A DNA stretch of 64,000 nt, from contig NZ_JQLN01000007.1 of NCBI RefSeq assembly GCF_000744225.1, positions 868,001 to 932,000 of the forward strand, given 5' to 3'. The stretch is from Kitasatospora mediocidica KCTC 9733 (GTDB lineage Bacteria; Actinomycetota; Actinomycetes; Streptomycetales; Streptomycetaceae). Below are positions 1 to 64,000 of the stretch, piece after piece; position 1 is the stretch's first letter, and every line of letters starts with the position of its first letter. The notes under the pieces were generated by a model, which saw nothing but the letters and a program-made list of their open reading frames with translations, was not told the origin of the DNA and did not search any database. Both the position numbers and the translations under genes were made by a program.

Positions 1-276
1 CGGCGGAGCGGACGCCGTCCCGACGGGCGACCCGGGCAGCACCGCGTGCACCGACGGCAGCACCACATCGGCGGCGGACTGCGCCCGATGCGCACCGCCC
101 GCGCCCGACATCCCCAGCACCCCGAACGTCCCGCCGACGGCGACGACAACGACGGCCGCCCCCGCGACAGCCACCGCCCGCCCACGCCGCGCGTCCGCCC
201 GGTGCAGCCGCCGGCCCCGCACGTGCCTGCGCGCGGGACGGGTCCGCACGGCCGGTTCGTCGAAGTCACTGCTCAC
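1..276 (-). CDS. Partial membrane-anchored or secreted protein (N-terminal 92 codons)
   Basis: Start of a gene that runs off the left edge. A GTG at 276 is preceded by AGGTGG four bases upstream, and the frame stays open to base 1. The first 34 residues are very Arg-rich (RTRPARRHVRGRRLHRADAR), residues 35-56 form one Ala/Val/Gly-rich hydrophobic segment, and the rest is an Ala/Gly/Pro-rich linker. This is the layout of a single-pass membrane protein or one with a long twin-Arg-poor signal sequence, its main domain lying outside the window. In Streptomyces such starts are common in cell-wall hydrolases, but nothing here identifies a catalytic domain. I do not recognise the gene. Confidence 0.6.
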   Translation of the reverse strand, partial: MSSDFDEPAVRTRPARRHVRGRRLHRADARRGRAVAVAGAAVVVVAVGGTFGVLGMSGAGGAHRAQSAADVVLPSVHAVLPGSPVGTASAPP

Positions 277-401
277 GTGTCCACCTACTGCTGGTCCGAG
301 GTCCGTTCCGGCCCGGACGTCTCTCCGGGCCGACACCCAGGAGACCGCCCCACCCGATCCCGATAACGAAAACCGCGAGCCCGTTCGACCGACTTCGGCC
401 T

Positions 402-575
402 TCACCGTCGACGATCCGGAGCCCGACCGACAAGCACCAGCCGCTCCCACGGCTCCAGTTCCCCGCGCAGCCGGCGGCTCACCTCCCACCGCTCCCCGCC
501 GACCTCCAGACAGAACCAGGCGCGCACCTGGTAGTAGCCGTCGACCAGGCTCACCACGACCTCCGGCCGCCGCAC
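402..575 (-). CDS. Small hypothetical protein, 57 aa, stop-start coupled to the upstream gene
   Basis: A 58-codon frame whose GTG start at 575 directly abuts the TAG stop of the preceding gene (TAGGTG), with GGGAGG lying just before that stop. The product begins MRRPEVVVSLVDGYYQVR and ends APDRRR; it has alternating hydrophobic strands, Trp, Tyr and Phe residues and no low-complexity sequence, so it looks like a genuine small soluble beta-rich protein. An alternative start is the GTG pair at codons 7-8. The tight coupling suggests translation dependent on the gene before it, the putative immunity protein of the RHS toxin. I do not recognise the family; a second immunity or accessory factor is only a guess. 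Confidence 0.5.
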   Translation of the reverse strand: MRRPEVVVSLVDGYYQVRAWFCLEVGGERWEVSRRLRGELEPWERLVLVGRAPDRRR

Positions 576-1049
576 CTACCTCCCGGCGGATTCCAGCGCC
601 GACGCGAGTGCTTTCACGTGAGAGTTCTCAAGAATCCCCGGGAAGGACTGTCGCAGTTGCCCGACGAGGCTCAGGCCGGCACCGACCAGGGACTCCTGGA
701 ACTCGTCCACCGTCGATTCCACGAAACCGTCGGCGAAGTCACAGTCGACGCGCAGAGCGGATCCGTCGACGCGCAGGAAGATACTCCCCTCCCCCTCGGT
801 GAAGTCGTACTCGGCGGTGCCGGATTCCCTGGCCTGCGCGAAGGCGACCAGCATTGCTCGGGCGAAGTCGAAGACGGTCACCCGGGTCATCGGGAACTCG
901 ACGTCCCCTGCCTTGATGACGACGTCACCGAGCGGGAACCGGTAGGTCAGGTCGGTCAGCCCGATATCGGCCGGCCGGGTGCGGAGGGACGCCAGGGAGT
1001 GACTCCTGAGCGTGATGGAGATCGTGACTGCCACAGTTGCCGTCCACAT
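576..1049 (-). CDS. Putative immunity protein of the RHS toxin, 157 aa
   Basis: A soluble acidic protein without signal peptide or membrane segment, in the same orientation as and directly after the RHS toxin gene, the position immunity genes occupy in polymorphic toxin systems. It begins MWTATVAVTISITLRSHSLA and contains alternating strand/helix patterns (DLTYRFPLGDVVIKAGDVEF; FADGFVESTVDEF) and many Asp/Glu residues, fitting a binder of the strongly basic toxin tip. ATG at 1049 has a GAGG about 12 nt upstream. A perfect hairpin separates it from the toxin gene, so it may be expressed partly on its own. The immunity assignment is inference from position and charge; I cannot name a Pfam family with confidence. 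Confidence 0.55.
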   Translation of the reverse strand: MWTATVAVTISITLRSHSLASLRTRPADIGLTDLTYRFPLGDVVIKAGDVEFPMTRVTVFDFARAMLVAFAQARESGTAEYDFTEGEGSIFLRVDGSALRVDCDFADGFVESTVDEFQESLVGAGLSLVGQLRQSFPGILENSHVKALASALESAGR

Positions 1050-1099
1050 GTCTGGTCAGGCCCTCACCCGGCGAACCGAGCGGGCCTGACCGGCGGTGC

Positions 1100-1138
1100 G
1101 GCCGTGCGCGGAGCGGGGAGCCCGCTCCGCGCACGGCC
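1100..1138 (-). terminator. Perfect 18-bp hairpin between toxin and immunity gene
   Basis: Arms 1100-1117 (GGCCGTGCGCGGAGCGGG) and 1121-1138 are exact reverse complements around a 3-nt loop, with no strong T-run on either side, as is usual for GC-rich actinomycete terminators. It lies 33 bp after the RHS stop codon and 50 bp before the immunity start. Confidence 0.7.
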
Positions 1139-1171
1139 TTTGACCAGTCGAATCCGGTACCTGTGAGGTAC

Positions 1172-1897
1172 CTAGAACGGGTAGGCGGTGATGACCCGGC
1201 CGCGGATCACCACGACCCTGACCCGCTTCTTGTTCCGTCCCTTCTGCCGCCCGACCGGGTTGTCGAACTTCTTCTCGTAGGTGTGGCCGGGGCGACCCAG
1301 CGTCGCCTTCTTCTTCGTCCCCGTCCTGACAGTCTCGTGGATGAGTTCGCGCACCTGCTGGCGGTTACCGATGAACTTGGACTTTTCCCGGTAGGAGTTG
1401 CGCGAGATGTGGCGCGGGAAGATGTGGCCGGACCAGTCGCGGGAGCCGATGTTGCAGCTGCTGTTGTGCACCACAGCACTGCCCGCACCGATGGCCACGG
1501 TGTAGGTGTGGATGTCGCCGACGTTGAGGTTGAAGACCAGCTGGTCCGCGAGGTGGCCGAGGTCGGTGGCCCGCGTCACCGTGAGCCGTTGACCCGTCGG
1601 CGAGACGAGCGAGTCGCCGACCTTGACGTCGACCGCGTTGACCCAGCCGGCGCCGTCGACCAGGAGCGGGTGCTCCGCGGTCACCGCGAGGGCGGGGGTA
1701 CCGTCGTCGAGGTCGGTGTCGAGCATCACCATGTGCCTGCTGCCGTAGCCGACGATGACGGCCAGGACGGGCTTGGCGACGCTCTCTCCGGTCGCGGAAT
1801 CGGTGGCCAGAACGAGGTCTCCGGTCCGGATCCCGCCGATCGGCGCATACGTCCCGTCCGCCATCAGCACCGGCGTGTCGGGAGCGAACGAGTTGCA
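1172..1897 (-). other. Hint autoprotease plus C-terminal toxin tip of the RHS protein
   Basis: Codons 2454-2598 (1463-1897) form an intein-like Hint domain: it starts with Cys (CNSFAPDTPVLMADG), carries a central TAEHPLL block and ends VVHN before Ser, so the N-terminal Cys and C-terminal His-Asn needed for self-cleavage are all present. Codons 2599-2694 encode the tip (SSCNIGSRDWSGHIFPRHIS... to ...GRVITAYPF): strongly basic, with His11 and His18 of the tip, a THx-like Tyr-Glu-Lys stretch and a final strand RVRVVVIRGRVITAYPF. This pattern resembles barnase/EndoU/colicin E5-D/RelE (BECR) fold ribonucleases in general shape; the specific family is not identified. Confidence 0.65.
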
Positions 1898-4800
1898 TCC
1901 GGATCGTCGGAACACGGTCGCGGTCTTGGAGGCGACACGTTGGACGCGTGCGGCCGCTCTGGTGGCCTTGACCGACGTGACCGCCGCCTTGACCGCCGTG
2001 TTGGCCCCGACGAGGCCGGCCGCCGCGGTGACCGCCATCTCGGCGGCCTTGCCCCAGTTGCCGGTGGCGGCATAGGAGACGGCGGAGACCGCTGCCGCCG
2101 CCGCGCCGATCGGGCCGGGGATGTAGGAGGCGACCTCGGCGACCTTGGCGACCACCTCGACCGTCTTCTTCAGCCACTTGGGCATGCCCCAGTTGCCGTC
2201 GAGGTCGGTGCAGTTGACCGGGTCGCCGGTGCAGTAGTCGTACGCGCCGGCGTTGCCGCCGGGGACCGGGTCGATCTGCAGGAAGCGGCCCAGCGCCGGG
2301 CTGTAGAGCCGGGCGCCCATCAGGATGTCGCCGTCCTGGGCCTCGGCGGAGCGCTGCTTGCCGCCGAGCCAGCCGTAACGGACGGTGCCCTGCCCGGCCT
2401 GCGGGATGCCGAACTCGTCGAAGTCCAGCACCACCGGCCTGGTCAGCGCGGTGTCGGTGGTGACGACCACCGAGCCCTGGAGGTTGGTGAGTTGGAGCTG
2501 CACGTCACCGGTACGGCTGGTGACGGCGGACAGGTCGGCGTCGGGTCCCGAGACGTTGCGGGTCAGCGTGCCCTGGGTGGTGTCCTCGACGACCCAGCGG
2601 ACCTCGTCGGAGTCGTCGCCGTAGTGGTTCAGCTTCGAGGTGGCGTTGGCCCAACTGCCGTCCGCCTGCTTCTTGGACGTGGTGAAGCCGGTCAGCCGGT
2701 GGGCGGCGTCCAGCGCCCACTGCTGCTTGGTGTCCCCCTTCTCCTGCGCGGCGACCTTGTCGTTGGCCCAGTAGGTGGTGGTGGCGCCGGTCGCCGTCTG
2801 CACGGTGCGGCCGAAGGCGTCGTACGCGAAGCCCGCATCGGTCAGCCGGTCGGCGCTGTCGTACGTGTGGTTCTCCCCGACCGTGCCGACCGCGCCACCC
2901 GTGCCGCACGTGCCGTCGGCGTTCTGCGGGGAGGTCGACTTGGCCAGCCGGTTGGAGTGCGCGTCGAAGGCGTACTGCCGGGTGACGCAGCCGGTCGCGG
3001 TCGAGCTCTGCTCGGCCCTGGTCAGCCGGCCCAGCCGGTCGTACTGGTAGGAGCGGGTGGCGGTGGAGCTGGTGTCCTTGGCCACCTGGCCCTGGGTGGA
3101 GATGTCGGTGCTCTGCGCCCAGATCACGGCGCCGTCCGAACTGCGGGTGTAGGTACGGCTGGTGGCCTCACCCACCGCGTTGGCGGTGTCCTTGCGGACG
3201 ATGCCGCCGGGGTAGCTCTGCTCGACCAGCTGGCCGTCCGGCCCGTACGTGGCGGTGAACTCGCCGGCGACGCTGTCGTTGACGGAGGTCACCAGGCCCC
3301 GGGGCTCCTTGGCCCGGTCGTACGTGTAACTGGTGGACCCGGTCGGGTCGGTGACCTTCACCGGCTTGCCGAAGGTGTCGAACTCGGTGCTGGTGGTGGC
3401 GCCGTCGGCGTCCGTGTAGGAGATCAGCCGGCCCAGCACGTCCATCGTCCGCGACAGTGTCCTGCCGCCGGCCGTGGTCTTCAGCGCGTCACCGGTCGCG
3501 GGGTCGTACTCGGTGGTGACCTTCGGCAGTGCCAGGCCCTCGTCCGAGGTGATCTCGGTCGAGGTGATCCGGTCGGCGCCGTCGTAACTGGTGACGGTCT
3601 TGCGGGACTTGCCCGCGTTCGTCTCGGTGGTCTCCTCCGGCTCGCCGAACGGCGAGTAGCGGGTGACCCGCTTGACCGGCAGGGTCGCGGTCATCCGTGA
3701 CGTGTCGGCGCCGGTCACCGCACCGCCGGGGCCGGTCGAGCAGGGCTTGCCCGCCCACTCGGGCCGGTTGCCGCAGGCGGTGTCGTCCGGGTTGGCGCCG
3801 GCCGTGTAGAAGACGGTCTTCACCGTCCCGGCGTCCGTGCCGTTCGAGCCCGGCTTGCGGGACTCCTGGGCCCGGGCCGCGGCGTCGAACCTGATGGTGG
3901 ACGTCAGGTTGGCGCCGAGTGCGTCGGTGGTCACCGAGGTGGCCGTCTTCAGCGTCCAGCCCGGGACACCGCCGATCGGGGCGCCGTAGCCGGTGCGGGT
4001 GACGCGCTGCTCGACGTCGTCGGCGTAGCCGTCGATCCGGGCGCCGTCGATGCTGGTGGTGACCAGGTGGTAGGCCTGCCCGTCGGGCTTGCCCTCGTCG
4101 TAGGTGTTCGTGTTGTGGTCCCGGGCCAGCACCGAAGTACCGACCGCGAGCGAGGGGTTGACGGTGGTCTTGGTGAGCGTGACGGCGTCGATGCCGGCCT
4201 GGAAGAACGGCGCGGCGGCGGCCGGGTTGGTGCCGGTGACGGTCAGCGTGAGCTGGTGGTCGCCGCGCGCCAAGCGGACCGCCTTGCCCGCCGCCCAAGG
4301 AGCCGTGGTGACACCGGGGTTGTAGCCGTCGAAGCTCCCGGGCAGCGTGCTGCCGTCCAGGGCGAAGGTGACGACGCCGTAGTCGCCGGCCTTGGTCAGC
4401 TTGGCCGACAGCAGGTAGTCACCCTCCTCCGGGACGGTGACCCGGAAGGTGGCGTTGTCACCGGCCTTCTTGGCGACCAGCATGATCTGGGCGCCGCCCG
4501 ACCAGCCGCCGTTGCCGACCCACGAGGTGTCGCCGCGCTGGACGGAGACCGGTGCGGTGGAGCCCAGTTGGGGCAGGTTCTCGCCCTCGGCGGTCACCTG
4601 CGCCGGTGCGGTGCCGGCCGCCACCGCCTCGGAGAGCGAGGCGCGGTAGACCGGGCCGAGCGTCTCGGTGACGTCCAGGCCGTCGGGGGTGTAGCCGGTG
4701 CGGGCGTCCAGCAGCCGGGCCCTGGCCGCGGAGTCGGCCGGCAGGCCGAGTTCGGCGACGAACCGGTCGGTGTCCGGGTGGGTGCCGAGCGCGATGGCGC

Positions 4801-7800
4801 GGTTGGTGGCCTGCAGGGTCCGCACGGCGTGGCCGTAGCGGTCGTACTCGGTGGTGTCGATGTCACCGCCGGGGGTGACCGACGGCGCCGCGGTGTTCAC
4901 CTCGTTGCCGGAGGCGTTGAGGTAGTGGACGGTGGCCGCCCGGTAGCCGTCCGCGCCGGGCTTGGCCGGCCCGGCCGTGTGGGTGCCGGGGTCGTCCTCG
5001 GGTCCGAAGACGGCGGTGGCGTCGGTCGGCGCGTCGGTCTGCGCCCACTTGGCGACCTCGGGCCCGGACAGCTCGTACGGGCCGCCGGCCCCGCGGGTCA
5101 GCGGGACGTCGTAGACGACCCTGGTCGCGATCTCGCCGTTGACCTGGTCCTTGCTGCCGGGCGCGAGGGTGCCCCGGCGGACCTTCAGCAGCCGGCCCGG
5201 GTCCTGGTCGGAGCCGGCCTTGCCGTAGTCGAAGTCCCACGGCAGCTCGCCCGCCGCACCGACCCGGGTGACCCGGCCGGCGTCGTCGTAGCTGTAGGAG
5301 GTCTTCAACGGCTGGGCCAGGCGCGGGTCCCAGACCTGCGCCAGGCGGCCGCGCTCGTCGTACGCGTAGTGCGCGACCTCGACGGCCTCCTGCTTGCCGC
5401 TGACCGGGTTCCACGACCAGGACTTCACCGCCCGCACCCGGTCGGTGAAGTCGCCGGGGACGGCGGCGGTCGCGGTCGTGGCGGTGGCGTAGTCGTAGTC
5501 CATCGCCTCGCAGCCGCGCGGCAGCGGGTCCAGCGTGCAGTGGTTGGCGTCGTCCACGCCCGGCTCGACGGCGGCGATCACGCGCTTCACCAGCGCCCGG
5601 CCGTCGGCCGCGTCGTACTGGTAGCGGGTGGTGGAATCGGCGTCCGGACCGGTCTCGCTGACCAGTTGAAAGACGTCCGAACCGGGCTGGGCCGTGAAGA
5701 CGTTCTTGCTGCCGTCCAGGTCGGACAGCGTGTACGTGCCCGCGGCCACCGTCAGCGACAGGTTCTCGGCGCCCGGCTCGGGGAAGAACGAGCCGTCCGC
5801 GCCCTTGGCGAAGGTGAGCACCGAGTCGTCGTTGAGCTTGAGCTCGGCGAGGTCGGACTGCGGGAAGGAGAGCGAACGGTACTCCGAACCGCTGCCCGCG
5901 TTCGGGCCGCCGGCCCACTGCGGACCGAACGGCGCGACGATCTCCTTCAGCGACAGGTCGTCGAAGAAGACCCCCTTGCCCGAGCCGGCCTGGAAGCCGT
6001 TGTAGAGCCGGAACCACGCCTCGGTGGCGTCCTTGGGCACCGTCAGGTCGACCGAGAGCTGCTGCCAGGCGTCGGCGAAGCCCGCCTTGGCGGACGCCAC
6101 CTCGCCGTAGCCGGCCGGGGTGCGGTAGACGCCCAGCAGCCGCAGGCCACGGTTGGGCAGCCCGGAGGTGTCCAGACCGGACGCGCCGGGGACGTAGATC
6201 CAGCCGGTCAGCCGGTAGCTGCGGCCGGGCTTCATGCCCTGGGCCATCGCGTACTCGGGGCCGACCGCGGCGTAGGAGTCCCAGCCGCTGGAGGCGGGCA
6301 GCACCGACAGCGAGTCGGTGGAGTTGTCGTGGCCGCGCGCCGTGGAGCGCGACAGCGTCGCCTGGCCCGCCGTGAAGCCGGCCAGGTCGGTGGAGACCTG
6401 GCGCTGGTTGGCGGTCAGGCGCTCGCCCTGCGGCTGCCAGCCGCGGTCGGTGCCGCGTGAGGAGGAGCTGCGAGCCACCGACAGGCCGAACTCGTCCGCG
6501 TCCGTGACGTCGGCGGAGTAGTCACCGGTCAGCAGGTTGACCGAGCCGGGACCGACCGGGGTGCCGGCCGCGCCGTCCGCGTTGCGGTCCACCGTCATGG
6601 TGTTCCAGCCGGTGGGGTAGCCGTTGCCGGAGCCGTCCTCGGGGAAGAGCACGGCGCGCACCTGCACCACGCCGCCGGTCTGGCCGAGCGTGTCGACCAC
6701 CGTCCAGTTGGCGAAGCCGCCCAGCTCCGCCAGGCGCGGCTTGCCGTCGGTGACCGGGGTGTTGTCGGCCTTGGTCAGGTTGGCCGTCGGCACGTTGTAC
6801 TCGGTGGCGCCGGGACCGCGACGGTACTGGTAGACGACCCGCTTGAAGTCGGTCTGCGCGTCGACCGAGAGCTTGACCCGCTTGGCCGCCTGGCTGCCGT
6901 CGGCGGGCGAGCTGAGCCCGGCCCGGCCGACCTGGAAGGCGTAGAGCGTCGGGTCGGACAGGTTGCCCGCCCGGTCCTTGGACTGCACCTTCAGCACCCG
7001 GTGGCCGTCGGCGGCGGGCGTGACGGTCGTCGTGGTGGCCGCCGTGGCGTTCACCGTGACCGGGGCGCCGCCGTCCACCGTGTAGACGTAGCCGACCAGG
7101 TCGTTGGTGCCGCCCGCGGGGGTGAGGGTGAACGAGCCGGCCTGGCCGGAGGCGCCGTGCCAGAGCCCGTCGGCGGGGTAGTCGGCCGAGGTGACGAAGG
7201 GGGCGCCGGGCTTGACGGTGTCCACCTGGAAGGCGGTGGCCGGGCTCCAGCCGGAGTAGTCGGTGCCGTCCCAGAGCCGGGCGAAGACGGAGTACGAGAC
7301 ACCCTCGTCGAGTTTGGCGACGCCGAAGTCGGCGGGGACGGCTTTCAGGTAGGTGCCGTTCGGGCCCTCGCGGTAGACGCTCTTGACGAACGAGCCGTCG
7401 CGCCAGAGGTCGAGGTGGGCGCCGACGGTGCCGCCGTCGGGGTCACTGGCGAGGACCGAGAAGGTCGGCGTGGCCGAGTTCGTCCAGCGCGGGTTGCCCT
7501 GCTGCGCGGGCAGCACGTCGACGGTCGCGGGGGTCGGTGGCACGGTGTTGTAGGTGACCGACAGGAACGGCGGGGCCTCGCCCTCGGCCGAGCTGAACTT
7601 CTTCCAGGTGTACGAGTCGTTCTCGTCCACCGCCTTGATGCCCAGCGCGTACTGGCCGGCGCCCATCCCGGACCAGTCCCGGACCAGGTTGGTGATGTCG
7701 GCCTTCACCCAGGCGCTGCCGTCGGGGTTGGCGCACTGGTGGGTGTCGTTGCCGTCGATGTCGCGGGTCTGGTCGGTGGTCGCGTATTTGGTGATCAGCC

Positions 7801-9256
7801 CCGGCTGGTTGCCCCAGCGGTTGCCGCGGTCCGCGTACTGGGCGGCCCACACCTCCCACTGCTTGGGCAGGCAGTAGGACGAGTGGAAGTTCCACAGGTT
7901 CAGCGAGGCACTCAGGACGTGCTTGCCGTTGAAGCCCGCGCCGGGGAAGTGCAGGAACGAACGGGCCTTGACCGCACCGGCGTTGTAGGTGCCGAGCTTG
8001 AGCTCGGTGGAGGCCGACTGGTCGGTGGAGGTGTCGCTCTGCACGAAGGTGTCGAAGCTGGCGCCCAGCTCCACGACCGGGTCGACGGTCACCGGGTACT
8101 GGGTCTTCGGATCGGCCATGAAGGCGGCGTCCGGGGTGAAGACCAGCTCGGCGTCGGCGCCCTGACCGCGCAACTCCATGGCGACCGGCGCGCGGTGCAG
8201 GTGCTCGCCGGAGGCCTCGTCCACGGCCTTGTCCCACATCACGGGGGCCGGGATCCGGACCACCACGGTGCCGGCCGACTTCTCGGTCAGCTCGATCGAG
8301 CCGTCGTCCTTGCGGACCACGTCGAGGCCGTTGGTGTCGAGCGGGATGGTGATCGTGCCCGCCTGGGAGACGGCCGAGCGGTCCTTGACGACCAGGTACT
8401 GCTCGAAGCCGGTACGGGTGGCCTGCAGCAGCAGGTCCACGCCGGGGCGGGCGTCCACGTAGGTGGCGGTGCTGCCGTCGAGCTTCGGCTTCGGCAGCCG
8501 GCCGAGCCAGCCCAGCTCGATCTGCCGCGCGCCCGAGCCGACCTTGACCAGGTTGCGTTCGGCGGGGGCAGCGGGCACCGGGGCGTCCCCGGCCAGCGCA
8601 GCGCGGGCCCGGTCACGCGCGGCGCGCTCCGACGGCGCGGCAGATGACGGCGCCGCAGATGACGGCGCGGCAGGCGACGGCGCGGCAGGCGACGGCGCCG
8701 CCGCGGTCGGTGCGGCAGGCGACGGCGCCGCCGCGGTCGGTGCGGCCGCCGTCGGCACGCCCGTCGGTGCAGCCGTCGGCGCGGGCAGCCCGTCCCCGAC
8801 CTTCACCCCGGCGTCGCCGCCCTCGAAGACCAGCCCCTCGGGGTGCGCCTTCGGCGCGACCTTGCCGTCCGGGGTCTCCACCAGCGTGGTGTCCACCGGC
8901 ACCCAGGCCTCGCCGACCCGCATCCGGATCGGCCCGATCGACCGCTCGGCCGTCAGCGTCCCCTCCGGGTTCGCCCACAGGGTCGCGTTCTCGCTGCGGG
9001 CGCCGGTCACCTCGATCCGGTGCCCCTGCAACCGGGCCGCCAGCAGGGCTGACGCCTCGTCCGGCGCCTCGGTGGCGGAGGGGGCCGGGTTCTGAGTGGG
9101 TGTCGCGGCCGTGGCGGAGCGCGGGGTCAGCGCGTCCAGCGCCACCCCGGTCTCCACCATCAGCCCCAGGGCCAGCAGCACCGCTATGCGGCGGGTACGA
9201 CGCGCGGAGAAGGGCACGGCTGCGCGCGCAGCCGAGGCCCTGGACCGTCTGAACAT
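1172..9256 (-). CDS. Secreted RHS/YD-repeat polymorphic toxin with Hint domain and C-terminal toxin tip, 2694 aa
   Basis: ATG at 9256 (MFRRSRAS) is chosen over upstream in-frame codons because GGGGAG lies 8 nt before it and a signal peptide follows (SARRTRRIAVLLALGLMVE, Ala-rich cleavage region). Order: signal peptide; Ala/Pro/Ser repeat linker around residues 165-210; a DNRLRE-like module (FDTFVQSDTSTD...KARSFLHFPG) near 400-450; fibronectin-like and carbohydrate-binding-like stretches; a DUF6531-like entry (GSVNLLTGDYSADVTDADEF); numerous YD repeats; the RHS core end (GARLYSPALGRFLQIDPVPG); an Ala-rich helical segment; a Hint autoprotease (2454-2598); and a 96-residue basic toxin tip. The family forms a hollow shell that encloses a toxin released by self-cleavage and delivered to competitors. 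The size is typical of secreted actinobacterial RHS proteins. Toxin activity of the tip is not recognised from a named family. Confidence 0.9.
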   Translation of the reverse strand: MFRRSRASAARAAVPFSARRTRRIAVLLALGLMVETGVALDALTPRSATAATPTQNPAPSATEAPDEASALLAARLQGHRIEVTGARSENATLWANPEGTLTAERSIGPIRMRVGEAWVPVDTTLVETPDGKVAPKAHPEGLVFEGGDAGVKVGDGLPAPTAAPTGVPTAAAPTAAAPSPAAPTAAAPSPAAPSPAAPSSAAPSSAAPSERAARDRARAALAGDAPVPAAPAERNLVKVGSGARQIELGWLGRLPKPKLDGSTATYVDARPGVDLLLQATRTGFEQYLVVKDRSAVSQAGTITIPLDTNGLDVVRKDDGSIELTEKSAGTVVVRIPAPVMWDKAVDEASGEHLHRAPVAMELRGQGADAELVFTPDAAFMADPKTQYPVTVDPVVELGASFDTFVQSDTSTDQSASTELKLGTYNAGAVKARSFLHFPGAGFNGKHVLSASLNLWNFHSSYCLPKQWEVWAAQYADRGNRWGNQPGLITKYATTDQTRDIDGNDTHQCANPDGSAWVKADITNLVRDWSGMGAGQYALGIKAVDENDSYTWKKFSSAEGEAPPFLSVTYNTVPPTPATVDVLPAQQGNPRWTNSATPTFSVLASDPDGGTVGAHLDLWRDGSFVKSVYREGPNGTYLKAVPADFGVAKLDEGVSYSVFARLWDGTDYSGWSPATAFQVDTVKPGAPFVTSADYPADGLWHGASGQAGSFTLTPAGGTNDLVGYVYTVDGGAPVTVNATAATTTTVTPAADGHRVLKVQSKDRAGNLSDPTLYAFQVGRAGLSSPADGSQAAKRVKLSVDAQTDFKRVVYQYRRGPGATEYNVPTANLTKADNTPVTDGKPRLAELGGFANWTVVDTLGQTGGVVQVRAVLFPEDGSGNGYPTGWNTMTVDRNADGAAGTPVGPGSVNLLTGDYSADVTDADEFGLSVARSSSSRGTDRGWQPQGERLTANQRQVSTDLAGFTAGQATLSRSTARGHDNSTDSLSVLPASSGWDSYAAVGPEYAMAQGMKPGRSYRLTGWIYVPGASGLDTSGLPNRGLRLLGVYRTPAGYGEVASAKAGFADAWQQLSVDLTVPKDATEAWFRLYNGFQAGSGKGVFFDDLSLKEIVAPFGPQWAGGPNAGSGSEYRSLSFPQSDLAELKLNDDSVLTFAKGADGSFFPEPGAENLSLTVAAGTYTLSDLDGSKNVFTAQPGSDVFQLVSETGPDADSTTRYQYDAADGRALVKRVIAAVEPGVDDANHCTLDPLPRGCEAMDYDYATATTATAAVPGDFTDRVRAVKSWSWNPVSGKQEAVEVAHYAYDERGRLAQVWDPRLAQPLKTSYSYDDAGRVTRVGAAGELPWDFDYGKAGSDQDPGRLLKVRRGTLAPGSKDQVNGEIATRVVYDVPLTRGAGGPYELSGPEVAKWAQTDAPTDATAVFGPEDDPGTHTAGPAKPGADGYRAATVHYLNASGNEVNTAAPSVTPGGDIDTTEYDRYGHAVRTLQATNRAIALGTHPDTDRFVAELGLPADSAARARLLDARTGYTPDGLDVTETLGPVYRASLSEAVAAGTAPAQVTAEGENLPQLGSTAPVSVQRGDTSWVGNGGWSGGAQIMLVAKKAGDNATFRVTVPEEGDYLLSAKLTKAGDYGVVTFALDGSTLPGSFDGYNPGVTTAPWAAGKAVRLARGDHQLTLTVTGTNPAAAAPFFQAGIDAVTLTKTTVNPSLAVGTSVLARDHNTNTYDEGKPDGQAYHLVTTSIDGARIDGYADDVEQRVTRTGYGAPIGGVPGWTLKTATSVTTDALGANLTSTIRFDAAARAQESRKPGSNGTDAGTVKTVFYTAGANPDDTACGNRPEWAGKPCSTGPGGAVTGADTSRMTATLPVKRVTRYSPFGEPEETTETNAGKSRKTVTSYDGADRITSTEITSDEGLALPKVTTEYDPATGDALKTTAGGRTLSRTMDVLGRLISYTDADGATTSTEFDTFGKPVKVTDPTGSTSYTYDRAKEPRGLVTSVNDSVAGEFTATYGPDGQLVEQSYPGGIVRKDTANAVGEATSRTYTRSSDGAVIWAQSTDISTQGQVAKDTSSTATRSYQYDRLGRLTRAEQSSTATGCVTRQYAFDAHSNRLAKSTSPQNADGTCGTGGAVGTVGENHTYDSADRLTDAGFAYDAFGRTVQTATGATTTYWANDKVAAQEKGDTKQQWALDAAHRLTGFTTSKKQADGSWANATSKLNHYGDDSDEVRWVVEDTTQGTLTRNVSGPDADLSAVTSRTGDVQLQLTNLQGSVVVTTDTALTRPVVLDFDEFGIPQAGQGTVRYGWLGGKQRSAEAQDGDILMGARLYSPALGRFLQIDPVPGGNAGAYDYCTGDPVNCTDLDGNWGMPKWLKKTVEVVAKVAEVASYIPGPIGAAAAAVSAVSYAATGNWGKAAEMAVTAAAGLVGANTAVKAAVTSVKATRAAARVQRVASKTATVFRRSGCNSFAPDTPVLMADGTYAPIGGIRTGDLVLATDSATGESVAKPVLAVIVGYGSRHMVMLDTDLDDGTPALAVTAEHPLLVDGAGWVNAVDVKVGDSLVSPTGQRLTVTRATDLGHLADQLVFNLNVGDIHTYTVAIGAGSAVVHNSSCNIGSRDWSGHIFPRHISRNSYREKSKFIGNRQQVRELIHETVRTGTKKKATLGRPGHTYEKKFDNPVGRQKGRNKKRVRVVVIRGRVITAYPF
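8631..8755. repeat. Tandem repeat coding the Ala/Pro/Ser linker of the RHS protein
   Basis: Nested 15-bp and 30-bp direct repeats. Two adjacent perfect 30-bp copies occupy 8682-8711 and 8712-8741, flanked by 15-bp variants built on GACGGCGC. In the protein they give repeats of the type SPAAPTAAAP followed by SPAAPSPAAPSSAAPSSAAP. Copy number is likely to vary between strains. Confidence 0.85.
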
Positions 9257-9400
9257 CAAGAGTCTCCCCTGTGGACCCCAATGAGAGGTCATGAATGAGT
9301 AAAGGAAGACTAAATCTTTCATTATCCAGCGGCACGCAAGGTCGATTTTTGACGCACGATCACAACTGACGGCTATCGATTCCATAACAGCGGACCGAAA
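9257..9400 (-). promoter_or_regulatory. AT-rich upstream region of the RHS gene
   Basis: The 140 bases before the RHS start are far richer in A and T than anything nearby and include GATAAT on the minus strand (rc of 9317-9322) with the leader continuing to the GGGGAG ribosome site. No convincing -35 element sits 16-19 bp upstream, so the promoter is only inferred. The AT content also hints at foreign origin of the RHS locus. Confidence 0.35.
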
Positions 9401-9403
9401 AGA

Positions 9404-9440
9404 GACGATTCATCCGGTTTCCCTCGCCGGATGAATCGTC
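9404..9440. other. Hairpin, 14-bp perfect stem, upstream of the RHS gene
   Basis: GACGATTCATCCGG (9404-9417) pairs exactly with 9427-9440 around a 9-nt loop. It is the third of three consecutive hairpins between the helicase gene and the RHS gene and may insulate the RHS promoter from upstream transcription or act as an operator. Confidence 0.5.
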
Positions 9441-9462
9441 CCCGGTCCGCACCCGGAAACGC

Positions 9463-9498
9463 CTGAGGGCCCGTTCGCCGAAGCGAACGGGCCCTCAG
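9463..9498 (-). terminator. Terminator of the DEAD-box helicase gene
   Basis: A 16-bp perfect stem (CTGAGGGCCCGTTCGC and its complement) closed by a CGAA loop, 63 bp after the helicase stop codon. Confidence 0.75.
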
Positions 9499-9504
9499 AT
9501 GTCA

Positions 9505-9533
9505 GAGCTGATCCGATCCGGTCGGATCAGCTC
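9505..9533 (-). terminator. Second hairpin after the DEAD-box helicase gene
   Basis: GAGCTGATCCG (9505-9515) pairs with 9523-9533 around a 7-nt loop, directly between the stop codon and the stronger hairpin at 9463-9498. Probably part of a tandem terminator. Confidence 0.5.
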
Positions 9534-9560
9534 GTCGGAATGTCGCGGATGTCGCGGATG

Positions 9561-11270
9561 TCAGCGCGCGGGGCGACGCTGACGGCCGGTGCCGTAGTTG
9601 CCACCGGTCTTGGAGCCGGTGCCCGGAGCCGCACCGCTGCTGGCCTTGCCGGAGAAGCCGGCCGCCTGGCGCGAGGCGCCCGCACCGCTGCCGCCACCGG
9701 CGCCGGCGCCCATCCGCTGCTTGGGGCGACGGCGACGCGGGTTGCCGTTGGCGTCCACATCGGTCGGACGGGTCGAACGCGGGCCGGCCGGGCGCCGGTT
9801 GGCGGTGCTGGCCGCCGGCGCGGGCGCGGCCACGACGGCCAGCGTCACGGCGACGCCGGACGGCGTGCGCGCACCGGTGATCCGGCTCAGCTCGGCGTCG
9901 CCGGGCCGCACCTTGGTGGTGACCGGCCGGATGCCCGCGGTGGACATCAGCTTGGTCATCTCGCGGCGCTGCTCGGGCAGCACCAGGGTCACCACGGTGC
10001 CCGACTCGCCGGCCCGGGCGGTACGGCCGCCGCGGTGCAGGTAGTCCTTGTGGTCGATCGGCGGGTCCACGTTGACGACCAGGTCCAGGCCGTCGATGTG
10101 GATGCCGCGGGCCGCCACGTTGGTGGCGATCAGCGCGGTGACGTTGCCGTCGCGGAACTGGTCCAGCGTCCGGTTGCGCTGCGGCTGGGACTTGCCGCCG
10201 TGCAGCGCGGCCGCCTTGACGCCGCTGGCGAGCAGCTGCTTGGCCAGCCGGTCGGCGCCGTGCTTGGTGTGCACGAACATGATCACGCGCCCCTCGCGGG
10301 AAGCGACGTGCGCGGTGACGGAGGCCTTGTCGGCCGCCTCCAGGTGGAGCACGTGGTGCTCCATGGTGGTCACCGCACCCTGCGACGGGTCCACCGAGTG
10401 GGTGACCGGGTCGGAGAGGAAGCGCTTGACGAGGCGGTCGACGTTGCGGTCCAGGGTGGCGGAGAAGAGCATCCGCTGCCCGTTCTCCTCGACCTGCTCC
10501 AGCAGCTTGGTGACCTGGGGCAGGAAGCCCATGTCGGCCATCTGGTCGGCCTCGTCCAGGACGGTGATCGCCACCTGGTCGAGCCGGACGTCCTGCCGGT
10601 TGATCAGGTCGTCGAGCCGGCCCGGGGTGGCCACCAGGATCTCGGCGCCCCGGCGCAGCGCGTTGGCCTGCCGGGTGATCGACATGCCGCCGACGACGGT
10701 CGCGATCCGCAGGTTGACCGCGGTCGCGTACGGGGTCAGCGCGTCGGTGACCTGCTGGGCCAGCTCGCGGGTGGGCACCAGCACCAGGGCCAGCGGCTTG
10801 CGGGCGTCGGCCCGGCGGCCGTTGGTGCGGGCCAGGACGGCGAGGCCGAAGGCGAGGGTCTTGCCGGAGCCGGTACGGCCGCGGCCGAGCACGTCGCGCC
10901 CGGCGATCGCGTCCGGCAGCGTGGCGGACTGGATCGGGAACGGCTCGGTGACGCCCTCCCGGGTCAGGGCGCTGAGCAGGGCCTTGGGCATCTCCAGCTC
11001 GGCGAAGGTCGCGGCCGGCGGGCGGGCCGGGGTGCCACCGGTGACGGCGGCGAAGTCTGCGGGTGCCTCGGCGGCGCGGCTCTGGCCGGAACCGCCGCGA
11101 CCGCGGCTCTGTCCCTGGCTCTGGCTGCGCAGGCCGCCGGAGCTGCGTCCGGCGCGGGCCTGGGCGTCACTGAAGCCGCCCGAGCTGGTGCGCGCGGAGC
11201 CACCGGCGCCGGTGCTGCCGGTACGCGGGCGGCCACGGCCTGCTGAGGAACGGCGTGCCTGTTCGGTCAT
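9561..11270 (-). CDS. DEAD-box ATP-dependent RNA helicase, 569 aa
   Basis: All helicase motifs are visible in order: a FPIQ Q-motif, motif I GRGRTGSGKT, PTRELAQQ, motif II with DEAD (VLDEADQM), SAT, the second RecA-like domain with VHTKHGADRLAK, and motif VI HRGGRTARAG, a slight change from the common HRIGRTGRAG. The core covers residues about 85-460 and is flanked by long Arg/Gly/Ser-rich basic arms at both ends, which bind RNA. ATG at 11270 has GGAG 7 nt upstream. The gene lies directly downstream of a cold-shock gene in the same direction, with a hairpin between them, suggesting partial co-expression in cold adaptation, where such helicases (CsdA, CshA, RhlE type) unwind structured mRNA and assist ribosome assembly. 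Confidence 0.93.
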   Translation of the reverse strand: MTEQARRSSAGRGRPRTGSTGAGGSARTSSGGFSDAQARAGRSSGGLRSQSQGQSRGRGGSGQSRAAEAPADFAAVTGGTPARPPAATFAELEMPKALLSALTREGVTEPFPIQSATLPDAIAGRDVLGRGRTGSGKTLAFGLAVLARTNGRRADARKPLALVLVPTRELAQQVTDALTPYATAVNLRIATVVGGMSITRQANALRRGAEILVATPGRLDDLINRQDVRLDQVAITVLDEADQMADMGFLPQVTKLLEQVEENGQRMLFSATLDRNVDRLVKRFLSDPVTHSVDPSQGAVTTMEHHVLHLEAADKASVTAHVASREGRVIMFVHTKHGADRLAKQLLASGVKAAALHGGKSQPQRNRTLDQFRDGNVTALIATNVAARGIHIDGLDLVVNVDPPIDHKDYLHRGGRTARAGESGTVVTLVLPEQRREMTKLMSTAGIRPVTTKVRPGDAELSRITGARTPSGVAVTLAVVAAPAPAASTANRRPAGPRSTRPTDVDANGNPRRRRPKQRMGAGAGGGSGAGASRQAAGFSGKASSGAAPGTGSKTGGNYGTGRQRRPAR

Positions 11271-11366
11271 GCGGATACTCCATCCTGAGCGGTCACCACA
11301 AGGAGTGACACAGGGGTTCGGCCGTCAGGAAGGAATGTGCGCCGCCCCGGCCGTTCGGCGGCATGG

Positions 11367-11400
11367 GCGAAGGCCCGCACCGTGCGGTACGGGCCTTCGC
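11367..11400 (-). terminator. Terminator or attenuator after the cold-shock gene
   Basis: GCGAAGGCCCG (11367-11377) pairs with 11390-11400; the 12-nt loop can add inner pairs. It lies 34 bp past the cold-shock stop codon and about 100 bp before the helicase start, so some read-through into the helicase is possible. Confidence 0.65.
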
Positions 11401-11434
11401 TTGCGTCGTGCGTTTTTCCAGCAGTGCCGGAAAA

Positions 11435-11638
11435 TCAGATGGCGCGAATGTTCTCGGCCTGCGGGCCCTTCTGGCCCTGCGTGACGTCGAACTCGACCTT
11501 CTGGCCCTCGAGGAGCTCGCGGAAGCCGTTGGCCTGGATGTTCGAGTAGTGGGCGAACACGTCAGCGCCGCCACCATCCTGCTCGATGAAGCCGAAGCCC
11601 TTTTCGCTGTTGAACCACTTCACGGTGCCGGTAGCCAT
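11435..11638 (-). CDS. Cold-shock protein, CspA family, 67 aa
   Basis: A single cold-shock domain: RNP1 KGFGFI at residues 13-18 and RNP2 VFAHY at 27-31, ending AENIRAI, the normal full family length. These five-stranded beta barrels bind single-stranded RNA and act as RNA chaperones and transcription antiterminators. RNP2 carries VFAHYSNI where most relatives have VFVHFSAI, a small deviation next to an aromatic binding residue. ATG at 11638 is preceded by AGGAGACGG at good distance. A structured leader hairpin lies about 100 nt upstream, and a DEAD-box helicase follows. Confidence 0.95.
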
Positions 11639-11733
11639 AACCGTCTCCTAAATTCTGGGGCATCGAGACCCGCACCTCGCGGGCCTCAAGTAGCCGCGAT
11701 CCCCATCCGGAGATAACACCGGACAAAACAAAT

Positions 11734-11761
11734 GCGCCTGTTGGTTGGTACCAGCAGGCGC
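11734..11761 (-). promoter_or_regulatory. Hairpin in the cold-shock gene leader
   Basis: GCGCCTG (11734-11740) pairs with CAGGCGC (11755-11761), extended by TTGG/CCAG with one G-U pair, in the untranslated region about 100-125 nt before the ATG. Cold-shock mRNAs often have long leaders that refold with temperature; whether this one does is inference. Bases 11762-11860 hold the likely promoter but no clear -35/-10 pair. Confidence 0.45.
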
Positions 11762-11892
11762 ACACAAACGTTCATGGGAACCAAAACTGCAACTGACGTC
11801 GACTGTAGCACGACCGCGGCTGGACTGATCGGATAATTTTCGCCATCGCCCACCCGTTGAGACGACCGCCACACCGGCGCGCGGCACACGCG

Positions 11893-11932
11893 ACGGCGGC
11901 CGCACCCAGGTCACCCCGGGTGCGGCCGCCGT
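11893..11932 (-). terminator. Terminator of the first MMPL transporter gene
   Basis: ACGGCGGCCGCACCC (11893-11907) pairs perfectly over 15 bp with 11918-11932 around a 10-nt loop, 58 bp after the transporter stop codon. Confidence 0.75.
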
Positions 11933-11933
11933 A

Positions 11934-11972
11934 CGGTTCGCGCGTTCGGTTCGCGCGTTCGGTTCGCGCGTT
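11934..11972. repeat. Three perfect tandem copies of a 13-bp unit
   Basis: CGGTTCGCGCGTT occurs at 11934-11946, 11947-11959 and 11960-11972 without a mismatch, between the MMPL stop codon and its terminator hairpin. No function is evident. Confidence 0.9.
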
Positions 11973-11990
11973 CGCTTCAGCGCCGCGAGG

Positions 11991-14228
11991 TCAGCGCCGC
12001 CCGGCGGGCTGCGCGTCCTCCTCGCTGCGGTACTCGTCGACCACGGCGAGGGTCGGCGAGCCGTGGCCCGCGATCTCGCCGTGGCCCGGCCACCAGGCCG
12101 CGCGGCCCAGCAGCGCGGTGAGCGCCGGGGTGAAGAACATCGCCATCACGAAGGCCGATACCGCGATGCCGAAGGCCACCGAGAAGCCGATCTCGCTGAA
12201 CAGGCTGTTCCCGGCCAGCAGCATGGTGGCGAAGGTCGCCGACAGGATGCCACCGGCGGCGGCGACGGTCGGGCCGCCGTGCCGGATCGCGAGGCCGGCG
12301 GCCTCACGCGGGCCGTGGCCCTCGCGGGCCTCCTCGCGCAGTCGGGCGATCATCAGGATGTTGTAGTCCGTGCCGATCGCCACCACGAAGAGGTAGATGA
12401 ACATCGGCAGCATGAACATGATGCCCGGCTGGCTGTCCAGCTTGAGGAAGACCAGGCTGGTGGCGCCGACGGTGGCGCCGAAGCCCAGGCCGACCGCCGC
12501 CATCAGGTACCAGGGGGCGACGACGCTGCGCAGCAGCAGGCCGAGGATCACCATGATCAGCACCGCGGCGATCGGGAAGACCAGCGAGTAGTCGTGGGCC
12601 ATCGCGGAGTTGATGTCCTTGTAGACCGCCGTGATGCCGCCGACGTACGCCTTGGAGCCGTCCGGCGCCGAGCTGTGCGCCGTGGTGCGCAGGCTGCCGA
12701 TGGTGTCGATCGCCGCGTTGGAGGCCGGGTCGTCCTTCAGCGTGACGGTGAAGTCCGCGGTCAGCTTGTCCTTGCTCAGCGTCGGCGTGGGCGCCACCTG
12801 GGCGACACCCTTGACCTGGCCGAGCTTGTCGGCGTAGGCCGGGAACGCGGACGGGTCGAGCGGCGTGCCGTTGGTCGAGGTCAGGTAGACCTGCGAGGGG
12901 GCCGAGGCGCCGGCCGAGAACTCGCTCATGACGGTGTTCTGGACGACCATCGACTCCTTGGTCTTCGGCATCGAGCCGGAGGCCAGGTCGAAGGTGCCCT
13001 TGTAGCTGAACGCGCCGAGCGCCAGGACGACCAGCAGACCGCCGGAGACCAGGGCCACCCAGCCGGGCCGCCGCTCGACGGTCCCGCCGAGCGCGGCGAA
13101 GCGGGCGTTCTTCGGCTCCAGGCGCCAACGGCCGGACGGCTGCAGGCTCTTGTTGCGGAAGACGAACTTGCGCACGGCGTAGGTCAGGCTGCGCTCCCAG
13201 AAGAGCACCCGCTCGGGGATCAGCGAGAGCACCGCCGGCACCAGGGTGACCGAGGCCAGCGCGGTCACGAAGACGGCGATGGCCAGCTCCGGGCCGAGCG
13301 CCTTGAACATGCCGAGGCTGGAGAGGATCAGCACGCTGAAGGCCACGATGACCGCACCGGCCGCCGAGGCGATCGCCTCGCCGACCCGGCCGACCGCGTT
13401 GACCACGGCGGTCTTGCGGTCGTCGCCCGCTCGCAGCCGCTCTCGGTAGCGGAACACCAGGAAGAGGAAGTAGTCGGTCCCGACGCCGAACAGCACGACG
13501 ATCAGGATGGCCGACGAGGAGCTGTCCGCGTTGAGGCCGAAGGCCTTGCTGGCGTCGGCGATCAGACCGTTGGCGACCATCGAGTAGACGGCGATCGACA
13601 CGATCGGGAGCAGCGCGATGAGCGGGCTGCGGAAGATCAGGAACAGCGTCAGCAGGATGATGACGACCGTTCCACCGCCGATCAGCGCGTTGGCCAGCTT
13701 GGAGGAGTCCTGCTGGTCGAGCTGCTGCGCGGCCGCGCCGCCGAGCTGGACCTTCAGGTCACTGCCGGAGGCGATCTGCTTGGCGTCGTCCCGCAGGGCC
13801 TTGGCGGTGTCCGCGGTGGGCGGGCCCTGCGGAGCGTCCTTGGTGAAGCCGATCGAGGAGATCGCGTACTTGCCGTCCTTGGAGACCGACCGCTCGCCGA
13901 CCGGCGAGATGATCTGGACATACTTGATGCCCTTGTCGGTCAGCCCCTTGACCACGTTGTTCATGGTGGTGTGGTCGGCCGCGTCCAGCTGGCCGCCGTC
14001 GGTACGCTCGAAGAGCAGCATCGCGGAGGGCGTGAAGTTCTCCGGGAACGCCTTCGTCTGCAGGTCCGAGGCCTGGATCGACTCGTAGTGCCGCGGCAGG
14101 AACGAGCTCTCGTCCGTGTTCGAGGTGAGCGTCGGCGCGGTGGCGACGATCGCGATGGCCGCCACGATCCAGGCGGCTATGACCCACCAGGCCCGCCTGA
14201 CGACGAATTGTCCGATTCGGTGGAACAT
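11991..14228 (-). CDS. MMPL family (RND superfamily) transporter, 745 aa
   Basis: Integral membrane exporter with the two-repeat RND layout: TM1 near the N-terminus (WWVIAAWIVAAIAIVATAP), a large outer loop, a block of five TMs (residues about 170-350) with GVGTDYFLFLVFRYRERLRAG, a second TM start near 395, a second outer loop, and a final block with AIGTDYNILMIARLREEAREG. The conserved Asp-Tyr pairs in the D(Y) motifs are the proton-relay residues of the family. Actinobacterial members export lipids, siderophores or antibiotics; the substrate here is unknown. ATG at 14228 has AGGAGG 12 nt upstream. It is divergent from a second MMPL gene across a region with paired palindromes, suggesting joint control by a TetR-type repressor encoded elsewhere. 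Confidence 0.92.
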   Translation of the reverse strand: MFHRIGQFVVRRAWWVIAAWIVAAIAIVATAPTLTSNTDESSFLPRHYESIQASDLQTKAFPENFTPSAMLLFERTDGGQLDAADHTTMNNVVKGLTDKGIKYVQIISPVGERSVSKDGKYAISSIGFTKDAPQGPPTADTAKALRDDAKQIASGSDLKVQLGGAAAQQLDQQDSSKLANALIGGGTVVIILLTLFLIFRSPLIALLPIVSIAVYSMVANGLIADASKAFGLNADSSSSAILIVVLFGVGTDYFLFLVFRYRERLRAGDDRKTAVVNAVGRVGEAIASAAGAVIVAFSVLILSSLGMFKALGPELAIAVFVTALASVTLVPAVLSLIPERVLFWERSLTYAVRKFVFRNKSLQPSGRWRLEPKNARFAALGGTVERRPGWVALVSGGLLVVLALGAFSYKGTFDLASGSMPKTKESMVVQNTVMSEFSAGASAPSQVYLTSTNGTPLDPSAFPAYADKLGQVKGVAQVAPTPTLSKDKLTADFTVTLKDDPASNAAIDTIGSLRTTAHSSAPDGSKAYVGGITAVYKDINSAMAHDYSLVFPIAAVLIMVILGLLLRSVVAPWYLMAAVGLGFGATVGATSLVFLKLDSQPGIMFMLPMFIYLFVVAIGTDYNILMIARLREEAREGHGPREAAGLAIRHGGPTVAAAGGILSATFATMLLAGNSLFSEIGFSVAFGIAVSAFVMAMFFTPALTALLGRAAWWPGHGEIAGHGSPTLAVVDEYRSEEDAQPAGRR

Positions 14229-14314
14229 GCTTGTTTTGCCTCCTGGGCATGGCTCATCGCAGCCCTGGGGGACGGGACACTGGGCGACGACTGTGAACCG
14301 GCTCGGGCGCAGCG

Positions 14315-14335
14315 CCTTAGCCGGTCGGCAGGTAA
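14315..14335. promoter_or_regulatory. TetR-type operator candidate, copy 1
   Basis: On the minus strand this 21-bp site shares the core GCCGACCGGC and outer TTAC with the palindrome at 14366-14383 and is spaced about five helical turns from it. It lies 87 bp upstream of the leftward MMPL start. Confidence 0.45.
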
Positions 14336-14365
14336 GTGGACGATGGGAGCATCCTACGGGTTCTT

Positions 14366-14383
14366 ACTTGCCGACCGGCAAGT
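14366..14383. promoter_or_regulatory. TetR-type operator candidate, copy 2
   Basis: ACTTGCCGACCGGCAAGT is an inverted repeat with exact 8-bp arms and a 2-bp centre in the middle of the region between divergent MMPL genes. The rest of 14229-14690 is GC-rich with C- and G-tracts and no recognisable gene. Confidence 0.55.
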
Positions 14384-14690
14384 GACCCCCGTCTCCGCTC
14401 CCCCTAAGGGACGGCCGAGCCGTTCCCTGGACCATCCTGACCTGCGGACCCCCCTCCTGACCTCGTGCTCCGGGTGGAGATCCCTCCCCCTCAGGGTGGA
14501 GTTCGGCCCGTACCCAGGACGGAGAGCGACCTGGGGATAACCCCACCCCCAACCCTGGGGACAGGCCCAGGGGGGTCTCACCCGCTGGCCGGATTACCCC
14601 TCAAGTGGCCTTTCCCTAGTGTCGGTTGTGAGCCCGGAGCACTGCCCGGCGCACCCACTCCGCTGTATCTCCTGGGGGAGAAAAACCACC

Positions 14691-16943
14691 GTGTCATCAA
14701 AGCTGGGACTGGCCGCCACCATGGGCGCCTGGAGCGCCCGCCATCGCAAGACAGCAGTCTTCGGATGGATCCTCTTCGTCGTACTCGCCGCCTTCCTGGG
14801 CGGAGCCCACGGCAGCACCAAGGTCACCGACTCCGAGTCCATGCCCGGCCAGGTGGCCCGCGCCGCCCAGATCCTGGACGCCGCCGGGATCAAGAGCCCG
14901 GCCGGCGAGACCGTGCTCGTCCAGAGCGGCGCGCAGACCGCCGACGCCCCGGCCTTCCGCGCCGCCGTCGACCAGGTCCTGGCCGCGGTGAACGCCACCG
15001 GCAAGGCCACCGACGTCCGCTCCCCGTACGACAGCCGGGCGATCTCCGCCGACCGGCACTCGGCGCTGGTGCAGTTCGCCATGGCCGGTACCAAGGACGA
15101 CGCCCTCGCGAACGTGCCGACGGTGCTCGGCGCGGTGGCGGGCGTCCAGAAGGCCAACCCCTCGCTCACGGTGGTGGAGTTCGGCGAGGCGAGCTCGAAC
15201 AAGTGGTTCCAGGACCAGTTCAAGAACGACTTCGCCAGCGCCGAGTGGACCGCCGTGCCACTGGCCCTGGGCATCCTGCTGATCGCCTTCGGCGCGCTGG
15301 TCGCAGCCATCCTGCCGGTCGGCCTGGCGCTGACGGCCTTCATCGCGGCCGGCGGGCTGGTCGCGCTGAGCAGCAGCTTCCTGCACACCAGCGACGACGC
15401 CAGCTCGGTGATGCTGCTGGTCGGCCTGGCCGTCGGGGTCGACTACTGCCTCTTCTACCTGCGCCGCGAACGTGAGGAGCGCGCCGCCGGACGCGACGCG
15501 GCGACCGCGCTGCAGATCGCCGCCGCCACCTCGGGCCGGGCCGTGCTGGTCTCCGGGGTGACCGTGGTGGTCGCCATGGCGGGCATGTTCCTGACCGGGA
15601 TCGCCGACTTCCAGGCGATGTCCTACGCCATCATCGTCGTGGTGATCACCGCCGTGATCGGCTCGCTCACCGTGCTGCCCGCGCTGCTGTCGATGCTCGG
15701 CGACCGGGTCGAGAAGGGCCGGGTGCCCTTCCTGCACAAGCTCAAGGCCCGCCCGGCCGCCCACGCCGCCACCGGCGGACGGGTCTGGAACGCCGTACTG
15801 ACCCCCGTGCTGCGCCGCCCGCTCGCGGCCACCGTGCTGGCCGGCGGACTGCTGCTCGGCCTGGCTGCCCCGCTGCTGACCATGCACACCGCCAACCTGA
15901 CCTTCGAACAGCAGCTGCCCAAAGGCAACGCCCTGGTCCAGACCTCCCAGCGGATCGAGGCCGCCTTCCCCGGCAGCCCCTCCCCCGCCACCGTGGTCGT
16001 CAAGGCCACCGACATCACCTCCCCCGCGATGAAGCAGGCGATCGCCGACTTCCAGACCCGGGCGCTGGCCAGCGGCAGGATGCACGGCCCGATCGACGTC
16101 ACCGTGCACGCCGCGCAGAACGTCGCCGTGATCGACGTCCCGCTCAACGGCAGCGGCAACGACGCCGCCAGCACCGCCGCCCTGCAGACCCTGCGCACCG
16201 ACGTGGTGGCGAACACCCTGCTCAAGGTGCCCGGCACCGAAGCCCCGGTGACCGGCGACACGGCCGGCTCGCACGACTTCAACCAGCAGATGACCGGCAG
16301 CATGCTCCCGGTCTTCGGCTTCGTGGTCGCCTTCGCCTTCCTGCTGATGCTCGCGTCGTTCCGCTCGCTGGGCATCGCCGTCACCGCCGTCGTCCTCAAC
16401 CTGCTCTCGGTGGGCGCCGCCTACGGGGTGCTCACGCTGGTCTTCCAGCACGGGGTGGGCGCCTCGCTGATCGGCACGGACGGGGTCGGCGCGGTGGAGT
16501 CCTGGGTGCCGCTCTTCCTCTTCGTGATCCTCTTCGGGCTGAGCATGGACTACCACGTCTTCGTGGTCTCCCGGATCAAGGAGGCGCACGACCGCGGCCT
16601 GGCCACGCAGGCCGCCATCGGCTACGGCATCCGCTCGACGGCCGGAGTGGTCACCAGCGCGGCGGTCATCATGGTGGCGGTCTTCGCGGTCTTCGGCACC
16701 CTCTCCATGCAGTCGATGAAGCAGATGGGCGTGGGCCTGGCGGTCGCCGTCCTGGTGGACGCCACAGTGATCCGCGGTGTACTGCTGCCCGCGGTGATGA
16801 GTCTGCTGGGCGAGCGCAACTGGTACCTGCCGCGCTGGCTCGGCTGGCTCCCGGACCTCTCGCACACCGAGGCACCGGCTCCCGCGCCCGTCCCCGCGCC
16901 GGTGCAGGACGACACCTCCTGGGCCCACCACATCAACGCCTGA
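14691..16943 (+). CDS. MMPL family (RND superfamily) transporter, 750 aa
   Basis: GTG at 14691 (MSSKLGLAATMGAWSARHRK) is preferred over the in-frame codon 72 bp upstream because GGGGGAG lies 9 nt before it and TM1 follows at the right distance (VFGWILFVVLAAFLGGAHG). Two RND repeats are present: TM2-6 at about 185-360 with GVDYCLFYLRREREERAAG, and TM8-12 at about 520-720 with GLSMDYHVFVVSRIKEAHD. The sequence is clearly distinct from the divergent MMPL partner, so the two are not recent duplicates. The C-terminus is a short Pro/Ala tail. Probable proton-driven export of a lipid or drug-like compound; substrate unknown. Confidence 0.92.
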   Translation: MSSKLGLAATMGAWSARHRKTAVFGWILFVVLAAFLGGAHGSTKVTDSESMPGQVARAAQILDAAGIKSPAGETVLVQSGAQTADAPAFRAAVDQVLAAVNATGKATDVRSPYDSRAISADRHSALVQFAMAGTKDDALANVPTVLGAVAGVQKANPSLTVVEFGEASSNKWFQDQFKNDFASAEWTAVPLALGILLIAFGALVAAILPVGLALTAFIAAGGLVALSSSFLHTSDDASSVMLLVGLAVGVDYCLFYLRREREERAAGRDAATALQIAAATSGRAVLVSGVTVVVAMAGMFLTGIADFQAMSYAIIVVVITAVIGSLTVLPALLSMLGDRVEKGRVPFLHKLKARPAAHAATGGRVWNAVLTPVLRRPLAATVLAGGLLLGLAAPLLTMHTANLTFEQQLPKGNALVQTSQRIEAAFPGSPSPATVVVKATDITSPAMKQAIADFQTRALASGRMHGPIDVTVHAAQNVAVIDVPLNGSGNDAASTAALQTLRTDVVANTLLKVPGTEAPVTGDTAGSHDFNQQMTGSMLPVFGFVVAFAFLLMLASFRSLGIAVTAVVLNLLSVGAAYGVLTLVFQHGVGASLIGTDGVGAVESWVPLFLFVILFGLSMDYHVFVVSRIKEAHDRGLATQAAIGYGIRSTAGVVTSAAVIMVAVFAVFGTLSMQSMKQMGVGLAVAVLVDATVIRGVLLPAVMSLLGERNWYLPRWLGWLPDLSHTEAPAPAPVPAPVQDDTSWAHHINA

Positions 16944-16963
16944 CCCCTCCTCACCGCACGCCA

Positions 16964-16997
16964 CCGGCCGGACCCCGCACCCGCGGGGCCCGGCCGG
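16964..16997 (+). terminator. Terminator of the second MMPL transporter gene
   Basis: A 15-bp stem with one mismatch: 16964-16978 pairs with 16983-16997 around ACCC, 21 bp after the stop codon and 13 bp before the next start. Confidence 0.7.
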
Positions 16998-17010
16998 TAC
17001 GTTGTGCTGC

Positions 17011-17904
17011 GTGATCCTTTTCGACGAGGCCCGCGCCCGCGCCCTGCTCACCCTCGCCTGCGCCGCCGCCGCGCTGCCCGACCCGGCCGGCGCCCGGCTG
17101 ATCGCGCTGGGCGAGAACGCCGTCTTCGACCTGGGCGACCCGGCCGTCGTCGCCAAGGTCGGCCGCGGCCCGGAGCTGACCGAACGGGCGGCGCGCGAGC
17201 TGACCGTGGCGCGCTGGCTCGCCGGCGAGGGCATCCCGGTGGTCCGGCCCGCCGGGAACCTCCCCGAGCTGCCGGTGGACGCCGCCGGACATCCCGTCAC
17301 CTTCTGGCACCGGCTCGACCCCGCCGTGCGGACCGCGCGGCCCGCCGACCTCGGCCCGCTGCTGCGCGCGCTGCACCGGCTGCCCGCACCGCCCGTCCCG
17401 CTGCCGCGCCGCGACCTGCTCAGCGGGGTGGAGCGCTGGCTGCGGGCCGCCGAGGGGCACATCGACCCGGCCGACGCCGACTTCCTGCGCCGACGCCGCG
17501 ACGGCTTCGGCGCCGCCCTCGCCGAGCTGACGCCCCACCTGGCGCCCGGCGTGATCCACGGCGACGCGCTGCCGCGCAACGTCCACCTGGGCCCGGACGG
17601 GCCGGTCCTGCTCGACCTGGAGACCGTCTCGGACGATCTGCGCGAACACGACCTGGTGGTGCTCGCGCTCAGCCACGACCGGTACGGGGTCCCGGCCGCC
17701 GACTACCGCGCCTTCACCGACGCCTACGGGTGGGACGTCCGGGAGTGGGCCGGCTGCGCCGTCCTGCGCGGGGCCCGGGAGACGGCCAGCGCCTCGTGGG
17801 TGGCGCAGCAGGTGCCGGGCAACGCCGCCGCGCTGGCGGAGTTCCGACGGAGGGTCACCTCGCTCCGCGAGGGGGACACGACCGTGCGGTGGCATGCTTT
17901 CTGA
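17011..17904 (+). CDS. Aminoglycoside phosphotransferase (APH) family kinase, 297 aa
   Basis: Small-molecule kinase of the APH/choline kinase fold: catalytic loop HGDALPRNVHL (His183, Asp185, Asn190) and metal site LLDLETV (Asp202), with an N-lobe Lys in VVAKVGRG. GTG at 17011 is chosen because TACGTT ends 7 nt upstream with no ribosome site, consistent with a leaderless transcript; the preceding in-frame TTG at 17002 is less likely. The protein is of normal family length. Members phosphorylate aminoglycosides, macrolides, sugars or homoserine-like substrates, and most actinomycete copies have unknown substrates, so resistance should not be assumed. It stands alone behind a terminator. Confidence 0.85.
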   Translation: MILFDEARARALLTLACAAAALPDPAGARLIALGENAVFDLGDPAVVAKVGRGPELTERAARELTVARWLAGEGIPVVRPAGNLPELPVDAAGHPVTFWHRLDPAVRTARPADLGPLLRALHRLPAPPVPLPRRDLLSGVERWLRAAEGHIDPADADFLRRRRDGFGAALAELTPHLAPGVIHGDALPRNVHLGPDGPVLLDLETVSDDLREHDLVVLALSHDRYGVPAADYRAFTDAYGWDVREWAGCAVLRGARETASASWVAQQVPGNAAALAEFRRRVTSLREGDTTVRWHAF

Positions 17905-18015
17905 CCCTCCCCGACATACCCTCAACGTTGTCTTAGATTTGTCTGAAGAACCTATGGACGTATCGGAACTGTCGGCCTGAAGGTGGCGTCGTACAGGTAA
18001 GTCGCTTCCACCCCG

Positions 18016-18044
18016 GGCGGCTCGAACCATCCTCAGGAGCCGCC
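18016..18044 (+). promoter_or_regulatory. Hairpin that can mask the ribosome site of the deacetylase gene
   Basis: GGCGGCTC (18016-18023) is the exact complement of GAGCCGCC (18037-18044). The ribosome site AGGAG (18035-18039) overlaps the 3' arm, and the ATG follows at 18048, so folding would reduce initiation. Confidence 0.45.
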
Positions 18045-18047
18045 GTC

Positions 18048-18932
18048 ATGCCGACCAAGGGCACGCACCGCCGACTGCTTCGCCGAGCTGCCGCAGGCTG
18101 CGCGGCGGCGCTCTCGCTAGCTCTCGTCTGCGCCTGCGGGACGAACCAGGCGGGCAGCAGCAGTTCAGCCGGTGCCGCCGCCCACCCCTCGGCCTCGACC
18201 TCCGCCTCGACCTCGGCCTCGACCTCCGCGACGGCCTCCGGGTCCCCCAGCACGCACCCCACGTCGCACACCGCACCGGCCACCGCTCCCGCCACCACCG
18301 CCGCCGCCCCGCCGCCCGCCGCGGGAGCCCCCAGCAGCGGCATCGCCTACGGCACCGCCACCGGCGGCCGCACGGTCGCGCTCACCTTCGACGACGGCCC
18401 CGGCCCGGCCACCGCGCAGATCCTCGACCTGCTCGCGCAGTACCACGCCAAGGCGACCTTCTGCGAGATCGGCCCGCAGGCCGCCGCCGACCCGGCGATC
18501 GTCCAGCGCATCCGGACGGCCGGCCACCGCCTCTGCGACCACACCGTGCACCACCCGCAGCCGATGCACACGCTGTCGCACGACAAGCAGACCTACGAGA
18601 TCGACGCCGCCAAGGACATGATCATCAAGGCCGGCGGCCCCGGCACCGAGGTCAGCTGGTTCCGCGCCCCGGGCGGCGACTTCAGCGCCGACAACCGCGC
18701 GATCGCCGTCCAGGCCGACCTGCGCCCGCTCGGCTGGACCGTCGACACCCGCGACTGGGCCCGCCCCGGCGTCGACAAGATCGTCGACACCGCGCAGCGC
18801 GAACTCCGCCCCGGCGGCGTGATCCTGATGCACGACGGCGGCGGCAACCGCAGCCAGACCGTCAGCGCACTCGCCCAGCTGCTCCCGTGGCTCGTCCAGC
18901 AGGGCTACACCTTCGACTTCCCCGCGAGCTAG
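18048..18932 (+). CDS. Polysaccharide deacetylase (NodB/CE4) lipoprotein, 294 aa
   Basis: Secreted or lipid-anchored CE4 deacetylase that removes N-acetyl groups from peptidoglycan, chitin or related polymers outside the cell. Residues 1-30 form a signal peptide with Cys30 in a non-standard lipobox (LVCAC); 35-100 is a Ser/Thr/Ala/Pro linker with repeats of SAST; the NodB domain follows with TFDDG (113-117), HTVHH (165-169), RAPGG (206-210), DTRDW (233-237) and MHDGGG with His262. The metal triad Asp-His-His and catalytic base are intact. The stop codon TAG shares the four bases CTAG with the stop of the convergent next gene. ATG at 18048 has AGGAG 8 nt upstream, partly inside a hairpin. Confidence 0.92.
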   Translation: MPTKGTHRRLLRRAAAGCAAALSLALVCACGTNQAGSSSSAGAAAHPSASTSASTSASTSATASGSPSTHPTSHTAPATAPATTAAAPPPAAGAPSSGIAYGTATGGRTVALTFDDGPGPATAQILDLLAQYHAKATFCEIGPQAAADPAIVQRIRTAGHRLCDHTVHHPQPMHTLSHDKQTYEIDAAKDMIIKAGGPGTEVSWFRAPGGDFSADNRAIAVQADLRPLGWTVDTRDWARPGVDKIVDTAQRELRPGGVILMHDGGGNRSQTVSALAQLLPWLVQQGYTFDFPAS

Positions 18933-19402
18933 TTCTCCGGGACGTACTCGCACCAGGTCACCTTGCCGACGCCACCGGCTCTGGGACAGCTCCCCCAGCG
19001 CTGCGAGAGCGCCTGCACCAGCAGCAACCCCCGCCCGGACTCCGCCAGTTCGCCCACCTGCCGCGGCACCGGCCGCTCACCGCTCGCGTCGTGCACCTCG
19101 ATGCGCAGCACCGCCGCGTCCACCGCGAACCGCACCCAGAGCCTGCGCCCCGCCGGGACCCTCGCGTGCACGACCGCGTTGGTCACCAGCTCGGAGACCA
19201 GCAGCTGACCGCCGTCACGGAAGCGCTCACCATCCGCGCGCTGCGCCAGCAGCTTGCGCAGCAGCCGCCGCGCCACCAACGCCGACTTCGGGCCGCGCTT
19301 CAGCCAGGCATGCACCTCGGAGCGCAACTCGCCTGACAGCAGCGGTGGTTCTGACGCCAGAAGGTCAAGCAGCCAGGTGGGCCCGGTTGTCTGTTCGCTC
19401 AT
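18929..19402 (-). CDS. ATP-binding protein of the anti-sigma factor (HATPase) family, 157 aa
   Basis: A GHKL/HATPase_c domain without a histidine-kinase dimerisation part: N-box LLVSELVTNAVVHA and the G-box GRGLLLVQALSQRWG. ATG at 19402 (MSEQTTGPTW) is chosen because it removes an unstructured 31-residue extension. Such RsbW-like proteins are abundant in Streptomyces and often sit next to XRE-DUF5753 and DUF397 genes, exactly as here, in clusters linked to development and antibiotic control (abaA and whiJ-type loci). They may act as kinases or anti-sigma factors; the partner is unknown. The gene is divergent from the XRE gene and convergent with the deacetylase. Confidence 0.88.
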   Translation of the reverse strand: MSEQTTGPTWLLDLLASEPPLLSGELRSEVHAWLKRGPKSALVARRLLRKLLAQRADGERFRDGGQLLVSELVTNAVVHARVPAGRRLWVRFAVDAAVLRIEVHDASGERPVPRQVGELAESGRGLLLVQALSQRWGSCPRAGGVGKVTWCEYVPEN

Positions 19403-19429
19403 CGTGCCGCCGCTCTCTCCGCCCCGCCC

Positions 19430-19440
19430 CTCACTGTGAG
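19430..19440. promoter_or_regulatory. Short palindrome between the ATPase and XRE genes
   Basis: CTCACTGTGAG is a perfect 11-bp palindrome centred on T in the divergent promoter region. It could be an operator of the XRE protein, but nothing beyond position supports this. Confidence 0.3.
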
Positions 19441-19543
19441 CGAGGGAATCCCTACGTTTTGTACTCCTAGCGTCGGCATCCCGGGCTACGCTCACCAGGG
19501 GGAACCCGGCGACAACGGCTCTGTCAGGCGGAGGAGTTCACAG

Positions 19544-20386
19544 GTGACTAAAAAAGTCGGTTCCAAGGGCTTCAGTCAGCCCAGGTTCGGGTGGGACTTC
19601 TTCGGATCCGAGCTGAAGCGGTGCCGCGAGGCCGCCGGTCTGTCGCAGCAGGAGCTCGGTGACCTGGTCTACTGCTCGGGCTCGTACATCGGCCTCTTCG
19701 AGGCGGCCATCCGAAAGCCCCAACTCGACCTGGCTCGGCGGTTCGACGTGGCGCTGCGGACGGACGGCATCTTCGGTCGGATGTGCAAGGAACTGATCGA
19801 CGGGTCACTCGATGCCGACTACTTCGCAGCTGTCGCGGAGCTTCAGAAGGTCGCCTTGACGATCAGCGAGTTCGGGGCACTCCTGATCCCTGGGCTGCTG
19901 CAGACCGAGGCCTACACCCATGCCATCTTCCGAGCGGCTCAGCCGTTCATGCCGCAGGACGAGATCGACGGCTACGTGCGGAACCGGATGCAGCGCGCAC
20001 GTCTCCTGGACAGTCCAACAGCCCCGGAGTTGTGGACGATCCTGGATGAGAACGTCCTCCGCCGCCCGGTCGGCACCGACGCCGAGATGGCCGAACAGCT
20101 ACGGCACCTCGTCGAGAGGGTGGAGCGCGGACGGGCCGTGATCCAGGTGCTTCCCTTCTCGTCCCGCGCACACTCGATGATGGAGGGCAGCCTCACCCTG
20201 ATGACCTTCGCGGACGCCCCGCCGGTGGCCTACTCGGAAGGTGTGTTCAGCGGGCAACTGCTGGACGATCCAGCGACGGTGATCCGCTGCCAGGCCTTGT
20301 ACGATCGGGCGCGGGCCGCCGCGCTGCCGCCGGAGGCGTCCCTGGACCTGATCCGCTCGGTGGCAAAGGAGTTCGGTGATGAGTGA
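19544..20386 (+). CDS. XRE-family regulator with DUF5753 (Scr1-type antitoxin-like) domain, 280 aa
   Basis: GTG at 19544 (MTKKVGSKGFSQPRFGW) has GGAGGAG 8 nt upstream and trims 36 upstream residues. Residues about 20-75 are an XRE helix-turn-helix (ELKRCREAAGLSQQELGDLV); residues 85-280 are the DUF5753 domain (GLLQTEAYTHAIF; RMQRARLLDSPTAPELW; VIQVLPFSSRAHSMMEGSLT). These proteins repress or gate the small DUF397 protein encoded next and are widespread in Streptomyces developmental loci such as whiJ. The stop codon overlaps the DUF397 start region by 8 bp, so the pair is translationally coupled. Confidence 0.92.
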   Translation: MTKKVGSKGFSQPRFGWDFFGSELKRCREAAGLSQQELGDLVYCSGSYIGLFEAAIRKPQLDLARRFDVALRTDGIFGRMCKELIDGSLDADYFAAVAELQKVALTISEFGALLIPGLLQTEAYTHAIFRAAQPFMPQDEIDGYVRNRMQRARLLDSPTAPELWTILDENVLRRPVGTDAEMAEQLRHLVERVERGRAVIQVLPFSSRAHSMMEGSLTLMTFADAPPVAYSEGVFSGQLLDDPATVIRCQALYDRARAAALPPEASLDLIRSVAKEFGDE

Positions 20387-20597
20387 CAGGCACAGTCTGG
20401 CCGCCACCCACTGGCGCAAGTCCAGCTACAGCGGACAGAGCAGCGGCAACTGCATCGAGGTCGCCGACGGACACCCCGGCGTCATGCCCGTGCGCGACTC
20501 CAAGGACCCGCACGGCCCCGCCCTCCTCATCCCCGCCCCCGCCTGGCAGGCCTTCATCACCGCCATCCGCAACGGAGACCTCCCCACCGACTGCTGA
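20379..20597 (+). CDS. DUF397 domain protein, 72 aa
   Basis: A complete DUF397 domain: WRKSSYSGQSSGNCIEVAD near the N-terminus, VRDSKDP in the middle and AWQAFITAIRNGDL at the end. It overlaps the end of the XRE gene by 8 bp with AAGGAG upstream of the ATG at 20379. In whiJ-type loci the DUF397 protein interacts with the XRE-DUF5753 partner and modulates its DNA binding; toxin-antitoxin behaviour has been proposed for related pairs. The molecular activity of the domain is unknown. Confidence 0.93.
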   Translation: MSDRHSLAATHWRKSSYSGQSSGNCIEVADGHPGVMPVRDSKDPHGPALLIPAPAWQAFITAIRNGDLPTDC

Positions 20598-20601
20598 GAA
20601 A

Positions 20602-20634
20602 GCGCAACCCCGGCCCGGGAGACCGGGGTTGCGC
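20602..20634. terminator. Bidirectional terminator between convergent genes
   Basis: GCGCAACCCCGG (20602-20613) pairs exactly with 20623-20634 around a 9-nt loop; it sits 5 bp after the DUF397 stop and 9 bp from the stop of the convergent gene. Confidence 0.8.
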
Positions 20635-20643
20635 CTCGCGCTG

Positions 20644-21072
20644 TCAGGCCTTCGGCAGCACCGGGGCGCACGCCGTGACGGCGGCGGCGGTGGCCGCGGC
20701 GGCCGTGCCTTCGGCCGCGACAGCGGCGACGGTGGCCGTGGTGGCAGCCGCGAGGGCCGCGACGGCGTTGGCTACGTCGGTGGCGATGACGGTCGGAGCG
20801 GCCGGCGGAGTCGCGGCGAGGTCCCCGGCGAGCGTCTTGGCAGCGACGGCGGCGGTGGCAGCGGCGGCCTGGGCGGCGGCGGCCGTAGCCGCCTGGGCGA
20901 CGGCAGCAGAAGCCGCCGCCTCCGCAGCCGCACAGGCGGCCGCGTCGCGGTGCGTGGACGTCGAACTCGCAGTGGGCGCACCTGCGCTGGCCGGTACGGC
21001 GGACAGCACGGCGCCGCCGACCATGAGAGCGCTGGTGGCCAGGGACATGGCGGCGATGTAGCGGAGCTTCAC
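20644..21072 (-). CDS. Ala-rich secreted protein, 142 aa, unknown function
   Basis: GTG at 21072 (MKLRYIAAMSLATSALMVGG) has AGGA 9 nt upstream and starts a clean signal peptide with predicted cleavage after ASA in SAVPASAGAP. The mature part of about 115 residues is over half alanine with regularly placed Val, Thr and Glu (EAAASAAVAQAATAAAAQAA), and contains two Cys, one in AACAAAEA and one in VTACAP, that could form a single disulfide closing an otherwise helical bundle. It has no catalytic motif. I do not recognise a family; cell-wall or spacer-type structural function is a guess. Low complexity raises some doubt, but the signal peptide and terminator support a real gene. Confidence 0.65.
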   Translation of the reverse strand: MKLRYIAAMSLATSALMVGGAVLSAVPASAGAPTASSTSTHRDAAACAAAEAAASAAVAQAATAAAAQAAAATAAVAAKTLAGDLAATPPAAPTVIATDVANAVAALAAATTATVAAVAAEGTAAAATAAAVTACAPVLPKA

Positions 21073-21283
21073 GAGGGTTTTCCTGTCACGAGGAGGGCGG
21101 AACCGGGCGAAAGCGAACCGGCTCACACCAGAAGACAACACCGAATGTCCGGTATGTCCCTCCGAGTACGCCCGCCGGTCAGCAGATGGCCGAGCCAGCC
21201 CGCCCCGGGCAGTTGGCCCAAGCGACGTCAAGTCACCCTCCCCAGAGGACCGGTAGGAGGCGCACAGCCAAATCGCCAGCTCG

Positions 21284-21336
21284 AACCGACTTTTGAGGGC
21301 CTTCACCAAGGATGAAATCGGCGCCAGAAGTCGGTT
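21284..21336 (+). promoter_or_regulatory. Inverted repeat directly before the MFS gene
   Basis: AACCGACTT (21284-21292) and AAGTCGGTT (21328-21336) are exact complements; the second arm ends 4 bp before the ATG, where no good ribosome site is seen. Either an operator or an mRNA stem at the start codon. Confidence 0.4.
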
Positions 21337-21340
21337 GCCC

Positions 21341-22570
21341 ATGGATGTGACTCCATTACGGCGAACACCTCCGCACTCCCCCGTCGTCCGGACGATGGCG
21401 CTGGCCATCCTGGTCAACACCCTCGGCAGCGGGCTGTTCCTGCCGCTCAGCGCGCTCTACTTCACCCAGGTGGTCGGGTTGAGAGCGGGGCAGGTCGCGC
21501 TGGGGCTGGGCATCGCCTCTGTCACGGGCGTCGTCTCCGGGATCCCGCTCGGCCGGCTCGCGGATCGCCAGGGCGCCCGTCAGGTGCAAGTGGCCCTGCT
21601 GGCGGCGATGGGCGTGCTGACCTTCGGCTACGTCTTCGTCGCCACGGCCTGGCAGTTCACCGTGCTGGCCACCCTGATCACCGCCCTCGACCGCGGCGTG
21701 TCGGGTGTCGCGGCCGCACTGGTGGCGGACAGCGTGCCCACGTCCGAGCGGGTGGCCGCCCGCGCCTACACCCGGTCCGTGGTCTTCTTCGGACTCGCGC
21801 TCGGCTCCTCTCTCTCGGCCGTGGCGCTGCGCCTGGGAACCCCACTCGCCTACCGGTGGGCCATAGCGCTGGACGCCGCGACGTTCCTGGCGGCCGCCGC
21901 GCTCTACCTGCGGCTGCCGCGCGCACTCCCGCGGCCGGCCGAGCTGCGGCCGTCGCCCTGGCAGGCGCTTCGGGACCGCCCGTACGTCACGGTCACCGGC
22001 CTGTTCAGCGTCCTGGGGATGTACAACACGACGGTCACCTTCGCCCTGCCGCTCTGGGTACTCCACCGCACCTCGATTCCCGGCGAGTTCATCTCACTGG
22101 CCTTCGCGGTCAACACGATCGGGCACGTCCTGCTCCAGGTCCCCGTCTCACGGCGGGTGCGCAGCTGGCGCTCCGCCCGCCGCACGGCCGGGATCGGCGG
22201 CATCAGCCTCCTGCTGGCCTGCTGCTGCTTCGCCGCGACGGCACGCACCGCGCCCTGGCCGGGCGCGGCCCTGCTGACGGCAGGGGTGCTGCTCAACCTG
22301 ACCGGCGGACTGTGCGCAGCCTCCGCCCAGTTCTACATCGCCTTCGGGCTTGCCCCGGAGGGGGCTCAGGGGCAGTACCAGGGACTCGTCAGCAGCGGTG
22401 CCTCGGTCTCCGCCATGCTGGCCCCCGCCCTGAGTACCCTGCTGCCGCTGGGCCTGGGGGAACCGGGCTGGGCGCTGCTCGGCGCGCTGTTCGTCGGCGC
22501 GTCACTCGGCGTCGGCCCGGTCGTGAACGCCGGCATCCGTCGGCTGCGGACGGCGCAGCTCCAGCCGTGA
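21341..22570 (+). CDS. MFS transporter, 409 aa
   Basis: Twelve hydrophobic segments with the MFS loop 2-3 motif GRLADRQGARQ. The first half includes NTLGSGLFLPLSALYFTQVV, a pattern common in actinomycete drug-efflux MFS proteins of the DHA1 type. ATG at 21341 (MDVTPLRRTPP) is chosen as the first codon after the inverted repeat; a clear ribosome site is missing. The gene stands alone and converges with the exonuclease gene 5 bp away. Substrate unknown; export of a small drug-like compound is likely. Confidence 0.88.
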   Translation: MDVTPLRRTPPHSPVVRTMALAILVNTLGSGLFLPLSALYFTQVVGLRAGQVALGLGIASVTGVVSGIPLGRLADRQGARQVQVALLAAMGVLTFGYVFVATAWQFTVLATLITALDRGVSGVAAALVADSVPTSERVAARAYTRSVVFFGLALGSSLSAVALRLGTPLAYRWAIALDAATFLAAAALYLRLPRALPRPAELRPSPWQALRDRPYVTVTGLFSVLGMYNTTVTFALPLWVLHRTSIPGEFISLAFAVNTIGHVLLQVPVSRRVRSWRSARRTAGIGGISLLLACCCFAATARTAPWPGAALLTAGVLLNLTGGLCAASAQFYIAFGLAPEGAQGQYQGLVSSGASVSAMLAPALSTLLPLGLGEPGWALLGALFVGASLGVGPVVNAGIRRLRTAQLQP

Positions 22571-22575
22571 CCCTG

Positions 22576-23301
22576 TCAGCGCATCGGCCAGCGGGAGTCG
22601 ACCACGGCCAGGGGGTCGCGGCCCTTGCGCAGCCACGCCTGCAGGCCCTCGGCCCACTCGCGGTACCAGTCCACCTGCCGTTCGTGCAGCGCCGCGAGCG
22701 TCGACCGGCCCAGCTCGCCCGGGTAGCGCTCGCCCAGCGCCACCGCGACGCGGACGGCGGCCAGCGCGTCGGCGGCCGCGTCGTGGGCGTCGGCCAGCTC
22801 CACGTCGTAGATCTCGCAGACCCGTTGCAGGGTCCGCGAGCCCTTGCGGTAGCGGTCCACCGCGCGGTCGATCACCAGCGCGTCCAGCACCGGGACCACC
22901 GCGCGCCCGGTCAACCGCTCCGCCAGGCCCGGACGTCCGTACCGGCGCAGCTCGGCGTCGAGCAGCGAGAGGTCGAACGGCGCGTTGAAGGCGACGACCG
23001 GGGTGCCGTCGGCCAGCCGGGCGCAGAGCGCCGCGGCTATCTCCTCGACGGCCTCGGCCGCCGGTCTGCCTCTGGTCCGCGCCTGATCGTCGCTGATCCC
23101 GTGGATCGCCTGCGCCTCGGCCGGGATCGGTATCCCGGGGTCGAGCAGCCAGCACGTGGTCCGCACCGGCACGCCCCCGACCGCCTCGACCAGCGCCGCC
23201 GTGACGATCCGTGACTCGGCCGGATCGGTCCCGGTGGTCTCCAGGTCGAAGCCGACCAGCGGTTCGTGCCACCACTTCGTCCGCCCGCTCAGCTCACCCA
23301 T
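22576..23301 (-). CDS. DnaQ-like 3'-5' exonuclease (DEDDh), 241 aa
   Basis: Exo I FDLETTGTDP (Asp and Glu metal ligands), Exo II AFNAPFDLSLLDAEL, and Exo IIIe HDAAADALAA with the catalytic His, so it is an active-site-complete DEDDh nuclease like the DNA polymerase III epsilon subunit. The C-terminal 60 residues (ERQVDWYREWAEGLQAWLRK) are a helical extension seen in stand-alone Streptomyces homologues. ATG at 23301 has GGAAGGA upstream; a GTG three bases earlier is an alternative. It is not next to replication genes; a role in DNA repair or RNA trimming is equally possible. Confidence 0.9.
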   Translation of the reverse strand: MGELSGRTKWWHEPLVGFDLETTGTDPAESRIVTAALVEAVGGVPVRTTCWLLDPGIPIPAEAQAIHGISDDQARTRGRPAAEAVEEIAAALCARLADGTPVVAFNAPFDLSLLDAELRRYGRPGLAERLTGRAVVPVLDALVIDRAVDRYRKGSRTLQRVCEIYDVELADAHDAAADALAAVRVAVALGERYPGELGRSTLAALHERQVDWYREWAEGLQAWLRKGRDPLAVVDSRWPMR

Positions 23302-23418
23302 CACCCGGTTCCTTCCGTCCAGCCAGTTCGACGGGACCCATCATGGCCCCCACCTGTGACACTCCGGTCCCCCTGCCGGTAGGTTTCCGTTCGTCCACAC
23401 CAGGAGGGGAATCTTCAC

Positions 23419-24216
23419 ATGTCTACTCGCAGCCGTCTCAGCGGCGGCTCTCTGCTGTGCCTGGCACTGGCGATCGGCGCGTCCGGCTGCTCGTCGGCGA
23501 AGCCCGCAGCCGCGCCCGCACCCGTGCCGTCGCCCACCGTCTCGGCCGCCCCGAGCGCGAGCCCGAGTACGAGCGCAAGCGCGAGCAACGCGGCCCTGTC
23601 CGCCGACCAGCTTCGCGACCAGAGCCTCCGGGACCTGCTCAGCCCCGGCACCGTCACCGTGGACCTGAACTCCGGGGCGGCGGGCAAGTCGCTGACCTCC
23701 CACGTCGCCTACGACATGGGGGCGGGCAACATCCTGGGCACGATCACGCCCGAGGGTGAGGGCTCCTTCGGACTCGTCCGCCACGGCGCGACGGCATGGG
23801 TGAAGCCGGACACCACGTTCTGGCAGGTGCTGGGCGGCAAGGACGGTGCGCTGGCGGCCCAGAAGTTCGACGGCCACTACCTGAGCGGGCGGTCGGACGA
23901 CAACGAGTTCCAGTCCCTGGTCAAGGCGTTCGCCCTGGACAGCGTGATCCAGCAGTACATCTCCGTGGACGACCACGCGACGCTGGGCGCGCCGACCACG
24001 GTGGACGGGCAGCAGGCGCTCACCCTCACCCTCGACCACGTCGGCACCCCGACCACGATCCTGGTGGCCGCCGAGGGCAAGCCGCACCCGCTCAAGCTGA
24101 CCCACGGCACCGACACGCTGTCCTTCCACGACTACGGCACCCCCGTCGTCGTCCAGGAGCCGTCGGCCGACCAGGTCGTCAGCCTCGACGACGTCAGAAA
24201 GCTCGGCGCCGCCTGA
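23419..24216 (+). CDS. Lipoprotein resembling the LppX/LprAFG family, 265 aa
   Basis: Signal peptide with lipobox ASGC (Cys24), then a Pro/Ala/Ser linker (25-57), then a globular domain with GAAGKSLTSHVAYDMGAGN, HGATAWVKPDTTFW and a C-terminal VVVQEPSADQVVSLDDV, a pattern of antiparallel strands like the lipid-binding half-barrel of LppX/LprG. Mycobacterial members carry lipids across the periplasm. ATG at 23419 has AGGAGGGG about 10 nt upstream. It is a single gene converging on efeB, with no transporter next to it. Family assignment is by pattern and moderately sure. Confidence 0.75.
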   Translation: MSTRSRLSGGSLLCLALAIGASGCSSAKPAAAPAPVPSPTVSAAPSASPSTSASASNAALSADQLRDQSLRDLLSPGTVTVDLNSGAAGKSLTSHVAYDMGAGNILGTITPEGEGSFGLVRHGATAWVKPDTTFWQVLGGKDGALAAQKFDGHYLSGRSDDNEFQSLVKAFALDSVIQQYISVDDHATLGAPTTVDGQQALTLTLDHVGTPTTILVAAEGKPHPLKLTHGTDTLSFHDYGTPVVVQEPSADQVVSLDDVRKLGAA

Positions 24217-24261
24217 CCCGTAGCCACGGGCCCGACGGCGCCTTGCTGGAGCCGCGCCGGC

Positions 24262-25608
24262 TCAGGCGGCGGCGAAGAGGCCGCTGCCGAGCCAGTCGGA
24301 GCCGTTCTTCACGCCCGGCAGCACGAAGAAGTACCCGCCGCCGGTCGGCGAGATGTAGTCCACCAGGGGCTCGTCGATCAGGCGGGTCTGGGTCGCCTCG
24401 AACTGGCGCGTGACGTCCTGCTGGTAGCAGCAGAAGGCCAGGCCCATGTCCAGGTTGCCGACCGAGTCCAGGCCGCGGTCGTAGTTGTAGCCGCGGCGCA
24501 GGATGCGCGAGTCGTCGGTCTTGTCGGTGCGCGGGTTGGCCAGCCGGATGTGGGCGTCCAGCGGGATCGCGTTGCCCTGCGGGTCCTTGGCGTAGTCGGG
24601 GATGTCGCTCTCGTTGGCGCCGTCCAGCGGGGCGCCGGTGTCCTTGCGGCGGCCGAACATCTTCTCCTGCTCGGCGAGGGAGACCCGGTCCCAGAACTCG
24701 ACCAGCATCCGGATGATCCGGATCACCTGGTAGCTGCCGCCGGTGGCCCAGGCGGGCTCGCCCATGCCGTCGGTGACCCAGACCAGCTTGTCCATCTCCC
24801 GGCCGGACTTGATGTCCGGGTTGGCGATGCCGTCCTTGAAGCCCAGCAGGTTGCGCTGCGCGCCGACCGGGCGCGGGGCGTTCTGGAACCCGTCGATCCG
24901 CCACTTCAGCTGCATGGCGCCGCGGGTGTGCTTCGCTATGTCGCGCAGCGCGTGCAGCACGGTGTCCTGGCTGTTGGCGCAGATCTGCAGCGAGAGGTCG
25001 CCGTGCAGCTCGGCGGGCTGCAGGTTGTCGTTGGGGAAGGTCTTCATCGGGCCGAGCTTGACCGGCTTGGCCTTGCTCAGGCCGTAGCGGGCGTCGAAGA
25101 GCGAGGCGCCGACGCCGACCGTCACGGTGAGGTTGTCGGTGGGCACGGTCGGGCCGAGGATCCCGTTGTCGGACGGCGGCGCGCCGACGCCCAGGTCCGG
25201 CGGGGTGCCGCCGGAGGTGAGGAAGCGGATCCGGTCGGTCAGCGTGTGGAAGAGGTCCTCCAGCGCCTTGCGGTCCGCCGCGATGACGTTGAACGACAGG
25301 AACGCGGCGACCGTCGGCGTCGGGGTGATGACACCGGCCTGGTGCGCGCCCTCGAAGGCGACGGACTGGGCGGAGGTGTTCACGGCCGCCGCGGCGGCCT
25401 TGTCCGAGCCGCCGAGCACCAGCGCGCTGGCACCGCCGGCCAGCGCGGCACCCGCCGCGCCGACGCTGAGCGCCGCGCCGAGGAAGCTGCGGCGGGCCGG
25501 GGCCGCCGGGCAGCCGGCGGCGGCAGCGGCCTCGGCGGCCTTGGCGGCGGCCAGCGCCTCGTGCGGGAAGGGGCAGGACCCGGTGGTCCCGTTCTGAGTG
25601 GTGGTCAT
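24262..25608 (-). CDS. efeB: Dye-decolourising heme peroxidase / deferrochelatase EfeB, 448 aa
   Basis: Tat-exported DyP peroxidase: [16 protein letters not shown] supplies the twin-arginine signal (Arg39-Arg40), and the DyP signature GFKDGIANP with its catalytic Asp lies near residue 265; the proximal His and the distal Arg region follow ([11 protein letters not shown]). EfeB oxidises or strips heme outside the membrane and completes the EfeUOB ferrous iron system. Its ATG overlaps the stop of the EfeUO gene by one base (TGATG), so the two are translationally coupled. Normal family length. Confidence 0.94.
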
Positions 25609-27689
25609 CAGGCGGACTTCCGGATCTCAAGAAGGTCGGGGACGGGGGCGAGGTCTTCGAGCAGCTGGCCGGTGGCGCCGTTCAGCTGGGCCCGGGTACC
25701 GGCGTCGAGCTGCTGCACCGGGGTCCAGCTGCCGTCGGCGTGGTGGGCGGCGGCCAGCAGGGCGGAGACCCGCTTGATGTCGGCGTTGATGGTGCTGAGG
25801 CCCTCGGGGTCGCGCGGCGCGATCAGCGGCTGGAGGACGGTCAGCAGCTCCTGGGTGCCGGCCACGTTGGCCTGGACGGTCGCCAGGTTGGTGCCGCTGC
25901 CCTCGTCGGTGTCGGCCGTCAGCTCGAACTGGAGGGCGTTCTCCAGGATCTCGTGGGTGCGCAGCGGCAGGTCGGTCGGGTCGAAGTCCTGGGTCGGGAA
26001 GGCCTTGCCGAGGCCGTCCACGTCGCTGGAGAGCTGGTCGGCGACCGGGGCCAGCTCGGCGGCCGTCTGGTTGTGCCACAGGCCGTACTCCAGGCGGTGG
26101 AAGCCGCTGAAGTCCTTGTCGTTGACGCCGTCGGGCAGGCCGTCGGCCCGGCCGTTGATCTTCTTGTCGAAGTCGGCGAACGTGCCGTACGCGGCGCCCA
26201 GCGAGGAGTACTGCAGGTGCGCGGTGAGCCAGTCGGTGCGGGCGGTGGCCAGGTCACCGGCGGTCAGGTCGGCCTGCAGCTTCTGGGTCTGCGTCAGCAG
26301 GGTGGCCAGGCCGCTCTGGACGTAGGCCTTGTAGCCGTCGAGCGGGGCCTTCAGGTCGTCGTCCGAGACCGGGGAGACCGCCTTGACGGCTGCTCCGCCG
26401 CTGACGTGGACGGCGGCCGAGGTGACCGCGTCGCCGCCGGTGGGCACGCAGCGCCAGGCATAGTCGCCGTTGCCGATGGTGGCCGTCAGCGGGCGGGTGG
26501 TGCCGGGGGCCAGGCCCTCGATCTCACCGTAGACCGCGCTGGTGGTGGGGTTGACGAGGTAGACCTCGGAGGTCTTGCTGCCGGTGTTGTGCATCTGGAA
26601 GGTCTGCTGGCCGGGCTGCGGGGTGCTGAAGCCCTTGCCGCAGTCGGCCTTGGCGTCCGAGACGGCGACGGTGGCGGTGGTGGCCGGCTTGCCGCCGCTG
26701 GCGGCGATCACCACGACGGCGACCACGGCCGGGACGGTCACCAGTGCGGCGGGCAGCAGCCGGCGGTTGCGGCTGCTCGGCGCGGTCGCGGGCTCGGCGG
26801 CGCCCACCGGCTCGGCAGCGGCTTCGGTCTCGGCGACAGCCTCGGCCTTGGCGGGCTCGGGCTCGGGCTTGGGCGCGGCGGCCCGCAGGCCGCGGACGAA
26901 GAGCGTCATCACGACGGCGAGGTAGGCCACGTAAGCGACGACCTGGAGCCAGGTCATGGTGACCGTGATGTTGAGGACACCCTGCACCAGCGTGGCGTAC
27001 CAGGAGCTCGCGTCGATCGAACCGCTCAGGTCGAAGGCGTACGCGTGGGCGCCGCCGAGCGCGCCGCCCTCCTGCAGGTCGCGCAGGCCGTAGCTCAGCA
27101 CGCCGGCCGCGATCACGATCAGGACCATGCCGGTGTAGGTGAAGAACTTGGAGAGGTTGATCTTCAGCACCCGGCGGTACAGGCCCCAGCAGAGCAGCGC
27201 GGAGAGCACCAGGCCGACCGCGGCGCCGATCGCCGGGCCGGTGGACTCGCCGGCGGAGCGCGCGGTGGTCCAGAGGAAGAGCGAGGTCTCCAGGCCCTCC
27301 CGGCCGACGGCCAGGAAGCTGGTGAGCACCAGCACGCCACCGCCCATGGTGAGCGCGGCGGCGACCTTCTCCTTGATGTCCGAGGAGAGGGTGCGGGCCG
27401 AGCTGCGCATCCAGAAGACCATCGCCGTGACGAAGGCCACCGCGATCAGGCTCAGCGTGCCGCCGAAGGCCTCCTGGGCCGTGCCGGAGAGGTTGGCGGC
27501 GGTGAAGGTGAGCACGGCACCGAAGCTCAGGGCCAGGGCGATGGCTGCCAGCACGCCGGTCCACACCTGGGGCAGCCGCGCCTTCTGGCCGGAGCGCACC
27601 AGGGTGGCCACCAGGATCGAGACGATCAGACCGGCCTCAAGACCTTCCCTGAGGCCGATCAGGAAGCTTGGAAAAGCGTCGTCCCACAT
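25608..27689 (-). CDS. efeU: Fused iron permease EfeU and iron-binding EfeO, 693 aa
   Basis: N-terminal 280 residues are an FTR1/EfeU permease of seven TMs with both REGLE motifs (REGLEAGL at 14-21, REGLETSL near 125), which coordinate iron during transfer. After a Pro/Glu-rich linker comes an extra TM ([20 protein letters not shown]), a cupredoxin-like EfeO domain ([19 protein letters not shown]) and an M75/imelysin domain with HRLEYGLWH, the HxxE iron site. In E. coli these are two proteins; here they form one chain. ATG at 27689 (MWDDAFPSF) has GGGGAGGAG upstream. An iron box lies 87 bp upstream, so a DtxR-family repressor with Fe2+ should turn the operon off. Confidence 0.93.
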
Positions 27690-27775
27690 GAACCGCGGAC
27701 TCCTCCCCGGGTCCGACCCGGTGCGTGCCTGAGAACGACCGTCAGAAACGTTCGCTCCCGCCAAGCGCCACTCAC

Positions 27776-27794
27776 TTAGCTTAGGCGTACCTTA
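27776..27794 (-). promoter_or_regulatory. Iron box (DtxR/IdeR/DmdR-type operator) upstream of efeUO-efeB
   Basis: TTAGCTTAGGCGTACCTTA agrees with the classical TTAGGTTAGGCTAACCTAA at 15 of 19 positions, lies 87 bp before the efeUO start and is much more AT-rich than its surroundings. Confidence 0.8.
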
Positions 27795-27836
27795 CTCATG
27801 CTCTCCGTGGCCGTCCACGCCAGGGGAGGTAAAGAA

Positions 27837-27855
27837 GAAGGTGAGCCTCGCCTCA
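27837..27855. promoter_or_regulatory. Weak second iron-box-like site
   Basis: Core AGGTGAGCCTCGCCT has 7-bp arms with one mismatch around a single base, like an iron box, but only about 12 of 19 positions fit the consensus. It lies just past the stop of the HEPN gene. Confidence 0.25.
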
Positions 27856-27868
27856 CCCGGACGATCGG

Positions 27869-29146
27869 TCAGCTGACGGAGCGGGAGTCCGCCCAGACCC
27901 CCTCGAACTCCTCCCGGTACACCTCCAGCAGTCCGGGCTCGGAGCCCTCCGCCCCGACCGGGCCCGCCCGCAGCACCAGCGCCGGCGACTCGATCCCGCG
28001 TGCGCGCCGCAGATAGGGCTGCACCACGCCGAGGTCGCCGCTGCGCCGGCGCGAGCCCGGCACCCGCGGACCCTCCACCAGATAGGCGGTGAAGCGCGGC
28101 ATCTCGTCGAAGACCCGGATCTCGAACGCCCCCTGGTCGCGCAGCCGGGCGCGCACCCGGCGCACGTGCATGATGTTCATCTCGATCGAGCGGGACAGCT
28201 CCCCGCGTCCCACGCCGAGCTCGCGCTCGCGCCGACGGACCGCGCTGCTGGCCGGGTTGAGGAAGAGCAGCCGCACCCGGCAGCCGTCGCCGGCCAGCTG
28301 CACCAGCCGCTTGCCGGTGAAGTTCTGGCAGAGCATCCCCAGGCCGATGCCGATCGCGTCCAGCCGCCGGGCACCCTCCAACAGGTCCTCCACCGGCAGG
28401 TCGCGCTGCAGGCCGATCCGGTCGGCGTGCACGGCGGCGACGTCCGCGTACCGCCCGGCCACCAGCTCCTCGATGATGTCCGAGGGCAGGCCGGCGGTAC
28501 CGGCCGGACGCCCGTCCAGCAGGCCGAGCACCCGGGCGGCGGCCCGCTCGGCCTGGGCCAGCACGGTCGGCGAGAGGCTGCGGTTGCGCGAGACCACATG
28601 CCGGGCGACCTCCAGCTCGTCGAGCGCCAGCTCGATCTCCCGGCGGTCGTCCAGGTACGGCTCGAAGCACGGCCAGTGCTGGACCATCAGCTCGCGCAGC
28701 TGCGGCAGGGTGAGGAAGACCAGCGGGTCGTCGTCGGCGGGGTCGAGCAGGTAGCCCTTGCGCCGGCTGACCTCACGGACGGCCGCGGCGCGCTGCACCC
28801 ACTCCTCGCCGACCGGTCCCGCCGCCGCCGTCACCCAGTCCGCGCCGTGTGCCGGGGCGTAGACCGGGCGCAGCAGGTCGTCGAGCAGCGAGCGCAACCG
28901 CTGCTCGACCAGGTTGAGCCAGACGTACGCCCGCCCGGTGAGCCGCACCCGCTGGTACGCGCGCTGCCACTGCTCGGCGCTCCAGCCCGGCGCGCCACTG
29001 TCGGGGGTGAGCTGGTCCGCGCCCCTCGACTGGCTGGGCAGCCGCCCGCCGCCCGGGGAGCCCAGCACGACCGTCGGCGCCTCGGTGCGGGCCCCTGGTG
29101 CCTTGCCGCCGAGCCCGTCGGGCCAGTCGTCGGCGGGGAACACCAT
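27869..29146 (-). CDS. SAV2148-type HEPN domain protein, 425 aa
   Basis: A Streptomyces-specific conserved protein. Residues about 55-130 form a HEPN-like helical region (QWQRAYQRVRLTGRAYVWLN... EQRLRSLLDDLL); a long helical middle follows (LDDRREIELALDELEVARHV), and residues 250-425 form an alpha/beta domain with a pattern found in DUF5919/phospholipase-D-like sensors (CRVRLLFLNPASSAVRRRE). HEPN proteins are often RNases or nucleotide-binding partners in stress or defence systems, but the Arg-x4-6-His motif is not obvious here. ATG at 29146 has GAGGTGAGG upstream. Convergent towards efeUO-efeB only in position; no shared role is evident. Confidence 0.8.
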   Translation of the reverse strand: MVFPADDWPDGLGGKAPGARTEAPTVVLGSPGGGRLPSQSRGADQLTPDSGAPGWSAEQWQRAYQRVRLTGRAYVWLNLVEQRLRSLLDDLLRPVYAPAHGADWVTAAAGPVGEEWVQRAAAVREVSRRKGYLLDPADDDPLVFLTLPQLRELMVQHWPCFEPYLDDRREIELALDELEVARHVVSRNRSLSPTVLAQAERAAARVLGLLDGRPAGTAGLPSDIIEELVAGRYADVAAVHADRIGLQRDLPVEDLLEGARRLDAIGIGLGMLCQNFTGKRLVQLAGDGCRVRLLFLNPASSAVRRRERELGVGRGELSRSIEMNIMHVRRVRARLRDQGAFEIRVFDEMPRFTAYLVEGPRVPGSRRRSGDLGVVQPYLRRARGIESPALVLRAGPVGAEGSEPGLLEVYREEFEGVWADSRSVS

Positions 29147-29363
29147 GCTTTACCTCACCTCTCGGCCGCCGCCTCCCGCGCGGAGGGGCCTGACGATCAA
29201 GGGTACTGCGCGGTCCGTCGCACCCGCAGCCCGTTGGCACAGCAGCAGCCGGGGTCCGGGAGCGTCCCGGCAATCGATGGACACCCGTTCGGGCGAACTA
29301 GGGCCGAAAGAGCGTCATAAACCGTGCGGAAGCGGCAACGATGCCCATGACAGTACGTCAGTC

Positions 29364-29407
29364 CGGCATGTGCCGTGCGTCACGGCGGACGGTCGGCGCA
29401 CATGCCG
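29364..29407. other. Nested palindromes upstream of glgX
   Basis: CGGCATGTGC (29364-29373) and GCACATGCCG (29398-29407) are exact complements; inside them GCCGTG-CGT-CACGGC forms a smaller hairpin. Could be an operator array or leader RNA structure. The remaining part of 29147-29495 shows no gene. Confidence 0.45.
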
Positions 29408-29450
29408 AGCGGGCCGCCCGGGCATACCGGACGCAGCGGGCGCGGCTGTC

Positions 29451-29474
29451 CCAAGGGAGCGTCAGTTCCCTTGG
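29451..29474 (+). promoter_or_regulatory. Hairpin just before the glgX ribosome site
   Basis: CCAAGGGA (29451-29458) pairs perfectly with TCCCTTGG (29467-29474) around 8 nt; it ends a few bases before AAGGAGG and may influence initiation. Confidence 0.4.
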
Positions 29475-29495
29475 CTGACAAGGAGGTTGAGGCTC

Positions 29496-31601
<2,106 letters not shown>

Positions 31602-31678
31602 CGCCCGTTCACCCGGCCGATGCCGCCGGGTCGTACCGGGCCGATACAGCGGGTAGTCATAGAGGCGTGGCTAACGTG

Positions 31679-33924
31679 ATGTCAGCACCCACGGCGAGTT
31701 ACCGGTTGCAGCTGCAGCCGTCCTTCACCCTGGCGGACGCCACCGCCGCGGTCCCCTACCTGGCCGCGCTCGGCGTCTCCCACCTGCATCTCTCCCCGCT
31801 CCTGGAGGCGGTCCCCGGTTCCACCCACGGCTACGACACGGTCGACCACACCCGGGTCAGCGACCAGCTCGGCGGCGAGCGCGCGCTGCGCGAGCTGGCC
31901 GCCACCGCCCGGGCGCACGGGCTGCGGCTGATCGCCGACATCGTGCCCAACCACATGGCCCTGCCCGTCCCCGAACGGCTGAACGCCCCGCTCTGGCAGG
32001 TGCTGCGGGACGGCCCCGACTCGCCGTACGCGCGCTGGTTCGACATCGACTGGGCCGCGCAGGACGGCCGGGTGCTGCTGCCGGTGCTCGGCGACCGGCT
32101 GGGCGCGGTGCTCGACGAACTGATCGTGGATCAGGACACCCTGCGCTACCACGACCACGCCTTCCCGCTGCGGCCCGGCACCCAGTGGCTGCCCATGCCG
32201 GAGCTGCTGGAGCGTCAGTGGTACCGGCTGGCCTGGTGGCGGCTGGCCCGCACCGAGCTGAACTACCGGCGGTTCTTCACCGTCAACGACCTGATCGCGG
32301 TCCGCGCCGAGGACCCGGAGGTGTTCGAGGCGACCCACGGCGTGCTGCTTCGGCTGCGCAACGAGGGCGTGTTGGACGGGTTCCGGGTCGACCACCCGGA
32401 CGGCCTCGCCGACCCGCGCGGCTACCTGCGCCGGCTGGCCGGAGCCGCGCGCGGCGCGTACGTGGTGGTGGAGAAGATCCTCACCGGCGACGAGCAGCTG
32501 CCCACCGACTGGCCCTGCGCCGGGACCACCGGCTACGACGCGCTGCGGCAGATCGACGGCGTGCTGACCGACGGCCCGGGCGCGCGCAGGCTGGCGGAGC
32601 TGTACGCCGCGCACCTCGGGGAGCACACCGGCGAGGCCGTCCCGCAGGCCGTGACCGAGGAGGCGCAGCAGGGCCGCGCGGAGATGATCGCACCGGACGG
32701 CGAGCTGGCCGCCGAGGTCGAGCGGCTGGTCCGGCTGGCCGGGCGGATCGGCGCCGCCGAGCCCGCCCTTGCCGACCACGCCCCCCTCGCCGTCCGCGCC
32801 GCGCTGCAGGAGCTGCTCACCCGCTACCCCGTCTACCGGCCCTACCCGGCGACCCCCGCCCGCGACGTCACCGCGCCCGCGAGCACCGAGCAGTTCGTCG
32901 AGCTGCTGGCCCACGGGCGGCTGGGCGGCGGCGCGGCCAAGGACGAGTTCCGCACCCGGTTCGCGCAGACCGCCTCCGCGGTGGCCGCCAAGGGCGTCGA
33001 GGACACCGCCTTCTACCGCTGGCACCCGCTGCTCAGCCTCAACGAGGTCGGCGGCGACCCCGCGCACCCGGGCGTCGACCCGGCCGACTTCCACCGCTGG
33101 TGCGCGCACATCCAGCAGCACTGGCCCCTCACCATGACCGCGCTCTCCACCCACGACACCAAGCGCAGCGCCGACGCCCGCGCCCGCCTCGCCGTGCTGG
33201 CCGAGCTGCCGCAGCGCTGGCTGGCCGAGTGCACCGCCTGGTCGGGGCTGGCCGGCGGGCTGGCCGACCGCAACGCCGAGTGGCTGCTGTGGCAGACCCT
33301 GGTCGCCGCCTGGCCGATCGACCCCGAGCGGCTGGTCGCCGTGCTGCTCAAGTCGGTCCGCGAGGCCAAGCTCGCCACCAGCTGGACCTCCCCCGACCCC
33401 GGCTACGAAGCCGAGCTCTGCGACTACGCCCGCGCCGTCCTGGCGAACCCCGAGCTGACCGCCAGGATCACCGCCTTCGTCGGCTTCCTGGCGCCCTACG
33501 CCCGCAGCAACAGCCTGGCCGCCGCGCTGCTGCACCTGACCGCGCCCGGGGTGCCGGACCTCTACCAGGGCAGCGAGCGAATGCTCTACACCCTGGTGGA
33601 CCCCGACAACCGCGCCCCGGTCCGCTTCGACGCCGCCGAGGCCTCGCTCTCCGAGCTGGACCACGAGAAGCGCCATCTGACCAGCACCGCCCTGCACCTG
33701 CCCCGCCCGCTCGGCCCCTACCGGCCGCTGGCCACCGGCCCCCACCTGGTCGCCTTCCAGCGCGGGGACGACCTCACGGTCGCCGTCACCCGGCTGCCGT
33801 ACGCACTCGCCCGCAGCGGCCGGCCGGCCGCCCTGGAGCTGGCGGGCGACTGGACCGACCTGCTGACCGGGCGCGAGCACGAAGGCGTCGTCGACACTGT
33901 CACCCTGCTCACCCGGGAGCCATC

Positions 33925-33928
<4 letters not shown>
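31679..33928 (+). CDS. treY: Malto-oligosyltrehalose synthase TreY, 749 aa
   Basis: GH13_26 enzyme that isomerises the reducing-end glucose of maltodextrins into a trehalosyl unit. N-terminus SAPTASYRLQLQPSFTLADA is typical of TreY; DIVPNHMALP, GFRVDHPDGLADP (nucleophile Asp), VVVEKILTGDEQLP (acid Glu) and ALSTHDTKRSAD complete the active site. ATG at 31679 is taken as start; an in-frame GTG at 31667 is possible, and no strong ribosome site is seen for either. The stop overlaps the treZ start by four bases (GTGA). Normal length. Confidence 0.94.
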
Positions 33929-35605
<1,677 letters not shown>

Positions 35606-35625
<20 letters not shown>

Positions 35626-36499
35626 TCCTGGCGCGCAGGCCTGCGGCATCCAGCCCGTAGGCGGCCAGGTGCTCGTCCATCGAGCCGTAGCGCCGGTGCT
35701 CCTCGCGCGGCACGCCCAGGCCCAGCACCCGGTGCGGCAGGTCGGCCAGCGCCTCGTGCGCCGCGTTGTTGGAGGTGCCCGCGAGGTAGGGCTCGACCAG
35801 GACCACGTCCGCCCGCGAGCCGAGCGCGGCGCGCAGGGCGGCGGAGTCGAAGGGACGCACCGAGGCGGCGTAGAGCACGGTGACGTCCAGTCCCTCGGTG
35901 GCCGCCAGCACCGCGTCCAGCATCGGGCCTACGGCCAGCACCACGGCGCCGGTGCCCCGGCGCACCGTCAGGAAGCGGCCCGGCTCGACCGGCTGAGCGG
36001 CGGCGTTCTGGTGTGCGGACAGCCGGACGTAGACGTTGGCGTCGCCGTCCGCCACGGCGTGGCGCAGCAGCACGTCGGCCTCGTCGGTGTGGCCGGGCAC
36101 ATGCACGGTCCAGCCGGGGAGGGTGTCCAGCAGCGCGACGTCCCCCGGGGCCATGTGGGTGCGGCCGCCGGCCGGCCAGTCGTACGAGCCCAGCGCGCTC
36201 ACCAGCACCGCGCCCACGCCCTGGTGGCCCAGGTCCAGCTTGACCTGCTCGAAGGGCCGCTCGACCAGGAAGCTGGCGAAGGTGTGGGCGATCGGCCGCA
36301 TCCCGGTCAGTGCCAGCCCGGCGGCCGTGCCGATCAGCAACTGCTCACGGATGCCGACGTTGACCACCCGGTCCGGGTGCCGGCGCGCCACCTCGGCGAA
36401 GCCGGTGGTGCCGATGTCGGCGAGCACCACGGCGGTCCTCGGGTCCTGCTCCAGCAGCTCGCTGGTGACGACGGCGAAACGCTCGCGCATGGTTTCCAT
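35606..36499 (-). CDS. Transketolase-like C-terminal subunit, 297 aa
   Basis: The pyrimidine-binding and C-terminal domains of a split transketolase: RVVNVGIREQLLIGTAAGLA contains the conserved Glu that activates thiamine diphosphate; FASFLVERPFEQVKLDLGHQ follows, and residues 175-297 are the C-terminal domain. ATG at 36499 (METMRERFAVV) has AGGGGG 9 nt upstream and lies 23 bp after the partner subunit. Works only as a complex with the N-terminal subunit. Such two-gene enzymes can act on xylulose-type donors or on pathway-specific sugars; the substrate is unknown. Placement behind a SoxR-type promoter suggests redox-induced pentose phosphate flux. Confidence 0.9.
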
Positions 36500-36522
36500 T
36501 GCGAAATCCCCCTCTGGGACAG

Positions 36523-37221
36523 TCAGTTCTTGGTCTCGACCTGGGCGACCACCGCATGCGGCCGGCCGGGGTGCGGTGCGGTGAACGCCTCGAACAGCGC
36601 CTCGTGGTCGCGGCCGTCGACGGTGCGCGCCGACCAGCCGGCCGCCTCGAAGCGGGCCGCGATGCCGCCCGACCAGCCGTGCGTGGCCGAGGAGTTGTCG
36701 ATGGCCACCACATGCAACCGGTCCAAGCCGGCCGCGCCGGCGAAGGCCAGCGCCTCGTGGTTGCTGCCCTCGTCGAACTCCGCGTCGCCGATCAGCGTCC
36801 AGACGGCCGGGTCGGTGAGCCCCTGGGCCCGCAGGCCGAGCGCGCTGCCGACCGCCAACGGCAGGCCGTGGCCGAGCGAGCCGGAGCCGATCTCGACGCC
36901 CGGGACGAGCAACCGGTCCGGGTGGTGGCCCAGCGGCGAGTCGTACCCGCCGAAGCCGGGCAGCAGCTCGACCGGCAGGAAGCCCTTGGCGGCCAGCACC
37001 GCGTAGTAGGCCATCGGGCCGTGGCCCTTGGAGAGCAGGAAGCGGTCCCGGTCGGGTGCGTCCACGGTGGCCGGGGTGACCCGCAGCACCCGGTCGTAGA
37101 GCACCCAGAGCGCGTCCAGGGTGGAGGTGGCGGCCGGGCCGTGCTTCTCGTCCCCGGTCATCAGGCCCATCAGGCCCGGCAGGTCCTGGAACCCGTGGGA
37201 GTGGATCTCGGTGGTGGTCAT
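36523..37221 (-). CDS. Transketolase-like N-terminal (ThDP-binding) subunit, 232 aa
   Basis: The pyrophosphate-binding half of a split transketolase: RFLLSKGHGPMAYYAVLAAK is the GHG sugar-binding motif, and GDAEFDEGSNHEAL... VVAIDNSS is the metal/ThDP motif (GDxE...N). Start ATG at 37221 (MTTTEIHSHGF): a -10-like CAGGAT ends 6 bp before it and no ribosome site exists, so the mRNA is probably leaderless, starting at the A of ATG. First gene of a two-gene operon with the C-terminal subunit; divergent from soxR. Confidence 0.9.
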   Translation of the reverse strand: MTTTEIHSHGFQDLPGLMGLMTGDEKHGPAATSTLDALWVLYDRVLRVTPATVDAPDRDRFLLSKGHGPMAYYAVLAAKGFLPVELLPGFGGYDSPLGHHPDRLLVPGVEIGSGSLGHGLPLAVGSALGLRAQGLTDPAVWTLIGDAEFDEGSNHEALAFAGAAGLDRLHVVAIDNSSATHGWSGGIAARFEAAGWSARTVDGRDHEALFEAFTAPHPGRPHAVVAQVETKN

Positions 37222-37227
37222 GAGGGA

Positions 37228-37258
37228 ATCCTGCAACTTCAAGCCGACTTGAAGTCAA
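37228..37258 (-). promoter_or_regulatory. SoxR-type promoter of the split transketolase operon
   Basis: On the minus strand: -35 TTGACT (37258-37253), exactly 19 bp spacer, -10 CAGGAT (37233-37228), then 6 bp to the ATG. The spacer holds the perfect inverted repeat ACTTCAAGCCGACTTGAAGT (37236-37255; 8-bp arms). A long 19-bp spacer with the operator inside is the hallmark of MerR-family activated promoters, and CTTCAAG arms fit SoxR boxes. Confidence 0.75.
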
Positions 37259-37276
37259 GCCCTAGACTGACTCCCC

Positions 37277-37729
37277 ATGGGACCCTCGCGCCACGACCGG
37301 CTGACCATCGGTGAACTCTCCGCCCGCAGCGGCCTGGCGACCTCGGCGCTGCGCTACTACGAGGAGCTCGGGCTGATCCACTCCGAGCGGACGGCCGGCG
37401 GCCAACGCCGCTTCGCCCGCCAGGCGCTGCGCCGGGTGGCCTTCGTCCGCGCCGCCCAACGGGTCGGCCTCTCGCTGGACGAGGCGGGCGCCGCCCTGGC
37501 CGGGCTGCCGGTGGACCGCTCGCCCACGGCGACCGAGTGGAGCCGGGTGGCCCGGACCTGGCAGTCCCGGATCGACGAGCAGATCGAGGACCTGCGCCGG
37601 CTGCGCGACCACCTGACCGGCTGCATCGGCTGCGGCTGCCTCTCGCTGGGCACCTGCGCGCTCTACAACCCGCACGACGTCCAGGGCGCCGACGGCCCCG
37701 GCGCCCGCAAGCTTCTGCCGTCCCGCTGA
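37277..37729 (+). CDS. soxR: Redox-sensing activator SoxR, 150 aa
   Basis: MerR-family regulator with helix-turn-helix TIGELSARSGLATSALRYYE (10-29) and the 2Fe-2S cluster motif C116-IG-C119-G-C121-LSLGT-C127, the exact SoxR spacing. Oxidation of the cluster by redox-cycling compounds, in Streptomyces often the cell's own pigments or antibiotics, turns SoxR into an activator. ATG at 37277 lies 8 bp after TAGACT, so the transcript may be leaderless too. The divergent neighbour with a SoxR-type promoter is the probable target. Normal length. Confidence 0.95.
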   Translation: MGPSRHDRLTIGELSARSGLATSALRYYEELGLIHSERTAGGQRRFARQALRRVAFVRAAQRVGLSLDEAGAALAGLPVDRSPTATEWSRVARTWQSRIDEQIEDLRRLRDHLTGCIGCGCLSLGTCALYNPHDVQGADGPGARKLLPSR

Positions 37730-37757
37730 GGGGGCTCCGGCCGGATAGCCTCGTGCC

Positions 37758-38168
37758 ATGTCGATGATCGCCCTCACCACCCTGCTCGTCCGCGACTACG
37801 ACGAGGCCATCGCCTTCTACGTCGGCGCGCTCGGCTTCGAGCTGCGCGAGGACTCCCCGCGCGCGGACGGCGGGCGGTGGGTGGTGGTCGCCCCGCGCGG
37901 TGCGCGCGAGGGCGGCCTGCTGCTGGCCCGGCCCGGCAAGGCCGAGCAGCGGGCGCGGATCGGCAACCAGACCGGCGGGCGGGTCGGCTGGTTCCTGCAC
38001 ACCGACGACTTCGCGGCCGACCACCGGCGGATGGCCGACGCGGGGGTGCGCTTCCTGGAGGAGCCCAGGCACGAGCCGTACGGGACGGTCGCGGTCTTCG
38101 CCGACCTCTACGGCAACCGCTGGGACCTGCTGGAGGTCACCCCGTCAGACGCTCCCACGCCTTCTTGA
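37758..38168 (+). CDS. VOC (glyoxalase/bleomycin resistance) family protein, 136 aa
   Basis: Two beta-alpha-beta-beta-beta modules: [20 protein letters not shown] at the start and [20 protein letters not shown] then [13 protein letters not shown] at the end, the typical VOC pattern with Glu in the last strand as metal ligand. It starts 28 bp after soxR in the same direction and may be co-transcribed, which would link it to oxidative stress or detoxification. Its end overlaps the convergent coaE by 32 bp. Substrate unknown. Confidence 0.85.
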
Positions 38169-38724
38169 CCTGGGCCTCCAGTTCGGCCGGCGTGCCGTTG
38201 TTGTCGATCACCAGGTCGGCGACCGCAAGGCGCTGCTCGCGGGTGGCCTGGGCGGCCATCCGCGAGCGGGCCTCGGCCTCGGCCATGCCGCGCAGGCGGA
38301 CCAGGCGGTCGATCCGGACCTCGTCGGCGGCGTCCACCACGATCACCTGGTCGTAGAGCGGCGCGAGGCCGTTCTCGGCGAGGAGCGGCACATCGTGCAC
38401 CACGACGTCGCCCGGCCCGGCGGCGGCCTCCAGCTCGGCGGAGCGGGCCCGCACCAGCGGGTGGACGATGGCGTTCAGCGTCTGCAACCGCTCGGCGTCG
38501 GCGAAGACCACCGCGCCGAGCGCGGGCCGGTCCAGCGACCCGTCCGCGGCCAGCACGCCGGGGCCGAACGCGGCGGCCACCGCCGCCAGCCCCGGCGTCC
38601 CCGGGGCCACCACCTCGCGGGCGATCAGGTCCGAGTCCACCAGCACCGCTCCGTAGGAGGCGAGCAGGCTGGACACCGCGCTCTTGCCCGCACCGATACC
38701 GCCGGTCAGTCCGATCCTCTGCAT
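38137..38724 (-). CDS. coaE: Dephospho-CoA kinase CoaE, 195 aa
   Basis: Catalyses the last step of coenzyme A synthesis, phosphorylation of the 3'-hydroxyl of dephospho-CoA. P-loop [11 protein letters not shown] (residues 5-15), substrate residues [14 protein letters not shown], and LID-like [17 protein letters not shown] are all present; single-domain type rather than the longer CoaE-UPF0157 fusion of mycobacteria. ATG at 38724. Part of the conserved block with rpsA and polA; overlaps the VOC gene end. Confidence 0.95.
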
Positions 38725-38733
38725 GCCGCCAGG

Positions 38734-39381
38734 CTATCGAGCGCCGAGCTCGACCTGTCCACCGGAGGGCAGCTGCTGGAACTCCGCCCCCGTGCCGGGG
38801 CCGCCCTCGCCGAGCAGCCGGGTCTGCACCATCAGGCCGATCTCGCTCAGTACGGCGTCATGGATGCCGAGCGCGCGCCGCGGCTTCACCTCGCGGACGT
38901 AGTCGACCAGTTCGCCGAGCTTGTTCCACGGCCCGGCCACCGGCAGCAGCAGGGTGTCCACCGGCTGCGGCGGCAGGGTGAGCGCGTCACCGGGGTGGAA
39001 GAGCCGGCCGTCCAGCAGGAAGCCGATGTTGCCGACCTGCGGGATGTCGGGGTGGATCACCGCGTGCCACTCGCCGTGCACCGAGACGTCTATCCCGCCG
39101 ACTTCGAAGGCGTCACCCTCGCCGACCACTCGGACGTTGGCGCCGATCCCCTCCAGCTGGGCGGCGACCGCGCGGTTGGTCCAGATCCGCAGGCCCGGGT
39201 CGGCGGCGACGGCGGCGCGCAACCGCTCCTCGGCGAAGTGGTCGGCGTGCTCGTGGGTGATCAGCACGGCGTCGGCGCCCTGGAACGCCTCCGGTTCGGT
39301 GAACAGGCCCGGGTCGATCACGACGGTGGTGTCGCCCTGGTCGATCCGCACGCAGGCGTGGCCCAGCTTGGTCAGACGCAT
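38734..39381 (-). CDS. MBL-fold metallo-hydrolase (UlaG-like), 215 aa
   Basis: Metallo-beta-lactamase fold with the metal motif THEHADH (42-48), upstream Asp in VVIDPGLFTEP, and late His in LFHPGDAL. The short form belongs to the UlaG/L-ascorbate lactonase-like hydrolases; substrate unknown. ATG at 39381; divergent from the MarR gene 89 bp away, a common arrangement in which the MarR protein controls both. Confidence 0.88.
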   Translation of the reverse strand: MRLTKLGHACVRIDQGDTTVVIDPGLFTEPEAFQGADAVLITHEHADHFAEERLRAAVAADPGLRIWTNRAVAAQLEGIGANVRVVGEGDAFEVGGIDVSVHGEWHAVIHPDIPQVGNIGFLLDGRLFHPGDALTLPPQPVDTLLLPVAGPWNKLGELVDYVREVKPRRALGIHDAVLSEIGLMVQTRLLGEGGPGTGAEFQQLPSGGQVELGAR

Positions 39382-39404
39382 CAGCAGCTCCGCTCTCGAG
39401 GATG

Positions 39405-39435
39405 TCTACAGCGATATCTACAGCAAGACTGTACA
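39405..39435. promoter_or_regulatory. MarR operator candidate
   Basis: AT-rich divergent region with the direct repeat TCTACAGC at 39405-39412 and 39417-39424 (12-bp period), the second forming an imperfect inverted repeat with CTGTACA (39429-39435). Fits a MarR-type binding site controlling both directions. Confidence 0.45.
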
Positions 39436-39469
39436 CCTTTGCTGCATAGTTTCTCGCTAGGATGGGCCC

Positions 39470-39895
39470 ATGACGAACGAACCGGACGAGGACGCCCTCC
39501 AACTCGCCGCCGAGCTGCGCGGCACCATCGGCGAACTGGTGCGCCACCTGCGCACCGAGGACGAGCTGCCGCAGAACCAGGCGGGCGTGCTGGGCCTGCT
39601 GGTGCGCGAGGGAGCCTTCACCACGAGCGAGCTGGCCGAGCGCCAGCGGGTGCGCCACCAGTCGATGGCCCGCACTATCGCCCTGCTCACCGAAGCGGGC
39701 CTGGTCGTCCAGGAACGCCACCCCACCGACGGCCGCAAGCTCGTCCTGAGCGCCACCGAGGCCGGCACCCGGGCCCTGCACGCCCAGCGCGGCCGGCGCG
39801 AGGGCCGGATCGCCGCCGCGATCGCGCGCGAGCTGAGCGCCGAGGAGCGTGAGGCGCTGCGCCGCGGGGTGGCGCTGCTGCGCCGGCTCAGCTGA
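39470..39895 (+). CDS. MarR-family transcriptional regulator, 141 aa
   Basis: Winged helix-turn-helix: recognition region FTTSELAERQRVRHQSMART and wing VVQERHPTDGRKLVLSATEAG with the conserved Asp-Gly-Arg. Helices at both ends form the dimer interface. ATG at 39470 has AGGATGG upstream. MarR proteins are small-ligand repressors; here the likely targets are the divergent hydrolase, the downstream secreted peptide and perhaps the MMPL pump. Confidence 0.92.
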   Translation: MTNEPDEDALQLAAELRGTIGELVRHLRTEDELPQNQAGVLGLLVREGAFTTSELAERQRVRHQSMARTIALLTEAGLVVQERHPTDGRKLVLSATEAGTRALHAQRGRREGRIAAAIARELSAEEREALRRGVALLRRLS

Positions 39896-39997
39896 GGCCC
39901 ACAGACAGCAGAAGTCGGAGTCACCTTCCGGCGGCTCGCGCGTTGTTCAGGTCAGCAACCCGTCGGCGCCCGGCGCCGCTCAGCAAAGGACCTCCGC

Positions 39998-40147
39998 GTG
40001 ACCTCCGTGCGCAACACCCTGCTCGTCGCCGCCGCGCTCTGCAGCCTGATCCTCGCCGGCGCCGGCGCCGCCGCGGCCTGCGACTCCGCCAACCTCGGCG
40101 GCGCCCTGAACTCCGGCTTCGGAAACGCCTGCGTCATCGGCGAGTGA
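39998..40147 (+). CDS. Secreted micro-peptide, 49 aa
   Basis: A 50-codon gene with GTG at 39998 preceded by AAAGGA 8 nt upstream. It codes a short basic start (MTSVRN), a hydrophobic signal core (TLLVAAALCSLILAGAGAAA) and a mature part of about 22 residues beginning CDSANLGGALNSGFGNACV. The mature peptide has two Cys (28 and 45), Gly/Asn/Ser-rich spacing and ends IGE, as expected of a small disulfide-closed secreted peptide. It lies 102 bp after the MarR gene in the same direction and overlaps the end of the convergent MMPL gene by 14 bp. I know of no family name; chaplins are larger and have a different motif. Confidence 0.7.
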   Translation: MTSVRNTLLVAAALCSLILAGAGAAAACDSANLGGALNSGFGNACVIGE

Positions 40148-42344
40148 GCGCCCGTTCGGGGCTGCGCGGGGCGGGGACCGTCGCCGTCGCCGGGACCTCC
40201 AGCGGCGGCAGGGCCACGTGCTCGCGCAACCCGAACCTGGCGTAGAGCTTGCGCAGTGGCGCCGGGGCCCACCAGTTGAACTCGCCGAAGAGCGACATCG
40301 CGGCCGGCACCAGCAGGCAGCGCACCAGGGTCGCGTCCACGGCGACGGCGACCGCCAGCGCGATGCCCATCTGCTTGACCATCAGCATCTGCCCGGCCGC
40401 GAACCCGGCGAAGACGATCACCATCAGCAGCGCTGCCGAGGTGATGATCCGACCGCTGCGCTGCAACCCGAGTTGCACCGCCTCCTTGCAGCCGTAGCCC
40501 TGGTCGCGCAGTTCCTTGATCCGGGCCAGCAGGAAGACCTCGTAGTCCATCGAGAGTCCGAACGCGAAGGCGAAGACCAGGACCGGAATGAAAGTTTCCA
40601 GACCACCCGTCGGTGTGAAGCCGAGCAGCCCGCTGAACCAGCCGTGCTGGAAGACCATGGTCAGCGCGCCCAGCGAGCAGCCCAGCGAGAGCAGGTTCAT
40701 CAGCAGCGCCTTGACCGGCATCACCACCGAACCGGTCATCAGGAAGAGCAGGATCAGCGTGCCGACCGCCACCAGCCCCAGCGCCCAGGGCCCGCGGCTG
40801 GACAGCTCGTGCTGGAAGTCGACGACACTCGCCGCCCCGCCCGTGACGTAGGTGGTCAGACCACCCCGGTCGGCGCGCAGCTCGTCCACCACGTGCTTGG
40901 CCTGCGAACCCTGCGGATCGCCCTGCACCAGGACGTCGATGGTGCTGACGTTCACCCCCACCGGCTGCACCGTGCGCACCCCGGCCACGCCCGGCAGCTT
41001 GGCCACCACCTGGTCCGCGTACGTCGCCGCCGCCTGCTCCGGTCCCTGCACCACGACGGTCACCGGCGCGGGCGCCACCTGCGGGAAGCGGTGGTCGATG
41101 GTGTCGGAGACCTGCCGCCCGGCCGAGGAGGTCGGCAGCACCGAGGCGCCGGAGTTGCGCATGTCCGCGCCGAGGAAGGGCGCCCCGGCCGCCATCAGCA
41201 GCGCGATGCAGACCAGCGCCACCGGTACCGCCCGGCGCTGCACCCGGCGTACCGTCCGGGCGAAGAAGCCCTCGTCCGGCTCGGCCTTCTTCGGCGGTTT
41301 GATCCGCTGCCCGGCGAAGCCCAGCAGCGCGGGGACCAGGGTGAGCGCGGCGGCGACCGCGATCACCACCACGCTCACACCGGCCGCCGCGACCGCGCGC
41401 AGCACCGGGCTGGTGAAGACGAAGAGACCGGACAGCGCGACCGCGACCGTCAGACCCGAGAAGGCGACCGTCCGGCCGGCCGTCGCGGAGGTGCGTTCGA
41501 CGGCGGCGGCGATCCCGGCGCCGTGGCCGCGTTCCTCGCGGAAGCGGTTGACCATCAGCAGCGCGTAGTCGATCGAGAGTCCGAGGCCCAGCACGGTGGC
41601 GATCGGCAGCACGCTGGTGTCGATGTCCATGATCTGGCTGAAGCCGAACATCGCCAGCAGGGCGCCGCCGACCGAGGCGATCGCCCCGATCACCGGCAGG
41701 CTCGCCGCCGCCAGCCCGCCGAAGACCAGCACCATCACGACCAGGGTGAGCGGCAGGGTGACGATCTCGCCGAACTTGGTGTCCGACTGCGTCTGGTCCT
41801 TGACCTCCTGCTGGAGCACCAGGTCGCCGCCGACCGTGACATGGGCGCCGGGCGCGTCGATGGCGGCCAGCCGTTGGCTGACCGCCGCCTGCTGGCCGCT
41901 GGTGGCGCTCTCGGCCAGCTTGACGCTGACCAGACTCGCCGTGCCGTCGGCGGAGCGCATCGTGTGGGCGGCCGGGCCCTGGTAGGCGTCGGAGACCGCG
42001 AGCACACCGGGCAGCTTCGCCAGGTCGCCGGCGGCCGCGCTCACCGCGTCCCGTACGGCGCTGGAGTCGACCGGCTTGCCGTCCACCACCGCGGTGACCG
42101 TGCCGAGCGAGGGATCGGCGGCCGCGACCACCGAAGTGCCCTGCGCCGACTCGTACCCGCCGGAGGAGGTGCTCGCGACGGTGGAGTCGAAGACCCGGCC
42201 GCCGATCAGCACGCCGACCGCGAGGACGCCCACCCAGAGCGCCAGCACCCAGCGTCGATGGCGGAAGCAGGCGCGCCCTAGGGCGGCGAGTCGTCCGGGA
42301 ACGACGGCGGCGAGCGGGGCGGGCACAGCGGCGGTGTGGCGCAT
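40134..42344 (-). CDS. MMPL family (RND superfamily) transporter, 736 aa
   Basis: Third MMPL protein in the window. TM1 VLALWVGVLAVGVLIGG, first loop, TM2-6 block with GLGLSIDYALLMVNRFREER near 240, second loop with VTVVVQGPEQAAATYADQVV, and TM8-12 with GLSMDYEVFLLARIKELRDQ near 575. The Asp-Tyr relay residues are intact in both halves. ATG at 42344. It shows the drug-exporter type of actinomycete MMPL, and closeness to MarR suggests inducible efflux. It is divergent from no one directly; the rpsA terminator lies upstream. Confidence 0.92.
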   Translation of the reverse strand: MRHTAAVPAPLAAVVPGRLAALGRACFRHRRWVLALWVGVLAVGVLIGGRVFDSTVASTSSGGYESAQGTSVVAAADPSLGTVTAVVDGKPVDSSAVRDAVSAAAGDLAKLPGVLAVSDAYQGPAAHTMRSADGTASLVSVKLAESATSGQQAAVSQRLAAIDAPGAHVTVGGDLVLQQEVKDQTQSDTKFGEIVTLPLTLVVMVLVFGGLAAASLPVIGAIASVGGALLAMFGFSQIMDIDTSVLPIATVLGLGLSIDYALLMVNRFREERGHGAGIAAAVERTSATAGRTVAFSGLTVAVALSGLFVFTSPVLRAVAAAGVSVVVIAVAAALTLVPALLGFAGQRIKPPKKAEPDEGFFARTVRRVQRRAVPVALVCIALLMAAGAPFLGADMRNSGASVLPTSSAGRQVSDTIDHRFPQVAPAPVTVVVQGPEQAAATYADQVVAKLPGVAGVRTVQPVGVNVSTIDVLVQGDPQGSQAKHVVDELRADRGGLTTYVTGGAASVVDFQHELSSRGPWALGLVAVGTLILLFLMTGSVVMPVKALLMNLLSLGCSLGALTMVFQHGWFSGLLGFTPTGGLETFIPVLVFAFAFGLSMDYEVFLLARIKELRDQGYGCKEAVQLGLQRSGRIITSAALLMVIVFAGFAAGQMLMVKQMGIALAVAVAVDATLVRCLLVPAAMSLFGEFNWWAPAPLRKLYARFGLREHVALPPLEVPATATVPAPRSPERALTRR

Positions 42345-42357
42345 GAAGCGGGACTCT

Positions 42358-42405
42358 GCCTAGCTTTCGGGGCCGGGGCCTCGGGCAACTCATCCCAAGC
42401 TAGGC
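42358..42405. promoter_or_regulatory. Inverted repeat upstream of the third MMPL gene
   Basis: GCCTAGCTT (42358-42366) and AAGCTAGGC (42397-42405) are exact 9-bp complements with a 30-bp spacer, 13 bp before the MMPL start. Spaced operator half-sites or a leader hairpin. Confidence 0.4.
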
Positions 42406-42482
42406 GTTCTGTCCGAAAAGACCCATAGGTAGTGGATGAGCGCCTTATCACATGAAACCGGGAACCAAACACCCGGGTACGA

Positions 42483-42523
42483 CAGTGGGCCCCCACCCGG
42501 TTACCCCGGGTGGGGGCCCACTG
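42483..42523 (-). terminator. Terminator of rpsA
   Basis: CAGTGGGCCCCCACCCGG (42483-42500) pairs exactly with 42506-42523 around TTACC: an 18-bp GC-rich stem 36 bp past the rpsA stop codon. Confidence 0.85.
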
Positions 42524-42559
42524 AGAGATCAGCTCAGTACGAGCTCAGCTCTGCTGCGA

Positions 42560-44050
42560 TCAGCTCTGGCCGCCGGCCAGCTTCTCGCGCAGCGCGGCAA
42601 GCGCCTCGTCCGAAGCGAGAGCGCCGGAGCCCTCGTCGCTGCTGGAGGAGTACGAGCCACCGGCGGCGGCGGCAACGGCGTCGCCACCCTCGGCAGCGGC
42701 CTCGGCGTCGGCCTCGCGGCTCTTGATGACCTGGGCCTGGTGCGCCTCGAAGCGGGTCTGCGCCTCGGCGTACTGGGCCTCCCAGGCCTCACGCTGCTTC
42801 TCGAAGCCCTCGAGCCAGTCGTTGGCCTCGGGGTCGAAGCCCTCCGGGTAGATGTAGTTGCCCGCGTCGTCGTACGAGGCAGCCATACCGTAGAGGGTCG
42901 GGTCGAACTCGACCGTGGCCGGGTCGGCACCGAGCGACTCGTTGGCCTGCTTCAGCGAGAGGCTGATGCGGCGACGCTCGAGGTCGATGTCGATGACCTT
43001 GACGAAGATCTCGTCGCCGACCTGGACGACCTGCTCCGGGATCTCCACGTGGCGCTCGGCCAGCTCGGAGATGTGGACCAGGCCCTCGATGCCCTCGTCG
43101 ACGCGCACGAACGCACCGAACGGAACGAGCTTGGTGACCTTACCGGGAACGACCTGGCCGATCTGGTGCGTCCGGGCGAACTGCTGCCACGGGTCCTCCT
43201 GGGTCGCCTTCAGCGACAGGGAGACGCGCTCGCGGTCCATGTCAACGTCGAGAACCTCGACGGTGACCTCCTGGCCGACCTCGACAACCTCGGACGGGTG
43301 GTCGATGTGCTTCCAGGACAGCTCGGAGACGTGCACGAGGCCGTCCACGCCACCCAGGTCCACGAAGGCACCGAAGTTGACGATGGAGGAGACGACGCCG
43401 GAGCGCACCTGACCCTTCTGCAGGGTGGTGAGGAAGGTCTGGCGGACCTCGCTCTGGGTCTGCTCCAGCCAGGCACGGCGGGACAGGACCACGTTGTTGC
43501 GGTTCTTGTCCAGCTCGATGATCTTGGCCTCGAGCTCCTTGCCCACGTAGGGCTGGAGGTCGCGGACGCGGCGCATCTCGACCAGCGAAGCCGGCAGGAA
43601 GCCACGGAGGCCGATGTCGAGGATGAGACCACCCTTGACGACCTCGATGACGGTACCGGTGACGATCCCGTCCTCTTCCTTGATCTTCTCGATCGTGCCC
43701 CAGGCGCGCTCGTACTGTGCGCGCTTCTTGGACAGGATCAGACGACCCTCCTTGTCCTCCTTCTGGAGAACCAGGGCCTCGATCTCGTCGCCGACCTTGA
43801 CGACCTCGTGCGGGTCAACGTCGTGCTTGATCGAGAGCTCGCGGGAGGGGATGACACCCTCGGTCTTGTAACCGATGTCGAGGAGCACCTCGTCACGGTC
43901 GACCTTCACGATGATGCCCTCAACGATGTCGCCATCGTTGAAGTACTTGATGGTCTCGTCGATCGCCGCGAGGAATGCTTCCGCGTCGCCGATGTCGTTG
44001 ACCGCAACCTGCGGGGTGGTGCTGACAGAGGTGTCGGTGGGGCTCGTCAT
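42560..44050 (-). CDS. rpsA: 30S ribosomal protein S1, 496 aa
   Basis: Four S1 RNA-binding domains (starting near residues 35, 120, 208 and 293: GDIVEGIIVKVDRDEVLLDI; GIVTGTVIEVVKGGLILDIG; GQVRSGVVSSIVNFGAFVDL; GQVVPGKVTKLVPFGAFVRV), the four-domain actinobacterial form, and a disordered Ala/Ser/Glu-rich tail. S1 holds mRNA on the 30S subunit during initiation. ATG at 44050 (MTSPTDTSVSTTPQVAVND) has GGAG 12 nt upstream. Transcribed from a strong promoter about 215 bp upstream with a long leader. Confidence 0.97.
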   Translation of the reverse strand: MTSPTDTSVSTTPQVAVNDIGDAEAFLAAIDETIKYFNDGDIVEGIIVKVDRDEVLLDIGYKTEGVIPSRELSIKHDVDPHEVVKVGDEIEALVLQKEDKEGRLILSKKRAQYERAWGTIEKIKEEDGIVTGTVIEVVKGGLILDIGLRGFLPASLVEMRRVRDLQPYVGKELEAKIIELDKNRNNVVLSRRAWLEQTQSEVRQTFLTTLQKGQVRSGVVSSIVNFGAFVDLGGVDGLVHVSELSWKHIDHPSEVVEVGQEVTVEVLDVDMDRERVSLSLKATQEDPWQQFARTHQIGQVVPGKVTKLVPFGAFVRVDEGIEGLVHISELAERHVEIPEQVVQVGDEIFVKVIDIDLERRRISLSLKQANESLGADPATVEFDPTLYGMAASYDDAGNYIYPEGFDPEANDWLEGFEKQREAWEAQYAEAQTRFEAHQAQVIKSREADAEAAAEGGDAVAAAAGGSYSSSSDEGSGALASDEALAALREKLAGGQS

Positions 44051-44257
44051 TAGGAAAAGGGCTCCGGTACGGACATGAAGTCGTAGGTAATGCCACGCGG
44101 GGGCCCGTATCGCTCCCACCGAAAGCCGGACAGCCAAGAGCACGGCGCACCGGGGCTCCCGTGAAATACGAGATCCGGTGTCCGTCTTGCGACCGAAGGG
44201 TCTTCGACAGATGCGAGCGCGACCTGCTCCGTCCGAGGCGCGCAGGCCCGCAGCGCA
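44051..44257 (-). other. Long untranslated leader of rpsA
   Basis: About 207 nt between the predicted transcription start and the rpsA ATG, with no convincing reading frame on this strand. S1 represses its own translation in other bacteria, so a structured leader would fit. Bases 44293-44497 carry no gene and must contain the promoter of the methyltransferase. Confidence 0.5.
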
Positions 44258-44263
44258 ACTTGT

Positions 44264-44292
44264 AGCATACGGGGACAGGCAGGCACGGTCAA
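44264..44292 (-). promoter_or_regulatory. Vegetative sigma factor promoter of rpsA
   Basis: On the minus strand TTGACC (44292-44287), 17-bp spacer, TATGCT (44269-44264): a near-ideal HrdB-type promoter, as expected for a ribosomal protein gene. Confidence 0.8.
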
Positions 44293-44497
44293 CGTCGAAG
44301 CCGACGGGACCGTCCAGGCCGGTGTGGATCAGGCCATATCCTCCAACTGCGCACCTCACCCGACCGACCGGTCGCGTGCAGAAGTGGCAGCCGCAGGGGC
44401 CAGACTCCCCGGATGCCACCGCCTGAATCCCGCCCCGGGGAGGGGCTGGTCCAAGCAGCGGCGCTTTCCGCATCCCCTACCTTACGCGAGGCGCATT

Positions 44498-45343
44498 ATG
44501 ACTGCGGACACCCCCCCTGGCCAGTTCGACGAGGACGACGACGATCTGGCGCTGCGCCGGGACGCGGCGCCCGAGGAGAGCAGCCGGGCCAGCCGGCACT
44601 GGTGGGACCGCAACGCCGACGACTACCAGGACGAGCACGGCGAGTTCCTCGGCGACGACCGGTTCACCTGGTGCCCCGAGGGGCTGGACGAGGCGGACGC
44701 CCGGCTGCTCGGCGACCCGGCCGAGCTCAAGGGCCGCGACGTGCTGGAGATCGGCGCCGGCGCCGCGCAGTGCTCGCGCTGGCTGGCCGCGCGCGGCGCC
44801 CGGCCGGTCGCGCTGGACATCTCCTTCCGCCAGCTCCAGCACTCGCGGCGGATCGACCTGGGCCGCGGCGGCCCGCTGGTCCCCGTCGTGCAGGCGGACG
44901 CGGCGGTCCTGCCGTTCGCCGACGCCTCCTTCGACCTGGCCTGCTCGGCGTACGGCGCGGTGCCGTTCAGCGCGGACACCGCCGAACTGATGCGCGAGGT
45001 GCACCGGGTGCTGCGGCCCGGCGGGCGCTGGGCCTTCTCGGTGACCCACCCGATCCGCTGGGCGTTCCCCGACGAACCCGGCGTGGAGGGCCTGACCGCC
45101 ACCGCCTCGTACTTCGACCGCACGCCGTACGTGGAACAGGACGAGCAGGGGCGGGCGACCTACGTCGAGCACCACCGCACGATCGGCGACCGGGTGCGCG
45201 AGCTGGCCGGCGCCGGGTTCCAGCTGATCGACCTGGTCGAGCCGGAGTGGCCCGAGGGGCTGGAGCAGGAGTGGGGCGGCTGGAGCCCGCTGCGCGGGCG
45301 GCACCTGCCGGGGACGGCGATCTTCGTCGCGCGCCGGGGCTGA
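44498..45343 (+). CDS. Class I SAM-dependent methyltransferase, 281 aa
   Basis: SAM-binding motif I VLEIGAGAAQCSRWLAARGA (82-101), followed by ARPVALDISFRQL with acidic motif, the QADAAVLPFADASFDL post-II block and VLRPGGRWAFSVTHP. The N-terminus is acidic and disordered (DEDDDDLALRRDA). ATG at 44498 has GAGG 8 nt upstream. It is the conserved neighbour of rpsA in actinomycetes; substrate unknown, small molecule or translation factor both possible. Confidence 0.9.
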   Translation: MTADTPPGQFDEDDDDLALRRDAAPEESSRASRHWWDRNADDYQDEHGEFLGDDRFTWCPEGLDEADARLLGDPAELKGRDVLEIGAGAAQCSRWLAARGARPVALDISFRQLQHSRRIDLGRGGPLVPVVQADAAVLPFADASFDLACSAYGAVPFSADTAELMREVHRVLRPGGRWAFSVTHPIRWAFPDEPGVEGLTATASYFDRTPYVEQDEQGRATYVEHHRTIGDRVRELAGAGFQLIDLVEPEWPEGLEQEWGGWSPLRGRHLPGTAIFVARRG

Positions 45344-45354
45344 TACTGCTCTGT

Positions 45355-47880
45355 GTGAACCCTGCCTGGCTCGACCTCCCGGTCCGCTCCGCGCTGCCCG
45401 CGCTGCGCCGCGCCCTCGACGAGCGGGGCGTCGCCGTGCTCGCGGCGCCGCCCGGCACCGGCAAGACCACGCTGGTGCCGCTGGCGCTGGCCGGGCTGGT
45501 GGAGGGCGGTCCCGCGCGGCGGGTGCTGGTGGCCGAACCGCGGCGGCTCGCGGTGCGGGCGGCGTCCCGGCGGATGTCCTGGCTGCTCGGCGAGAAGCCG
45601 GGCGGCCAGGTCGGGCACACCGTGCGCGGGGAGCGGGTGGTCGGGCCGGACACCGTGGTCGAGGTGGTCACCACCGGCGTGCTGCTGCAACGGCTGCAGC
45701 GCGACCAGGAGTTGCCCGGTGTGGACGCCGTGCTGCTCGACGAGTGCCACGAACGCCACCTGGACGCCGACACCGCGCTCGCCTTCCTGCTGGACGTCCG
45801 GGCGGCGCTGCGCCCCGAGCTCCAGGTGCTCTGCGCCTCCGCGACCTCGGACACGGCCGCCTGGGCGGCGCTGCTGGGCTCGGCCGAGGACGGACCGGCC
45901 GAGGTCGTCGAAGCACACGGCACCGCGCACCCCGTCGAGATCGTCTGGGCGCCCCCGGCGCGCGCCGTGCGCCCCCCGCAGGGGACACGCACCGACCCGC
46001 TGCTCCTCGAACACGTGGCGGGCGTGGTGCGGCGGGCGCTGTCCGAGCGCACGGGCGACCTGCTCTGCTTCCTACCGGGCGTCGGAGAGATCGCGCGGGT
46101 GGCCGGGCTCCTCGGCGGCCTCGACGGGGTGGACGTGCTGCAACTGCACGGGCAGGCGCCGCAGGCCGTGCAGGACGCCGCGCTCTCGGTCGGGGCGCGG
46201 CGCCGGGTGATCCTGACGACCTCGGTCGCCGAATCCTCGCTGACCGTGCCGGGGGTGCGGATCGTGGTGGACTGCGGGCTCGCGCGCGAGCCGCGCACCG
46301 ACCACGCGCGGGGGCTCGCCGGGCTGGTGACGGTGCGTTCCTCGCTGGCCGCCGGACGCCAACGCGCCGGGCGGGCCGGGCGCGAGGCGCCGGGCGCGGC
46401 CTACCGCTGCTGGAACGAGGTCGAGGACACCAGGGCGCCGAGCTTCCCCGCTCCCGAGATCGCGCTGGCGGACCTGACGCCGTTCGCGCTCCAGGTCTCC
46501 TGCTGGGGCGACCCGGACGCGCGCTCGCTCGCGCTGCCGGACGCGCCGCCCGCGGGCGCGATGGGCGCGGCCCGCCAGACGCTGCGGGCGCTGGGCGCGG
46601 TGGACGCCGACGGGCGGGCCACCGAGCGCGGGCGGCGGTTCGCCCGGACGGGGCTGCACCCGCGGCTCGCCCGCGCGCTGCTGGACGGCGCGACGGCGGT
46701 GGGGGCGCGCCGGGCGGCGGAGATCGTCGCGCTGCTCTCGGAGGAACCGCCGCGGGCGCTGGGCGACGACCTGGCGGCGGTGTGGCGGGCGGTGCGCGGC
46801 GGAGGCGACGCCTACGCGGCGCGGTGGCGGGACGAGACGCGCCGGCTGCGCTCGCACGTCGACGCCCCGGCCACCTCGCTGCCGGACGCGACGGCCGTCG
46901 GGCTGCTGGCCGCGCTGGCGCAGCCGGAGCGGATCGCCCGGGCCCGCGGCGCCGCCGGAACGTACCTGATGGCCTCCGGCACGGCCGGCGAGCTCCCGAC
47001 CGGCTCCGCGCTGTCCGGCTCCGAGTGGCTCGCGATCGCGGTCGCCGACCGTCCGGCGGGCTCGCCGTCGGCGCGCATCCGCAGAGCAGTGCTCATCGAC
47101 GAGAGCACTGCTCTCACCGCTGCCGCGCACCTGCTGACCACCCGCGACGAGGTGCACTGGGCGATCCCGCCCGGCAGCCGCCGCGGTGACGTGGCCGCCC
47201 GCCGCGTCCAGGCCCTCGGCGCCCTCGAACTCGACGCCGTCGCCCTCAAGTCCCCCGACCGCGCACTGATCCGGGCCGCCCTGCTGGAGGGCCTGGCCCG
47301 CGAGGGCGCCGGCGACCTGCTGCGCTGGTCCGAGAGCGCGAGCTCGCTGCGCGCCCGGCTGGCCTTCCTGCACCACGCCCTCGGCGACCCCTGGCCCGAC
47401 GTCAGCGACCAGGCCCTGCTGGACGCCGCCGACCAGTGGCTGGAACCCGAACTCTCCCGCGCCCGCCGCCGCGCCGACGTCGAGCGCCTGGACACCGCCT
47501 CCGCCCTGCAACGCCTGTTCCCCTGGGCCGGCGGCCAGGCCGGCCGGCTCGACGAACTCGCCCCCGAACGGATCACCGTCCCCAGCGGCTCGCGGATCCG
47601 CGTCGACTACTCCACCGAGCGGCCCGTCCTCGCCGTCAAACTCCAGGAACTCTTCGGCTGGGCCGACACCCCCTCCCTCGCCGGCGGCCGCGTCCCCCTC
47701 ACCGTCCACCTGCTCTCCCCCGCCGGCCGCCCCGCCGCCGTCACCAGCGACCTCGCCTCCTTCTGGCAGAACGGCTACCGCGCCGTCCGCGCCGACCTCC
47801 GCGGCCGCTACCCCCGCCACCCCTGGCCCGAAGACCCCACCACCGCCGCCCCCACCAAGCGCACCAACCCGCGCCGCTAG
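45355..47880 (+). CDS. hrpB: ATP-dependent DEAH-type helicase HrpB, 841 aa
   Basis: RNA helicase of the DEAH/RHA group: Walker A APPGTGKTTL (31-40), LLDECHERHLD (DECH box), SAT, TTSVAESSLTVPGV and QRAGRAGREAPG, then HA2/winged-helix and the HrpB C-terminal domain (residues 640-841). GTG at 45355 follows TACTGC closely without a ribosome site, suggesting a leaderless start 11 bp after the methyltransferase stop. E. coli HrpB is of similar length; its role is unsettled. Confidence 0.93.
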   Translation: MNPAWLDLPVRSALPALRRALDERGVAVLAAPPGTGKTTLVPLALAGLVEGGPARRVLVAEPRRLAVRAASRRMSWLLGEKPGGQVGHTVRGERVVGPDTVVEVVTTGVLLQRLQRDQELPGVDAVLLDECHERHLDADTALAFLLDVRAALRPELQVLCASATSDTAAWAALLGSAEDGPAEVVEAHGTAHPVEIVWAPPARAVRPPQGTRTDPLLLEHVAGVVRRALSERTGDLLCFLPGVGEIARVAGLLGGLDGVDVLQLHGQAPQAVQDAALSVGARRRVILTTSVAESSLTVPGVRIVVDCGLAREPRTDHARGLAGLVTVRSSLAAGRQRAGRAGREAPGAAYRCWNEVEDTRAPSFPAPEIALADLTPFALQVSCWGDPDARSLALPDAPPAGAMGAARQTLRALGAVDADGRATERGRRFARTGLHPRLARALLDGATAVGARRAAEIVALLSEEPPRALGDDLAAVWRAVRGGGDAYAARWRDETRRLRSHVDAPATSLPDATAVGLLAALAQPERIARARGAAGTYLMASGTAGELPTGSALSGSEWLAIAVADRPAGSPSARIRRAVLIDESTALTAAAHLLTTRDEVHWAIPPGSRRGDVAARRVQALGALELDAVALKSPDRALIRAALLEGLAREGAGDLLRWSESASSLRARLAFLHHALGDPWPDVSDQALLDAADQWLEPELSRARRRADVERLDTASALQRLFPWAGGQAGRLDELAPERITVPSGSRIRVDYSTERPVLAVKLQELFGWADTPSLAGGRVPLTVHLLSPAGRPAAVTSDLASFWQNGYRAVRADLRGRYPRHPWPEDPTTAAPTKRTNPRR

Positions 47881-47884
47881 AAAT

Positions 47885-48100
47885 TCAGCCCCGGTGATAC
47901 GGCCGCCCGACCAACCGCATCGCCCGCGGATTCGCTCGAAACCCGAGCGATTCGTACAGCGCCGCACCCTCATCACTCGCACTGAGGTTCAGCAACCTGC
48001 ACCCCCGCCCGGTCATCCACGCCACCAGAGCCGCAGTCACCGCCCGCCCATGACCCCGGCGCCGAGGGATCGGGCCGCCTCCCGCTACGCCTGTATCCAA
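47885..48100 (-). pseudogene. Remnant of a GNAT acetyltransferase gene (C-terminal end)
   Basis: About 70 codons encode only the C-terminal half of a GNAT domain: PRRRGHGRAVTAALVAWM is the acetyl-CoA loop and helix, and ALYESLGFRANPRAMRL the final strand-turn. In frame upstream lies a TGA near 48140, and no ATG or ribosome site is found; the first possible start is a TTG at 48100. The missing N-terminal 70-90 residues cannot be found in the other frames. It sits between hrpB (convergent) and polA and looks like a decayed gene. Confidence 0.6.
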
Positions 48101-48211
48101 AGCTGAGGCCCGACCTTCGGGAAGTTCTCGAAGCTGCGCTCACTGCCGATCCCAGCAGCAGGCCGAGCGCCGGCGAACTCGCCCAGCAGCTCGGCGCCAT
48201 TTAGTGAAATG

Positions 48212-48255
48212 GCTTCGGCCATCACCCCGCGATTCCTCGGGGTAATGGCCGAAGC
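48212..48255 (-). terminator. Terminator of polA
   Basis: GCTTCGGCCATCACCCCG (48212-48229) pairs with 48238-48255 with one mismatch around 8 nt, 26 bp after the polA stop codon. Confidence 0.8.
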
Positions 48256-48280
48256 GTGAGCACCACCAACCAACCACCGG

Positions 48281-51022
48281 TCAGTGGGCGGCGGACTCCC
48301 AGTTGGGGCCGACGCCGACGGAGACGTCGAGGGGGGCGCGCAGGGCGTAGGCGCCGGCCATCTGCTCGCGGACGATGGACTCGACCTGCTCGCGCTCGCC
48401 GGGGGCGAGTTCGAGGACGATTTCGTCGTGGACCTGGAGCAGCATCCGGGAGGTGAGCTTCGCCTCGGTGAGGGCGGCGTCCACGCGCAGCATCGCGATC
48501 TTGACGATGTCGGCGGCGGAGCCCTGGACGGGGGCGTTCAGCGCCATCCGCTCGGCCATCTCGCGGCGCTGGCGGTTGTCGCTGGTGAGGTCGGGCAGGT
48601 AGCGGCGGCGGCCGAGCAGGGTCTCGGTGTAGCCGGTGGCGCGGGCCTCCTCGACGACGCGGTGCAGGTACTCGCGGATGCCGCCGAAGCGCTCGAAGTA
48701 GGTGTCCATCAGGCCCTGCGCCTCGGCCGGCTTGATGGACAGCTGCTGGGAGAGGCCGAAGGCGGAGAGCCCGTACGCCAGGCCGTAGGACATCGCCTTG
48801 ATCTTGCGGCGCATCTCCGCGTCCACCGCGTCGCGGGCGACGCCGAAGACCGAGGAGGCGACCGTGGTGTGCAGGTCCTCGCCGCTGGCGAAGGCCTCGA
48901 TCAGCGCGGCGTCCTCGGAGAGGTGGGCCATGATCCGCAGTTCGATCTGCGAGTAGTCGGCCGTCAGCAGTGATTCGTACCCCTCGCCGACCACGAAGGC
49001 GCGGCGGATCAGCCGGCCCTCCTCGGTGCGCACGGGGATGTTCTGCAGGTTGGGGTCCTGCGAGGAGAGCCGGCCGGTGGCGGCGACCATCTGGTTGAAG
49101 GTGGTGTGGATGCGGCCCTGCGGCGAGACGGTCTTGAGCAGGCCCTCGACGGTGGTGCGCAGCTTGGCCTGGTCGCGGTGGCGCAGCAGGATGACCGGCA
49201 GCTCGTTGTCGGTCTGGGTGGCCAGCCAGGTCAGCGCGTCGGCGTCGGTGGTGTAGCCGGTCTTGATCTTCTTGGTCTTCGGCAGGGCCAGCTCGCCGAA
49301 GAGGATCTCCTGGAGCTGCTTGGGCGAACCGAGGTTGAAGGCATGACCGGCGGCGGCGTGTGCCTCCTCCACCACGCGCTGGATCTCGACCGCGAACTGG
49401 TTCTCCAGGGCGGTGAGATGGGCACGGTCGGCGGCGATGCCGGTGCGCTCCATCCGGGCCAGCAGGGCCGCGATGGGCAGCTCCATGTCGTGCAGCAGCT
49501 CGGCGGCGCCGACCTCGACGAGCCGGACGGCGAAGAGTTCGGCCAGGTCGAGGACGGTACGGGCCTGGACCATCAGGGCCCGGGCACCCGCGGCGTCGTC
49601 CTCCTCCTCGGCGCCGAAGGCCAGTTGGCCGCTCTCGGCGGCCGGCGCGGGGGTGAGCGAGCGGCCCAGGTACTCCTCGGCGAGCACCTCCAGGGTGAAG
49701 GTGCGCCGGCCGGGCTTCTCCAGGTAGGCGGCGAGCGCGGTGTCCGCGCTGACGCCCGCGATCTGCCAGCCCTGCTCGGCGAAGGCCCGCATCACCTGCT
49801 TGGCGATGTGCAGCGCCTTGGGGCGGTCGGGGTCGGCCAGCCAGGCGGCGAACGCCCGGTCGTCCTCCTCGGCGAGCTGGGACGGGTCGAACCAGACGGC
49901 GTCCTCGGCGCCGGCCAGCGCGACCTCCTGGACGCTGCCGCTGCCCAGGGCCCAGCTGTAGACGGCGGCGACCGCGACGGTGCCGGTGGCCGCGGCCAGC
50001 CAGGCGGCCAGCGCGCCGGGCTCGGTGAGGACCTCGCCCGCGACCTCGACGCCCGGGGACGCCTCGGCCTCGGCGGCCTGCGCCTCGCCGCCCACGTCGA
50101 CGCCGAAGACCCGCTCGCGGAAGTTGGCGTTGCGGAACTCCAGCGCGTCCATCAGCTGGGCGACGGCCTCGCGGTCGAAGGCGGCGCGCTCCAGATCGTC
50201 GACGCCCAGCGGGAGTTCGACGTCACGCACCAGCTCGGTCAGCACCCGGTTGCGCTTGACCGAGTCGAGGTGCTCGCGCAGCTTCTCGCCGATCTTGCCC
50301 TTGACCTCGTCGGCGCGCGAGACCAACTCGTCGAACGAGCCGAACTGGTTGACCCACTTCGCCGCGGTCTTCTCGCCGACGCCGGGGATGCCGGGCAGGT
50401 TGTCGGACGGGTCGCCGCGCAGGGCCGCGAGGTCCGGGTACTGGCTGGGCGTCACGCCGTACTTCTCGGTCACCTTCTCCGGGGTGTAGCGGGTCAGCTC
50501 GGAGACGCCCTTGGTGGGGTAGAGGACGGTGACGTGCTCGGTCACCAGCTGGAGCGCGTCCCGGTCGCCGGTGACGATCAGCACGTCGAAGCCGGCCGCC
50601 TCGGCGGCGGTGGCCAGGGTGGCGATGATGTCGTCGGCCTCGAAGCCCTCCAGCGCCATCCGCGGCACCTTCATCGCGTCCAGCAGCTCGCCGATCAGGC
50701 CGATCTGGCTCTTGAACTCGTCGGGCGTCTTGGCGCGGTTGGCCTTGTAGTCGGGGAACTCCTCCGAGCGGAAGGTCTTGCGGGAGACGTCGAAGGCGAC
50801 CGCGAGGTGCGTGGGCGCCTCGTCCCGCACCGTGTTGGAGACCATCGAGGCGAAGCCGTAGACGGCGTTGGTCGGCTGGCCGGTGGAGGTGTTGAAGTTC
50901 TCCACGGGCAGGGCGTAGAACGCCCGGTACGCCAGCGAATGGCCGTCGAGCAGCATCAGCCGGGGCCGCGCCCCCGACCGTCCGCCACTCTTCGCGCCCT
51001 GCACCGTACTCTGCGTAGCCAC
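48281..51022 (-). CDS. polA: DNA polymerase I, 913 aa
   Basis: Three domains: 5'-3' exonuclease (residues 20-300; LMLLDGHSLAYRAFYALP and VTGDRDALQLV), a degenerate 3'-5' exonuclease domain without catalytic carboxylates (about 310-500), and the polymerase with motif A DYSQIELRIMAHLSEDA, motif B RRKIKAMSYGLAYGLSAFG and motif C LLQVHDEIVLE. It fills gaps in lagging strand synthesis and excision repair. GTG at 51022 (MATQSTVQGAKSGG) is chosen with AGGAACGG upstream; the long in-frame extension before it is not protein-like. Confidence 0.97.
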   Translation of the reverse strand: MATQSTVQGAKSGGRSGARPRLMLLDGHSLAYRAFYALPVENFNTSTGQPTNAVYGFASMVSNTVRDEAPTHLAVAFDVSRKTFRSEEFPDYKANRAKTPDEFKSQIGLIGELLDAMKVPRMALEGFEADDIIATLATAAEAAGFDVLIVTGDRDALQLVTEHVTVLYPTKGVSELTRYTPEKVTEKYGVTPSQYPDLAALRGDPSDNLPGIPGVGEKTAAKWVNQFGSFDELVSRADEVKGKIGEKLREHLDSVKRNRVLTELVRDVELPLGVDDLERAAFDREAVAQLMDALEFRNANFRERVFGVDVGGEAQAAEAEASPGVEVAGEVLTEPGALAAWLAAATGTVAVAAVYSWALGSGSVQEVALAGAEDAVWFDPSQLAEEDDRAFAAWLADPDRPKALHIAKQVMRAFAEQGWQIAGVSADTALAAYLEKPGRRTFTLEVLAEEYLGRSLTPAPAAESGQLAFGAEEEDDAAGARALMVQARTVLDLAELFAVRLVEVGAAELLHDMELPIAALLARMERTGIAADRAHLTALENQFAVEIQRVVEEAHAAAGHAFNLGSPKQLQEILFGELALPKTKKIKTGYTTDADALTWLATQTDNELPVILLRHRDQAKLRTTVEGLLKTVSPQGRIHTTFNQMVAATGRLSSQDPNLQNIPVRTEEGRLIRRAFVVGEGYESLLTADYSQIELRIMAHLSEDAALIEAFASGEDLHTTVASSVFGVARDAVDAEMRRKIKAMSYGLAYGLSAFGLSQQLSIKPAEAQGLMDTYFERFGGIREYLHRVVEEARATGYTETLLGRRRYLPDLTSDNRQRREMAERMALNAPVQGSAADIVKIAMLRVDAALTEAKLTSRMLLQVHDEIVLELAPGEREQVESIVREQMAGAYALRAPLDVSVGVGPNWESAAH

Positions 51023-51191
51023 GTCAACGTCCGTTCCTGCCGACTCCACTGCACCGTCACTGAATCCTAGAGCCCGGCACCGACAACGGACGCCGCGACG
51101 CAGCTCCCCCGACCCCGCCCGGGCGCGCACCGGTCGTACGATCACGCAAGGCCACCGACCGCGGCCGACCCCCGACCCGCAGGAGACAGGC

Positions 51192-51689
51192 ATGACCGAG
51201 GCGACCCCCACCGAGACCCCCGCCGAGACCCCCGCCGACACCGCGGCGGCGACGGTCCTGAACCTCCCGCAGGACGTCCTGGAGCACTTCGCGAAGCTGG
51301 GCGTCGAGCCGTCCACCTTCTCGGGTGGCGCGCTCGGCGAGAAGCTGGGCATCCGGATCGTCGAGGCCTCCGGGGACCGGGTGGTCGGCACCATGCCGGT
51401 GGAGGACAACCAGCAGCCGTACGGACTGCTGCACGGCGGCGCCTCGGCCGCGCTGGCCGAGACCCTCGGCTCGATCGGGGCGATGCTGCACGCGGGACCG
51501 GGCCGATACGCGGTCGGCGTGGACCTGAACGTCACCCACCACCGCTCGGCCACCTCGGGTCTGGTGACCGCCGTCGCCACCGCGGTCTTCAAGGGACGCA
51601 CCGCCGCGACGTACGAGATCGCCATCACCGACGACACCGGCCGGCGGATCACCAGTTGCCGTCTGACCTGCGCACTGCGCGACCTGTAG
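51192..51689 (+). CDS. PaaI-type hotdog thioesterase, 165 aa
   Basis: Hotdog fold with the 4HBT/PaaI pattern YGLLHGGASAALAETLGSIG (HGG and the catalytic acid Glu), central AVGVDLNVTHHRSATSGLVT and final strands. The N-terminus is a Thr/Pro/Ala/Glu repeat (TPTETPAETPADTAAAT). ATG at 51192 has CAGGAGACAGG upstream. It likely hydrolyses an aromatic or short acyl-CoA; it is divergent from polA as in other Streptomyces. Confidence 0.9.
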   Translation: MTEATPTETPAETPADTAAATVLNLPQDVLEHFAKLGVEPSTFSGGALGEKLGIRIVEASGDRVVGTMPVEDNQQPYGLLHGGASAALAETLGSIGAMLHAGPGRYAVGVDLNVTHHRSATSGLVTAVATAVFKGRTAATYEIAITDDTGRRITSCRLTCALRDL

Positions 51690-52306
51690 GCCGCTGCGCG
51701 ACGCCCTCGGCGACGAGCTGAATATCCGTCAGAAATACTACGAGCCCCCTTGTTTGACCACCGCCCAAGCTGGGCAGGTCCTGGCCGACAGGGGGGCCTT
51801 TCCATGCCCGGGGCACATGCGCGCCGACGAGCCGTTCGCACCCCCGTAACGCTGCGTAACACGTGGGCAATGAGCCGACGTGGTTGCCCCAGTACCGCGC
51901 AGCGACCGCCGAACGTGGGCGAGCGCCTCCCGAGCGAGCCTCGAATCCGGAATCCGGACGCCGGTGACCGGCGAACCCCTTGCGAACACTCTCATCCGAC
52001 TATCGGACGGATTGCCCACTACCGCGCCACTCGCCCGCATTTACGGCCCGAAAGGGCAACGACCCCAGCGCCGCCAGGGATCCGCCATCCCGCCGAGTCC
52101 ACCATGCGAGACGATCCGGTGCGGCACTCATAACAAGAGAATCACAGCACTCCCACACCCCTGCCAGAGGCGCCTCCAGCGCTCTAGAGTCACGCCCAGT
52201 CACCGCGCCACCGGATCGGGCTCATCCAGTTCGGGCATACCCCAGCGCGCGACGCGGCGCCGAGTCGGTCCCGACCCGGCGCCTCCCGACCTTGAAGGGG
52301 ACCCTC
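51690..52306. other. 617-bp intergenic region before the liv operon
   Basis: No convincing gene on either strand. It includes a direct repeat GTAAC-GCTGC-GTAAC at about 51847-51861 (10-bp period) and a short palindrome TCCGA-CTA-TCGGA near 52005, plus AT-richer patches at 51716-51750 and 52125-52150. The liv promoter must lie here; TAGAGT near 52184 is a possible -10, without a clear -35. Confidence 0.4.
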
Positions 52307-53536
52307 GTGCGTCATCGTTCACTGCTCGTCCTGAGCATCGCCCTCACCGGAGCCCTCACCGTGACCGCCTGCGGCTCCCGCGGCGGCAGCAAGTCCGGTG
52401 GCGACAGCGCGTCCGGCACCACCGTCACCATCGGCGTCGACGCCCCGCTGTCCGGCCAGAACTCGGCCACCGGCCTCGGTATCCAGTACGGCGTCCAGAT
52501 CGCCGTCGACGACGCCAACAAGAACAAGACCGTCCCCGGCGTCACCTTCAAGGTCAAGCCGCTGGACGACCAGGCGCAGCCGGCCACCGGCCAGCAGAAC
52601 GCCACCTCGCTGGTCGCCGACAGCAGCGTGCTCGGCGTCGTCGGCCCGCTCAACTCCGGTGTCGCACAGTCGATGCAGCAGGTCTTCGAGACCGCCAACC
52701 TGGTCGAGATCTCGCCCTCGAACACCAACCCCGCGCTCACCCAGGGCCCGAACTGGGCGTCGGGCACCAAGGTCCGCGGCTACAAGACCTACTTCCGCAC
52801 CGCCACCACCGACGCCCTCCAGGGCGCCTACGCCGCCCAGTACGCGACGGGCACCGCCAAGAAGAAGAACGCCTTCGTCGTCGACGACAAGCAGACCTAC
52901 GGCGCCGGCCTGGCCGGCATCTTCAAGGACTCCTTCACCAAGGACGGCGGCACCATCGCCGGCACCGACCACGTCTCCACCGGTGACAAGGACTTCTCCA
53001 CCCTGGTCACCAAGATCAAGTCCTCCGGCGCCGACATGCTCTACTACGGCGGCCAGTACGACGAGGCCTCGCTGCTCTCCAAGCAGCTCAAGGCCGCCGG
53101 CGACGCCATCCCGCTGATGGGCGGCGACGGCATCTTCTCCGCCACCTACGTCTCGGTCGGCGGCGCCGGCACCGAGGGCGACCTCTCCACCTCGGTCGGC
53201 TCGCCGGTCGACGGCCTGGCCACCGCCCAGGACTTCATCGCCAAGTACAAGGCCGCCAAGTACCCCGGCGACTACGGCACCTACGGCGGCTACTCCTACG
53301 ACGCCGCCACCGCCATCATCAAGGCCGTCGCCAGCGTCGCCGCCGCCAACGGCGGCAAGATCCCGTCCGACGCCCGCGCCAAGATCGTCGACGGCGTCCA
53401 GAAGGCCGACTTCGACGGCATCGCCGGCCACGTCTCCTTCGACGAGTTCGGTGACACCACCAACAAGCAGCTGACCGTCTACCAGGTCACCGGCGGCAAG
53501 TGGGTCTCCGTCAAGACCGGCGCCTTCACCGGCTGA
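52307..53536 (+). CDS. livJ: Branched-chain amino acid ABC transporter, substrate-binding lipoprotein, 409 aa
   Basis: Type I periplasmic-binding fold: signal peptide with lipobox TVTAC (Cys22), then TIGVDAPLSGQNSATGLGIQ, GVVGPLNSGVAQSMQQ, VEISPSNTNPALT and a second lobe with ADMLYYGGQYDEASLLSKQL. GTG at 52307 has AAGGGG 8 nt upstream. It delivers Leu, Ile, Val or related amino acids to LivHM. The gap of 132 bp to livH allows separate expression level of the binding protein. Confidence 0.93.
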   Translation: MRHRSLLVLSIALTGALTVTACGSRGGSKSGGDSASGTTVTIGVDAPLSGQNSATGLGIQYGVQIAVDDANKNKTVPGVTFKVKPLDDQAQPATGQQNATSLVADSSVLGVVGPLNSGVAQSMQQVFETANLVEISPSNTNPALTQGPNWASGTKVRGYKTYFRTATTDALQGAYAAQYATGTAKKKNAFVVDDKQTYGAGLAGIFKDSFTKDGGTIAGTDHVSTGDKDFSTLVTKIKSSGADMLYYGGQYDEASLLSKQLKAAGDAIPLMGGDGIFSATYVSVGGAGTEGDLSTSVGSPVDGLATAQDFIAKYKAAKYPGDYGTYGGYSYDAATAIIKAVASVAAANGGKIPSDARAKIVDGVQKADFDGIAGHVSFDEFGDTTNKQLTVYQVTGGKWVSVKTGAFTG

Positions 53537-53668
53537 CGGAGTCAGAGCGCACCACCGCACCACCAGGCCGCGCGCGCACACCAAGGCGCGCGCGGCCGCT
53601 CCGTCCCCCCACCCCACGAGACGCCACGCTCTCCACAGCGACCTCTCCACAGCGACATGGAGGCTGCG

Positions 53669-54598
<930 letters not shown>

Positions 54599-54617
54599 GG
54601 ACGGAGGAGAAGACACC

Positions 54618-56366
54618 ATGAACAGCACACCGCTCGTCCCCCTCGTCAAGGTCGCCGCCGGCCGCCAACTGGCCCGCCTGGAAGGCTCCGTGCCGCTTCC
54701 CGTGGCCCGCGCGCTGACCGCCGGCGGCGCCGTCCTCACCATCGCCTCGGCCTTCCTCTCCTGGACCTGGACCCCGGACTTCCCCGGCGACCTCACCGTC
54801 AGCGGCTACCCCGGCGGCCTGCAGTGGCTCACCGTCACCGCCGGCCTGCTGCTCCTCCTCCAGGCCCTGTCCGCGTACGACATCCGCGGCCTGCGCTGGC
54901 TCGCCCCCGCCGGACAGACCCGGGCGCTGCGCCTGCTGGCCGTCGGCGCCCTCGCCATCACCTGGTTCACCCTCGGCGCGATCGCCGAGGAGCTCGGCGG
55001 CCTCGCCAACCTCACCGCGGGCGGCTGGGTGGCCGGCATCGCCGTCCTGCCCGCGCTGTACGGCACCCGCGCCCTGCCCGCCGACGAACGCCCGGCCGCC
55101 CGGCCCGCGACCACGCCCGCCTGGCAGGAACGGCTGGTCGTCACCGCGATCGCCGCGATCGGCCTGGGCGTCTTCACCTACGGCATCGACACCTCCTACG
55201 GCGAGCTGTTCGAGGGCTTCCTGATCACCGTCGCGTTCAGCGCCACCGCCTTCTTCCGCTCCGGCCTGTTCGAGCGGATCTCCGCGCTGCTCACCCGGCA
55301 GAAGCCGTTCGCGATGGCCGCCGCCTTCGCGGCCGCCGCGCTGTTCCCGCTGACCCAGAGCGACGACCACAACGCCAACGTCGGCGTGAACATCCTGATC
55401 TTCGCCACCGTCGCGCTCGGCCTGAACATCGTGGTCGGCCTCACCGGCCTGCTCGACCTCGGCTACGTCGCCTTCCTCGGCGTCGGCGCCTACACCGCCG
55501 CCCTGGTCTCCGGCTCGCCGTACTCTCCGTTCCACACCCAGGTGCCGTTCTGGATCGCGGCGCTCCTCGGCGCCGGCGTCTCGCTGGTGTTCGGCGTGCT
55601 GATCGGCGCGCCCACCCTGCGGCTGCGCGGCGACTACCTCGCCATCGTCACCATCGGCTTCGGTGAGATCTTCCACATCGTGGTGCGCAACCTGGACGGC
55701 TCCTCCGGACCGAAGATCACCAACGGCCCGAACGGCATCCCGGCCATCCCCGACATCAGCATCTTCGGCCTCAACCTCGGCCAGGCCCACCAGCTGGGCT
55801 CGTTCACCATCGGGCGGTTCGCCAACTACTTCTTCCTGATGCTGATCGTGACGCTGATCGTGATCGCCGTCTTCAGCCGGGCCGGCAACTCCCGGATCGG
55901 CCGCGCCTGGATCGCCATCCGCGAGGACGAGACGGCCGCCGAGGCGATGGGCATCAACGGCTTCCGCACCAAGCTCACCGCCTTCGCGCTCGGCGCCTCG
56001 CTGGCCGGCCTGGCCGGCACCGTCAGCGCCCACGTCACCTACAACGTGGTGCCCGACCCGTACGTCTTCGCCGGCTCGGCGCCGCCCAACTCGGCCTTCC
56101 TGCTGGCCGCCGTCGTCCTCGGCGGCATGGGCACGGTCAGCGGCCCGCTGCTCGGCGCCTCGCTGCTTTACCTGATCCCCGAGAAGCTGGTCTTCCTGCG
56201 CGACTACCAGCTGCTCGCCTTCGGTGTCGCGCTGATCCTGCTGATGCGCTTCCGCCCCGAGGGCATCGTCGCCAACCGGCGCCGGCAGCTGGAGTTCCAC
56301 GAGGCCGACATCCCCGCCCAGGGCGGCAGTGCCGACACCACCACCCTCAGCACGGCAGGGGCGTGA
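54618..56366 (+). CDS. livM: Branched-chain amino acid ABC transporter permease LivM with long N-terminal membrane extension, 582 aa
   Basis: C-terminal 330 residues are a standard LivM: VGLTGLLDLGYVAFLGVGAY, LRLRGDYLAIVTIGFGEI, and AVVLGGMGTVSGPLLGASLL. The first 250 residues add seven or so hydrophobic segments (AGGAVLTIASAFLSWTW; WLTVTAGLLLLLQAL; LAITWFTLGAIAEEL) not found in E. coli LivM, which makes the protein about 150-250 residues longer than usual. ATG at 54618 has GGAGGAG upstream. The stop overlaps the livG region. Confidence 0.92.
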   Translation: MNSTPLVPLVKVAAGRQLARLEGSVPLPVARALTAGGAVLTIASAFLSWTWTPDFPGDLTVSGYPGGLQWLTVTAGLLLLLQALSAYDIRGLRWLAPAGQTRALRLLAVGALAITWFTLGAIAEELGGLANLTAGGWVAGIAVLPALYGTRALPADERPAARPATTPAWQERLVVTAIAAIGLGVFTYGIDTSYGELFEGFLITVAFSATAFFRSGLFERISALLTRQKPFAMAAAFAAAALFPLTQSDDHNANVGVNILIFATVALGLNIVVGLTGLLDLGYVAFLGVGAYTAALVSGSPYSPFHTQVPFWIAALLGAGVSLVFGVLIGAPTLRLRGDYLAIVTIGFGEIFHIVVRNLDGSSGPKITNGPNGIPAIPDISIFGLNLGQAHQLGSFTIGRFANYFFLMLIVTLIVIAVFSRAGNSRIGRAWIAIREDETAAEAMGINGFRTKLTAFALGASLAGLAGTVSAHVTYNVVPDPYVFAGSAPPNSAFLLAAVVLGGMGTVSGPLLGASLLYLIPEKLVFLRDYQLLAFGVALILLMRFRPEGIVANRRRQLEFHEADIPAQGGSADTTTLSTAGA

Positions 56367-56368
56367 CC

Positions 56369-57298
56369 ATGACCAGCATCACCAAGACCGCCACCGCCGC
56401 GCCGCTGCTGGACGCCCGCGGGGTCACCATGCGGTTCGGCGGCCTGACCGCCGTCAACAACGTGGACCTGACGGTCAGCGAGGGCGAGATCATCGGTCTG
56501 ATCGGCCCCAACGGCGCCGGCAAGACCACCTTCTTCAACTGCCTGACCGGCCTGTACGTCCCCACCGAGGGCACCGTCAGCTACCGCGACAAGGTCCTGC
56601 CGCCCAAGCCCCACCTGGTCACCCAGGCCGGTATCGCGCGCACCTTCCAGAACATCCGGCTCTTCTCCAACATGACCGTCCTGGAGAACGTCCTGGTCGG
56701 CCGGCACAGCCGCACCAAGGAAGGCCTGATCTCCGCGCTGGTCCGCGGCCCCGGCTACCGCCGGGCCGAGGCCGACAGCCGCGAGAAGGCCATGGAGCTG
56801 CTCGCCTTCACCGGCCTGGACAACAAGGCCGACCACCTGGCCCGCAACCTCCCCTACGGCGAGCAGCGCAAGCTGGAGATCGCCCGCGCGCTGGCCAGCG
56901 AGCCCGGCCTGCTGCTGCTGGACGAGCCGACCGCCGGCATGAACCCGCAGGAGACCCGGGCCGCCGAGGAACTCGTCTTCGCGATCCGGGACAAGGGCAT
57001 CGCGATCCTGGTCATCGAGCACGACATGCGGTTCATCTTCAACCTCTGCGACCGCACGGCCGTGCTGGTGCAGGGGCAGAAGATCGTCGAGGGCGACAAG
57101 GAGACGGTCCAGGGCGACGAGCGGGTGATCACCGCTTACCTCGGCGCTCCGCTGGAAAGCGAACCCGCCACCGACGCCGCCGACTCCACCGACGTTGCCG
57201 ACGCCACCGATTCTGCCGACGCCGCCGACGCCACCGAGCCCGACGCAATCGAGCCCGACGCGACCGAGCCCGGCGAGACCACGGAGACCTCCGCATGA
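56369..57298 (+). CDS. livG: Branched-chain amino acid ABC transporter ATPase LivG, 309 aa
   Basis: ABC ATPase with Walker A GPNGAGKT (46-53), LivG-type signature LPYGEQRKLEIARAL, Walker B LLLLDEPTAG and the H-loop VIEHDM. ATG at 56369 has AGGGG 8 nt upstream; GTG at 56363, inside a GTGA overlap with livM, is an alternative. The last 45 residues form an unusual acidic tail of Asp/Ala/Thr/Ser repeats (ADSTDVADATDSADAADATE) after YLGAPLESEP, absent from typical LivG. Confidence 0.93.
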   Translation: MTSITKTATAAPLLDARGVTMRFGGLTAVNNVDLTVSEGEIIGLIGPNGAGKTTFFNCLTGLYVPTEGTVSYRDKVLPPKPHLVTQAGIARTFQNIRLFSNMTVLENVLVGRHSRTKEGLISALVRGPGYRRAEADSREKAMELLAFTGLDNKADHLARNLPYGEQRKLEIARALASEPGLLLLDEPTAGMNPQETRAAEELVFAIRDKGIAILVIEHDMRFIFNLCDRTAVLVQGQKIVEGDKETVQGDERVITAYLGAPLESEPATDAADSTDVADATDSADAADATEPDAIEPDATEPGETTETSA

Positions 57299-58014
57299 GC
57301 ACCGCACTCCTGGAGGTCACCGACCTCCGCGTCGCCTACGGCAAGATCGAAGCCGTCAAGGGCATCAGCTTCACCGTCAACCAGGGCGAGGTCACCACCC
57401 TGATCGGCACCAACGGCGCCGGCAAGACCACCACCCTGCGCACCCTGTCCGGCCTGCTCAAGCCCACCGCCGGGACGATCCTCTTCGACGGCCAGGCACT
57501 GAACACCGTCCCCGCGCACAAGATCGTCGCGCTGGGTCTGGCCCACTCCCCCGAGGGCCGGCACATCTTCCCGCGGATGACCATCGAGGAGAACCTCCTC
57601 CTCGGCGCCTTCCTGCGCAAGGACGCCCCCGGCATCACCGAGGACGTCGAGCGCGCCTACGCGCTCTTCCCGATCCTCGGCGAGCGCAGGAAGCAGGCCG
57701 CGGGCACCCTGTCCGGCGGCGAGCAGCAGATGCTCGCGATGGGACGGGCGCTGATGTCGCGTCCGAAGCTGCTGATGCTCGACGAGCCGTCCATGGGCCT
57801 GTCGCCGATCATGATGCAGAAGATCATGGCCACCATCGTGGAACTCAAGGCCAACGGCACCACCATCCTGCTCGTCGAGCAGAACGCCCAGGCGGCGCTC
57901 TCGCTCTCCGACCAGGGGTACGTCATGCAGACCGGCCAGATCGTGCTGACCGGGACGGGCGCGGAACTGCTCACCGACGAGTCGGTGCGCAAGTCCTACC
58001 TCGGCGAGGACTGA
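57295..58014 (+). CDS. livF: Branched-chain amino acid ABC transporter ATPase LivF, 239 aa
   Basis: Second ATPase of the importer: Walker A GTNGAGKT (38-45), signature LSGGEQQMLAMGRAL, Walker B LLMLDEPSMGLSP and switch His replaced by Gln in VEQNAQAAL, as usual for LivF. ATG at 57295 overlaps the livG stop (ATGA) with GGAG upstream. Last gene of the operon; a strong hairpin follows. Confidence 0.94.
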   Translation: MSTALLEVTDLRVAYGKIEAVKGISFTVNQGEVTTLIGTNGAGKTTTLRTLSGLLKPTAGTILFDGQALNTVPAHKIVALGLAHSPEGRHIFPRMTIEENLLLGAFLRKDAPGITEDVERAYALFPILGERRKQAAGTLSGGEQQMLAMGRALMSRPKLLMLDEPSMGLSPIMMQKIMATIVELKANGTTILLVEQNAQAALSLSDQGYVMQTGQIVLTGTGAELLTDESVRKSYLGED

Positions 58015-58027
58015 CCACACACACGGG

Positions 58028-58061
58028 AGGGGGCCGGCCACGCGTCCGTGGCCGGCCCCCT
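58028..58061. terminator. Bidirectional terminator between livF and pdtaR
   Basis: AGGGGGCCGGCCACG (58028-58042) pairs exactly with 58047-58061 around CGTC; it is followed on the plus strand by GTCGTTCTT. Confidence 0.85.
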
Positions 58062-58074
58062 GTCGTTCTTCCCG

Positions 58075-58728
58075 TTACTCGGCGGCGTCGGCGGCCTTCT
58101 TGGCGTCCTGCGCGACGCCCTCCTCGATCACGGCCTCCGCGACGGCGGCCATGGTCATCCGGCGGTCCATCGAGGTCTTCTGGATCCAGCGGAACGCGGC
58201 GGGCTCGTTCAGCCCGAACTTCGTCTGCAGCACGCTCTTCGCCCGGTCCACCAGCTTGCGCGTCTCCAGCCGCTGGGTGAGGTCGGCGATCTCCTCCTCC
58301 AGCGTCCGCATCTCGGTGTAGCGGGAGACCGCCATCTCGATCGCGGGCACCAGGTCGCTCTTGGAGAACGGCTTCACGATGTAGGCCATCGCCCCGGCAT
58401 CGCGCGCCCGGTCCACCAGCTCACGCTGCGAGAAGGCGGTCAGCATCAGGACGGGCGCCAAGTGCGCGTCATGGATCTGCTCGGCGGCGGACAGGCCGTC
58501 CAGGATCGGCATCTTCACGTCGAGGATCGCCAGGTCGGGACGGAGCTCCTGCACCAGCCGCACCGCCGTCTCCCCGTCTCCGGCCTCACCGACGACGGTG
58601 TAGCCCTCCTCTTCGAGCATCTCCTTCAGGTCGAGACGGATCAGCGCCTCGTCCTCGGCGATGACAATTCGGGTGATCTGGGTCAAGTCGGTCTCAAGCG
58701 CCTGGGGCTGCTCGTCGGCGGTGCTCAC
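58075..58728 (-). CDS. pdtaR: ANTAR-domain response regulator (PdtaR-type), 217 aa
   Basis: Receiver domain (20-140) with phospho-acceptor Asp70 in LAILDVKMP and Lys119 in YIVKPF, followed by an ANTAR RNA-binding domain (about 145-205: RLETRKLVDRAKSVLQTKFG... AAFRWIQKTSMDRRMTMAAV). Phosphorylated PdtaR binds tandem hairpins in mRNA leaders and prevents termination. GTG at 58728 has GAGGAG 5 nt upstream. Its sensor kinase is not in the window. Conserved next to pyruvate kinase in actinomycetes. Confidence 0.93.
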   Translation of the reverse strand: MSTADEQPQALETDLTQITRIVIAEDEALIRLDLKEMLEEEGYTVVGEAGDGETAVRLVQELRPDLAILDVKMPILDGLSAAEQIHDAHLAPVLMLTAFSQRELVDRARDAGAMAYIVKPFSKSDLVPAIEMAVSRYTEMRTLEEEIADLTQRLETRKLVDRAKSVLQTKFGLNEPAAFRWIQKTSMDRRMTMAAVAEAVIEEGVAQDAKKAADAAE

Positions 58729-58810
58729 GGGGCTCCTCGTTCCGGCGGGGTACTGCATGCATGAGGGTACCTAGACCCTGTATGTTTAGGTCACTCAGGG
58801 TCGGGGGAAA

Positions 58811-58916
58811 CCTTCGATTCCGAAGCATGCCCCGGTAGCCCAGCGGTAGAGGCAGTGGTCTCAAACACCATCCAGCGTGGGTTCGAATCCCACCCGGGGT
58901 ACCTTTCCTTCGATTC
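58811..58916. repeat. 10-bp direct repeats flanking the tRNA gene
   Basis: CCTTCGATTC occurs at 58811-58820 and 58907-58916, just outside both ends of the tRNA; each is followed by a GAAG, the second making the palindrome CCTTCGATTCGAAGG. Confidence 0.6.
58829..58901 (+). tRNA. tRNA with CAA anticodon (Leu codon UUG) but a short variable loop
   Basis: 73 nt without encoded CCA. Acceptor GCCCCGG/CCGGGGT (one G-U pair), D arm GCC...GGC, anticodon stem GTGGT/ACCAT with loop CTCAAAC (anticodon CAA at 58862-58864), variable loop of only 5 nt (CCAGC), T arm GTGGG-TTCGAAT-CCCAC and discriminator A. All arms fold and T54-T55-C56 are present, so it looks functional. A CAA anticodon means leucine, yet bacterial tRNA-Leu is class II with a long variable arm; this one is class I. 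Confidence 0.85.
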
Positions 58917-59018
58917 GAAGGTATAAGGGCAGCGTATTGGTTGGCGATCTTCATCATTTCAGGTGGGGATCCCACCAAGTCCGCACGCAAAAGCCCTTCA
59001 CTGCGGATCGTTCGATCC

Positions 59019-59792
59019 ATGTACGACATGGACACACGGCGACGCGCCGTTGCACTCCACAGCTCCGGCCTGACCCTCAGTGAGGTAAGCCGAGCCACCG
59101 GGATCTCGCGGTACTCCGTCCGCGAGTGGACGATGAGAATCACCCGGCGTCCCTCAATGACGGCGGAATGCCCGGTCGGCTCGGGATGCCTCCACCCGGA
59201 TCGACCGGAGGACACTTATGCCTACCTTCTCGGCCTCTATCTCGGCGACGGATGCCTCAGCCCCGGTCGCAAGAACGTCTACGCACTGCGCATTGCGTGC
59301 GGGAACGCGTGGCCCGACCTCATCGAGGAGTGCGCGCGAGCAATGAAGGCAGTCATGCCGACCAACAGTGTGTGCCGGGTACCGGCACCTGGCTGTACGT
59401 CAGTAGTGAGCACCAGCAAGCACTGGCCCTGCCTCTTCCCCCAGCACGGCCCCGGCAAGAAGCACGAGCGCCTGATAGCCCTGGCGCCCTGGCAGCAGGC
59501 GATCGTCGACTCGCACCCCTGGGAGCTGCTGCGCGGGCTGATCCACTCAGACGGGTGTCGGATCGTCAACTGGGCTACTCGGAGCGTCAAGGACGAGATC
59601 AAGCGCCACGAGTACCCGCGGTACTTCTTCACCAACACGTCCACCGACATCATCCGCATCTTCACCGACACGCTCGATGCCGTCGGCGTGGAGTGGAAGG
59701 CCACGCCGCGAACGGCCGGCGGGGTCAACGTCTCCGTCGCCCGACGCGCCTCCGTCGCGCTCATGGACGAGCACATCGGGCCCAAAAGCTGA
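59019..59792 (+). CDS. Stand-alone LAGLIDADG homing-endonuclease-like protein with N-terminal helix-turn-helix, 257 aa
   Basis: Residues 6-42 form a Hin/transposase-type helix-turn-helix (RAVALHSSGLTLSEVSRATG). Two LAGLIDADG-like motifs follow at 69-78 (YLLGLYLGDG) and 170-179 (LLRGLIHSDG), each ending with the acidic residue and Gly expected of the metal-binding active site, about 100 residues apart as in monomeric homing endonucleases. Several Cys and His (CPVGSGCLH; CRVPAPGC) may bind metal. ATG at 59019 (or 59028) has no good ribosome site, so co-transcription with the tRNA directly upstream is possible. Whether it still cuts DNA or acts as a regulator is unknown. Confidence 0.75.
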   Translation: MYDMDTRRRAVALHSSGLTLSEVSRATGISRYSVREWTMRITRRPSMTAECPVGSGCLHPDRPEDTYAYLLGLYLGDGCLSPGRKNVYALRIACGNAWPDLIEECARAMKAVMPTNSVCRVPAPGCTSVVSTSKHWPCLFPQHGPGKKHERLIALAPWQQAIVDSHPWELLRGLIHSDGCRIVNWATRSVKDEIKRHEYPRYFFTNTSTDIIRIFTDTLDAVGVEWKATPRTAGGVNVSVARRASVALMDEHIGPKS

Positions 59793-59827
59793 CTGACCCG
59801 GCGCCAGGGCACGCCGGGTCAGTCAGC
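59788..59827 (+). terminator. Terminator of the LAGLIDADG gene
   Basis: GCTGACTGACCCGGCG (59788-59803) pairs perfectly with 59812-59827 around 8 nt; the gene's TGA stop lies inside the 5' arm. Also serves the convergent oxidase gene. Confidence 0.8.
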
Positions 59828-59845
59828 AGTCCAGCTCGACCATGC

Positions 59846-61240
59846 TCAGCTGTCGAAGCCCAACCCCAGCCGGTCCAGCGTCTTCAGCCACAGGTTGCGG
59901 CGCCCCGCGTTGTGGTCGGCGCGGTCGAGCGACCACTTGGTCAGCTCGATGCCCGCCCAGCGCACCGGCTCCGGGGGGAACGGGAGCGGCTTGCGGCGGA
60001 CCATCTCCAGGGCCGTGCGCTCGGTCTGCTCGCCGCCGAGCAGGTCGAGCATCACCTCCGCCCCGAAGCGGGTGGCGCCGACGCCGAGGCCGGTGTAGCC
60101 GGCCGCGTAGGCGACCTTGCCCTGGTAGGCGGTGTCGAAGAACGCCGAGAACCGGGTGCAGGTGTCGATCGCGCCGCCCCAGGCGTGGGTGAAGCGCAGG
60201 CCCTCCAGCTGGGGGAAGGTCTGGAAGAAGTGCGTGGCCAGCGTGCGGTTGGTCTGCGGGCGCTGGTCGTACTCGGCGCGGACCTTGCCGCCGAAGTTGT
60301 AGATGGCGTCGTAGCCGCCCCACAGGATCCGGTTGTCGGCCGAGAGCCGGTAGTAGTGGAACTGGTTGGCGCTGTCGCCCAGCCCCTGCCGGTTCTGCCA
60401 GCCGATCGAGGCGAGCTGCTCGGCGCTCAAAGGCTCGGTCATCAGCGCGTAGTCGTAGACCGGCACGACGTACGGGCGGACCCGGCGCACCAGCGAGGGG
60501 AAGACGTTCGTGCCGAGCGCGACCCGGCGGGCGAAGACCCGTCCGTACGTCGTCCGCACGGCCATCCCGGTGCCGGACTCGGCGATGTCGGTGGCGACGG
60601 TGTGCTCGAAGATCCGCACGCCCTGGTCCAGGCAGGCCTGCTTGAGGCCCCAGGCGAGCTTGGCCGGGTTGACCATGGCGACGCCGTCCTTGTCCCAGAA
60701 CCCGCCCAGGTACGTCGGCGAGTTGACCTGGGCGCGCATCGCGTCGGTGTCGAGCACCTCGCAGTCGGCGCCGAACTTCTTCGCCAGCTCGGCGAGTTCG
60801 TGCAGGTCGTTGAGCTGGTAGGGCTCGGTCGCGACGTCGATCTCGCCGGTGCGCTCCCAGTCGCAGTCGATGCCGTAGCGCCGGACGCTGTCCTCGATGG
60901 CCTGGAGGTTCTTGGCGCCGAGGTGCTCCAGGCGCTCCAGCTCGTCGGGCCAGCGGTCCAGGCCGTTGCCGAGCCCGTGGGTGAGGCTGGCCGCGCAGAA
61001 GCCGCCGTTGCGCCCGGAGGCCGCCCAGCCGACCTCCTTGCCCTCGATCAGGACGACGTCGAGCGAGGGGTCGCGCTCCTTGGCGATCAGGGCGGTCCAC
61101 AGACCGCTGTAGCCGCCGCCGACCACCAGCAGGTCGCAGCGGGCGTCCCCCACCAGGGCGGAGTGGGCCTGCGGTCGCGCGGGGTCGTCCAGCCAGAACG
61201 GGGTGGGCTGGACGTCCTTGAGGGAGAGGACGGGATCCAC
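59846..61240 (-). CDS. FAD-dependent amine oxidoreductase (DAO family, PuuB-like), 464 aa
   Basis: Rossmann FAD motif LLVVGGGYSGLWTALIAKE near residue 38, VGWAASGRNGGFCAA (the GRN-GG turn typical of glutamylputrescine oxidase and related DAO proteins), and the C-terminal GYTGLGVGATRFGAE loop that closes on FAD. GTG at 61240 has GAAGGT upstream. It likely oxidises a secondary or primary amine with O2. The neighbours, a DUF861-type cupin and an amino acid permease, fit uptake and oxidation of putrescine-like or amino acid-derived amines; substrate is inferred only. Confidence 0.87.
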   Translation of the reverse strand: MDPVLSLKDVQPTPFWLDDPARPQAHSALVGDARCDLLVVGGGYSGLWTALIAKERDPSLDVVLIEGKEVGWAASGRNGGFCAASLTHGLGNGLDRWPDELERLEHLGAKNLQAIEDSVRRYGIDCDWERTGEIDVATEPYQLNDLHELAELAKKFGADCEVLDTDAMRAQVNSPTYLGGFWDKDGVAMVNPAKLAWGLKQACLDQGVRIFEHTVATDIAESGTGMAVRTTYGRVFARRVALGTNVFPSLVRRVRPYVVPVYDYALMTEPLSAEQLASIGWQNRQGLGDSANQFHYYRLSADNRILWGGYDAIYNFGGKVRAEYDQRPQTNRTLATHFFQTFPQLEGLRFTHAWGGAIDTCTRFSAFFDTAYQGKVAYAAGYTGLGVGATRFGAEVMLDLLGGEQTERTALEMVRRKPLPFPPEPVRWAGIELTKWSLDRADHNAGRRNLWLKTLDRLGLGFDS

Positions 61241-61303
61241 GGGGTCGTACCTTCTTTGCGTGGGCGTGGGGGTTCGGTGCGGGGGCGCGCTGAGGCGGTG
61301 GGG

Positions 61304-61654
61304 TCAGCCCGACGACGTGATCACGTACGCCTTGCGGAGCGTCTCGTGCACCGTCCAGACCGTCCGGTCGCCCTCGTGCAGGACGGCGAGGTCGCCGGGG
61401 CCGACCTCCAGCGTGGGGCCGCCCTCGATCTCGACGGTGGCGCGGCCGCTGATCACCACGAACAGCTCGTCGGCCTCCGTGTCGGTGACCACGCCCGGGG
61501 TGATCTGCCAGATTCCGCGTGCCTGCCGGCCGTCCTCGGACTCCCAGAGCACCTTTCCGGTGACCTCGGGGGTGCCGGAGACGATCTGCGAGGGGTCCAG
61601 CGGCTCGGGTTCCAGAACGGCGTCGGGAATGTGCAGAGCGAAACTGTTGGTCAT
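61304..61654 (-). CDS. Cupin (DUF861-like) protein, 116 aa
   Basis: Small single-domain beta barrel: RGIWQITPGVVTDTEADELF, VVISGRATVEIEGG, VGPGDLAVLHEGDRTVWTVH and KAYVI match the DUF861/EutQ-type cupins that accompany amine oxidoreductases. Metal-binding His are partly replaced (Glu and Asp in TEADELF), so metal binding is doubtful. ATG at 61654; 63 bp before the oxidase gene in the same direction, hence one operon. Confidence 0.85.
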   Translation of the reverse strand: MTNSFALHIPDAVLEPEPLDPSQIVSGTPEVTGKVLWESEDGRQARGIWQITPGVVTDTEADELFVVISGRATVEIEGGPTLEVGPGDLAVLHEGDRTVWTVHETLRKAYVITSSG

Positions 61655-61777
61655 AACTGGACGCTATCCGCTCATACCGGCCCGGAGCAGGATGCAGGAT
61701 GTGTCGTTCCGGTCGAACGGAATGACAGCTCGTAAGCCCGAGGTCGGAGCCCGGAACGCGCCGCGGAAGGCGCCACG

Positions 61778-61819
61778 CCGAGATCCCCCGGCCGCGTGGG
61801 GGCGGTCGGGGGATCTCGG
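61778..61819 (-). terminator. Terminator of the permease gene
   Basis: CCGAGATCCCCCGGCCGC (61778-61795) pairs with 61802-61819 with one G-U pair around GTGGGG, 19 bp past the permease stop; it separates the permease from cupin and oxidase transcription. Confidence 0.8.
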
Positions 61820-61837
61820 AGCAGCGGACGTGACAGG

Positions 61838-63337
61838 TCAGTTGCGTCCGACCAGCGCGTGGGCCGTCGCCTCGGTCAGCCACTGCGCGTACGCGGGGGT
61901 GCCGGGGCTGAGGTCGAGCGAGGGGTCGTGCCGGGCCTTGCGGGCCCGCCAGCGCTCCAGCGGGAGGTAGAGCAGGCAGGAGCCGACGACGATGATCAGG
62001 CAGTAGGTGACCGCCTGGGTCCCGTTCTGCGAGTACTGCTCCCAGGCCGCCCAGCCGCAGATGCTGCCCAGGCAGAGCACGATGCCACCGATGCTGAGCC
62101 AGCCGCCCGGGATCTTGTACGGGCGCTCCATGTCGGGCTCCTTGATCCGCAGCGCGATCAGCGCGGCGACCTCCAGCAGGATGCCGATGTTGGTCAGGAA
62201 GACGTCGAAGATGACCAGGTTGGTGAAGCTGCTGAGGCAGAACAGTGCGTAGATCGCCGAGGAGCCGATGATCGAGACGATCGGCATCCGGTAGCGGCGG
62301 GACTCCTTGGCCACCCAGCGCGGGAAGTAGCCGTCCTGGGCGAGGACCAGCGGGAGGCGGGAGTTGGAGGCGAGCAGCGCCGAGAACATGGCGACGGCCG
62401 CGAACATCCCGCCGACGGTGACGGTGACCTGGAGCCAGGGGCCGGCCAGCTGCTTGGCGACGTCGGAGAACGAGCCGGCCTGCCAGCTCTTCCAGCCGGC
62501 GTCACCGTCCGAGCCGGTGGCGAGGGAGGCGATCGAGGGCAGCAGGTAGCCGACCATGATCAGGACCATCGCGATGGAGAGCGCCCGGGGCAGGTGCTTG
62601 CGCGGGTTCTCCATCTCGCCGGCGACGTTCGAGACGCTGTCCCAGCCGGAGTAGTTCCACATCACGATGAACAGGCCGGAGCCGAAGGCGTTGAAGGTGG
62701 ACTGGTCGGACGAACTCGTCAGCGAGCTGACCGGGTTGATGCCGTGGCTGGCCAGGTGGGCGACGCCGACGACGGTGAGGATCAGCATCGGGGTCAGGCA
62801 GATCAGCGCGAAGACCACCGAGGACTCGCCGACCCAGCCGGCGCCGAGCAGGTTCACCCCGGTGAAGACGGCGATGACCGCGAGGCAGATGAACCAGTTC
62901 AGGTCGAACTGGAAGTGCCCGACGCTGAAGAGCACGTGCTTGCCGGGTGCGACGGCGGAGACCAGGCTCTGCAGGTAGCTGGTGAACAGGACGGGGTAGA
63001 GCGCCATGTCCACGAAGCTGCAGATCCACTGCAGGATGCCCTGCTGGAATCCCCAGAACTTGCCGAGGCCCTTCTTCACCCAGTGGTAGTAGCCGCCCTC
63101 GACGGGGATGGCGGTACCGAGCTCGGCGCAGATCAGCGCGTTGGGGACGCTGTACACGAGCGGGGTGACGACGATCAGCAGGATGGCCATTCCGGGCCCG
63201 GAGGTGGAGAAGAGCTGCTCGATACCGTAAGCGCCTCCGGAGACGCTGAAGAAGATCAGCGCGACCAGTGGCATGAGGCGTACCCGCCTGGGGGACGGCA
63301 GGCGCTTCACGGACTGATCCACGGATATGGCGGTCAA
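61838..63337 (-). CDS. APC superfamily amino acid/polyamine permease, 499 aa
   Basis: Twelve TMs, LeuT-like APC fold: TM1 PLVALIFFSVSGGAYGIEQL with the unwound GG site, TM3 VEGGYYHWVKKGLGKFWGFQ, and TM6 with NYSGWDSVSNVAGE, a pattern shared with polyamine and glutamate/putrescine carriers (PuuP, PotE-like). TTG at 63337 (MTAISVDQSVKR) has AGAGGTGA upstream. Same direction as cupin and oxidase, probably supplying their substrate. Confidence 0.9.
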   Translation of the reverse strand: MTAISVDQSVKRLPSPRRVRLMPLVALIFFSVSGGAYGIEQLFSTSGPGMAILLIVVTPLVYSVPNALICAELGTAIPVEGGYYHWVKKGLGKFWGFQQGILQWICSFVDMALYPVLFTSYLQSLVSAVAPGKHVLFSVGHFQFDLNWFICLAVIAVFTGVNLLGAGWVGESSVVFALICLTPMLILTVVGVAHLASHGINPVSSLTSSSDQSTFNAFGSGLFIVMWNYSGWDSVSNVAGEMENPRKHLPRALSIAMVLIMVGYLLPSIASLATGSDGDAGWKSWQAGSFSDVAKQLAGPWLQVTVTVGGMFAAVAMFSALLASNSRLPLVLAQDGYFPRWVAKESRRYRMPIVSIIGSSAIYALFCLSSFTNLVIFDVFLTNIGILLEVAALIALRIKEPDMERPYKIPGGWLSIGGIVLCLGSICGWAAWEQYSQNGTQAVTYCLIIVVGSCLLYLPLERWRARKARHDPSLDLSPGTPAYAQWLTEATAHALVGRN

Positions 63338-63487
63338 TGGTCACCTCTGGTAGATCGGCCGGCGGGTCCCTGGGTGGGGTCGCGGGCGGAGGCTGCGGCC
63401 CGTGGGGGCAGGCCGGCGTGGTGAGTGGTGGCAGCGGTGGAAGCCCGACCGGCGCTCGACCCGCCGGTGTCCCTAGAGTTTCGGCCC

Positions 63488-63544
63488 TGCCCCCAGTGGG
63501 GGCAATCAAGCAAAGTGTCAAGGGTCGTGTTGCGACTTTGACAC
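63488..63544. promoter_or_regulatory. Palindromes in the permease promoter region
   Basis: A perfect hairpin TGCCCCC-AGT-GGGGGCA (63488-63504) and an inverted repeat GTGTCAA (63515-63521) / TTGACAC (63538-63544). The first arm gives a minus-strand TTGACA suited as the permease -35, so the palindromes may be operators. Good -10 not seen. Confidence 0.4.
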
Positions 63545-63564
63545 GATGCCTACGCCGGGACGGA

Positions 63565-63648
63565 GATCGTCGCACAAACGGAAGCGGTCGTCGCGCAAAC
63601 GGATCCGGTCGTCGCGCAAACAGCAGCCGGCGGCGCGCAAACAGCAGC
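63565..63648. repeat. Four tandem 21-bp repeats between permease and pyruvate kinase genes
   Basis: Units at 63565-63585, 63586-63606, 63607-63627 and 63628-63648 share the core TCGTCGCGCAAAC with a few changes; a partial fifth begins at 63649 inside the kinase terminator. No spacer sequences, so not a CRISPR array. Nothing else is seen in 63338-63704. Confidence 0.85.
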
Positions 63649-63649
63649 C

Positions 63650-63682
63650 GGCGGCGTCCTCCCAGGTCGGGAGGGCGCCGCC
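63650..63682 (-). terminator. Terminator of the pyruvate kinase gene
   Basis: GGCGGCGTCCTCCC (63650-63663) pairs with 63669-63682 with one T-G pair around AGGTC, 23 bp past the stop codon. Confidence 0.8.
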
Positions 63683-63704
63683 GGCAGGGGCCGTGCGGGG
63701 TGGA

Positions 63705-64000
63705 TCAGTTGTCGAGCTCACCCACGTGGTGCACCCGCACCAGGTTGGTGGAGCCGGCCAGTCCGGGCGGGGAGCCGGCGGTGATGATGACGATGTCGCC
63801 ACGCTGGCAGCGGCCCAGGCTGAGCAGTTGGGCGTCCACCTGGGCGACCATCTCGTCGGTGGTCGGCACGAACGGGCCGAGGAACGTCTCGACACCCCAG
63901 GTGAGGGCCAACTGACTGCGCACCGACGGCTCGTAGGTGAAGGCGAGGACTGGGATCGGCGAGCGGTAGCGGGTCAGCCGGCGCGCGGTGTCGCCGCTCT
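63705..64000 (-). CDS. pyk: Pyruvate kinase, C-terminal part (cut by window edge)
   Basis: The last 98 residues of pyruvate kinase: SGDTARRLTRYRSPIPVLAF and GVETFLGPFVPTTDEMV belong to the C-terminal domain, and GDIVIITAGSPPGLAGSTNL then VRVHHVG is its conserved end. The enzyme makes pyruvate and ATP from phosphoenolpyruvate. Position beyond pdtaR matches Streptomyces gene order. Start and active site lie outside the window. Confidence 0.93.
   Translation of the reverse strand, partial: SGDTARRLTRYRSPIPVLAFTYEPSVRSQLALTWGVETFLGPFVPTTDEMVAQVDAQLLSLGRCQRGDIVIITAGSPPGLAGSTNLVRVHHVGELDN

Follow-up and report, generated by a model that had tools for sequence, protein, structure and literature searches.

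A two-subunit enzyme with the domains of transketolase, encoded beside soxR in Kitasatospora mediocidica KCTC 9733, is very probably regulated by SoxR, as both its promoter and its company across genomes indicate, and the characterised enzyme type to which it appears closest is Rif15. In the window, by which we mean the whole 64,000-nucleotide stretch of DNA that was analysed, soxR (soxR1; 37277..37729, plus strand) encodes a MerR-family [2Fe-2S] regulator of 150 aa, matching the TIGR01950 profile with an E-value of 3.2e-58 and 195.5 bits, past the curated cut-off of 116.9. Its translation contains the cysteine motif CIGCGCLSLGTC, which matches the pattern CX2CXCX5C, the [2Fe-2S] cysteine motif of SoxR. 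Divergent from it, with the start codons 55 bases apart, lies the gene for the ThDP-binding subunit of the transketolase, TK-N (36523..37221, minus strand; 232 aa; PF00456), followed by TK-C (35606..36499, minus strand; 297 aa; PF02779 and PF02780), the subunit with the pyrimidine-binding and C-terminal domains. The arrangement given in the initial annotation, soxR divergent from a two-gene transketolase, is thus borne out by coordinates, strands and profile matches. The pair adjoins soxR and a trehalohydrolase-like gene (the latter assigned by reading its translation), with no rifamycin cluster, and a glyoxalase-family gene (37758-38168) lies downstream of soxR. The best named relative of TK-N, among the best 80 of at least 534 related stretches, is that of Kitasatospora sp. 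MAA4, at 97%.

Between soxR and TK-N the minus strand carries, as had been claimed, the -35 hexamer TTGACT (37253..37258, read from the letters) and, 19 bp from it, the -10 hexamer CAGGAT (37228..37233). The SoxR box, assigned by pattern and conservation and taken to include the -35 (TTGACTTCAAGTCGGCTTGAAGT; 37236..37258, minus strand), holds a 20-mer dyad, ACTTCAAGTCGGCTTGAAGT (37236-37255), built as ACTTCAAG-TCGG-CTTGAAGT. The two 8-bp arms are perfect, the overall symmetry is 18/20, and the first 3 bp are shared with the -35 hexamer, so that of the "perfect 20-bp inverted repeat in the spacer" described earlier the SoxR-type dyad stands, but neither its perfection nor its lying wholly within the spacer does. 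A soxbox dyad together with 19-bp spacing of -35 and -10, the combination expected of a SoxR-activated promoter, is therefore found at the window locus. The ATG of TK-N (37219..37221, minus strand) comes 6 nt past the -10, and a leaderless transcript is predicted. On the plus strand a possible -10 for soxR, TAGACT (37263..37268), proposed from sequence only, stands 8 nt ahead of the soxR ATG. The box would overlap this predicted promoter, and autorepression of soxR is therefore possible, by analogy with soxR-mfsA of S. maltophilia (PMC4411124). That system resembles the window locus in its divergent genes, its box between -35 and -10, its 19-bp spacer and the placing of the box next to where soxR starts; it differs in that its target is an exporter, for which binding and induction have been shown (PMC4411124).

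How far such a site rises above chance was gauged over both strands of the 8.68-Mb genome with a promoter-type pattern, TTGACYTSAAGN4CTTSARGT, allowing up to three mismatches and using the reversed pattern as control. It gave 4+3 strand matches against 0+0 for the control, and only two of the sites match exactly, one at the TK locus and the other flanked by a second soxR and a ferredoxin gene. This pattern took the place of a stricter one, whose soxbox half-sites were fixed and which gave 0 matches, missing the window's own site; similarly, an exact AAG-N4-CTT box rule missed most Streptomyces sites and was replaced by a soxbox with up to three mismatches. The soxbox dyad taken without its -35, at up to two mismatches, was at noise level in the genome (10+10 strand matches vs. 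24+24 for the reversed control). The case therefore rests on the promoter as a whole and on its conservation rather than on the dyad by itself, and the two-mismatch search was accordingly not used to name other SoxR targets.

A scan of named genomes yielded at least 534 related stretches, of which the best 80 were kept; TK-C follows TK-N in all of these 80 (three are cut by the end of a contig). A divergent soxR is present in 22 of them, while the fetched flank, of up to 4 kb, contains none in the other 58; a soxbox with no more than three mismatches lies just upstream in 55 of the 58 soxR-less loci, vs. 5 of 1069 control stretches. TK-N itself was found in 74 of the 121 genomes of its own family, in 53 of 394 genomes of the class (19 of 138 genera), and, when the L208 protein was used for searching, in 188 of 250 genomes of another family, f37. 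For a broader census of the promoter 245 loci were entered, which after removal of 29 duplicates left 216 distinct copies. Of the 58 soxR-less sites, 57 served to train the scoring matrix; the threshold was derived from 990 control windows, at their 99.5th percentile. The TK promoter with its box is present in 211 of the 216 distinct copies, and in 153 of the 158 outside the 58-copy training set. By set, the box is found in 58/58 copies of the training set, in a further 22/22, in 52/52 from the own family, in 32/32 taken one per enzyme-bearing class genome outside that family, and in 47/48 from f37, a partly hand-chosen set, as against 0/4 in L204, L205, L206 and L208. Five control windows scored above threshold. 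The top two, at 19.3 (L236) and 6.7 (L219), are beside soxR genes 1.7 kb and 0.6 kb from TK, respectively, and could be genuine boxes; a single repeated sequence, scoring 1.1, accounts for the remaining three.

The 211 boxed promoters are constant in spacing, -10 and start codon. The first four positions of the -35 are T in 211, T in 211, G in 207 and A in 210; a -10 of the form NANNNT, with A in second and T in sixth place, is found at exactly 19 bp in 211/211; and an ATG or GTG lies 6-7 nt past the -10 in all 211 (ATG in 208). Since a constant distance from -10 to ATG is what a leaderless message needs, this supports a leaderless start, and agrees with the earlier remark that the first ATG falls at the expected start of transcription. 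Each of the nine family codes that yielded the enzyme retains the promoter. The site, spacing and start of the TK promoter are thus shown by comparison among copies, and binding and induction by SoxR would be expected to go with them.

The company that the enzyme keeps points in the same direction. A divergent soxR lies within 400 bp of TK in 109 of the 216 copies, belonging to six of the nine TK-N family codes. Of the class genomes sampled, 52 of the 53 with the enzyme also have soxR, vs. 172 of the 341 without it; the corresponding figures in the family sample are 74/74 vs. 29/47 (Fisher p of 4e-13 and 4e-9, respectively, with genomes counted as if unrelated). The one enzyme-bearing genome in which soxR was not detected (G156) is a draft assembly in about 470 contigs. 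Control of the transketolase by SoxR, the central claim of the initial annotation, thus draws support from the conserved promoter, from the adjacency of soxR and from its near-constant presence in enzyme-bearing genomes. Where soxR is not adjacent, it would presumably act in trans. This applies to the 107 of 216 copies with no divergent soxR within 400 bp, including 102 of the 211 boxed copies, and it is here that another MerR-family regulator might be thought to read the same promoter, leaving SoxR in control of only part of the family; the 58 soxR-less loci, and the fact that half-sites there often depart from CCTCAAG/CTTGAGG (e.g., CCTCAAC or GTTGAGG), would fit such an arrangement. We consider it very unlikely, given that soxR is somewhere in nearly every enzyme-bearing class genome and that probing with two SoxR proteins and the open frames of six further MerR-type loci, at E 1e-3, revealed no other MerR gene next to the soxR-less copies. 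Moreover, the half-site CCTCAAC that occurs in some TK boxes has a parallel in S. maltophilia, where SoxR binds CCTCAACTGCAGTTGAGG, a box with a half-site of this type, in a divergent 19-bp architecture (PMC4411124). That the dyad and promoter are due to chance, or serve soxR alone, is hardly credible: the noise level of the loose dyad search could be cited in its favor, but -35, spacing, -10 and start are conserved together in 211 of 216 copies, nearly half of which have no divergent soxR close by.

With regard to the enzyme itself, PF00456 matches TK-N with an E-value of 1.9e-25 (90 bits vs. a gathering threshold of 22), while TK-C is matched by PF02779 (1.4e-26; 93.6 bits vs. 27) and PF02780 (2.7e-7; 31 bits vs. 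25.9). The NCBIfam transketolase equivalog gives 121.5 bits against a cut-off of 488, these models being built for full-length single-chain proteins. By sequence, the solved chain nearest to TK-N is the N-component of a split-chain transketolase (6YAK), and the best solved matches to TK-C are DXS chains, with the split transketolase 6YAJ in fifth place. Residues are numbered here as in E. coli TktA (L264), which served as alignment reference along with the genome's own canonical transketolase (L001). The ThDP and Mg residues of transketolase, H66, H100, D155, N185, E411 and H473, are all kept in the window pair, the first four in 23/23 aligned sequences (the window and 22 relatives) and the last two in 183/183 TK-C sequences; H26 is kept in 22/23, with Y in L207. 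The catalytic machinery of TK-N and TK-C is thus in place, as judged by these residues. In the sugar-phosphate pocket the picture is different. Equivalents of H461, D469 and R520, the residues with which transketolase grips sugar phosphates and aldose hydroxyls, are found in 0/183 TK-C sequences of the family, that of the window included, and TK-N stops short of the H261 segment in 23/23 aligned sequences. R358, a substrate phosphate contact in the E. coli enzyme, was kept in 183/183 sequences in one alignment run and in 18/183 in a repeat, the alignment edge being unstable there, and the column of S385 falls in a loop of differing length. The loss is not due to being split: by our reading of the alignment, the two-chain transketolase of Carboxydothermus hydrogenoformans (6YAJ/6YAK) keeps the equivalents of H461, D469 and R520, in the THAG...GEDGASHQ and LGR residues that are missing from the window family.

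The pair is akin to Rif15, the two-subunit transketolase (Rif15a/Rif15b) of rifamycin biosynthesis. With ketose phosphates as donors, Rif15 adds a C2 unit at the C-4 ketone of rifamycin S to form an ester, and it does not accept the reduced rifamycin SV (PMC6002545). The window pair is 63% and 59% identical to the pair L208/L252 of a rifamycin-type cluster, and shares with it side-by-side genes, retention of the ThDP residues and loss of H461, D469 and R520; it is this copy, not the Amycolatopsis mediterranei sequence, with which the homologous two-subunit pair and its residue signature were compared. The L208 region is, on its gene content, a rifamycin-type cluster, with AHBA synthase (1B9H, E 7.6e-230), an arylamine N-acetyltransferase-type protein (read as amide synthase), a class II dehydroquinase, a thioesterase and a methyltransferase, and with PKS-like genes recognized by eye. 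Its TK genes overlap by 4 bp, and rif15a and rif15b also overlap (PMC6002545). The five copies without a box (L204, L205, L206, L208 and L270) all lie in other clusters, L208 and L270 (88% identical to each other) being rifamycin-type; both of the latter are in a biosynthetic cluster without a soxbox, whereas the window pair is part of a soxR-TK unit. Around L204 one YcaO and two JmjC_2 genes were confirmed by family match; the surroundings of L205 and L206 look like a YcaO/JmjC-type cluster by eye, and the one neighbor of L205 that was scanned matched no family. H461, D469 and R520 are lost in 5/5 of the cluster copies. Kinship and chemistry together mean that the nearest enzyme type of known chemistry takes an oxidized aromatic ketone, not an aldose.

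Descent of Rif15 from the SoxR-linked enzymes was considered as well. Free trees (the first from 98 loci less L075 and L237, later ones from chosen subsets of 50, 47 and 48 rows) place Rif15 nested within the soxbox family with 96-99% support, but the outgroup branch is very long, about 4-5 changes per column. In AU tests, placing the rifamycin copies outside gave p 0.617, so that Rif15 as a sister group is not rejected; placing the YcaO-cluster copies outside gave 0.607, and both outside 0.024. Because of the long branch and these results, kinship alone is claimed.

These observations fit a scheme in which SoxR would sit on the dyad in the over-long 19-bp spacer of the TK promoter, redox-active compounds would oxidize its iron-sulfur cluster, and the oxidized protein would twist the promoter, with RNA polymerase then starting at the A of the ATG, or directly beside it, to give a leaderless TK-N/TK-C message. 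The two products would form a Rif15-type ThDP enzyme for which a ketose phosphate is the donor of a C2 ketol unit and a non-sugar compound the acceptor, probably quinone-like or some other electrophile related to the compounds that trip SoxR. An acceptor of that kind would make the role one of tailoring or detoxification rather than of pentose phosphate flux. Rif15 is slow, with a kcat of 2.2e-2 per min (PMC6002545), which fits tailoring better than bulk detoxification. Taken as a whole, the explanation we favor is that a Rif15-like transferase, induced by SoxR, uses an acceptor that is redox-active and not a sugar, with a confidence that only modestly outweighs our doubts; the nature of the acceptor is in itself a tentative suggestion, slightly less likely than not.

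Two other chemistries must be weighed against it, both of which we regard as unlikely. The pair could be an ordinary sugar transketolase under SoxR, moving pentose and hexose phosphate carbon and replacing or boosting the housekeeping enzyme during redox stress; the transketolase domains and ThDP residues would suit this well enough, but the pocket residues that grip the sugar are gone throughout the family, TK-N ends before the H261 segment, and the genome already has, elsewhere, the canonical transketolase L001 with H461, D469 and R520 intact. Nor does the transketolase reaction itself make NADPH. The initial annotation's proposed connection with pentose phosphate flux and NADPH supply is therefore not supported, in view of the lost residues, the canonical enzyme and the resemblance to Rif15. 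Alternatively, the enzyme might be a ketol or acyl transferase for small reactive carbonyls arising in redox stress (glycolaldehyde, formaldehyde, dicarbonyls) rather than for quinones. Small electrophiles of other kinds could be accommodated by an altered acceptor pocket, the likeness of TK-C to DXS is as great as that to transketolase, and in the window a glyoxalase-family gene follows soxR; against this, actinomycete SoxR is known in connection with redox-active antibiotics (PMC4146615), and the glyoxalase neighbor is absent from the 16 largest neighbor clusters, for which reason it was dropped as a functional hint. Those clusters come from a survey of about 154 loci with a crude gene finder, which recovered TK-C at 118, TK-N at 115 and soxR-type frames at 69. 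The next commonest neighbor, a convergent gene at 33 loci, is confined to soxR-less loci and so looks lineage-bound.

The known targets of SoxR in antibiotic producers are oxidoreductases and exporters, with substrates that are uncertain. The regulon of S. coelicolor comprises six targets (PMC4146615); it shares the regulator family and the soxbox logic with the window locus, and its targets modify or export small molecules, but there is no transketolase among the six (PMC4146615), and the genome studied here has only two exact promoter-type soxboxes. The transketolase had been put forward as a likely new SoxR target, and this needs qualification, since the soxbox of one is already in print: a footnote to Table 4 of PMC4146615 lists SAV_1623 of S. 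avermitilis, a "putative transketolase", with a conserved SoxR site. Judged by its description, SAV_1623 probably belongs to the same family as the window pair. The footnote is a one-line prediction for one species, and the two subunits, the spacing, the conservation and Rif15 go unmentioned in the parts of that paper covered. A search of the literature on SoxR with transketolase, SAV tags, SoxR in other actinomycetes, and transketolase with quinones, largely of papers outside subscription, found nothing beyond this footnote. About 13% of Streptomyces soxR genes have been reported to have a potential soxbox upstream (PMC4146615), some of which may be divergent TK boxes. The SoxR-transketolase link, then, is wider than one locus and was hinted at in print before.

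A carbon-transfer enzyme whose SoxR-type promoter hardly varies across nine family codes gives a sharper handle on the role of SoxR. A bolder proposal, which we offer as speculative and somewhat doubtful, is that one of the most constant SoxR targets in actinomycetes is a quinone-capping transketolase, adding a C2 ketol, drawn from ketoses of central metabolism, onto the carbonyl of a redox-active quinone to give hydroquinone esters that no longer cycle, with Rif15 representing the same stress enzyme after its recruitment to antibiotic biosynthesis. Since the enzyme is small and two-subunit, with common sugar phosphates as its likely donors, the idea is directly testable. If true, it would add a novel means of disarming redox-cycling antibiotics, and could account for the origin of the odd chemistry of Rif15.

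A second soxR is present in the K. mediocidica genome itself, lying on contig C4 at about 640.3-641.2 kb (locus L012, 1036-1917) and forming a divergent pair with a ferredoxin gene. Both were identified by profile matches, the second SoxR scoring 178.6 bits with TIGR01950 and the FdxA-type ferredoxin 183.5 bits with NF045480. The predicted soxbox facing the ferredoxin gene, TTGACCTCAAGGTTACTTGAGGT, is perfect and has TACGGT 19 bp on. The exact promoter-type pattern occurs at only two sites genome-wide, this one and the promoter of the two-subunit transketolase. Some members of family f19 (G216, G289 and G312) carry four SoxR-type genes above the cut-off, as seen in the class search. The soxR of the window is followed, 28 bp downstream, by an orf of the glyoxalase/bleomycin-resistance family (37758-38168), which is absent from the 16 largest neighbour clusters of the other loci.

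Transketolase pairs also occur in other settings. Three paralogues that have no soxbox (L204, L205 and L206) show 68-72% identity in the N-terminal subunit; genes for YcaO and JmjC_2 proteins adjoin the pair in L204, where this was confirmed, and the neighbours in L205 and L206, read by eye, are similar, with transport genes in addition. These surroundings are possibly those of a peptide-type biosynthetic cluster employing a ketol transferase. Pairs resembling Rif15 are found in two genomes of family f37, G210 (L208, L251, L252 and L265-L268) and G626 (L270/L299), each of which has a soxR-linked pair as well (L207 and L300); a surrounding rifamycin-type cluster was examined in G210, one of the two.

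The two top-scoring "control" windows proved to be soxbox-like sites adjoining a soxR that lies apart from the transketolase, by 1.7 kb in L236 (about 3368-3660, in transketolase-strand coordinates) and by 0.6 kb in L219 (about 632-920, likewise). Perhaps soxR, once separated from the transketolase, retains its own box. The half-sites themselves vary by lineage between the box at 37236-37258 (reverse strand) and those of relatives: CCTCAAG is found in many Streptomyces, CTTCAAG, CTTGAAG or CTTTAAG often in Kitasatospora with an adjacent soxR, and CCTCAAC in part of family f17. These differences may perhaps track shifts of SoxR specificity.
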